From: Rhodospirillales bacterium 20-60-12
GTDB lineage: Bacteria > Pseudomonadota > Alphaproteobacteria > Acetobacterales > Acetobacteraceae
Assembly (NCBI GenBank): GCA_002255495.1
Contig: NCAP01000018.1
Coordinates: 1 to 34,086, forward strand
Direction: 5' to 3'
DNA length: 34,086 bases
The notes under the pieces were generated by a model. That model was given only the letters and a program-made list of their open reading frames with translations, searched no databases and was not told the DNA's origin. The stretch's first letter is position 1. The number at the start of each line of letters is the position of its first letter. Position numbers and translations under genes: made by a program. Positions 1 through 34,086 of this stretch are shown here, piece by piece.

Positions 1-15
1 CGCCCCGCGTCCCGT

Positions 16-944
<929 letters not shown>

Positions 945-948
<4 letters not shown>

Positions 949-1193
949 GAGGGGCTTTCGCTGGGCGCCTGGCGGTGGCGGATGGTGAAGCTGTAAACGC
1001 CTTTGACCTCGCTCCAGGAGACCAGGGCATGACCTGAATCGCGACAAAAGGCGCGAAAATCGGCGAGGCTGTTCGGGTCGGTGGCCAGCACCCGCACCCG
1101 GCTGCCCGGGGCGGCGTGGCGCAGCGCGCGGGCCGCGCGCAAAACCGGCCAGGGGCATTTCATGAATTGGGCGTCCAGCAGGGTTTCGCTCAT
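945..1193 (-). CDS. TusA/SirA-like sulfur carrier protein
   Basis: This 82-residue protein has the size and fold signature of TusA. The N-terminal C13-P-x-P16 motif (KCPWPVL) heads the first helix and is followed by a GSRVRVLATDP strand and an FRAFCRDSGH helix. In the family this cysteine accepts persulfide sulfur and relays it to tRNA thiolation, molybdopterin or other sulfur enzymes. The stop overlaps the start of the deacetylase-family gene by four bases, so the two are probably translated together. It could be a TusA paralogue of unknown partner rather than the tRNA-thiolation TusA itself. No clear Shine-Dalgarno sequence is visible before the ATG at 1193. Confidence 0.82.
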
Positions 1194-1254
1194 GGATTGA
1201 GCATGGATAATTCAGCGCGGTTGAGCAAGAGAGCGGAACGCGCGACAAGCTCTC

Positions 1255-2145
1255 ATGACCTATCGCATCGGGATTGATCTGGGCGGCACGAAAATTGAGA
1301 TCGCAACATTGCGGGGCAACGAGATTGTGCATCGCAGCCGGGTGCCGACGCCGCATGGTTATCATGACTGTCTGCGGGCCATTGCCGATTTGGTGCGGCG
1401 TGCGGAGGCTGAACAGGGCGCCTCGGCGAGTGTTGGCATTGGCATTCCCGGCGCGATCAGCCCGGCGACGGGGCTGGTCAAGAACGCCAATTCGAATGCG
1501 TTGAACGGGCATCGCTTCGATGCCGATCTGGCCGAGCTGCTCGGCCGCGAGATCAGGGTGACGAACGATGCCAATTGTTTCGCGCTGAGCGAAGCGGTGG
1601 ACGGCGCGGCGGCGGGCGCGCGGTTGGTGTTTGGCGTGATCATCGGCACGGGTTGCGGCGGCGGCATTGTGATCGATGGTCGGGCGCTGGAAGGCCGCCA
1701 CCGGATTGCCGGAGAATGGGGGCATACGCCGTTGCCGTGGCCCCGGCCCGAGGAAATGCCGTTGCGCGCCTGCTGGTGCGGCCATGCCGGGTGCCTGGAG
1801 ACCTATTTGGCGGGACCGGCTTTGGCACGCGAGGCGGATGGACCCGGCGCGCATGACGCGACCAGCCTGCCCGCCCGCGCGAAAGCCGGCGAGGCGCGAG
1901 CGATGGCGGCTTTGGATATTCATGCCGATCGGCTGGCGCGGGGCTTGGCGATGATCGTGAATATCCTCGACCCCGATGCCATTGTGCTCGGCGGCGGACT
2001 CTCGAACATGGAGCATCTTTATCGCGTCGTTCCCGATTTGATGCGGCAATATACCTTCAGCGACGTGATGGATACGCCGGTGCTGCGCAACAAGCACGGC
2101 GATTCCTCAGGTGTGCGGGGTGCTGCCTGGCTCTGGCCGGCATGA
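1255..2145 (+). CDS. ROK-family sugar kinase (fructokinase/N-acetylglucosamine kinase-like)
   Basis: This 296-residue ROK kinase has the N-terminal phosphate loop DLGGTK (8-13), the substrate segment GIPGAISP, and the catalytic base D105 in TNDANC. The ROK zinc site is H157 of GEWGH plus C173, C175 and C180 in CWCGHAGC. The ATP-side glycine turn GTGCGGG lies at 131-137 and the late LDPDAIVLGGG strand is present. Such enzymes phosphorylate free hexoses or amino sugars with ATP in the cytosol. The GEWGHTPLPW stretch resembles the Mak/NagK branch, so fructose, mannose or GlcNAc are the likely substrates; sequence alone does not decide. It is divergent from the TusA-like gene and lies 15 bases ahead of dinB. 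Confidence 0.9.
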   Translation: MTYRIGIDLGGTKIEIATLRGNEIVHRSRVPTPHGYHDCLRAIADLVRRAEAEQGASASVGIGIPGAISPATGLVKNANSNALNGHRFDADLAELLGREIRVTNDANCFALSEAVDGAAAGARLVFGVIIGTGCGGGIVIDGRALEGRHRIAGEWGHTPLPWPRPEEMPLRACWCGHAGCLETYLAGPALAREADGPGAHDATSLPARAKAGEARAMAALDIHADRLARGLAMIVNILDPDAIVLGGGLSNMEHLYRVVPDLMRQYTFSDVMDTPVLRNKHGDSSGVRGAAWLWPA

Positions 2146-2160
2146 CGCGCGCGCGCTGAC

Positions 2161-3432
2161 ATGCAGGCGCTGTGCCGCGATTGCGATCGGGCTTTGGCGG
2201 CACCGGCCGGTTCGTGCCCGCACTGCGGCGGGCACCGGATTGTTGCGCATGAACAGCTCTTCGAGTTGGCCATTGCCCATGTCGATTGCGATGCGTTCTA
2301 CGCCAGCGTGGAAAAGGCCTATCGGCCGGAATTGCGCGACCGGCCGGTGATTGTCGGCGGCGGCACGCGCGGCGTGGTGGCGGCTTGTTGCTATATTGCG
2401 CGCCTTTCGGGTGTGCGCAGCGCGATGCCGATGTTCAAAGCCCTGAAACTCTGCCCCGATGCCGTAGTGATCCGCCCGGACATGGCGCGCTACGCCGAGG
2501 CCGCGCGCGCCGTGCGCGCTTTGATGGCGCCGCTCACACCGCTCGTGCAGCCTTTGTCGATCGACGAGGCGGTGCTTGATCTGAGCGGCACGCAGGCCTT
2601 GCACAACGCCCCGCCGGCGGCGGTGTTGAGCCGCTTCGCGCGGGCGGTTGAGCGTGATATCGGGATTACCATTTCGGTCGGCTTGGCGCCCAACCGATTA
2701 CTCGCCAAGCTCGCCGCAGAGCGCGACAAGCCGCGCGGGTTTTATGTGTTCGGCGCGGAGGCAGCGGCGATTTTGGCACCCGAACCGGTCGGGCTGCTGC
2801 CCGGCATTGGCCCCGCGATGCAGCGCACGCTGGCCGCGCGCGGCATTACCAGGCTGGGGCAGTTAGCCGGCTTGTCGAGCCGCGAGGCGATGCGCTTGTG
2901 CGGCCCAGATGGCCCGCATCTGGCCGCGCGCGCACGCGGCGAAGATTCCCGGCCGGTCGATCCACGCCGGATCACCAAATCGATCAGCGCGGAGATGACG
3001 TTCGAGACCGATTTGCGTGATCTTGCAAAGCTGGAGGCATATTTATGGCCGCTTTGCGAAAAACTGGGGCGGCGTCTGCGCGCCGAAGGATTTGCCGCGT
3101 TGGGTTTGACATTGAAACTGAAAACCAGCGATTTTTCGAGCTTCACCAGGGCCATCAAGCTGGCCAACCCGACCATGCTGCCCGATTTGATATTCAGCGC
3201 CGCTCAGCCGGTTTTGAAGCGGGAAATCGGCGCGTCATCCTTCCGCCTGATCGGCATAGGGGCCAGCCATCTGGTCAGTGAGAGGCTGGCAGATCAGGGT
3301 GATCTGGCCGACACTCAAACGCCCAGATTGGTTGCGCGTCAGACCGCCATTGACGATCTGCGCGCACGTTTCGGGCCCGGCGCGATTGGCAAAGGACGTG
3401 CTTTGCGCCCGGCCAAACCGTCGGCCGTTTAA
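2161..3432 (+). CDS. dinB: DNA polymerase IV (Y-family translesion polymerase) with N-terminal zinc ribbon
   Basis: This 423-residue DinB carries catalytic acidic residues D42 in HVDCDAFYASVE and D135-E136 in LSIDEA, with Y47 at the steric-gate position. The YIAR finger motif, the helix-hairpin-helix LLPGIGPAM and a C-terminal little-finger domain are all present. The first 30 residues add two CxxC pairs (C5/C8 and C19/C22) that look like a zinc ribbon, an extension seen in alphaproteobacterial DinB and absent from E. coli DinB. The enzyme copies past damaged template bases and is error-prone. It follows the ROK kinase by 15 bases, so co-transcription is likely, though a functional link is not evident. 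I see no LexA-type operator upstream. Confidence 0.95.
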   Translation: MQALCRDCDRALAAPAGSCPHCGGHRIVAHEQLFELAIAHVDCDAFYASVEKAYRPELRDRPVIVGGGTRGVVAACCYIARLSGVRSAMPMFKALKLCPDAVVIRPDMARYAEAARAVRALMAPLTPLVQPLSIDEAVLDLSGTQALHNAPPAAVLSRFARAVERDIGITISVGLAPNRLLAKLAAERDKPRGFYVFGAEAAAILAPEPVGLLPGIGPAMQRTLAARGITRLGQLAGLSSREAMRLCGPDGPHLAARARGEDSRPVDPRRITKSISAEMTFETDLRDLAKLEAYLWPLCEKLGRRLRAEGFAALGLTLKLKTSDFSSFTRAIKLANPTMLPDLIFSAAQPVLKREIGASSFRLIGIGASHLVSERLADQGDLADTQTPRLVARQTAIDDLRARFGPGAIGKGRALRPAKPSAV

Positions 3433-3476
3433 ACCTATGAAGGGGACCAGGAAAATAAGCGTTTAGCCCGGCTTTT

Positions 3477-3932
3477 TTACGACCGGCTTTTCAGCAAATC
3501 GCGGATTTCCTCGAGCAACACTTCCGAGCGTGGCGGTTCGGGTGCTGGTGCGGCGGCGGCGGCGGGCTGCTGATAGAGTTTGGAAATCAAGCGGACGAGC
3601 CAGAAAATCGCGAACGCGACGATCAGGAAATTGATCACAGCATTGACGAAATTGCCCCAATTGAGGGTTACCGCACCGGCCTTCTGCGCTGCCGCCAAGG
3701 TGGGTTCGACCGGCCCTTTGAGAGTGACGAAATGATTGGTGAAATCAATCCCGCCGGTCAGCAGGCCGATGATCGGATTGATCAAATCCTTGACCAGACT
3801 GCCGACAATGCCAGTAAAAGCAACACCGATCACGACGCCGACGGCCAGATCGACAACATTGCCGCGCATGATGAATGCACGGAACTCGTCCATCCAGGCT
3901 GGCTTCTTAACCGGGATCATTTGCGGCACCAT
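3477..3932 (-). CDS. mscL: Large-conductance mechanosensitive channel MscL
   Basis: This 151-residue protein has the MscL pattern. The amphipathic N-terminus ends in FRAFIMRGNVVDLAVGVVIG, which runs into transmembrane helix 1. A periplasmic loop (LKGPVEPTLAAAQ) follows, then helix 2 (FVNAVINFLIVAFAIFWLV) and a C-terminal helix LLEEIRDLLKS after an Ala/Pro-rich linker. MscL opens under membrane tension to release solutes on osmotic downshock. An in-frame start exists at 3971, but the ATG at 3932 has GGAG eight bases upstream and gives the family's usual length. It converges on dinB, 44 bases away. Confidence 0.96.
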   Translation of the reverse strand: MVPQMIPVKKPAWMDEFRAFIMRGNVVDLAVGVVIGVAFTGIVGSLVKDLINPIIGLLTGGIDFTNHFVTLKGPVEPTLAAAQKAGAVTLNWGNFVNAVINFLIVAFAIFWLVRLISKLYQQPAAAAAPAPEPPRSEVLLEEIRDLLKSRS

Positions 3933-4051
3933 GTCATCATCTCCAAATATTGCATTCAATCGGAGAATCATGCCGTGTCACGTAAAATAAGACAATAGCC
4001 GGAACGAAGAACATTGCCTCGTCCCGGATATTCCCATCGCGCCGGAATAGA

Positions 4052-4492
4052 TCAGGCGTGCGCACCACCTGAGACATAAGCCTTGAGCGAGTCGACTTCA
4101 TAGGCCTGCTGATCGACTCGCGCCTTAACAACGTCACGGATACTGACCAGACCAAGAATTTTGCCGTCATTGATCACCGGCAGATGGCGGAATTTGCCTT
4201 TCGACATGATTTCCATCGCCTCGACCACGCTCGTGCCCGATGTCGCACTGACCGGGTTGGGCGTCATCAGCTGCCCTGCCGTCATCTCCAAGGTCCGTGC
4301 GCCATTGGCGGCCAGACTGCGAACCACGTCGCGCTCACTGAGAATGCCCAGGAGCTGGTCGATCGAATCGCGCACCAAAATCGCGCCGATCCGATGTTCG
4401 GCGAGCAAGGCCACGACAGCGTCGATGTGCGCGGTCGGCAACATCGAATGAACAAAACTGCCTTTCTGCTTCAATATGTTAGCCAACGTCAT
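4052..4492 (-). CDS. Twin CBS-domain protein
   Basis: This 146-residue protein is two CBS domains and nothing else. The first covers about residues 10-65 (ending GILSERDVVRSL) and the second about 75-130 (with KFRHLPVINDGKILGLVSIRDVV). CBS pairs bind adenosine nucleotides and act as energy or redox sensors; stand-alone versions are common in alphaproteobacteria and their partners are usually unknown. I favour the ATG at 4492, which has GGAGG eight bases upstream and matches the usual N-terminus. A start at 4522 (156 aa, also with an AGGA) is possible. It shares orientation with mscL, 119 bases upstream of it. Confidence 0.9.
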   Translation of the reverse strand: MTLANILKQKGSFVHSMLPTAHIDAVVALLAEHRIGAILVRDSIDQLLGILSERDVVRSLAANGARTLEMTAGQLMTPNPVSATSGTSVVEAMEIMSKGKFRHLPVINDGKILGLVSIRDVVKARVDQQAYEVDSLKAYVSGGAHA

Positions 4493-4938
4493 ATCCGAGT
4501 CCTCCATATGGTGTTGTGCCATTTAAAGTCCTGCCAACTACCCAGACATTCATATGGATCACGATCACATATAAATGCAACTGTTTTTCTTTAAGTATTT
4601 AACCAGCGCCTGATCAGCGCCAGCCAAATTAAATCATATGCTACACAGTCGACTATCATGCAGCCGATCAATACCGCCTGTCGACAAAAATCAGATGGAG
4701 GACCAGGAGCCCGTTTCAATTGCCACGGGTTGAATTGGGCGGAAAATCCCGATCAACCGCCCGAATGCCTAAAAAATCGCGCTGCAGCTCGCCGATTGAA
4801 CGGAATGACACCGCTTCGTGAGTCGCGATGGCGCTTATTCGGTTGCAGCCCGGCTTGGCGCAGGATAGTTTCATCAAAAAAGGGCTCTGTTTTGATCAAC
4901 CATGTCAATAATATCAGTGCGTCAGATCGTCTGAGTCG
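4493..4938. other. Gene-poor intergenic region between CBS and glycosyltransferase genes
   Basis: No convincing gene is visible in these roughly 450 bases, which are more AT-rich than their surroundings. They should hold the promoter for the CBS gene (reading left) and for the glycosyltransferase pair (reading right). A GGGCGG/CCGCCC inverted repeat sits at about 4738-4763. The heptamer GATCGTC occurs twice close to the GT2 start (about 4924 and 4945). The only open frame of any length, 4658-4945, has no recognisable protein features. Confidence 0.5.
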
Positions 4939-6678
4939 ATGTTAGATCGTCCGATCGCTGGCCAAATCACGAAGCCGGACCTTGGTCAGGGCGGTCAACA
5001 TGCCGCCGCCTCCCCCCGTTCGCCGATTCGGGCCGACATGATTTGGGTTTTGGATGACACCGCGTTCGATGAAGCGACCTATCTCCAGGCCTACCCCGAT
5101 GTCGCCGAAGCGGTAAAACTCGGCACATTGAACGCGGCCTATGATCATTATCTCGCCCACGGCCAGACCGAAGGCCGGACATTCATGCCCGATTATCGCG
5201 AAATCGCCCAACGGCGCTTTTTCGAGCGTCCCACCGCCTTCGATGAAATTCTTGCAGCCTCAGCCCCCGCCCCGTTATGGAATATCGATGCGCTGATGTT
5301 CGCCCCTTGCGGCGCGCTCAGCCTCGCCGGATGGGCCAATGACGGTGCGGACCCGATCAAATTCGTCATTCTACAAACCCAGGACCACGCGCTGCGCCTG
5401 GATCAATCGGCTTTCGCGCGCTGGCGGCGGCGCGATGTCGAAACGTCGCTCACAACACCCATCGCCGGCCATGTCGGCTGGTGGAGCCTGGCCATGCTGC
5501 CCGCCACCCTGCGCCTGCGCGGCCGCTGCAACGTCACCGTTCGCTTTGAGTCCGGCGCCTCCAGCCAACTCGAAATGGAAATGCTGCAAGTCGATCATCA
5601 AATCCTGCGCGACATGACAATGGCGCATTTCGCGCCGCTTGATTATCTCGGCGATCAGGTCGCGGAATCATTCACCGCACTTGATCCCTTCATCGGCGAT
5701 CAGGTGACCGCCCTCAGCCGCATCATCAGCGACAATTTCATCCGCGGCGCGATCAGCGAACGCTTCGGGCCGCAGGCCGCCACCTACAACGCCAGCATCA
5801 TCGTCTGCCTGTATGAACGCGCCTCGTATTTCTTTCTGCAATCCGCTCTGTTCAGCGAAGCGGCCGATCATGGCTATGAATTCATCTATATCAGCAACAG
5901 TCCCGAACTCGCCGACGAATTGCGCGACATGGCACGCATCGGCGCACTCATGCACAGCGCGAGCGTCACCATGGTCACGCTGCCCGGCAATGCCGGCATC
6001 GGGGCTGCCAACAATGCCGCCGCCGCTCTTGCACGCAGCGACCGGTTGGTCTTCATCAATCCCGACGTCTTTCCCTACGAACCCGGCTGGGCCGCCCGGC
6101 ATCTCGCTTTGATCGAGACACTCCCCGCCGATCAAACCCGCCTGTTCGGTGTGCCTCTGGTTTATGGCGACGGCGCGCTGATGCATGGCGGGCTGCATTT
6201 TGCCTTCGATGTCGGTACTACCATGGGGGATTCCTATGTCCGCCGGGTTGCCGCCTTGCGCATCGAACATACCGGCAAAGGCGCGCCACTTTGGGCCGCC
6301 CGCTACACCACAGCCCGGCCCGTGCCTGCGATCAGCGGCGCGTTCATGTCGATCGACCGTGCTTGGTTCGAACAAATCGGCGGCTTCTCTCAGGATTATT
6401 TGTTCGGTCATTTCGCGGACGCAGATCTTTGCCTCAAAAGCGGCGCCGCCGGACAGGCCGTCTGGCTGCATGATTTGAAATTCTGGCATCTGGAAGGCGA
6501 GCCGCCGCCGGCCAAACTGCATCATCAAGGCGGCGCCTTGATCAATCGCTGGCTGTTCACCCGCCGCTGGGGCGCCCTGGTCGAGAGCCATCTGCACACC
6601 CCTCCCGCCGCCGAAGCGCCAGCAATATCCAAGCGCCCTCGCCGGGCATCACCCAGCCAGGACCAAAGCAACCCATGA
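4939..6678 (+). CDS. Family 2 glycosyltransferase with N-terminal 'YLxxxPDV' module
   Basis: This 579-residue protein has three parts. Residues 43-80 hold the FDEATYLQAYPDV...HYLAHGQTEGR module that recurs in alphaproteobacterial surface-polysaccharide glycosyltransferases. Residues 110-260 are not recognised. Residues 284-520 form a GT-A type GT2 domain with a strand ending in FINPDV (372-377, the DxD equivalent), AISGAFMSIDR, GGFSQDYLFG and the acceptor-site motif ADADLCLK (493-500), followed by FWHLEG. It probably adds a sugar to a surface polysaccharide, and donor and acceptor are unknown. The start at 4939 has a weak ribosome site; M34 at 5038 is a real alternative, since the module begins just after it. 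Its stop overlaps the next gene as ATGA. Confidence 0.85.
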   Translation: MLDRPIAGQITKPDLGQGGQHAAASPRSPIRADMIWVLDDTAFDEATYLQAYPDVAEAVKLGTLNAAYDHYLAHGQTEGRTFMPDYREIAQRRFFERPTAFDEILAASAPAPLWNIDALMFAPCGALSLAGWANDGADPIKFVILQTQDHALRLDQSAFARWRRRDVETSLTTPIAGHVGWWSLAMLPATLRLRGRCNVTVRFESGASSQLEMEMLQVDHQILRDMTMAHFAPLDYLGDQVAESFTALDPFIGDQVTALSRIISDNFIRGAISERFGPQAATYNASIIVCLYERASYFFLQSALFSEAADHGYEFIYISNSPELADELRDMARIGALMHSASVTMVTLPGNAGIGAANNAAAALARSDRLVFINPDVFPYEPGWAARHLALIETLPADQTRLFGVPLVYGDGALMHGGLHFAFDVGTTMGDSYVRRVAALRIEHTGKGAPLWAARYTTARPVPAISGAFMSIDRAWFEQIGGFSQDYLFGHFADADLCLKSGAAGQAVWLHDLKFWHLEGEPPPAKLHHQGGALINRWLFTRRWGALVESHLHTPPAAEAPAISKRPRRASPSQDQSNP

Positions 6679-7955
6679 ACACCACCCGCACCGAACGGCC
6701 GCGCGTGCTGCTGGTCAGTATGTTCCACCCGGAATTACAGCGCGGCGGCACACAGCAAATGTGCTACGAATTATTCAGCGGCCTGAAGCAGCGCGGCGAT
6801 GTCGAGCCCTTTCTGCTGGCCGCCATCGATAAAAGCTATCCGGCCTTGTTCAAGCCTGGGGCGCATATCACCGGCTTTGATCAACGTGACGGCGAGTTCC
6901 TGCTCCTCACCGACAGTTATGATCCCGAATGGCACCGCCAGACCAATCCCGCCATCGTCCAAGCCTATATCGATTTCCTCCAGACGATCCGCCCCGCCAT
7001 CGTCCATTTCCACCATTTCCATTTCTTCGGCATCGACCTCGTCTCCCTGACCAGGCGCATTCTGCCCGAAAGCCGAATCGTCTTCACCTTTCACGAATTC
7101 ATGGCCATCTGCCAGGCCGACGGCACGATGCGCCGCCCCTTCGATGGATCGCTTTGCCGGCAAGCCAGCCAGGTGCGCTGCCACCAATGTTTCCCGGCAC
7201 AAAAACCCGAACATTTTCTGCTGCGCAAACTCTGGTTCCAGCATCACCTTGCCCATGTCGATCAATTCACCTGTCCCAGCGCCTTCATGATCGAGCATTA
7301 CGTCGCCTGGGGATTACCCCGCGCGCGGATCACCCATGTCGCCAACGGCCAAGATCATGACGCGGTAAGCGCCACACCCCTGCCGTCACCCGACCGGGCA
7401 AAAAACCGCTTCGGCTTCTTCGGCCAGATCACCGATGCCAAAGGGGTCCATATTTTGCTGCGCGCCGTAACCCATTTGCGCGACATGGGCTTCACTGACT
7501 TCACCCTCGATATCAATGGCGGCAATATCCAATTCGCCTCGCCCTCGATCCGCGCCGAAATCGAAGATTTTCTCGCCGCCGAACAAGCCCTGCCCTATCG
7601 CGAACGGATCGTCACCGCCCATGGCGCCTACCACCCTGACGACCTCGCCGCCCGCATGGACCGTGTTGATTGGTGCATCGTCCCCTCGATCTGGTGGGAA
7701 AGCTTCGGACTCGTTATCTCCGAAGCCTGGATGGCCGGCCGACCCGTCATCTGTTCCAACGCCGGCGGCCCCGCAGAGCGGATCAGCCACAACATCAATG
7801 GATTGCATTTCCCCCTGGGCGATCACCGCGCCCTGGCCGAAACCATCATCCAATGCTGCACCACCACAGGATTATGGGCCAAACTCGCAGCCCGGCTTCC
7901 CAAACCCCCCACCCGTGCCGCCATGACCAGCGAGTTCGCCGCCCTCTACGCATGA
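6675..7955 (+). CDS. Family 4 glycosyltransferase
   Basis: This 426-residue GT-B enzyme begins with strand RVLLVSMFHPELQRGGTQQ, whose glycine turn is typical of GT4 N-domains. It has an acceptor-domain HEFMAICQADG segment and a Cys cluster (C161, C169, C172 in the VRCHQCFP region) often seen in this subgroup. The donor-binding half has FGFFGQITDAKGV (246-258) and the retaining-enzyme E342-x7-E350 motif in WESFGLVISE, followed by GRPVICSNAGGPAE. It most likely uses a nucleotide-sugar to extend a polysaccharide. The four-base overlap with the GT2 gene means the two act as a translational pair. No other polysaccharide genes are nearby. Confidence 0.9.
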   Translation: MNTTRTERPRVLLVSMFHPELQRGGTQQMCYELFSGLKQRGDVEPFLLAAIDKSYPALFKPGAHITGFDQRDGEFLLLTDSYDPEWHRQTNPAIVQAYIDFLQTIRPAIVHFHHFHFFGIDLVSLTRRILPESRIVFTFHEFMAICQADGTMRRPFDGSLCRQASQVRCHQCFPAQKPEHFLLRKLWFQHHLAHVDQFTCPSAFMIEHYVAWGLPRARITHVANGQDHDAVSATPLPSPDRAKNRFGFFGQITDAKGVHILLRAVTHLRDMGFTDFTLDINGGNIQFASPSIRAEIEDFLAAEQALPYRERIVTAHGAYHPDDLAARMDRVDWCIVPSIWWESFGLVISEAWMAGRPVICSNAGGPAERISHNINGLHFPLGDHRALAETIIQCCTTTGLWAKLAARLPKPPTRAAMTSEFAALYA

Positions 7956-8008
7956 GCACCTTGTATCCAAGGTGACGTCAGCAAGGCCAAGACCCCCTGC
8001 AGGGGTTT

Positions 8009-8027
8009 CAGGGGACAGCGTCCCCTG
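8009..8027. terminator. Hairpin between convergent genes, probable bidirectional terminator
   Basis: CAGGGGAC and GTCCCCTG form a perfect 8-bp stem around the 3-base loop AGC. Just upstream lies a 12-bp palindrome, CCCCTGCAGGGG (about 7994-8005). The site lies between the ends of the GT4 gene and the RND pump, which converge. There is no long T tract, so a bidirectional terminator is inferred from position and stem strength. Confidence 0.6.
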
Positions 8028-8057
8028 ATGTTACTCAATCACCCCGGACATCTCGGT

Positions 8058-11000
8058 TCAGTCGCGGGGACGAGAGACGCGTTCGCGTAGGGTTTGGAAC
8101 ACGACATAGAGCAGGGGAATGATGAAGATTCCCACGGCGCTGGCGGCAATCATCCCGGCAAACACGGGTGTGCCGAGCGAACGGCGGCTGATTTGGGCGG
8201 CCCCCGTTGCGAAGACAAGCGGGATTAATCCGAAGATAAAGGCGACCGATGTCATCATGACGGCGCGGAACCTCATCCGCGCCCCCGTGACGGCGGCTTC
8301 GATGATGGGCATGCCCTCTTCTCGTCGTTCTTTGGCGAATTCGACGATGAGGATGCCGTTTTTCGCGGCCAACGCGATGAGCACGACGAGGCCGATCTGA
8401 GCGTAGAGATTGAGTGTGAGTCCGCCGATAATGATGCCGAGCATGGCGCCGAACACACCGACTACGACGGAAAGCAGAACCGGCACCGGGATCACCCAAC
8501 TTTCATAGAGGGCGACGAGGAACAGATAAGCGAACAGGATGGACAAGCCCAAAATGGGTCCGGTTTGGCCAGACGCGCCGACTTCCTGATAGGCTGTCCC
8601 CGTCCAGTCAAAGGAGAAGCCGGGCGGCAGCACTTTGTTGGACGCACGCGCCATGGCGGTGAGTGCTGTACCAGACGAGACGCCGGGGGCGGGATTGCCG
8701 ATGACCGTTATGGCTTCGGTATCATTATAGCGGCTGATGATTTGCGGCCCGACAATAACATGGGCAGTGGCCAAGGCGCGCAGCGGAATCATCGCACCCG
8801 AATCGCTGCGCACATAGATTTTCCAAATGGCATTGATCTGGTCGCGGTCATTTTGCTGACCTTGAATATTGACCTGCCAGATCCGCCCGAATAAGTTGAA
8901 TTGATTGACGAAATAGCCGCCTAACGTGGCCTGCAGCGAGGTAAATATGCTGCTCACCGGCACGCCGAGGGCTTCGGCCTTGGTGCGATCGATATCCAAA
9001 TACACCGACGGATTATTCGCTGTGTAGGTGGAAAACACATGCGATAATTTGGGATCATCATTGGCCGCGACGATCAGCCCATTGAGCACGCTTTGCATTT
9101 GCTGCTGGCTGGCGCCGGCGACGTTCTCCAACTCATATTGAAACCCGCCATTGGTCGACAGTCCGATGATCGGCGGCAGGTTGAAGGCGATGACATTGGC
9201 GGTTTGCAAACCGGCTGTATCAGCAAAAACTTTTTTGATGGTCGCTTGCACGGAGTTTTTCACCCCGGGCCGGTCGGCGAAGGGTTTGAGATGCACCACC
9301 ATGAACACCGAGTTGGGTTCGGTCGCACCATCGAGCAGCGAGAAGCCTATGATTTCCACGGCGTCTTCCACCTGCGGCATTTTATGCAGCATGGTGTTAA
9401 GCTTGTCGGCAACCAACTCGGTGCGGTGCACCGAGGCGCCGGGCGGCAACTGGGCCTGCATGAAGAACGCGCCCTGGTCTTCATCGGGCAGGAAGCCGCC
9501 GGGCGTAATGCCGGCCATCAAGGCCGCCCCTACAGCGAACACGATCACGACGATAACGCCGATGAACGCCCGGCGCAGCAATCGCGTCACCGTGCGGCTA
9601 TACCCGTCGCGCGTGCGGTCAATGCCGTTGAGCACGCGCCCCAATATGCCGCGCCTTGCATGGGCGGGGCGCAGCACGATGGCGCACAAGGCTGGCGAGA
9701 GGGTCAGCGCGTTGGTCGCCGAGATGAGCATGGCGATGCTGATGGTCACCGCGAACTGGCTGAACAAAAGCCCCGAAAGCCCTGGGATAAAGCCGATCGG
9801 CACGAACACCGAGAGCAGCACCAGCGAGATGGCGATGATCGGCGCGGTGATTTGCTGCATGGCCTTCTTGGTAGCCTCGCGCGGCGTCAAATTGGGCTCT
9901 TCGGCCATCACGCGCTCGACATTTTCGACCACCACGATCGCGTCATCGACGACGATGCCGGTCGCCACCACAAGGGCCAGCAAAGTGACGGTATTGGCCG
10001 ATAATCCGAAGGCGAGCAGGAACGCAAACGTGCCGATCAGGGCAATCGGCACGACGACCATGGGAATGATGGTGGCGCGCCATGAGCCCAGAAACAGGAA
10101 CACCACCAGCACAACGAGAACGAATGCCTCAGCCAGCGTATGTTCCACCTCATGGATGGTTTCCAGCACGAAGCTGCTGGAATCATAAACAACATGGGTT
10201 TTCAGGCCGGCGGGAAATGATTTTTCCAATTTGCCGATGGCGGTTTCAAGGGCTGCGGCGGTGGCGACAGCATTGGCCCCGGGGGCGAGATAAATGCCCA
10301 TCGCCACACCGTTTTTGCCGTTGATCTTGTCGATCGAGTTTTCGCTTTGCGCACCGAGTTTGATCCGCGCGATGTCACCCAGGCGTAGTACCGATCCATC
10401 TTTATTGGCGCGGATGACGATATTGGCGAATTCGGCAGGCGTAGAGAGCCGCCCCTTGGTCTGCACCGAAAGCTGGAATTGCTGGCCGTTGCCGATCGGC
10501 CGGGCACCGATCGTGCCGACCGGCGCCTGGATATTCTGTTGCTGAATGGCGGTGATGATGTCGCCTGGCGTCAGGCCAAGCTGGGTCAGACGGTTCGTGT
10601 CAAAGACAATCCGCATCGCATAATTCTGCTGGCCGAAGATGAAGGCCTGACCGACACCTGGCACGCGCGAGATGGTGTCGAGCAGATTGATCGACACGTA
10701 ATTGGAGATTTGCAGCGGGCTGAGCGAATTATCCGGACTGTAGAAAAACCGAAACTCCAGCACCGATGAAGAGCGTTTGCGAACCGTCAGGCCTTCCTGC
10801 TGCACCTGGGTCGGCAATTGCGACAAAGCCTGTTGCACCGCGTTGGTGACGTTGACGGTATCGATATCGGGATTACTGCCGAGCGCGAAGCTAACGGTGA
10901 GATTATAGCTGCCATCATTTGCGCTGGTCGATGACATATAGATTTCTTTATCGAGGCCATTGACCTGCTCCTCGATCGGCTCGGCGATGGTCTGCTCGAC

Positions 11001-11171
11001 GACCTGCGCCGAAGCGCCGGGGTAATTCGCGGTCACCTGGACTTGCGGCGGTACGATATTGGGAAATTGCGCAACCGGAATCCGGGTGATGGCAATGGCG
11101 CCGGCAATGGTGATGATCAGCGCAATGACGATCGCAAAGCGAGGCCGGTCGATAAAAATAGCTGAGAACAT
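8058..11171 (-). CDS. RND multidrug efflux permease (HAE1 family, AcrB/MexF-like)
   Basis: This 1037-residue protein has full-length HAE1 architecture. The N-terminal helix is followed by the [17 protein letters not shown] porter entry. Two large periplasmic loops and twelve expected membrane helices are present. The proton-relay pair D409-D410 lies in [20 protein letters not shown], and the helix-10 lysine lies in [20 protein letters not shown]. Such pumps export drugs, dyes, solvents or aromatic compounds from the inner membrane and periplasm using the proton gradient. It starts three bases after the adaptor gene's stop and is the last gene of the operon. No outer-membrane channel gene follows, so it must borrow one. 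Substrates cannot be predicted. Confidence 0.96.
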
Positions 11172-11174
11172 GAT

Positions 11175-12335
11175 TTAACCCTGGTCGGGTGTGGATGTAT
11201 CGGCAGGCGACGGATTGACCACGAGGCCCGGATGAACTTTCTGAATGCCATCGACGATGATTTTATCACCAGGGCTAATCCCGCGGGCGATCGTCGCGGT
11301 CTCCGGCGTGGTCGCGCCCAGCGTCACCGTCTGGCGGACCACTTTGTTCTGCGCATCGACCGCCAGCACATAATCACCAAATTGATCGGATAATACAGCT
11401 TCACGGGGAAGCACGACGCGCCGCTCGGGCGTCTTGCTGCGCAACACCACATTGATGAATTCGCCGTCGGTCAGCGCGCGGTCACCCGCTTTGGGATCGT
11501 GCAGCCCGGGGATCACGGGATTGGCGATGCTGCCTTGCACATTGAGCGAGTCGGTCGCCTGGCTGATCTGATTACTGACGAAATCGAGCTTGCCGGTTTG
11601 ATCATAATTCGTGCCGTCGGGCAGCGTGATATGCAGTTCCACCGCGTCAAGCCCGCCCTTGGCGGCATATTCCTCGCGTAGTTTCAGTGCGTCGCGCACC
11701 GGCAGCGAGAACAGCACATTCATCGGGTCCTGGGTAACGATGGTCGCCAATGTGCCCGTGGTCGGGCTGACCACGTTGCCGACATTGATGGCAGTGGCAC
11801 CGATCCGGCCGTTGATCGGCGCGCGGATTTCCGTGTAGGCAAAATTGATCTGGGCATTGGCGACCTGCGCCTGGGCGGCGGCCACCTGCGCGCTATCGCT
11901 GTCATAGGTCGCTTGCGCGTCATCGACGAGCGATTGCTGGCCGGCCGGCGTGTGGAGCAGGCGCTGCGCGCGCGAAAGTGCTACCCGGGCATTGACCATC
12001 TGCGCCTTGGCCTGGGCCAGGGCTGCCTGCTGTTGGGCCAAAGCGGCAGCGTAAGGGCCTTGCTCGATGACGTAGAGCAACTCGCCCTTGGTCACGTCAT
12101 CGCCCTGATGGAACAACCGCTGTTCGAGAAACCCGGTGACGCGCGGGATTAGATTGACCACGCTGGTCGCCTGGATGCGCCCAACATAGCTCTGCTCGCG
12201 ATAAACCGATTTTTCCGCCGCTACGACCACGCCCACCGAGATGGGCGGTGGCGGCGGAGGGGCCGCGAAGGTTGGAGACGCACCGCAGAGAAGCAAAGCC
12301 CAGGTCAATCCAGCCGTCGAAATTTTCACCCTCAC
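11175..12335 (-). CDS. RND efflux periplasmic adaptor (membrane fusion protein, MexE/AcrA-like)
   Basis: This 386-residue adaptor has a signal peptide with core LTWALLLCGASPTFAA and cleavage probably after FAA. The cysteine lacks a proper lipobox, so this is not clearly a lipoprotein. Then come the barrel-sandwich strands (QSYVGRIQATSVVNLIPRVTGFLEQ), a long Ala/Gln-rich coiled hairpin (about 100-175), TEIRAPINGRIG closing the lipoyl domain, a beta-barrel and a membrane-proximal domain. It bridges the inner-membrane pump to an outer-membrane channel. The start is GTG; a second GTG two codons in is equally plausible. No regulator gene is adjacent, unlike most acrAB-type operons. Confidence 0.94.
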   Translation of the reverse strand: MRVKISTAGLTWALLLCGASPTFAAPPPPPPISVGVVVAAEKSVYREQSYVGRIQATSVVNLIPRVTGFLEQRLFHQGDDVTKGELLYVIEQGPYAAALAQQQAALAQAKAQMVNARVALSRAQRLLHTPAGQQSLVDDAQATYDSDSAQVAAAQAQVANAQINFAYTEIRAPINGRIGATAINVGNVVSPTTGTLATIVTQDPMNVLFSLPVRDALKLREEYAAKGGLDAVELHITLPDGTNYDQTGKLDFVSNQISQATDSLNVQGSIANPVIPGLHDPKAGDRALTDGEFINVVLRSKTPERRVVLPREAVLSDQFGDYVLAVDAQNKVVRQTVTLGATTPETATIARGISPGDKIIVDGIQKVHPGLVVNPSPADTSTPDQG

Positions 12336-12366
12336 CCGCCCCCAAAACCACTCATATATATCGACG

Positions 12367-12394
12367 TATTTAGGCTGAGTGAAAATTTGGTCAA
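12367..12394 (-). promoter_or_regulatory. Candidate sigma-70 promoter for the RND efflux operon
   Basis: Reading left, TTGACC at 12394-12389 is followed after 16 bases by TAAATA at 12372-12367, about 30 bases before the adaptor start. The -35 is good and the -10 is poor, so this is only a candidate. Confidence 0.3.
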
Positions 12395-12428
12395 CTCTTC
12401 TGCCTGATCGTTACAATCGGGTCATGTC

Positions 12429-13301
12429 TTAAGGCCAACGCACTTCCGGCGGCAGGCTCATCAAAATGGCTTCCACATTACCGCCGGTTTTCAGCCCGAA
12501 CGTCGTCCCACGATCATAAAGCAGGTTGAACTCCACATAGCGGCCACGGCGGATCAATTGCGCCTCACGCTCGGCCTCACTCCAGGGCTCGTGCATGCGC
12601 CGGCGCACGATGGCGCTGTAGCTTTCCATGAACGCGACCCCCACATCGCGGGTGAAGGCGAAATCGGCGTCGATATCGCCGCTTTCGAGATAATCATAGA
12701 AAATCCCGCCCACGCCGCGGGTTTCACCCCGGTGCGGCAGATAGAAATACTCGTCGCACCATTTTTTATATTTCGGGTAATATTCCGGGTCGTGCCGATC
12801 GCAGGCGGCTTTGAAACCCGCATGAAAGGCTGCGCCGTCTTCGGCTGATTCGGGGTTGTCGGGCAGCAGGGGCGTCAAATCGCCACCGCCGCCGAACCAG
12901 CCTTTGGAGGTCACGATCATACGGGTATTCATGTGCGCGGCCGGCACACGCGGATTTTGCATATGCGCGACCAGACTAATGCCCGCCGCCCAGAAGCGCG
13001 GATCATGCTGCGCACCTTGCATCTGCTTGCGGAAATCCTCGGAAAATTCACCCCAGACGGTCGATATATTTACCCCAACCTTCTCGAACACGCGGCCTTT
13101 CATCAGGCTGATCGTCCCGCCCCCACCCGACTCGCGGGTCCAGTCCTTGCGAACGAACCGCCCGGCGGGCAGGTGGCTCAGTGCACCTTGATATTCATCC
13201 TCGATCGCCTGGAAGCGGGCGCAAATCTGGTCGCGCAACTGGGCAAACCAAGCTTGCGCGTCGGGTTTCAGGGCGTCGTGGGTGGTGATGATTTCGCTCA
13301 T
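12429..13301 (-). CDS. hemF: Oxygen-dependent coproporphyrinogen III oxidase
   Basis: This 290-residue protein is HemF throughout. Visible signatures are [21 protein letters not shown], the [12 protein letters not shown] segment, [25 protein letters not shown], the [20 protein letters not shown] stretch, and the C-terminal [20 protein letters not shown] block. It decarboxylates two propionates of coproporphyrinogen III to vinyls with O2 during haem synthesis. The open frame reaches 13379, but the conserved protein begins at the ATG at 13301, which gives the family's normal length. It lies between the efflux operon and an AraC-type regulator with no obvious functional tie. Its use of oxygen implies an aerobic or facultative host. 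Confidence 0.97.
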
Positions 13302-13402
13302 CACGCAAACATACCAGAGCCACCGGCCACGTAAATCGCACAGGGGATGGCCGGGCCGCCACGCACGCGCAGGATTCAAGCCTTGCCCAGCTTATTTAAG
13401 CG

Positions 13403-14311
13403 TCAGGTCGCCAGAGATTGGGCGTAGAATTTGGGTGACAGCCCGGTGGCGCGTTTGAAACCGGTGCTGAATGCGCTCACCGACTGATAGCCGGCCATTT
13501 CGGCAATCTCGACCATTGGCAATGTCGATGATGCCAGTGCTTCCTTGGCGAGCGTCATGCGCCAATTGGCGAGGTAGTCGATCGGCGGCACGCCGATCAT
13601 GTGGGTGAAGCGGGCGGCGAATGCCGAGCGCGACATGCCGATGGCGCTGGCGAGTGCGGCAACCGTCCAGGGGCGCTGAGCGTCATCGTGCATCAGGCGC
13701 AGAGCCTTGCCGATTTTGGCATCGGCAAGCCCCGCCAGCAGGCCCCGATCGGCGCCGCCCGCCGCAGCCGATCGATAACGCAGCGCCTCGATCAGCAATA
13801 TCTCCAGCAGCCGATCGAGCACGAGTGACCGGCCAGGCCGGTCGCCGACCGCTTCATCGCCTAACGCCGAGAGCAGGGCAGCGAGACGGCTGACCAACAC
13901 ATCGCCGCCGCGCACGTGGACGATGGGCAGCATCAGGCGCTCCACAAGCTCGGCATTGGCCGGCGCGAAGTTGAAATTCCCCGCGATGAAGCGGCTGATT
14001 TTCGCATTGGGCCGGTCAGACGAGAGCAAGCCCGGATCGGCGATGGCCGCCTTGAAATCAACAGGCCCGCCACCGGAACCGCCTGTCATCGTCCATGGCG
14101 GCGGCGCGGCCATCAATAGAAAATCGCCTTCCATCAAGTCCAGGCCGTCGCCATCGTCTCGTTCGACACGACCCGCCCCCTCGATCATCTGGCCGAACAC
14201 AACGACGTCGGACGGCATAAACCGGATCGTCCAGTCACCATGCGCTTCGACCATCCGCCAAAATACGGCTTGCGGCTTGAGCAGGGCGATGATCTGGGAG
14301 AACGGATCCAT
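13403..14311 (-). CDS. AraC-family regulator with N-terminal cupin domain
   Basis: This 302-residue regulator has an N-terminal cupin-type sensor (about 1-185) with residues such as WRMVEAHGDWTIRF and ALLSALGDEAVGDRPG. A C-terminal double helix-turn-helix (about 205-300) contains WTVAALASAIGMSRSAFAARF and MVEIAEMAGYQSVSAFSTGF, then the GLSPKFYA ending. The layout matches AraC regulators with the cupin_6 domain that sit divergent from oxidoreductase genes. It is divergent from the SDR-like gene at 14456, which is its most likely target. The ATG at 14311 has CAGGAG about eight bases upstream. The ligand is unknown. Confidence 0.92.
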   Translation of the reverse strand: MDPFSQIIALLKPQAVFWRMVEAHGDWTIRFMPSDVVVFGQMIEGAGRVERDDGDGLDLMEGDFLLMAAPPPWTMTGGSGGGPVDFKAAIADPGLLSSDRPNAKISRFIAGNFNFAPANAELVERLMLPIVHVRGGDVLVSRLAALLSALGDEAVGDRPGRSLVLDRLLEILLIEALRYRSAAAGGADRGLLAGLADAKIGKALRLMHDDAQRPWTVAALASAIGMSRSAFAARFTHMIGVPPIDYLANWRMTLAKEALASSTLPMVEIAEMAGYQSVSAFSTGFKRATGLSPKFYAQSLAT

Positions 14312-14343
14312 TTTGGACTCCTGGTAAATTATTCTGGCGTTCT

Positions 14344-14357
14344 GATTATATATAATC
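14344..14357. promoter_or_regulatory. Perfect 14-bp palindrome in the divergent AraC/SDR promoter region
   Basis: GATTATATATAATC is its own reverse complement and includes TATAAT on both strands. It lies 33 bases from the regulator start and about 100 bases from the SDR-like start. It could be an operator, overlapping -10 elements, or both. A second imperfect inverted repeat (CACCGGCGA / TCGCCAGGTG) lies at about 14383-14406. Confidence 0.4.
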
Positions 14358-14455
14358 CTGTTTCATTTCGCTAGACATACCTCACCGGCGAATGGGTCGC
14401 CAGGTGAAAATTCCTGGCCCCTCAAGGCCGGAGCACAAGAGCATAGGAGAACACG

Positions 14456-15481
14456 ATGCGTGTATTTGTTACAGGCGCCACCGGCTTTGTCGGTCAAGCT
14501 GTTGTCAAGGAACTGATCGGCGCGGGCCATAACGTCACCGCCCTCGCCCGATCCGCGGCAAAGGCAGAAGCGCTGCGGGCCATGGGTATCACGCCGCATA
14601 TCGGCGGGATCGATGATCTGGAAAGCCTGCGCCGTGCGGCGGCAGCGGCGGATGGGGTGATCCACCTCGCTTTCATGCATGGCCTGTCGCAGATACCGCT
14701 GCAGAAGCGGCTGCGTGTTCTGCTCGGCGGTCTGCCCACCGGCATCGTCTCGCGCTTCATGGCGGTGTCGGCTGACGCGGACCGGCAGGCGATCAACACA
14801 TTGGGCGCTGCCCTCAAAGGATCGGGTCGGCCGTTTGTGACCACCTTCGGCGCCATGGGCCTAGCCGACAGCACAATGCGCGCCGCACGGCCGGCCACCG
14901 AGAACGATGCGCCCGCTGCTGGCTCGCCCGGCATTGCCCGCGCGCTCACGGAGGAATTGGTGGAAGGCTGGGCCTCGCTCGGCGTGCGCGCCACGATGAT
15001 CCGGCTCGCCCCTTCGGTGCATGGCGACGGCGATACCGGCTTCGTGCCGCAACTCATCGCGACCGCTCGCAAAAAAGGCAATTCCGCCTATATCGGTGAT
15101 GGCAGCAATCGCTGGACGGCAGTGCACCGCACCGATGCCGCGCGGCTGTTCAGATTGGCTCTCGAGAGCGGCATCGCCGGCGCGCGCTATCATGGCGTCG
15201 CAGAGGAAAACATTCCGTTCCGCAGCATTGCCGATATGATCGGCCGGAAGCTCGATGTTCCGCTCCTCGGCATTGCGGCCCAAGATTCAGCTAAGCAGTT
15301 CGGTTTTCTCGCCCCCTTTATCATGGCCGATAATCCGGCATCGAGTGACCTGACCCGCGCCCAGCTTGGCTGGCAGCCGCGCGAGAGGGGGCTGATGGCC
15401 GACCTCGAAGACGGACGTTATTTCGCCACGGTGCCGGCACCGATCTCCTCCAGAGCAGAGCGTCGTTCGCAGGCCGCTTAA
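14456..15481 (+). CDS. NAD(P)-dependent epimerase/dehydratase-like (atypical/extended SDR) protein
   Basis: This 341-residue protein starts with a Rossmann dinucleotide site, VTGATGFVG (5-13, GxxGxxG), followed by the ADGVIHLAF strand of extended SDRs. The usual YxxxK catalytic pair is not obvious: the expected region reads TTFGAMGLAD with no tyrosine. It may therefore be an atypical SDR that binds NAD(P) without classical dehydrogenase activity. Later segments MIRLAPSVHGDGDTGFV, TAVHRTDAARLFRLAL and ARYHGVAEENIPFR are typical of the NAD-dependent epimerase family. The start has AGGAG eight bases upstream. It is divergent from the AraC-type gene and followed by a SnoaL-like gene, a common pairing. 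Confidence 0.85.
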   Translation: MRVFVTGATGFVGQAVVKELIGAGHNVTALARSAAKAEALRAMGITPHIGGIDDLESLRRAAAAADGVIHLAFMHGLSQIPLQKRLRVLLGGLPTGIVSRFMAVSADADRQAINTLGAALKGSGRPFVTTFGAMGLADSTMRAARPATENDAPAAGSPGIARALTEELVEGWASLGVRATMIRLAPSVHGDGDTGFVPQLIATARKKGNSAYIGDGSNRWTAVHRTDAARLFRLALESGIAGARYHGVAEENIPFRSIADMIGRKLDVPLLGIAAQDSAKQFGFLAPFIMADNPASSDLTRAQLGWQPRERGLMADLEDGRYFATVPAPISSRAERRSQAA

Positions 15482-15510
15482 ATGTTCGTCCTGCCTCACG
15501 ATCCGGCGGC

Positions 15511-15550
15511 GCGGCAATCAGCCTGGGAATGTTTTCAGCCTGATTGCCGC
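15511..15550. terminator. Strong stem-loop between SDR and SnoaL-like genes
   Basis: GCGGCAATCAG (15511-15521) and CTGATTGCCGC (15540-15550) form a perfect 11-bp stem with an 18-base loop. It starts 29 bases after the SDR-like stop and ends 44 bases before the next gene. No T tract follows, so it may be a weak terminator, an mRNA-stabilising or processing hairpin, or an operator. Confidence 0.45.
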
Positions 15551-15594
15551 ACCTCAATCATCCCACACATCACTCAATCAAAGGAGTATTTCTG

Positions 15595-16017
15595 ATGATC
15601 AGCACAGACCATCTCGACGCTTACCTGAAAGCCATGGGCGAGCGTGACGTCGCTGCCGCAAAAATTCACATGGCCGACGACGTCATCATCTACAGCCCTC
15701 TTGTCCCCGCCCCTTTCAAGGGCAAGGACCAGGTGACTGACGTCTTAGCGGCCCTTCTCGGCACTGTCGACGCGTTCGAGCCAAAGATGCTGTTGCGTGA
15801 CAACGCGCACTTCGTTGCCGTCTTCACGATCAAGCTCGGAGAGCACCTGATCGACGGCATGGATCACATGCATATCAACGAGGCCGGTCTGGTGGACAGC
15901 ATGACGGTGGCATGGCGTCCGTTGCCGTCAGTGGTCGCGGTGCAACAGAAACTTGCACCGAAACTCGGCGGCAAAGCCATGAAGCTGGTGGCCGCCAATG
16001 AGGGCCCCGTATCGTAA
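15595..16017 (+). CDS. SnoaL/NTF2-like protein
   Basis: This 140-residue protein has the NTF2-like layout. A first helix (LDAYLKAMGERDVAAAKIHMADDVII) is followed by PLVPAPFKGKDQV and curved sheet strands HFVAVFTIKLG and VDSMTVAWRP. Bacterial relatives act as small isomerases, hydrolases or ligand binders, and no catalytic residues can be assigned here. I used the ATG at 15595, which has AAAGGAG nine bases upstream, not the longer frame from 15544. It lies downstream of the SDR-like gene and may be under the same regulator. Function is otherwise unknown. Confidence 0.8.
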   Translation: MISTDHLDAYLKAMGERDVAAAKIHMADDVIIYSPLVPAPFKGKDQVTDVLAALLGTVDAFEPKMLLRDNAHFVAVFTIKLGEHLIDGMDHMHINEAGLVDSMTVAWRPLPSVVAVQQKLAPKLGGKAMKLVAANEGPVS

Positions 16018-16126
16018 CGGCAACCGCCTGCGCCTCCCCGCAGCCGTGTCCGAGGGCGACCTTGCAAGCCAGCATCTGCGCGTCCAAGCTGCACATAATG
16101 ATATCAAAGTGGCGAGGAGGGTAAGG

Positions 16127-16618
16127 ATGCCGAAGAACCAGATCACGATCCGCTATATGTGCCGCTTTCTCTTCGGCATGGCGATTGCACTTTTCGCTAT
16201 GTCAAGCGCGAACGCCAAACAAGTCACTATATTCGAGTGCCACCTGCCCGGCGGCAAGCTGGTGACGGTCACGCAGGATGGCGGCACATTCACCTACCGC
16301 CACGGAACGGCGCATGGCACTGATATGACCATCACGGGCGACGCCCATTCGGGCAATTTATTCTATTGGTCCGGGCGTTACACCAATCTCGAGCAACAGC
16401 TGCGCTTCACCAGCGGCGCCTATAGCTATATCGTCTTCAGCCTTGCGGCTAACGCGAATCTCGGCTCGGGCGCAGATTCCGGCATCGAAGTGCTCAAGAA
16501 CCAGAAAATCATCAGCGACACGACCGGCGATAAAGACACATGCTCCCCCTGGAGCGATTTGAACATTGTGAACGAGAGTGATTTGCCCGAAGATGATGCG
16601 TCATGGTCGGCTATGTGA
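16127..16618 (+). CDS. Hypothetical secreted protein
   Basis: I do not recognise this 163-residue protein. A signal peptide is clear: basic start, hydrophobic core FLFGMAIALFAMSS, then ANA before KQ as the likely cleavage site. The mature part is about 130 residues, probably beta-rich, with two cysteines (in FECHLPGG and KDTCSPW) that could form a disulphide in the periplasm. I chose the ATG at 16127, which has AGGAGG six bases upstream. The longer frame from 15998 overlaps the SnoaL-like gene. Its place after the SDR and SnoaL-like genes hints at shared transcription only. Confidence 0.65.
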   Translation: MPKNQITIRYMCRFLFGMAIALFAMSSANAKQVTIFECHLPGGKLVTVTQDGGTFTYRHGTAHGTDMTITGDAHSGNLFYWSGRYTNLEQQLRFTSGAYSYIVFSLAANANLGSGADSGIEVLKNQKIISDTTGDKDTCSPWSDLNIVNESDLPEDDASWSAM

Positions 16619-16749
16619 CGCATCGAGTAGCAAAGCGTGCTGCCCATTTTCTTACGTCAAACATCGCATAGAAGCCCGCACAGATCCGCGCTAAATCTAG
16701 ATTCTGCAACGAAGGATCGTTCATGCTGGCGGGGTTATGAGGCGGATTG

Positions 16750-17877
16750 ATGGGTAAAACAGGGCGCCAGATTATCGCTCTGCTTGGCGTCCTCAGCATC
16801 GCCAATATCGGCATATGGGGCGCTGCGTTTTGGGTATTCCACGCCTACCCGCTTCTGCTCGGTACCGCGTTGCTCGCCTATAGTTTCGGCCTGCGCCACG
16901 CAGTGGACGCCGACCATATCGCCGCCATCGACAACGTCACCCGCAAATTGATGCAGCAGGGCCAACGGCCGGTCGCCGTTGGGCTGTTTTTCTCACTTGG
17001 CCATTCGACGATTGTACTCGCCCTGTCAGCCGCTGTGGTCGGCACGTCCTTCGCGCTGCAAGGTCATTTCGCTTCACTTGCAAACTGGGGTAGCGTCGTC
17101 GGTACGCTGATTTCGGCCGGTTTCCTGTTGGCGCTTGCGCTGATGAATCTGCTCATCCTCCTCTCCGTCATCGCGACATTCCGCCACGTCAAGGCAGGCG
17201 GCGCCTATTCGGACGAGGATTTGAATGTTCTGCTCGCCAAGCGTGGGTTGTTCGGGCGCATGTTTCGAGGATTATTCAAACTCGTCGATCATAGCTGGCA
17301 GATGTATCTTGTGGGCTTCCTGTTTGGCCTGGGATTCGATACCGCGACCGAAGTGGGCCTGCTCGGCATCTCAGCTGCGGCCGCCACCAAGGGCTTGCCC
17401 GTCTGGTCGATCATGCTGTTCCCCGCTTTGTTCATGGCCGGTATGGCGCTGATCGATACAACCGACTCCATCCTCATGCTCGGCGCTTATGGCTGGGCCT
17501 TCATGAAGCCGATGCGCAAGCTGTTTTACAACATAACCATAACGTCCGTGTCGGTTCTGGTCGCCATGCTCGTCGGCGGCATCGAAACACTCGGGCTGGT
17601 CCAGGGCCATTACGACCTTTCCGGCCGGTTCTGGCAGGCTATTGCCGCAATCAACGGCGATGCCATGTTCGGCGCCCTCGGCTATGGCATTATTTTCATC
17701 TTCATCGCCGCCTGGATCATCTCGGTCGCGATCTACAAATTGAACCGCTATGACGACATCCCAATAATGCAAGCCGAAAGGCCCATGCCGCGGCAGCGCA
17801 CCACCCTGCCCCCTTGCGTTTCTGACGCGCCCCGGCCATGTCCCGCCCGAACCCTCAGCGAAAGGCGCTCAGCATGA
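16750..17877 (+). CDS. Nickel/cobalt permease (NiCoT, HoxN/NixA family)
   Basis: This 375-residue membrane protein carries the NiCoT signatures. RHAVDADHI (49-57) in helix II holds the metal-selecting His/Asp residues. LGFDTATE (194-201) and the FMAGMALIDTTDSILM segment follow. Eight or so hydrophobic helices are evident. The family imports Ni2+ or Co2+ with high affinity and low capacity. The C-terminal 35 residues are Pro/Arg-rich and soluble. The stop overlaps mtnP as ATGA, which ties the two together. I used the ATG at 16750, just after an in-frame TTG. No cobalamin riboswitch or nickel operator was recognised upstream. Nickel versus cobalt cannot be decided from sequence. Confidence 0.93.
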   Translation: MGKTGRQIIALLGVLSIANIGIWGAAFWVFHAYPLLLGTALLAYSFGLRHAVDADHIAAIDNVTRKLMQQGQRPVAVGLFFSLGHSTIVLALSAAVVGTSFALQGHFASLANWGSVVGTLISAGFLLALALMNLLILLSVIATFRHVKAGGAYSDEDLNVLLAKRGLFGRMFRGLFKLVDHSWQMYLVGFLFGLGFDTATEVGLLGISAAAATKGLPVWSIMLFPALFMAGMALIDTTDSILMLGAYGWAFMKPMRKLFYNITITSVSVLVAMLVGGIETLGLVQGHYDLSGRFWQAIAAINGDAMFGALGYGIIFIFIAAWIISVAIYKLNRYDDIPIMQAERPMPRQRTTLPPCVSDAPRPCPARTLSERRSA

Positions 17878-18755
17878 CCCCTATTACCCCCGTCATCGGC
17901 ATTATCGGCGGCTCCGGTCTTTACGATATCGAGGGGATCGAGGGCAAAGAATGGCGCCGGGTGGCGACCCCCTGGGGCGAAGCTTCGGATGAATTGCTGT
18001 TCGGCACCCTGGCCGGCGTGCCCCTGGTGTTTCTGCCGCGCCATGGTCGCGGCCACAAACTCTCGCCGTCGGAGCTGAATTATCGCGCCAATATCGATGC
18101 CCTGAAACGATCCGGTGTGACCGATATTCTCTCGCTCTCGGCGGTCGGTAGCTTGAAGGCGGATTATCCGCCCGGCCATTTCGTCATTATCGATCAGTTT
18201 ATCGATCGCAGCTTCGCCCGCACCAAAAGCTTTTTCGGCAGCGGCTGCGTGGCCCATGTCTCGATGGCCGATCCGGTTTGCCCGCGCCTGGGTGACGCGC
18301 TTGAAGCCAACGCCCGCCAGCTAGGTTTGCCGGTCAGCCGGGGCGGCACTTATCTGGTCATGGAAGGCCCGCAATTCTCCACCCGTGCGGAGAGTCATCT
18401 TTACCGCTCGTGGAATTGCGACGTGATCGGCATGACCAATATGCCCGAAGCCAAACTCGCCCGCGAGGCGGAAATCTGTTACGCAACCGTCGCGATGGTG
18501 ACCGATTATGATTGCTGGCATGATGATCATGATGCCGTCACCGTGGACGCCGTGATCAAGGTATTGCTCGGCAATGCCGACAAAGCCCGCGCGCTGATCA
18601 AATCCGTGATCCCCCAAATCGGCACCGCCCGCGGCCTGTGCCCGGCCGGGTGCGACCGCGCGCTCGAATATGCGCTGATCACAGCACCCGAAGCGCGCAG
18701 CCCAGCGACCATGGAAAAACTCAGCGCCGTGGCGGGCCGGGTGCTAAGCCGGTAA
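17874..18755 (+). CDS. mtnP: S-methyl-5'-thioadenosine phosphorylase
   Basis: This 293-residue member of the trimeric purine-phosphorylase family has phosphate-site GIIGGSGLYDIEG (S14) and LPRHGRGHKLSPSELNYR (54-71). It also has MEGPQFSTRAES (163-174) and the adenine-binding TDYDCW (D211, D213), which marks MTA phosphorylase; PNPs have Asn there. It cleaves methylthioadenosine to adenine and methylthioribose-1-phosphate, the first step of methionine salvage. I used the ATG at 17874, which has AAAGG upstream and overlaps the permease stop. The frame from 17838 lacks the family start. Its last 12 bases overlap the convergent HAD gene. Confidence 0.95.
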   Translation: MTPITPVIGIIGGSGLYDIEGIEGKEWRRVATPWGEASDELLFGTLAGVPLVFLPRHGRGHKLSPSELNYRANIDALKRSGVTDILSLSAVGSLKADYPPGHFVIIDQFIDRSFARTKSFFGSGCVAHVSMADPVCPRLGDALEANARQLGLPVSRGGTYLVMEGPQFSTRAESHLYRSWNCDVIGMTNMPEAKLAREAEICYATVAMVTDYDCWHDDHDAVTVDAVIKVLLGNADKARALIKSVIPQIGTARGLCPAGCDRALEYALITAPEARSPATMEKLSAVAGRVLSR

Positions 18756-19475
18756 ATATCCCGCCAACATCGCGAGAGTGACCTCGCCGCCTGCAATATC
18801 GGGATTGGGCGTCAGCCCATCGCCCAGATGCGCGAAAATCGCCGCCGCGTGTGAGAAATCCTGACCATCCGTGTAGGGGCTGCGGGTGATCACACAGGTG
18901 ATGCCGGCCGCATGGGCAGACTCCAGCCCGTTGCGTGAATCCTCGATCGCAAGACAATCGCGGGCCGGCAGCCCCAACCTGTCGAGTGCCAATTGATACA
19001 CATCCGGCGCCGGTTTTTTATGCGCCACCTCATCGCCGGCGGCGATTGCAGCGAACCAGCCCACAGCATCAGGCGCAAAGGAGGAGACCAGCAAGCCATC
19101 GATATTCGGCCGGCTCGTGGTGGTGGCAATGGCACAACGCACGCCCGCCGCCCGCGCTTCATGGATCAGACGCAATATACCCGGGCGCGGCGCGAGACCG
19201 CCCGCTTTCATGCGCGCCGCATAGATCCCGGTTTTATGCTCGTGCAGCGCCCGAATGGCGGCATCATCCAAATTCGGCAGGCCGCCATAGGCATCAATGA
19301 AATGCCGTATCCGCTCTTTGCCGCCTGTGACGTCGAGCAGTCGGCGATAGAGCTTCTGATCCCACTGCCAGGTCAGTCCCGCAGCTTCGAATGCGGCATT
19401 GAAACAGACCCGATGCAGTTCCTCGGTTTCAGCGAGCGTGCCGTCGACATCGAAAATCAAAGCTTTCAAGCCCAT
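18744..19475 (-). CDS. HAD-superfamily phosphatase, CbbY/Gph-like
   Basis: This 243-residue HAD hydrolase has the nucleophile motif FDVDGTLAETEE (D9, D11), motif II in IATTTSRPN, and motif III/IV in KKPAPDVYQLALDRLGL plus AIEDSRNGLESAHAAG. The helical cap lies between motifs I and II, as in CbbY/beta-phosphoglucomutase relatives. It dephosphorylates a small sugar phosphate or similar; the substrate is unknown. A GTG start at 19490 would add five residues and overlap the ligase gene. The conserved protein begins at the ATG at 19475. It is the last gene of a cyclase-ligase-HAD string and overlaps mtnP's end by 12 bases. Confidence 0.9.
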   Translation of the reverse strand: MGLKALIFDVDGTLAETEELHRVCFNAAFEAAGLTWQWDQKLYRRLLDVTGGKERIRHFIDAYGGLPNLDDAAIRALHEHKTGIYAARMKAGGLAPRPGILRLIHEARAAGVRCAIATTTSRPNIDGLLVSSFAPDAVGWFAAIAAGDEVAHKKPAPDVYQLALDRLGLPARDCLAIEDSRNGLESAHAAGITCVITRSPYTDGQDFSHAAAIFAHLGDGLTPNPDIAGGEVTLAMLAGYLPA

Positions 19476-19479
19476 GATA

Positions 19480-21153
19480 TTATGAGCCACGTAATTCCCG
19501 CCTGAGAATTTTACCCGTCACGGTCTTGGGGAGATCATCGATAATCTCCACAATACGCGGATATTTATAAGCTGCCATCTGAGACTTGCAGAAATCGATA
19601 ATATCCTCGGGCGTTGCGATCTGCCCTGGCTTGAGGCTGATCACCGCCTTCACCGTCTCGCCGCGATAATCATCGGGCACGCCCACCACACCGGCCTCGC
19701 GCACGGCGGGGTGGGTGTAGAGCACATCCTCCACCTCGCGCGGCCAGACCTTGTAGCCGGCCGCGTTGATCATGTCCTTTTTGCGATCGACCAGGAAAAA
19801 CCAGCCCTGTTGATCCATGAACCCGACATCGCCGGTATGAAACCGACCATTGCGGAATGATTCCGCGGTCTTGTCGGGCTTGTTCCAATAGCCCGGCACC
19901 ACCATCGGGCCCTGGCTGACAATTTCGCCAATTTCCCCGACACCGAGATTGCGCCCCTCATCATCGCAAATCCACGACATGACGTTATAGGCAGGAACAC
20001 CGATCGATAACGCACCCGATGCCGGATCGACCGGCGCTTCGCGCGAAAGCGGTACCACATGGGTCGGCGAATTGGTCTCGGTGAGGCCGTAGCCGTTATG
20101 GATGTAATGACCGAATTTTGCCCGAAACGCCGTGACCACACTGGGCGGAATCGGCGCGCCGCCCGAAAAAATTTTCGTCATCGAGGCGAGTTTCTGGGCC
20201 GTTGCGGCCGGATGATTCATCATCGCGATAAACACCGTGATCGAGCCGATGGTGAATTCCACCTGATGCTCTTCGATCGCATCCATCACCACGCCGGTCT
20301 CAAAACGATAAGCCAAAACCAGCGGACTTGCGGTTATGAAGGATGCTGCGATATGACCGATCAAGCCGGTGATATGAAATAAAGGCGCCACCCCCAATAT
20401 GGGTCCGCCATCGCGCAACTCGATCCAGTCGCGGTAGGTTTGCGCGTTGAAGGTGACATTGCCGTGCGTGTTCATCGCCCCTTTTGGGACACCGGTCGTG
20501 CCCGACGTATAGACCAGAAAGGCGATGTCGCTCGGTTTGAAGGTCGCATCGATCATGGGCTTGCGGCCGCTATTCTGTGCGACGATCGATGCGAAATCGA
20601 TGGTCTCGGGAAAGCGCCGGCGTTGGACATTGGCAAATAGCCGCCGATCGTTCCGGGTCTGGAATTCCGCAGCGCTGGTCGTAATGACAATCGACGGGCG
20701 ATAAATATCAGGCCCCAATTTGCTGACGAAACTCTCATACTGCGAGCCATGGCAAATCAGCGCCTTGGGTTGACAATCATTGAACAGAATACCGATTTCC
20801 CGGTCCCTGTTCATCGGATTCACCGCCACCGCAATGCCGCCGGCCTTCCAGGCGGCGACGACACCGATGACAAATTGCGGCACGTTCTGCAAATACACCG
20901 CCATCCGATCGCCCGGCGCAAAGCCCCGGTCGGTCAGACAGACGGCGAGCGCATCGCTCAGATGATCCAATTCACGATAGCTGATCACCGCATCAAAATA
21001 TTTAATCGCCGGCTGGTCTCCCGCACGAGAGACCGCTGCGCGAAACATCGCCAAAGCATCACTATATTGCGGCACGATCTCGGATTTCTGTCCCGCATCA
21101 TAAAGAGCCAGCCAAGGCTTTTCGATCGTCAGCGGTTTCACTGCAGCGCTCAT
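19480..21153 (-). CDS. AMP-forming acyl-CoA synthetase/ligase
   Basis: This 557-residue member of the ANL superfamily has the P-loop YTSGTTGVPKG (215-225), the adenine motif NGYGLTETN, the hinge-aspartate segment WFFLVDRKKDMINAAGYKVW, and the catalytic C-terminal lysine in TVTGKILRREL. It adenylates a carboxylic acid and transfers it to CoA. Overall look is closest to long- or medium-chain fatty-acid, or dicarboxylic or aromatic acid, CoA ligases; the exact acid cannot be read. It follows the cyclase-family gene by 11 bases, so its substrate may be a product of that hydrolase. Confidence 0.93.
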   Translation of the reverse strand: MSAAVKPLTIEKPWLALYDAGQKSEIVPQYSDALAMFRAAVSRAGDQPAIKYFDAVISYRELDHLSDALAVCLTDRGFAPGDRMAVYLQNVPQFVIGVVAAWKAGGIAVAVNPMNRDREIGILFNDCQPKALICHGSQYESFVSKLGPDIYRPSIVITTSAAEFQTRNDRRLFANVQRRRFPETIDFASIVAQNSGRKPMIDATFKPSDIAFLVYTSGTTGVPKGAMNTHGNVTFNAQTYRDWIELRDGGPILGVAPLFHITGLIGHIAASFITASPLVLAYRFETGVVMDAIEEHQVEFTIGSITVFIAMMNHPAATAQKLASMTKIFSGGAPIPPSVVTAFRAKFGHYIHNGYGLTETNSPTHVVPLSREAPVDPASGALSIGVPAYNVMSWICDDEGRNLGVGEIGEIVSQGPMVVPGYWNKPDKTAESFRNGRFHTGDVGFMDQQGWFFLVDRKKDMINAAGYKVWPREVEDVLYTHPAVREAGVVGVPDDYRGETVKAVISLKPGQIATPEDIIDFCKSQMAAYKYPRIVEIIDDLPKTVTGKILRRELRGS

Positions 21154-21164
21154 CGGACGATCTC

Positions 21165-22136
21165 CTATTTGATCACGACAGGATTAACCGGCGCACCCGT
21201 GCCGCCGGATACTTTCAGCGGTGCGGCCGTGTAGAGGAATGTATATTGCTTGTCCTCGAAGCAATCGGCGGCGAGCTTATCAAGCTCGGCAATTTCCGTG
21301 AAGGTTACGCCCAAATTGCGCATCAAGGCATTATGCAAAGGCAGGACCACGCCCGATACCGGGTCGGCAGTCACTTCATTGGCAATCGTGTCGGTCACCA
21401 AATTGGGAATTTCCATCTCATGGAACCATTTCACCAATTCCGGGCTGTACGTCAGGCCCGGCTCGATGAAATCCTTGTAGAAGGCCGCTTTATCGCTCGT
21501 ATAGAATGAACCGATCCAACCGGTGCGGATCACCAGGATATCGTGTTTTTCAATCACGCAGCCTTGCGCTTTCGCCGCCGCCAGCACATCCTCATGAGTG
21601 AAAGTCTCGCCGCGTTCCAGCACCGCCTTGCCGCGATGGCGCGCAATATCGATCAATATGCCGCGCCCGGCAATGCCACGCTCGGCAATCGGCAGCACGC
21701 TTGCTTTGGTCATCTTGCCGGATGTTGTTCTTGCATCATAACCATTATATAATTGGTCGTCGCACCATACATGACCCAGCGCGTCATATTGCGTCGAACC
21801 TTGCAGATACATGATCAGCATATCATCGGCATATTCGGCATGGCCCGGAAAAATCGGCCCTTTGCCACACAAATAATGCCCCTTATCCATCACATTGATG
21901 CGCACAGGCTGCGCCCGGCCCGGCCATACCGGATCACCTTCAGGATGCCCCATCATCACCTGCAAAGTGAAGGTTTTGCCCGATTTCACCGCCTGTACGC
22001 CGCGCAGCACCTCCGCCGGGGTCAGAAAATTCAGGCTTCCCACCTCGTCATCAGGGCCCCAGCGGCCCCAATTTTTCGGGTCATTCTTCAGCAGCTCAGT
22101 GACAGGAATCTCAGCTCGCAAACCGGCATTGGCCAT
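21165..22136 (-). CDS. Cyclase-family metal-dependent hydrolase (kynurenine formamidase-like fold)
   Basis: This 323-residue protein belongs to the 'cyclase' family. Its metal motif reads QGSTQYDALGH (112-122), where classical kynurenine formamidases have HxGTHxDxPxH. Both first histidines are replaced, while D118 and H122 stay. A later LPLHNALMRNLGV supplies another likely ligand, and NLVTDTIANE precedes it. Other relatives with the STQ form exist, so this is a subfamily trait. It probably hydrolyses an amide, ester or lactone. The ATG at 22136 has AGGAGA nine bases upstream, and the longer frame is spurious. The downstream acyl-CoA ligase suggests a small catabolic route of unknown substrate. 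Confidence 0.88.
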   Translation of the reverse strand: MANAGLRAEIPVTELLKNDPKNWGRWGPDDEVGSLNFLTPAEVLRGVQAVKSGKTFTLQVMMGHPEGDPVWPGRAQPVRINVMDKGHYLCGKGPIFPGHAEYADDMLIMYLQGSTQYDALGHVWCDDQLYNGYDARTTSGKMTKASVLPIAERGIAGRGILIDIARHRGKAVLERGETFTHEDVLAAAKAQGCVIEKHDILVIRTGWIGSFYTSDKAAFYKDFIEPGLTYSPELVKWFHEMEIPNLVTDTIANEVTADPVSGVVLPLHNALMRNLGVTFTEIAELDKLAADCFEDKQYTFLYTAAPLKVSGGTGAPVNPVVIK

Positions 22137-22218
22137 CTTGGGTTTCTCCTGAATTTTTCTGCCGGTCTTATGCCGACAAAAAGATACTGCAACGGCACTG
22201 GCCGATCTGCAAGCGGTT

Positions 22219-24576
22219 TCAGGCTGCCTGCGCGTATGACAATTTCGCCACAAAATGCAGCCTGATCCAGATCGCATCGCCGAGCAATCGCGCGGGTATA
22301 ATCGCCGCGCCGTCGGTCCAGCGCTGCCCGGCCTCGACCTCATGCCAGCCTGTCACGAGATCCAGGTGATCGAGCCCAATCCGTCTGATCCCCGTGGGTC
22401 CGCCGAGCAAAATCTCACCGAGCGCCACACCAAGACGCCGCCGGTCGCGCGGGTCGGGTGAAATCTCGCCGGGGATGGCATTGCGTGACATGACCATCAC
22501 ATCGCCCGAATCGGCCGCCAATCCAGCGTGCAGCATATTCTCACTTGCCCATTGCAGCGCCAGTTTATGACACCCCTGCACCAGCCGGATCGCGGGGTCC
22601 GCACTGCGCTTGGTGGTGCAGCGCGCGAGCAGCCGGGCACGTATCGCCTCCACCTTGTCCCCCGCTTCCCAAACCGGCGCGTAACTCGCCTCATGGCGAA
22701 ACGCCGATGCAAAATCCGCATGCAGATGCATCGCCCCGCGCGCATTCTCGAACGCACCGCGATTACCGCAATCCAGATAGGTTTCAACCGGTGTACCGTC
22801 GGCGAATATCACGTCATGAGCGGCGAGTTCGATATGGTAATAAACCACCTGGCTGACGGACAATCGCGCGATCGTCTCGCCATTGAGCAGCGCCTTGGAG
22901 GGCACCAAAATACCATCGAGATACAGCGCATGATCGGGCGAGAGATATAAATCCCGCCTTGGCACGCCATCAATGATGGATCCTGCCTGCAACCGCACCG
23001 GTTGCACGGAATCGGGCCGCGGATGGCGCGCGAGATCGATATGCCGCCGGCCGATCCACTGCACCGGCGCGAGCCCGCCGCGCCCCAGAACCACCTCGTC
23101 ACCGACCCGCATTTCTTCGACCGGCACTTCACCCCGTGCGGTCAGGATCAACACACCGGCGGCAAAACAAGGCATGAAGCCGGTGACCGGCAACCCGACA
23201 TCCTGCAAAATCGCGATATCGACGGCGGAGATATTATGGATCGTGCCGGGATAAAGCCCGATTCCGTTCATCAGATCCTGCGCCAGCCTGTCGGATGCCT
23301 GATTTGCCAAATGGTAATATTGCTCACCGTCTTGCAACGTCGTCAGCGGCACCGGCCCGCCATACAAGGCTTCAGCATGCGGCCCGATGAAGTAATCCGC
23401 CTTGGTTGAGGTGATCGTTGAATAATGGTCGAACAAGGTGGCATAGCTCGGAAGCACGCCGGTAGTTGGATTGCGAAAGCCGATGAAGCCGAGGCCATGA
23501 GTGAGTTCATGGCGGAAAATCGTCACCGCGTCATATTCATTGGCCGGCACCAATCCGCTGCTCGAGGGCGTGGGGTTGACATAGATCTCGCCCAAAGCGG
23601 TCGAGGGAATGTTGATGACAATGTCATTTGTATAACCCGGCGCATGCTTGCCGGTTGTCAGCTCGTAAAGGCTGCTCGGCTGATAAATCGTCTCGCCGTT
23701 GAGAATCTCGGAATAGCTGTTGGTCGCCGGCCCGCCGGTCGATAGCGCGTTGGGGTCACCGGCGAAGGAACTGACGATGCTCAACTCCACCGCCAATGTC
23801 CCCACGCCATAGGCGTAATGCGCCCAATCATCGATCGCCTGCTGCAAATCCGCGACCAGCCCGGCATCCTTCGCCCCGCCATAATGATTCGGGTCGGACA
23901 GGGCGATCGTGGAGTTGAAGAATTCCATCTGCGGGGCAATGCCCGTGAGTGTCTCATTGCCGCCGGCACTGACAATACCGAAGCTCGCGCCGCTCAAATT
24001 GCCCGTGATATCGAACGTGCCGACAGCATTTCCAGCATGTTCGATGAATAAATGATTGCCGCTGAGCGACACGCCATCGCCCGATCGTCCATCGAGAATG
24101 ACCTCGTTCGTCGGCCCGAAATTGCTGATCGTCGCCGAACTTCCCGCGATCGAGCCCAGTTCCAACGCGCCGCTCTCACCATTGAATATCGCACCCAGAT
24201 TAAGGCCCGAGGCAAAGCTCAAAGTCTGCCCGGCAGCGATGGTGTGAACCACCGCCGCAGCAATGGCCGCCGACTTGATGCCGATCACGGCAGGCGAAGC
24301 GGCGCTAACCGGGCTACCCACAGACTGTGAAGCAAGCGCCCCGCCGCCGATGTCAAAGGCAGCTTGCGTTCGGATTGACGGCAGGCTGATCCCGGTCAGG
24401 CCGGCAGGCCCGTCGGGCGCCGGCGCCGTTGCCGCCGGGAGTTGGATGGCGGTATTTAATGGGGCACTGAAGCTGCCGTAAATTGGTGTGTTCAGTGTTA
24501 GAATCTGGGTCCCGTTGCTGCCGAATTGATCCAACCAGCCGCGACCCGGCCGCCTCGCCCATTCTTGCGAATCCAT
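22219..24576 (-). CDS. Zinc metalloprotease-like domain fused to a C-terminal Hint domain
   Basis: This protein has 785 residues. About 1-240 are Gly/Ala/Ser-rich with beta-repeat character (GSIAGSSATISNFG, FDITGNLSGASFG), as in surface or secreted proteins. About 245-465 look like a zinc protease: RHELTHGLGFIGF has H356, E357 and H360, and H422 in YYHLA is a possible third ligand. DLMNGIG and ISAVDIAILQDVGLPV follow, as in matrixin- or leishmanolysin-like enzymes. From C470 a Hint domain of the Acetobacteraceae type follows (CFAAGVLILTARGEVPVEEM, VQWIGRRH, LSPDHALYLDG with H549, ETYLDCGNRGAFEN). No N-terminal signal peptide is seen. I chose the ATG at 24576, not 24582, because GGGAG then has proper spacing. 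Function is inferred. Confidence 0.82.
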   Translation of the reverse strand: MDSQEWARRPGRGWLDQFGSNGTQILTLNTPIYGSFSAPLNTAIQLPAATAPAPDGPAGLTGISLPSIRTQAAFDIGGGALASQSVGSPVSAASPAVIGIKSAAIAAAVVHTIAAGQTLSFASGLNLGAIFNGESGALELGSIAGSSATISNFGPTNEVILDGRSGDGVSLSGNHLFIEHAGNAVGTFDITGNLSGASFGIVSAGGNETLTGIAPQMEFFNSTIALSDPNHYGGAKDAGLVADLQQAIDDWAHYAYGVGTLAVELSIVSSFAGDPNALSTGGPATNSYSEILNGETIYQPSSLYELTTGKHAPGYTNDIVINIPSTALGEIYVNPTPSSSGLVPANEYDAVTIFRHELTHGLGFIGFRNPTTGVLPSYATLFDHYSTITSTKADYFIGPHAEALYGGPVPLTTLQDGEQYYHLANQASDRLAQDLMNGIGLYPGTIHNISAVDIAILQDVGLPVTGFMPCFAAGVLILTARGEVPVEEMRVGDEVVLGRGGLAPVQWIGRRHIDLARHPRPDSVQPVRLQAGSIIDGVPRRDLYLSPDHALYLDGILVPSKALLNGETIARLSVSQVVYYHIELAAHDVIFADGTPVETYLDCGNRGAFENARGAMHLHADFASAFRHEASYAPVWEAGDKVEAIRARLLARCTTKRSADPAIRLVQGCHKLALQWASENMLHAGLAADSGDVMVMSRNAIPGEISPDPRDRRRLGVALGEILLGGPTGIRRIGLDHLDLVTGWHEVEAGQRWTDGAAIIPARLLGDAIWIRLHFVAKLSYAQAA

Positions 24577-24726
24577 CGCCATCTCCCTGTTTAATACAGG
24601 CTATAAAGCCCCTGGAGAAAGCGCAACCCTGAATTGCAAACAGGACAGAACGCCGGCGCGGCAAAACTTGCCGTCGACACGGTTCCTTGTGCTAAACAGG
24701 GCAAACCAAATCCAAAGGAGAAGATC

Positions 24727-26004
24727 ATGACAGGCAATGCCGAACTGCAAGCCCGCCGCGAAGCCGCCGTGCCGCGCGGGGTCGGCAACACCCATCAGAT
24801 TTTCACCGCCCACGCCGAAAATGCCGAAATGTGGGATGTTGAGGGCAAGCGCTATGTTGATTTCGCAGGCGGTATCGCGGTGCTCAACACGGGCCACCGG
24901 CACCCGAAAATCATGGCGGCCGTGGCCGAGCAATTGAGCCATTTCACCCATACCTGCTTTCAGGTGACGCAATATGAGTCTTATATCGCGCTGGCCGAAA
25001 AACTGAACAAGCTCGCACCTATCGACGGCCCGGCGAAAACCATATTCTTCACAACCGGCGCTGAAGCTCTGGAGAACGCGGTAAAAATTGCTCGCGCTGC
25101 AACCGGCCGTCCTGGTGTCATCACCTTCTCCGGCGGCTATCATGGCCGCACCATGCTGACCATGGCGATGACCGGCAAAGTGCTGCCCTACAAAAAGAAA
25201 TTCGGCCCAATGCCGGGCGAGGTTTTCCACGCCCCCTTCCCCTTCGAACCGCTGGGCGTGACGGTTGCTGACTCGATCAAACATATCGAAATGCTGTTCC
25301 GCGCCGATATCGAACCCGCCCGCGTCGCCGCCATTGCGGTCGAACCCGTTCAGGGTGAAGGCGGCTTCATCCAGGCGCCCACCGAATTGCTTGTCGCTTT
25401 GCGCACGCTCTGTGACAAACATGGTATTTTGCTGATTGCGGACGAAGTGCAAACCGGCTTTGCCCGCACCGGCAAATTATTCGCCATGGAACATTCCGGT
25501 GTGAAGCCCGACCTGATGACCATCGCAAAGTCACTCGCCGGCGGCTTTCCGCTCTCAGGCGTCATCGGTCGGGCCGAGATTATGGACGCCGCCGAGCCAG
25601 GGGGGCTGGGCGGCACCTACGCCGGCAGCCCGATCGCCTGTGCCGCAGCCCTCGCCGTGCTTGAGATCATCGAGGAAGAAAACCTCATCGAGCGCGCCAA
25701 TGTCATCGGCGCGGCCATGACCGCCAGGCTGCATAAAATCGCCCAGCGGAATGATGTTGTGGCGATCGACGCCATTCGCGGCCCAGGGGCGATGATTGCG
25801 TTCGACACCGTGATGTCGCGCGGCAGCCATGAGCCCGACCCCGAGACGACCAAGCGAGTGATTGCCAAAGCCCGCGAGCACGGCCTGATCCTGCTCTCCT
25901 GCGGGGTGTTCGCCAATTCCATCCGTCTGCTCGTGCCGCTCACCGTCAGCGACGAAACCCTCAATGAAGGCCTCGATATTCTGGAACTCGCCCTGGCTGC
26001 ATAA
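24727..26004 (+). CDS. gabT: 4-aminobutyrate aminotransferase-type class III aminotransferase
   Basis: This 425-residue PLP enzyme has FFTTGAEALENAVKIARA for the phosphate cup, FSGGYHGRTM, VEPVQGEGG, IADEVQTGFARTGK with D239 contacting the PLP nitrogen, and the Schiff-base lysine K268 in TIAKSLAGGFP. It closely matches GabT, which moves the amino group of 4-aminobutyrate to 2-oxoglutarate. 5-aminovalerate or putrescine-derived substrates are possible too. The ATG at 24727 has AAAGGAG upstream, and the open frame from 24634 is an artefact. No succinate-semialdehyde dehydrogenase lies nearby. It is divergent from the protease-Hint gene. Confidence 0.93.
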   Translation: MTGNAELQARREAAVPRGVGNTHQIFTAHAENAEMWDVEGKRYVDFAGGIAVLNTGHRHPKIMAAVAEQLSHFTHTCFQVTQYESYIALAEKLNKLAPIDGPAKTIFFTTGAEALENAVKIARAATGRPGVITFSGGYHGRTMLTMAMTGKVLPYKKKFGPMPGEVFHAPFPFEPLGVTVADSIKHIEMLFRADIEPARVAAIAVEPVQGEGGFIQAPTELLVALRTLCDKHGILLIADEVQTGFARTGKLFAMEHSGVKPDLMTIAKSLAGGFPLSGVIGRAEIMDAAEPGGLGGTYAGSPIACAAALAVLEIIEEENLIERANVIGAAMTARLHKIAQRNDVVAIDAIRGPGAMIAFDTVMSRGSHEPDPETTKRVIAKAREHGLILLSCGVFANSIRLLVPLTVSDETLNEGLDILELALAA

Positions 26005-26016
26005 GCCGCGCGGCCA

Positions 26017-26136
26017 GATAAATATTGGTTTAGATGAAGTCGCCAGGCTCCAGCTAAACCAATGAAATTGATCGGAAAAATATGGCTAGAGCGGGTGCGT
26101 GACAACGCAATACGCTCTTGATCAATATTGATTTAG
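26017..26136. repeat. Palindromic intergenic repeat, copy A
   Basis: The unit opens GATAAATATTGG. An imperfect stem follows, TTGGTTTAGATGAAG (26025-26039) with CTCCAGCTAAACCAA (26048-26062), matching 13 of 15. Then comes TGAAATTGATCGG with an A/T tail, and a second nested stem-loop, AGAGCG ... CGCTCT (26088-26118). It ends with GATCAATATTGATTTAGC, the opening of another unit, which runs into the end of the small membrane-protein gene. Bases 26063-26093 are identical to 28855-28885. Confidence 0.85.
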
Positions 26137-26372
26137 CCAATCATTTTCGTCGGTGCAAAAGCGATAGAGACCGTCGCATCATGCACAGACTGCCGGCCCA
26201 ATTGCGTCTTGCGGATCGGAAACTCATAAATCTGCGCCGTGCGCTGCGGCTCGATCCGGTGGGCAGGCTTACGGCGCATCACGCTGATACAGATCGATAG
26301 GCCGATGCAGATGAGTGCGGTGCCCAGCAGAATGGCCATTGGTAGAAAAGCATAAGGGTTGAACTGTATCAC
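26133..26372 (-). CDS. Small single-span membrane protein, last gene of the GntR-ABC operon
   Basis: I do not recognise this 79-residue protein. It has one hydrophobic helix (about 8-31, FLPMAILLGTALICIGLSICISV) followed by a basic cytosolic-type tail (MRRKPAHR) and a polar C-terminus. The start is GTG with GGAG seven bases upstream. It follows the ABC permease by 36 bases on the same strand, so it may be an accessory or regulatory subunit of that transporter. Its stop codon and last few codons lie inside a copy of the intergenic repeat, so the C-terminus may have been reshaped by that element. Confidence 0.6.
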   Translation of the reverse strand: MIQFNPYAFLPMAILLGTALICIGLSICISVMRRKPAHRIEPQRTAQIYEFPIRKTQLGRQSVHDATVSIAFAPTKMIG

Positions 26373-26408
26373 GAAAATTCTCCGCTTATGGTCATCCTCA
26401 CTGATCCG

Positions 26409-27314
26409 TCACAGCGCATGACTTGTCCGCCGCAGCCGGACGGCACCGACGAGAAATCCGGCCGTGACGATCAACCCTATCCACAGGCCCGGCGTGCTCA
26501 GAAACTTCATCGGCGCCAGTCCGACCCAGGGGATCTGAAAGCTGTCACCGACCGCGTTCGGATCAAACGCAACCGCGAAAGATCCCAGAATGCGGCTGCC
26601 TAGAATGTTGCTGAGGGCAGAGCTGTCGAAGGCGATTTTTTCGCCCAGACATAATCCCACAGGCAGCAATATCGCCCATAAAAAGGGCGCACGCCGCGCC
26701 CAGGCCGAAACCAGAAGCAGCCAGCCATAAATTGGCGCATGCCATAAAGCCAAGGTGGCAAGCCCATAAAACAGTACGACACTCATCCGAAAAATCGGCC
26801 AAGATGCCCAGAATGCCGGCACACTGGTTCCATGCGCAACACTGATGAGGGTGGCAAAAGCCAGCATGGTGAGCTGCACCGCAACGGTCGTGACAAAAAT
26901 GATAGCTGGGATCACCAAGAGCGGAATACTGGCTTTCGACAACACCGCGATGAGATCTGACACCGGCATCGATTTCCAGAACAGAATACTGCGATCGCGC
27001 CGTTCGCCATGGAGCGCACCAAGCGTATAAAAAACGCCGACAACCACACCGGTGAGAACCAATGCAATAGCCGCAATCGAAAATGTAACCCCCTGCGGCT
27101 GCGGCATGGATTTGCCCATTTGAATATCCGACGCCATCATGTCCGGCAAATGCAATGTGCCGATGACATAGGCGAACAGCGCCAGGGCAGATACCGCGAT
27201 AGGTGCTACATAGATAAAGCGGTTTTCCCAAATCTCGCGCCGCACAGACCAACAAAACGGTCGCGGCCGGCTTGCTGTGATCGGCTTTTCGACATTCTCA
27301 ATATATGTGCTCAT
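26409..27314 (-). CDS. ABC-2 type transporter permease
   Basis: This 301-residue protein has about six hydrophobic helices: about 35-52, 78-100, 128-155, 172-190, 195-220 and 278-293. The cytosolic loop GALHGERRDRSILFWKSMPVSD is a recognisable feature of ABC-2 permeases paired with YtrB-like ATPases. It forms the membrane part of an exporter or resistance system with the overlapping ATPase gene (ATGA overlap at 27311-27314). What is moved is unknown; related operons respond to cell-wall antibiotics or membrane stress in other bacteria. Confidence 0.88.
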   Translation of the reverse strand: MSTYIENVEKPITASRPRPFCWSVRREIWENRFIYVAPIAVSALALFAYVIGTLHLPDMMASDIQMGKSMPQPQGVTFSIAAIALVLTGVVVGVFYTLGALHGERRDRSILFWKSMPVSDLIAVLSKASIPLLVIPAIIFVTTVAVQLTMLAFATLISVAHGTSVPAFWASWPIFRMSVVLFYGLATLALWHAPIYGWLLLVSAWARRAPFLWAILLPVGLCLGEKIAFDSSALSNILGSRILGSFAVAFDPNAVGDSFQIPWVGLAPMKFLSTPGLWIGLIVTAGFLVGAVRLRRTSHAL

Positions 27315-28186
27315 GCCGCCTCTCCCGCTTTTATGGTCGGCGCGGGGGACATCAATGCGACGAACAAATCGGCAAGGCTCGGCGTGCGGACCTCACCGAA
27401 ACCGGTCAGGCGCGCGCGGTCCACATCCTCGAACAGCATCAGGCTTCGACCGAAAACCTGATGCTCATGCAGCGGCTTGCACGCGCGAGCGGCTATGAGA
27501 TGGGCGGGATGAACCATCACCTCCGCATAGCGCGCCTCGAATGCGTCCATGCTGGTGTCAAGAACGATACGGCCGCGATTGATAAATACGATATCGGTCA
27601 GAATATGCTGGATCTCTTCCACCTGATGGGTGGTGATGATGATCGTCCGGCTATGATCGAAATAATCATTGAGCAAAGTGTCATAAAATTGCTTGCGATA
27701 GAGGATATCGAGCCCCAATGTCGGCTCATCAAGCACCAGCAATTTTGCGTCGATGGCCATAACCAAAGCCAGATGAAGCTGAGCGATCATCCCCTTTGAT
27801 AATTCCCCAACCCGGCTGCCTGGCTTGATCGTCGTACGGTCGAGAAAATTTTGGGCTTTCGCACGATTGAAATGCGGGTGTACTCCGCCGATAAAATCGA
27901 GCGCCTGGCTCACCCGCAACCAACGCGGCAGCACCGCGATGTCGGCAATGAAGCAGACATCGCGCATAATCCGATCCCGCTGCGTCCAAGGATTTTGCCC
28001 AAGCACCATCAATTCGCCCTGAAACGATATGAGACCCAGAATGGCTTGCAGCGCCGTGCTCTTGCCCGCGCCGTTGGGGCCGATCAATCCCAAAATACGC
28101 CCCTCACCGACGCTCAGATCGATCCCATCCAGAGCGATGGTCGTGCCATATATTTTTCGCAGGCCGCGCGCCTCTATACAGGCCAT
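27311..28186 (-). CDS. ABC transporter ATP-binding protein (YtrB-like)
   Basis: This 291-residue ATPase has Walker A GPNGAGKST (36-44), Walker B LLVLDEP (149-155), and the switch histidine H187 in IIITTHQVEE. The signature motif is LSKGM (129-133), not LSGGQ, as is usual in ATPases of GntR-linked ABC-2 systems. The last 60 residues form a C-terminal extension. It starts one base after the GntR regulator's stop, with GGAG upstream, and overlaps the permease gene by four bases. It powers the adjacent permease. Confidence 0.93.
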   Translation of the reverse strand: MACIEARGLRKIYGTTIALDGIDLSVGEGRILGLIGPNGAGKSTALQAILGLISFQGELMVLGQNPWTQRDRIMRDVCFIADIAVLPRWLRVSQALDFIGGVHPHFNRAKAQNFLDRTTIKPGSRVGELSKGMIAQLHLALVMAIDAKLLVLDEPTLGLDILYRKQFYDTLLNDYFDHSRTIIITTHQVEEIQHILTDIVFINRGRIVLDTSMDAFEARYAEVMVHPAHLIAARACKPLHEHQVFGRSLMLFEDVDRARLTGFGEVRTPSLADLFVALMSPAPTIKAGEAA

Positions 28187-28187
28187 G

Positions 28188-28559
28188 TCACTGCTCCTCG
28201 GTTGCGGGTTTTATGGCCGCCTTCAAATCATCAAGGCTCAGCCCCAAACGCTGAATGGTCGCGTGGATCACAGGCCACTGCTCGGTTAGGAATTTCTCCC
28301 GCTCACCCTGCATCAGCAGATGCCGCGCCCCCTGATTGATGAACATGCCCAGGCCACGGCGCTTTTCGACCAAATGTTCATCCACCAGATTTTGATAACT
28401 TTTCAGCACGGTGATCGGGTTGACCCGATATTCCGCTGCCACTGTACGGACGGAGGGCAACGGATCGCCCTCTTTCAGAACGCCATCGAGGATCATGGCG
28501 ACCACGAGATCGCGAAGCTGGCGGTAGATCGGCTGATTGTCATTCCATTCATGGTCCAT
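28188..28559 (-). CDS. GntR-family (YtrA subfamily) transcriptional regulator
   Basis: This 123-residue regulator has a winged helix with WNDNQPIYRQLRDLVVAMIL, GDPLPSVRTVAAEYRVNPITV and LVEKRRGLGMFI. A short C-terminal helical dimer domain follows, which is the YtrA layout. It heads the ABC operon and probably represses it until an effector binds. The frame opens at 28616, but I chose the ATG at 28559. It fits the family N-terminus, has an AGGG just upstream, and leaves the palindrome at 28600-28621 free as leader DNA. The effector is unknown. Confidence 0.9.
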   Translation of the reverse strand: MDHEWNDNQPIYRQLRDLVVAMILDGVLKEGDPLPSVRTVAAEYRVNPITVLKSYQNLVDEHLVEKRRGLGMFINQGARHLLMQGEREKFLTEQWPVIHATIQRLGLSLDDLKAAIKPATEEQ

Positions 28560-28599
28560 ATGCCCTGATAGTCCCTGCGCGACTGCGCTTCTGATTAAT

Positions 28600-28621
28600 G
28601 TGTTGTAGTTAACCATAACAC
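28600..28621. promoter_or_regulatory. Near-perfect 22-bp palindrome, probable operator of the GntR regulator
   Basis: The half-sites GTGTTGTAGTT and AACCATAACAC are centred on GTTAAC and pair at 9 of 11 positions; the other two pairs are G/T mismatches. The site lies 41 bases before the regulator start at 28559. YtrA-type regulators bind inverted repeats beginning GT and ending AC in their own leaders, so autoregulation is likely by inference. Confidence 0.6.
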
Positions 28622-28739
28622 CAGAACATTAGCAAGTGATCTTGTCCCGGCTCAAAGCGCGCCAGGTTCATGTGCGCGCGGGCGTCTGCGGGATGGGCTG
28701 AATCGATGGATTGTCAGGATGGGCAGCTTGATATGAGAG

Positions 28740-28894
28740 CAGGATCATTTGAGGCGGGGTCACTCGACCTCACCTCAAGCTATGAAACTGATCGATAAAA
28801 TGAATTTAGATCAATAGTGGCTTAGCTGGAGTCGTTTGACTCAAGCTAAGCCACTGAAATTGATCGGAAAAATATGGCTAGAGCGTGCCGCTCT
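28740..28894. repeat. Palindromic intergenic repeats, copies B1 and B2
   Basis: Two units stand in tandem. B1 has TTGAGGCGGGGTC (28749-28761) paired with GACCTCACCTCAA (28766-28778), then TGAAACTGATCGATAAAATG. B2 opens GATCAATAGTGG. Its stem is AGTGGCTTAGCTGGAGTC (28816-28833) with GACTCAAGCTAAGCCACT (28838-28855), matching 17 of 18 around a GTTT loop, followed by the 31-base tail identical to copy A. An AGAGC/GCTCT hairpin closes it at 28880-28894 and overlaps the rlmE stop codon. The 28560-28892 gap holds only these and the GntR operator. Confidence 0.88.
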
Positions 28895-29561
28895 AAACCC
28901 GCCGGAACCCTGTCGCGACCACGTAAAGCTCGCGCGATTCCTTGCGGCTCGCCGGCGGCTTGGCGTGCTTGACCGACGCAAAATGCCGCTTCATCAAAGT
29001 CAGCATCCCCGCTTCCGCGCCGCCTTGGAACAATTTGGCCACGAACGCGCCGCCGGGGCTCAGCACGTCAATCGCGCAATGCAAAGCCGCTTCGGCCAGA
29101 TTCATGATGCGGATATGGTCGGTTGCCACATGCCCGGTGGTGTTGGGCGCCATGTCCGACAGCACCAGATCCGCCCCGCCGCCGAGCATCTCGCGCAGGC
29201 GCACATCCATGCCCTCGTCCATGAAATCAGCCTCGATCAGGGTGGCACCCTCCAGCGGGATCATCGGCAGCAGATCAATCCCGACCAGCATGCTCGCCCC
29301 GCGCGCCAGCGCCACCTGGCTCCAGCCGCCTGGTGCGGCACCGAGATCGAGCACCCTTGTGCCCCTATGGATCAGCGAGAATTTCTCATCGAGTTCGATC
29401 AGCTTGAACGCCGCACGCGAGCGCCAGCCTTGCAATTTCGCCGCCTGGACATAGGGGTCGTTGAGTTGCCGCGACAGCCAGCGTTGCGAGGATGGCGGCC
29501 GGCCGCGCGCAGTTTTCAACCGCACGGCCAATTTGCGCGGTGGCGTTTGATCTGTTGCCAT
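28893..29561 (-). CDS. rlmE: 23S rRNA 2'-O-methyltransferase (RlmE/FtsJ)
   Basis: This 222-residue FtsJ-fold methyltransferase has the SAM-binding strand VLDLGAAPGGWSQVAL (70-85). The K-D-K-E catalytic tetrad is complete: K53 in AAFKLIELDE, D136 in LSDMAPN, K176 in FVAKLFQGG and E211 in SRELYVVATG. It methylates the 2'-O of U2552 (E. coli numbering) in the A-loop of 23S rRNA late in large-subunit assembly. It follows ppx/gppA by five bases, an arrangement often kept in alphaproteobacteria. The stop codon lies in the end of an intergenic repeat. Confidence 0.96.
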   Translation of the reverse strand: MATDQTPPRKLAVRLKTARGRPPSSQRWLSRQLNDPYVQAAKLQGWRSRAAFKLIELDEKFSLIHRGTRVLDLGAAPGGWSQVALARGASMLVGIDLLPMIPLEGATLIEADFMDEGMDVRLREMLGGGADLVLSDMAPNTTGHVATDHIRIMNLAEAALHCAIDVLSPGGAFVAKLFQGGAEAGMLTLMKRHFASVKHAKPPASRKESRELYVVATGFRRV

Positions 29562-29566
29562 AATAC

Positions 29567-30631
29567 CTAACCGTTCAGGGAACGTGCGCGCCAGCCGGTC
29601 CGGGCCCGATATTGCCGGATCATCCGCAGCAACATGCCCTCCCGCAACCCGCGGTCGGCGACAGCCAGTTCAGGAGCCGGCCATAATTCGCTGATGGCAG
29701 AAAATATCGCGAGGCCCGGCATGACGAAATCCACCCGGTCTCCACCGATACAGGGATGGCTGGCAAGCCCGTTATGGCCCATCGCATGGATCGCTTCCAT
29801 GCCCGCTTCCACCATTTCCCGGGTCAATATCGCACCATCGACCAGGCCGCGCCGGTAACGTTCGAGCTTCAGAGCCACACCGGCCAAAGTCGTCACGGTG
29901 CCGCTTGTGCCCACCAGGCGCACGCCGCCCTGGCGAATTTCCTGGCGAATGCGGTGTATCGCCTCGAAAGGTTGCAGCAGGCTGGTCACTTCGGCCACCA
30001 CGTCGGCAAAGCCTTCAGTGGTGAAACACCGGCCATTGCAGCGTTCAGTCAGGGTCACGACACCAACAGGGATCGACAAATAGGCCGAAAGGGTTGGCAT
30101 TCCCCCATCATGGGGAATCCGCACCCAGCCAATTTCGGTTGAGCCGCCGCCGATATCGAACAGCAAAGCCCGCCGGCCCGACAGCCGGATGAGCGAGGCG
30201 CAGCTTTCTACCGCCAACTCAGCTTCCTCGCGTGGCAAAATAGTCTCGATCGGCATATCGAGCTCAGAGCGGATGCGGGCGATGAAGGCTTCACCGTTTT
30301 CAGCCTGCCGGCAGGCTTCGGTGGCAATCGCGCGCACACCTTCCAAATCCCAGCGTTTCAGCCGGTTTTTGCAGACCGCCAGCGCATTGATCGCCCGGTC
30401 CATGGCGGCATCGCTGAGGGTTCCGGTTTGATACAGCCCCTCGCCCAAGCGGACCACACGGCCGAAACTATCCAGCACATTCAGTCCCTCGGCCGCGGGC
30501 ACACCGACCAGCATCCGGCAATTATTGGTCCCCAGATCGATCGCGGCAAAAGCCGGCGGCCGGCCGCGCTTGCGTCCCTCGTCATGAACGGGGTGCTGCG
30601 GCGGAGCCTTAAGGGAAATCGCGCTACTCAT
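29567..30631 (-). CDS. Exopolyphosphatase / guanosine pentaphosphatase (Ppx/GppA family)
   Basis: This 354-residue protein has the ASKHA phosphatase core. AAIDLGTNNCRMLVG (29-43) is the first phosphate loop, AIATEACRQAENGEAF (101-116) follows, and LLFDIGGGSTEIGW (156-169) is the second loop. VGTSGTVTTLAGVAL and VMPGLAIFSAISELW come next. Length is that of the short alphaproteobacterial form without the C-terminal HD extension of E. coli Ppx. It hydrolyses polyphosphate and/or pppGpp. The frame continues to 30904 antisense to a tRNA gene; the ATG at 30631, with AGGG upstream, is the sensible start. It is co-transcribed with rlmE. Confidence 0.92.
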   Translation of the reverse strand: MSSAISLKAPPQHPVHDEGRKRGRPPAFAAIDLGTNNCRMLVGVPAAEGLNVLDSFGRVVRLGEGLYQTGTLSDAAMDRAINALAVCKNRLKRWDLEGVRAIATEACRQAENGEAFIARIRSELDMPIETILPREEAELAVESCASLIRLSGRRALLFDIGGGSTEIGWVRIPHDGGMPTLSAYLSIPVGVVTLTERCNGRCFTTEGFADVVAEVTSLLQPFEAIHRIRQEIRQGGVRLVGTSGTVTTLAGVALKLERYRRGLVDGAILTREMVEAGMEAIHAMGHNGLASHPCIGGDRVDFVMPGLAIFSAISELWPAPELAVADRGLREGMLLRMIRQYRARTGWRARSLNG

Positions 30632-30771
30632 AATTGCCCTATATTCGCTCTTAATTAGCCTGCATCGCAAGAGAAGAATTGTCGATACAGGCAAGCAATG
30701 CAGCCATAGCCCGCAATTGGCCCCACCCGGTTGCCCTGCCCAACACCCTATGCTAATTCGCCAATTGTTGG

Positions 30772-30845
30772 TGGGGGATAGTTTAGCGGTAGAACTCCTG
30801 GCTCTGACCCGGGCAGCCTTGGTTCGAATCCAGGTCCCCCAGCCA
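30772..30845 (+). tRNA. tRNA-Gln (anticodon CTG)
   Basis: A full cloverleaf folds. The acceptor is TGGGGGA with TCCCCCA, and the D-arm is GTTT with GAAC. The anticodon stem is CCTGG with CCGGG, around the loop CTCTGAC, so the anticodon at 30804-30806 is CTG and reads CAG. The T-arm is CTTGG with CCAGG around TTCGAAT. Discriminator G is followed by an encoded CCA at 30843-30845. No integrase or duplicated tRNA end is seen nearby. Confidence 0.96.
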
Positions 30846-30908
30846 ACCTTTCGAGCCGCATGGCGGCCAACCATTACGGCCGAACCATTTGTCAGGATAT
30901 TCATCTAA

Positions 30909-31406
30909 ATGGATCGGTTTAACCTTTCCAATGTTACCCTCGCACACGTGACAGATGGCCATTTTGGCTTTTTACTCGGCGAGCACGAATGCTCCTCCGG
31001 TTTCTCTTTGTCCCCTTCGGGTATCGAAAGCCCTGGGATGCTGCGCGTGTTGCGCCGCATGGTTGCCCGATTGCACCAAGCAGGGTGCCATGGGCATTGG
31101 CTGATTTTGGACGGCAGCGAGGTGGTTGGGTTATGCGGCTACAAGCACCCTCCCGATGCGTCACGACATGTCGAAATCGGCTATGGTGTTGCACCGGACC
31201 GGCGGATAAAGGGCTATGCCACCAAGGCCATCAGCCTTGTGCTGCACGAGGCACGTTCCGATCAGGCCGTTGACGCAGTTCTCGCCGAGACCTCCATCGA
31301 TAATCTTGCCTCCAAGCTCGTCCTGCTGCGGAACGGCTTCATCCATGCCGGCACACGCGAAGATGCCGAGGACGGGATGCTCGATTTATGGCGGTTTGAT
31401 CTTTAA
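30909..31406 (+). CDS. GNAT-family N-acetyltransferase (RimJ/RimL-like)
   Basis: This 165-residue protein has the GNAT core: strand HWLILDGSEVVGLCGYK, then VEIGYGVAPDRRIKGYATKA with the acetyl-CoA pyrophosphate loop (motif A, R/Q-x-x-G-x-A form). AVLAETSIDNLASKLVLLRNGF is typical of the RimJ/RimL-like branch. It should acetylate an amine of a small molecule or protein terminus; the substrate is unknown. The start has only a weak AGGA eleven bases upstream. It follows the tRNA by 63 bases and may be transcribed with it. Confidence 0.88.
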   Translation: MDRFNLSNVTLAHVTDGHFGFLLGEHECSSGFSLSPSGIESPGMLRVLRRMVARLHQAGCHGHWLILDGSEVVGLCGYKHPPDASRHVEIGYGVAPDRRIKGYATKAISLVLHEARSDQAVDAVLAETSIDNLASKLVLLRNGFIHAGTREDAEDGMLDLWRFDL

Positions 31407-31421
31407 AACCGCAACGGCCTT

Positions 31422-31568
31422 AGAGCGTTTTTCATCTGCTGAAAAACACTCTAACTTCATTTCGGCGAGCAAATTCATTCATCTGAATTGAACATTCCGG
31501 GTCAATTCAGATGAATTTTGCTCTAATCGATCAAATGACGCTGGATCGTATCGTCGTAAAACGATCCA
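31422..31568. repeat. Cluster of three intergenic stem-loops, copy D of the repeat family
   Basis: Three inverted repeats stand in a row. AGAGCGTTTTTCA (31422-31434) pairs with TGAAAAACACTCT (31440-31452), matching 12 of 13. ATTCATCTGAATTGA (31477-31491) pairs perfectly with TCAATTCAGATGAAT (31502-31516), and GAGCAAA/TTTGCTC flanks extend it. TGGATCGT (31542-31549) pairs with ACGATCCA (31561-31568). The AGAGC/GCTCT boundaries and the tail with ATGAC, CTGG and TAAAACGATC match the other repeat sites. The first hairpin may also end transcription of the GNAT gene. Confidence 0.8.
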
Positions 31569-31631
31569 ACCCCGTGGCCGCACCCCAAATCCATCTTTGA
31601 CCCGCTCAATACAATCTGCGATGGTAATTAT

Positions 31632-33128
31632 ATGCAGATCACTCTCGAAAAGCTTGTATTTTTTGCGACCGCTGAAGACAGCGCCTTATTCGAACACGCG
31701 CCGATCGCGCTCTGGGCAGAGGATTTCAGCGCGCTCAAGCCCATATTCGACGATTGGCGGACGCAGGACATATCGGATCTCAGCTTGCATCTGCGCGATA
31801 ATCCGGCGCTGGTGAAGCGCTGCGCTCAATCTATTAAAGTCTTGCAGGTCAATCGCCGCGGCCTGGACATGCTCGGCGCCGCCGACCTCGATGATTTAAT
31901 CAGCCATCTCCCCCTCATCCTGCGCGATGAGGTTTTGCCCGCTTACGCGCAGGAATTGCTCCAACTCTGGGCGGGTAAAACCAGCTTTTCCAGCAAATCG
32001 CTGAACTACGCGCTCGATGGCAGGCGCATCCATATCCGCATCAACGGCACGATTTTGCCGGGCTACGAGGCTGACTGGTCCCGCGTGATCGTCGCGATCG
32101 AGGATATCACGGCCGAGGAGACCGCCAGCCAGCAATTACTGCGCAGCGAAATGCATGCCCGCGCTTTGTTTCACGATTCACCCGTCTCGCTGTGGGTCGA
32201 GGATTTCTCCACCATCAAATCCCTGCTCGACGGGCTGAAAGCGCGCGGCATTTCCGATTTCCGCACCTTCACCGATGTCCATCCCGATTTCATCGAACGC
32301 TGCATGCGCGAGATCCATGTCATCGATGTCAATCAGCACACGCTCCGCCTGTTCGGCGCGCCCGATAAAGCAACCCTGCTCGCCAGCCTCAGTGATATGT
32401 TCCGCGACGAAATGCACAGCCATTTCACCGGCCAGTTGATCGACCTATGGCACGGCAAATTGCGCCATGAGCGTGAAGTGGTAAATTACACGCTGAACGG
32501 TGAGAAACTTAATCTCATCCTGCAATTTTCCGTCATGCCCGGCCATGAGCATGATTGGTCGATGGTGCTAATCGCCCTGACCGACATCACGGCACGGAAA
32601 AAAGCCGAAGCCTATCTTGAATATCTCGGCAAGCACGATGTCCTGACCGGACTTTGTAACCGGGCCTTCTATGCCGATGAAATCAACCGGCTTGATCGCA
32701 AAGGCCCCTTCCCGATCAGCGTCATCATGATCGATCTGAACGGCATGAAATCCATCAATGACGGCGCGGGCCACGCCGCGGGTGATGCCATTTTACGCCG
32801 CACCGGTGAAATCCTTGCTCAAACCGTGCAAGAACCTCTTTGTGCCGCGCGCATTGGCGGCGATGAATTCGTCATTCTTCTTCCCGGCGCGGGCGCTGAG
32901 CAGACCAAAATCGTCGTCGATAACATGCTCCGCATCACAGCGCTCAACAATCAATATCACTCCACCCTGCCGCCGGTGAGTTTCTCCATCGGATACGCCA
33001 CCTGCAATGAAGGAGAACGAATGGAAACCGCAGTGCAGCGCGCGGATGCTGCGATGTATCAAAGCAAGCGCGATTTCTACACGACGACACCAGGGATGGA
33101 CCGCAGGGGCTATCGCGGCTTCCGGTAA
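31632..33128 (+). CDS. Diguanylate cyclase with duplicated PAS-like sensor domains
   Basis: This 498-residue protein has two PAS-like sensor units (about 20-160 and 180-320). They share landmarks exactly 160 residues apart: LWAEDFS/LWVEDFS, VLQVN/VIDVN, RDE, DWS and IEDIT/LTDIT. A GGDEF domain (about 330-485) follows with the intact active site GGDEF (409-413) and substrate motif DLNGMKSIND. The usual RxxD inhibitory site five residues before GGDEF is absent (QEPL there), so product inhibition may be lost. It makes cyclic di-GMP in response to an unknown cytosolic signal, since no membrane helices are present. No EAL domain is present. Confidence 0.93.
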   Translation: MQITLEKLVFFATAEDSALFEHAPIALWAEDFSALKPIFDDWRTQDISDLSLHLRDNPALVKRCAQSIKVLQVNRRGLDMLGAADLDDLISHLPLILRDEVLPAYAQELLQLWAGKTSFSSKSLNYALDGRRIHIRINGTILPGYEADWSRVIVAIEDITAEETASQQLLRSEMHARALFHDSPVSLWVEDFSTIKSLLDGLKARGISDFRTFTDVHPDFIERCMREIHVIDVNQHTLRLFGAPDKATLLASLSDMFRDEMHSHFTGQLIDLWHGKLRHEREVVNYTLNGEKLNLILQFSVMPGHEHDWSMVLIALTDITARKKAEAYLEYLGKHDVLTGLCNRAFYADEINRLDRKGPFPISVIMIDLNGMKSINDGAGHAAGDAILRRTGEILAQTVQEPLCAARIGGDEFVILLPGAGAEQTKIVVDNMLRITALNNQYHSTLPPVSFSIGYATCNEGERMETAVQRADAAMYQSKRDFYTTTPGMDRRGYRGFR

Positions 33129-33141
33129 AGCGGCAACCAAC

Positions 33142-33262
33142 GCTCTGTGTTCAATCGATCGCCTTCGATCAATATTGGTTTCGATGGAGCCGCTTGAATC
33201 CAGTTAAGCCTTTGAAATTGATCGATAAAATGACCACTGGGCTTCTCATTGTAAAACGATCA
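33142..33262. repeat. Palindromic intergenic repeat, copy C (degenerate)
   Basis: After a GCTCT boundary (about 33142-33147), GATCAATATTGGTTTCG (33168 on) opens a poorly paired hairpin that ends near AGTTAAGCC. TGAAATTGATCGATAAAATG follows, and then a tail with ATGACC, ACTGG and GTAAAACGATC that resembles 31531-31567. The motif order is the same as in copies A and B, but the stem has decayed. Confidence 0.75.
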
Positions 33263-33266
33263 CAAT

Positions 33267-34086
33267 CTATGCGCGTTTCAATTGCGCAGCCTGATATATG
33301 GCAAGCTGGCTATTGCAAGCCGCCAGCAACCGACTTTGCAGCCCCAGCGCCTGACCCCGGGCCAATAAATCGCCGACAATCTGCTCCGCCTCGATCGCGC
33401 TGCCGGCCAATAAATCCCGATACATCGACGAGGTCATCGGCGAGTTTGGCGCAGTCAGCAGCGCCTCCACATTGGCCATGAACGATGCACGCGGGGCGTG
33501 GCCAGCGGCGCTGGCAATGGCCACGCATTCAGCCAGAAACGCACGGGCAAATTCAAGCCCGCCGGCTGCCGCTACAATTTCGCCGATCGACCCGCGCATC
33601 AGGCAGTTCACGCCGCCCAGGCTCGCCAGCATCACCCATTTCTCCCACATATCCTGCAGGATCGTGGTTGATAAGGCGGCATCAAAGCCGGCATTCTGCA
33701 TCTGCGCATCGAGCGCCTCGATCCTGCCCGTCCGCTCACCATTCATTTCGCCATAAGCGAGATCATGCATCTTCGCGAATTGAATAATCCTTCCCTCGGC
33801 ATCGAGTGTGGAAGCGATTTTACACACTCCACCCACTAGGGATTGGGCGCCAAAGCGCGCTTGAATCGCATCGACATGGCGCATGCCGTTCAGTACCGGC
33901 AAAATCATGCTCTGCGCCCCAACGGCCGGCGCAACATCATCAAGTGCGGCCGCCAACGCATAGGCTTTGACAGTCAGCAAAATCACATCAAACGGCGCTT
34001 TGATATCACCGGCCAAAACCAATTGCGGTGCCAGCGTAAAATCACCATGCGGGCTGCGCACCACCAACCCGCGCTCAGCCAAGGCG
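33267..34086 (-). CDS. 2-dehydropantoate 2-reductase (ketopantoate reductase), N-terminus beyond window
   Basis: The frame runs open to the window edge, so the N-terminal NADP-binding GxGxxG is missing. What remains (about 273 residues) has LLTVKAY and the PVLNGMRHVD strand of the Rossmann domain. The C-terminal helical domain carries the catalytic-type K in EKWVMLASLGGVNCLM, then ASFMANVEALL, SPMTSSMYRDLLAGSAIEAEQIVGD. This fits the PanE/ApbA family, which reduces ketopantoate to pantoate for CoA synthesis. Members of this family often act on other 2-oxo acids, so the pantoate role is not certain. The TTG at 34082 is not a real start. Confidence 0.88.
   Translation of the reverse strand, partial: ALAERGLVVRSPHGDFTLAPQLVLAGDIKAPFDVILLTVKAYALAAALDDVAPAVGAQSMILPVLNGMRHVDAIQARFGAQSLVGGVCKIASTLDAEGRIIQFAKMHDLAYGEMNGERTGRIEALDAQMQNAGFDAALSTTILQDMWEKWVMLASLGGVNCLMRGSIGEIVAAAGGLEFARAFLAECVAIASAAGHAPRASFMANVEALLTAPNSPMTSSMYRDLLAGSAIEAEQIVGDLLARGQALGLQSRLLAACNSQLAIYQAAQLKRA

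Follow-up and report, generated by a model that had tools for sequence, protein, structure and literature searches.

Leishmanolysin (gp63, M8; structure 1lml) is a metzincin with a large insertion before its third zinc-binding histidine, which is regarded as a hallmark and leaves 62 residues between the glycine and this histidine in Leishmania gp63 (PMC11957388). Other metzincins, such as serralysin and SapA, are type I secreted metalloproteases that carry no signal peptide. Among the self-processing domains, B-type BIL domains contain all intein motifs except the C-terminal one and cleave at their N-terminal side (PMC7765530), and the autoprocessing domain of Hedgehog (1at0) is followed by a second domain. 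Hint_2 proteins are numerous in the Acetobacteraceae and are annotated merely as 'Hint domain-containing protein'; one of unknown function is listed as affected in a mutant that overproduces cellulose (PMC11999647).

The window analysed here, a stretch of 34,086 nucleotides that represents one contig (labelled C53) of a 2.97 Mb assembly belonging to the Acetobacteraceae, contains a gene whose product can be compared with all of these systems. With leishmanolysin it shares the metzincin fold, the HExxHxLGF motif, a roughly 60-residue insertion ahead of the third histidine, the Met-turn and an AIxxDxG segment, but it has no Pfam M8 match, no GPI anchor and no N-terminal signal, and it is fused to a Hint domain. 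The latter shares the N-terminal cysteine, the block-B histidine and the intein fold with B-type BIL domains and likewise lacks the C-terminal His-Asn (PMC7765530), the differences being that the passenger is a gp63-like protease and that a conserved domain of about 180 residues follows Hint. The Hedgehog domain is similar in its fold, in the position of the nucleophile and in the presence of a domain after Hint. Serralysin and SapA are comparable as signal-less metzincins and by the RTX and DUF4214 tails of our protease's relatives, whereas here the third ligand comes after an insertion and Hint_2 stands in place of the RTX tail. Each of the parts is of a known kind, but the combination of protease and Hint_2 appears to be undescribed: neither this fusion nor the gp63-like subfamily was found in the open literature searched, subscription papers lying outside its scope. 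As the protease constitutes an assayable cargo, the natural role of B-type BIL domains becomes directly testable, and in addition the protease adds a bacterial, mostly alphaproteobacterial subfamily to the gp63 fold that is missed by current family models.

Gene layout and the gp63-like protease domain

The gene is located on the minus strand at positions 22219-24576 (stop codon included), and its intact reading frame encodes 785 amino acids. Two in-frame ATG codons lie close together, and the mechanically defined frame begins at 24582 and is two residues longer. The 785-residue version is preferred because of the spacing of a putative ribosome-binding site, AGGGAG (24583..24588, minus strand), six nucleotides upstream of the ATG at 24576. 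An earlier note, made from the DNA sequence of this gene, had used the same start and is right in its numbering of H356, E357, H360, H422, C470 and H549; its proposal of a two-part protein, consisting of a zinc protease and a Hint domain, is borne out by profile matches, residue conservation and the predicted structures.

Four regions can be distinguished, all on the minus strand. Residues 1-217 (23926..24576) form a repeat-like N-terminus that lacks a signal peptide by hydropathy and whose later part, judged from its similarity to L010, L018, L019 and L020, resembles the beta module located ahead of Hint in adhesin-like paralogues. They are followed by the leishmanolysin-like metzincin domain (residues 218-469; 23170..23925), the B-type-like Hint_2 domain (residues 470-604; 22765..23169) and a C-terminal domain of Hint_2 proteins (residues 605-785; 22222..22764), in which DRRxLGV and RWTDG motifs were recognized by alignment. 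Hint_2 was the sole match in a Pfam scan of the entire protein, residues 605-785 giving none.

The zinc motif HELTHGLGF (residues 356-364; 23485..23511, minus strand) contains the predicted zinc ligands H356 and H360, the predicted base E357 and the conserved G363. These four residues are invariant across 26 aligned protease domains, as are D383, H422 (23311..23313, minus strand) and the leucine and M436 of the Met-turn DLMN (residues 434-437; 23266..23277, minus strand). H422 had been named in the earlier note as a possible third ligand, and the protease type had been called unclear on account of the glycine at the canonical third-ligand position of metzincins. This glycine is real, but the question of type is settled, since it is explained by an insertion of the leishmanolysin type before H422, with 58 residues separating G363 from H422 as compared to the 62 of gp63. 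H422 is almost certainly the predicted third ligand because it lines up in sequence with the third histidine of leishmanolysin and the modelled fold matches as well. A degenerate or inactive metzincin was considered and rejected, as the third ligand sits after the gp63-type insertion.

The AlphaFold2 model of the protease domain (pLDDT 91.8) retrieved leishmanolysin 1lml as top match in a structural search (Z 16.4, 193 residues, 2.6 A), followed by MMPs at a Z of about 10. A profile search of the PDB with the diverse alignment A1 led to 1lml with a weak E-value of 0.8, HExxH, the third histidine, the Met-turn and the following strand-helix or AIxxDxG segment being in register, and the less diverse alignment A6 gave no match in the same kind of search. 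The earlier note had suggested an HMM search with the Hint_2 and leishmanolysin families, of which Hint_2 was found, whereas the M8 profile PF01457 matched neither the 785-residue protein (E up to 1) nor its relatives (E up to 10). The NCBIfam model NF038122 (metallo_LGF) covers the region from the zinc motif to the domain end with 24.5 bits against a cut-off of 80 bits. It weakly matches 21 of the 26 relatives, with a best E-value of 5.2e-12, and stays below 80 bits in several of them as well as in our protein; these relatives are usually T1SS-like or Hint_2 fusions. As there is no M8 match and the NF038122 score is below threshold, the safe name for the protease is a leishmanolysin-like metzincin from a subfamily without a current family model. 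With HExxHxxG, the third histidine, the Met-turn and the fold, all features of a metzincin are present, and residues 218-469 probably bind zinc and act as a peptidase.

The Hint_2 domain and the predicted cleavage site

PF13403 (Hint_2) matches residues 469-603 with an E-value of 1.7e-43 and 148.9 bits, the cut-off being 28.4. The predicted structure of this domain resembles the bacterial intein-like domains 6y75 (Z 13.1) and 2lwy (Z 12.9) and the Hedgehog domain 1at0 (Z 11.1), with C470 aligned to Hedgehog residue 258. Conservation was analysed in 78 distinct Hint_2 domains originating from this genome, from other Acetobacteraceae and from alphaproteobacterial plasmids. The first cysteine is present in 78/78, and the block-B histidine, the block-F histidine and the histidine before Asp are found in 99-100%, which, together with the PF13403 match, confirms that C470 opens a Hint domain and that H549 of the SPDH motif (residues 546-549; 22930..22941, minus strand) is its block-B histidine, as proposed before. 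Indeed, the conservation of HExxH, H422 and M436 on the one side and of the Hint cysteine and block-B histidine on the other is far beyond chance.

The predicted scissile bond lies between P469 and the presumed nucleophile C470 (23167..23172, minus strand). Proline at position -1 occurs in 46 of the 78 domains, that is in 42/66 of the Acetobacteraceae set and in 4/12 of the plasmid set, the latter comprising Methylobacterium, Rhizobiales, Rhodobacterales and one member of the Acetobacteraceae. A proline at this position is normally poor for intein N-cleavage and slows it down, suggesting either that Hint_2 domains are adapted to proline or that the thioester is meant to last.

Blocks F and G are contained in HIELAAHDVIFADGTPVET (residues 581-599; 22780..22836, minus strand), where, according to the alignments, E598-T599 replaces the His-Asn of inteins. 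In the column of the penultimate intein histidine all 78 Hint_2 domains have glutamate, and His-Asn has become Glu-Thr or Glu-Ser. A splicing (class 1) intein was rejected on the grounds of E598-T599, and since the C-terminal His-Asn is replaced in this manner, cleavage at the N-terminal side without splicing would be expected. Self-cleavage before C470 is thus suggested by the precedent of the B-type BIL domains (PMC7765530) and by the conserved cysteine and histidine.

Hint_2 proteins, protease relatives and the export route

In this genome, 17 Hint_2 matches are distributed over 16 genes, and a further C-terminal part at the edge of contig C74 brings the number to at least 17 genes, or at least 16 besides this one. 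Their passengers are mostly repeat-rich, adhesin-like and without signal peptides. Most of these proteins have a C-terminal domain corresponding to residues 605-785, which within this genome is restricted to Hint_2 genes except for one weak partial match (E 0.1); several Hint_2 fusions (L041, L042, L047) stop soon after Hint and have no such domain. A different arrangement, in which a repeat-like passenger and Hint_2 are followed by a family-4-type glycosyltransferase (PF13692), was confirmed only in contigs C140 (L075:7432-10266) and C80 (L080:11905-14727), the enzyme possibly being a passenger-modifying or releasable transferase. In another Hint_2 gene (contig C78, L083:6344-8952) the frame is broken within Hint, indicating either a pseudogene or an assembly error. 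Among the Acetobacteraceae, Hint_2 was present in 95 of 120 genomes, with up to 25 matches in one of them.

A single-sequence search of the genome contigs found no close relatives of the protease. When the genomes of the family were included and an alignment was used as query, relatives were detected in Acetobacteraceae, Bradyrhizobium, Methylobacterium, Belnapia, Roseicella and one Deltaproteobacterium. Eight proteins in seven genomes combine the gp63-like core with a Hint_2 tail; elsewhere the same core ends in DUF4214 with RTX, cadherin-like, FG-GAP or PDVA-type repeats. In the protease tree the Hint label requires two changes; seven Hint proteins cluster and one (L057) is placed apart, with modest support. 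A matrixin-type protease (PF00413) is also fused to Hint_2 in genome G068 of the same family (L018:424-3414, minus strand), from which it is concluded that the coupling of protease and Hint arose more than once.

The absence of a signal peptide, from which the earlier note had deduced that any export would use another route, was confirmed by hydropathy, as there is no hydrophobic stretch at the N-terminus and no signal peptide in residues 1-50. Another route is supported by the relatives, which look like type I secretion substrates: in nine of ten Bradyrhizobium loci the protease gene adjoins HlyB and HlyD genes, and Hint_2 is preceded by fused RTX repeats in proteins of Ruegeria sp. TM1040 and Aliiroseovarius. 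Together with the RTX- or DUF4214-type tails of the relatives and the single HlyB/HlyD pair of this genome (contig C5), this makes type I secretion our best guess for the 785-residue protein. There are however several observations against it. None of the Hint_2 genes examined in this genome lies beside type I genes, the hydrophobic C-terminal tail of the Bradyrhizobium and G133 relatives is absent from Hint_2 proteins, and the two paralogues with a glycosyltransferase would suit the cytoplasm. Linked ABC/HlyD genes and RTX repeats are absent from this gene and from the window and present in relatives, the one HlyB/HlyD pair lying elsewhere in the genome. The co-occurrence of Hint_2 and HlyD across the family was considered as a test of type I export and is uninformative, because HlyD is present in 115 of the 120 genomes.

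Proposed mechanism and alternative explanations

The reading that we favour, with moderate confidence, is that of a secreted zinc endopeptidase of the leishmanolysin fold on a Hint_2 tail, which would be exported by type I secretion and then cut between Pro469 and Cys470. Synthesized without a signal peptide, the protein would be exported from its C-terminus, most likely by the sole type I system of this genome, and the Hint domain would fold outside the cell. There, C470 would attack the carbonyl of P469 in an N-S acyl shift assisted by H549, and the thioester would be resolved by water or another nucleophile, hydrolysis being the presumed end step. The products would be an N-terminal part with the protease (residues 1-469, 48 kDa) and a part of 34 kDa made up of Hint and the C-terminal domain. 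No cut or splicing would occur at the C-terminal side, as the intein His-Asn is Glu-Thr here. Of the earlier reading, the domains, H422 and the non-classical export are retained, and self-cleavage before C470 keeps the rank of a prediction.

Alternatively, Hint could be a folding, export or anchoring module which no longer cuts and leaves the protease tethered. The frequent proline at -1 and the fact that Hint_2 takes the place of secretion modules in otherwise similar proteins would both fit, but the cysteine and the block-B histidine are retained practically without exception across 78 domains of several orders, which is hard to explain without catalysis, and we regard this explanation as unlikely. 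Cleavage might also occur early, while the newly made protein is still in the cytoplasm; the Hint-C-terminal part would then be a removable cap and the protease would be exported or act separately. Inteins and Hedgehog become active upon folding and the paralogues with a glycosyltransferase have a cytoplasmic appearance; early cleavage would however remove the type I C-terminal signal, for which residues 1-50 offer no substitute, so that this course of events seems distinctly improbable. A Hedgehog-like transfer, in which the C-terminal domain offers a nucleophile (sugar, lipid or lysine amine) and the C-terminus of the protease is joined to a surface or matrix molecule, receives mild support from the dedicated domain after Hint, reminiscent of the sterol-recognition region in Hedgehog, and from the slow prolyl thioester that the conserved proline would be expected to give, as well as some from the glycosyltransferase after Hint in two paralogues, but it is very doubtful given that the fusions which end soon after Hint argue against a general rule and that no ligand or adduct is known.

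In its widest form, which we consider a long shot, Hint_2 and the C-terminal domain would constitute a general bacterial tail that ligates the C-termini of many secreted proteins to a surface or matrix molecule by means of a long-lived prolyl thioester. This would be a bacterial counterpart of Hedgehog ligation serving many proteins in one genome, the gp63-like protease included.

Matches to Tox-PLDMTX, TcdB and Cu,Zn-SOD, which fell into repeat regions or below the cut-off, were taken as compositional noise. Several further observations were made at neighbouring or related loci. The window contains two adjoining glycosyltransferase genes at 4939-7952 (plus strand), the first of which opens with a YLQAYPDVAEA repeat similar to the PDVA repeats found after the protease in Roseicella (L059, L060). 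Genome G133 contains a tandem array of four gp63-like proteases whose tails are of the RTX and DUF4214 kinds (L148:7589-13391), and a fifth starts just beyond (L022). Finally, in the deltaproteobacterial relative (L064:1083-2210) this protease core is preceded by what looks like a signal peptide and carries a further kind of tail, a VPEP-type (PEP-CTERM-like) C-terminus.
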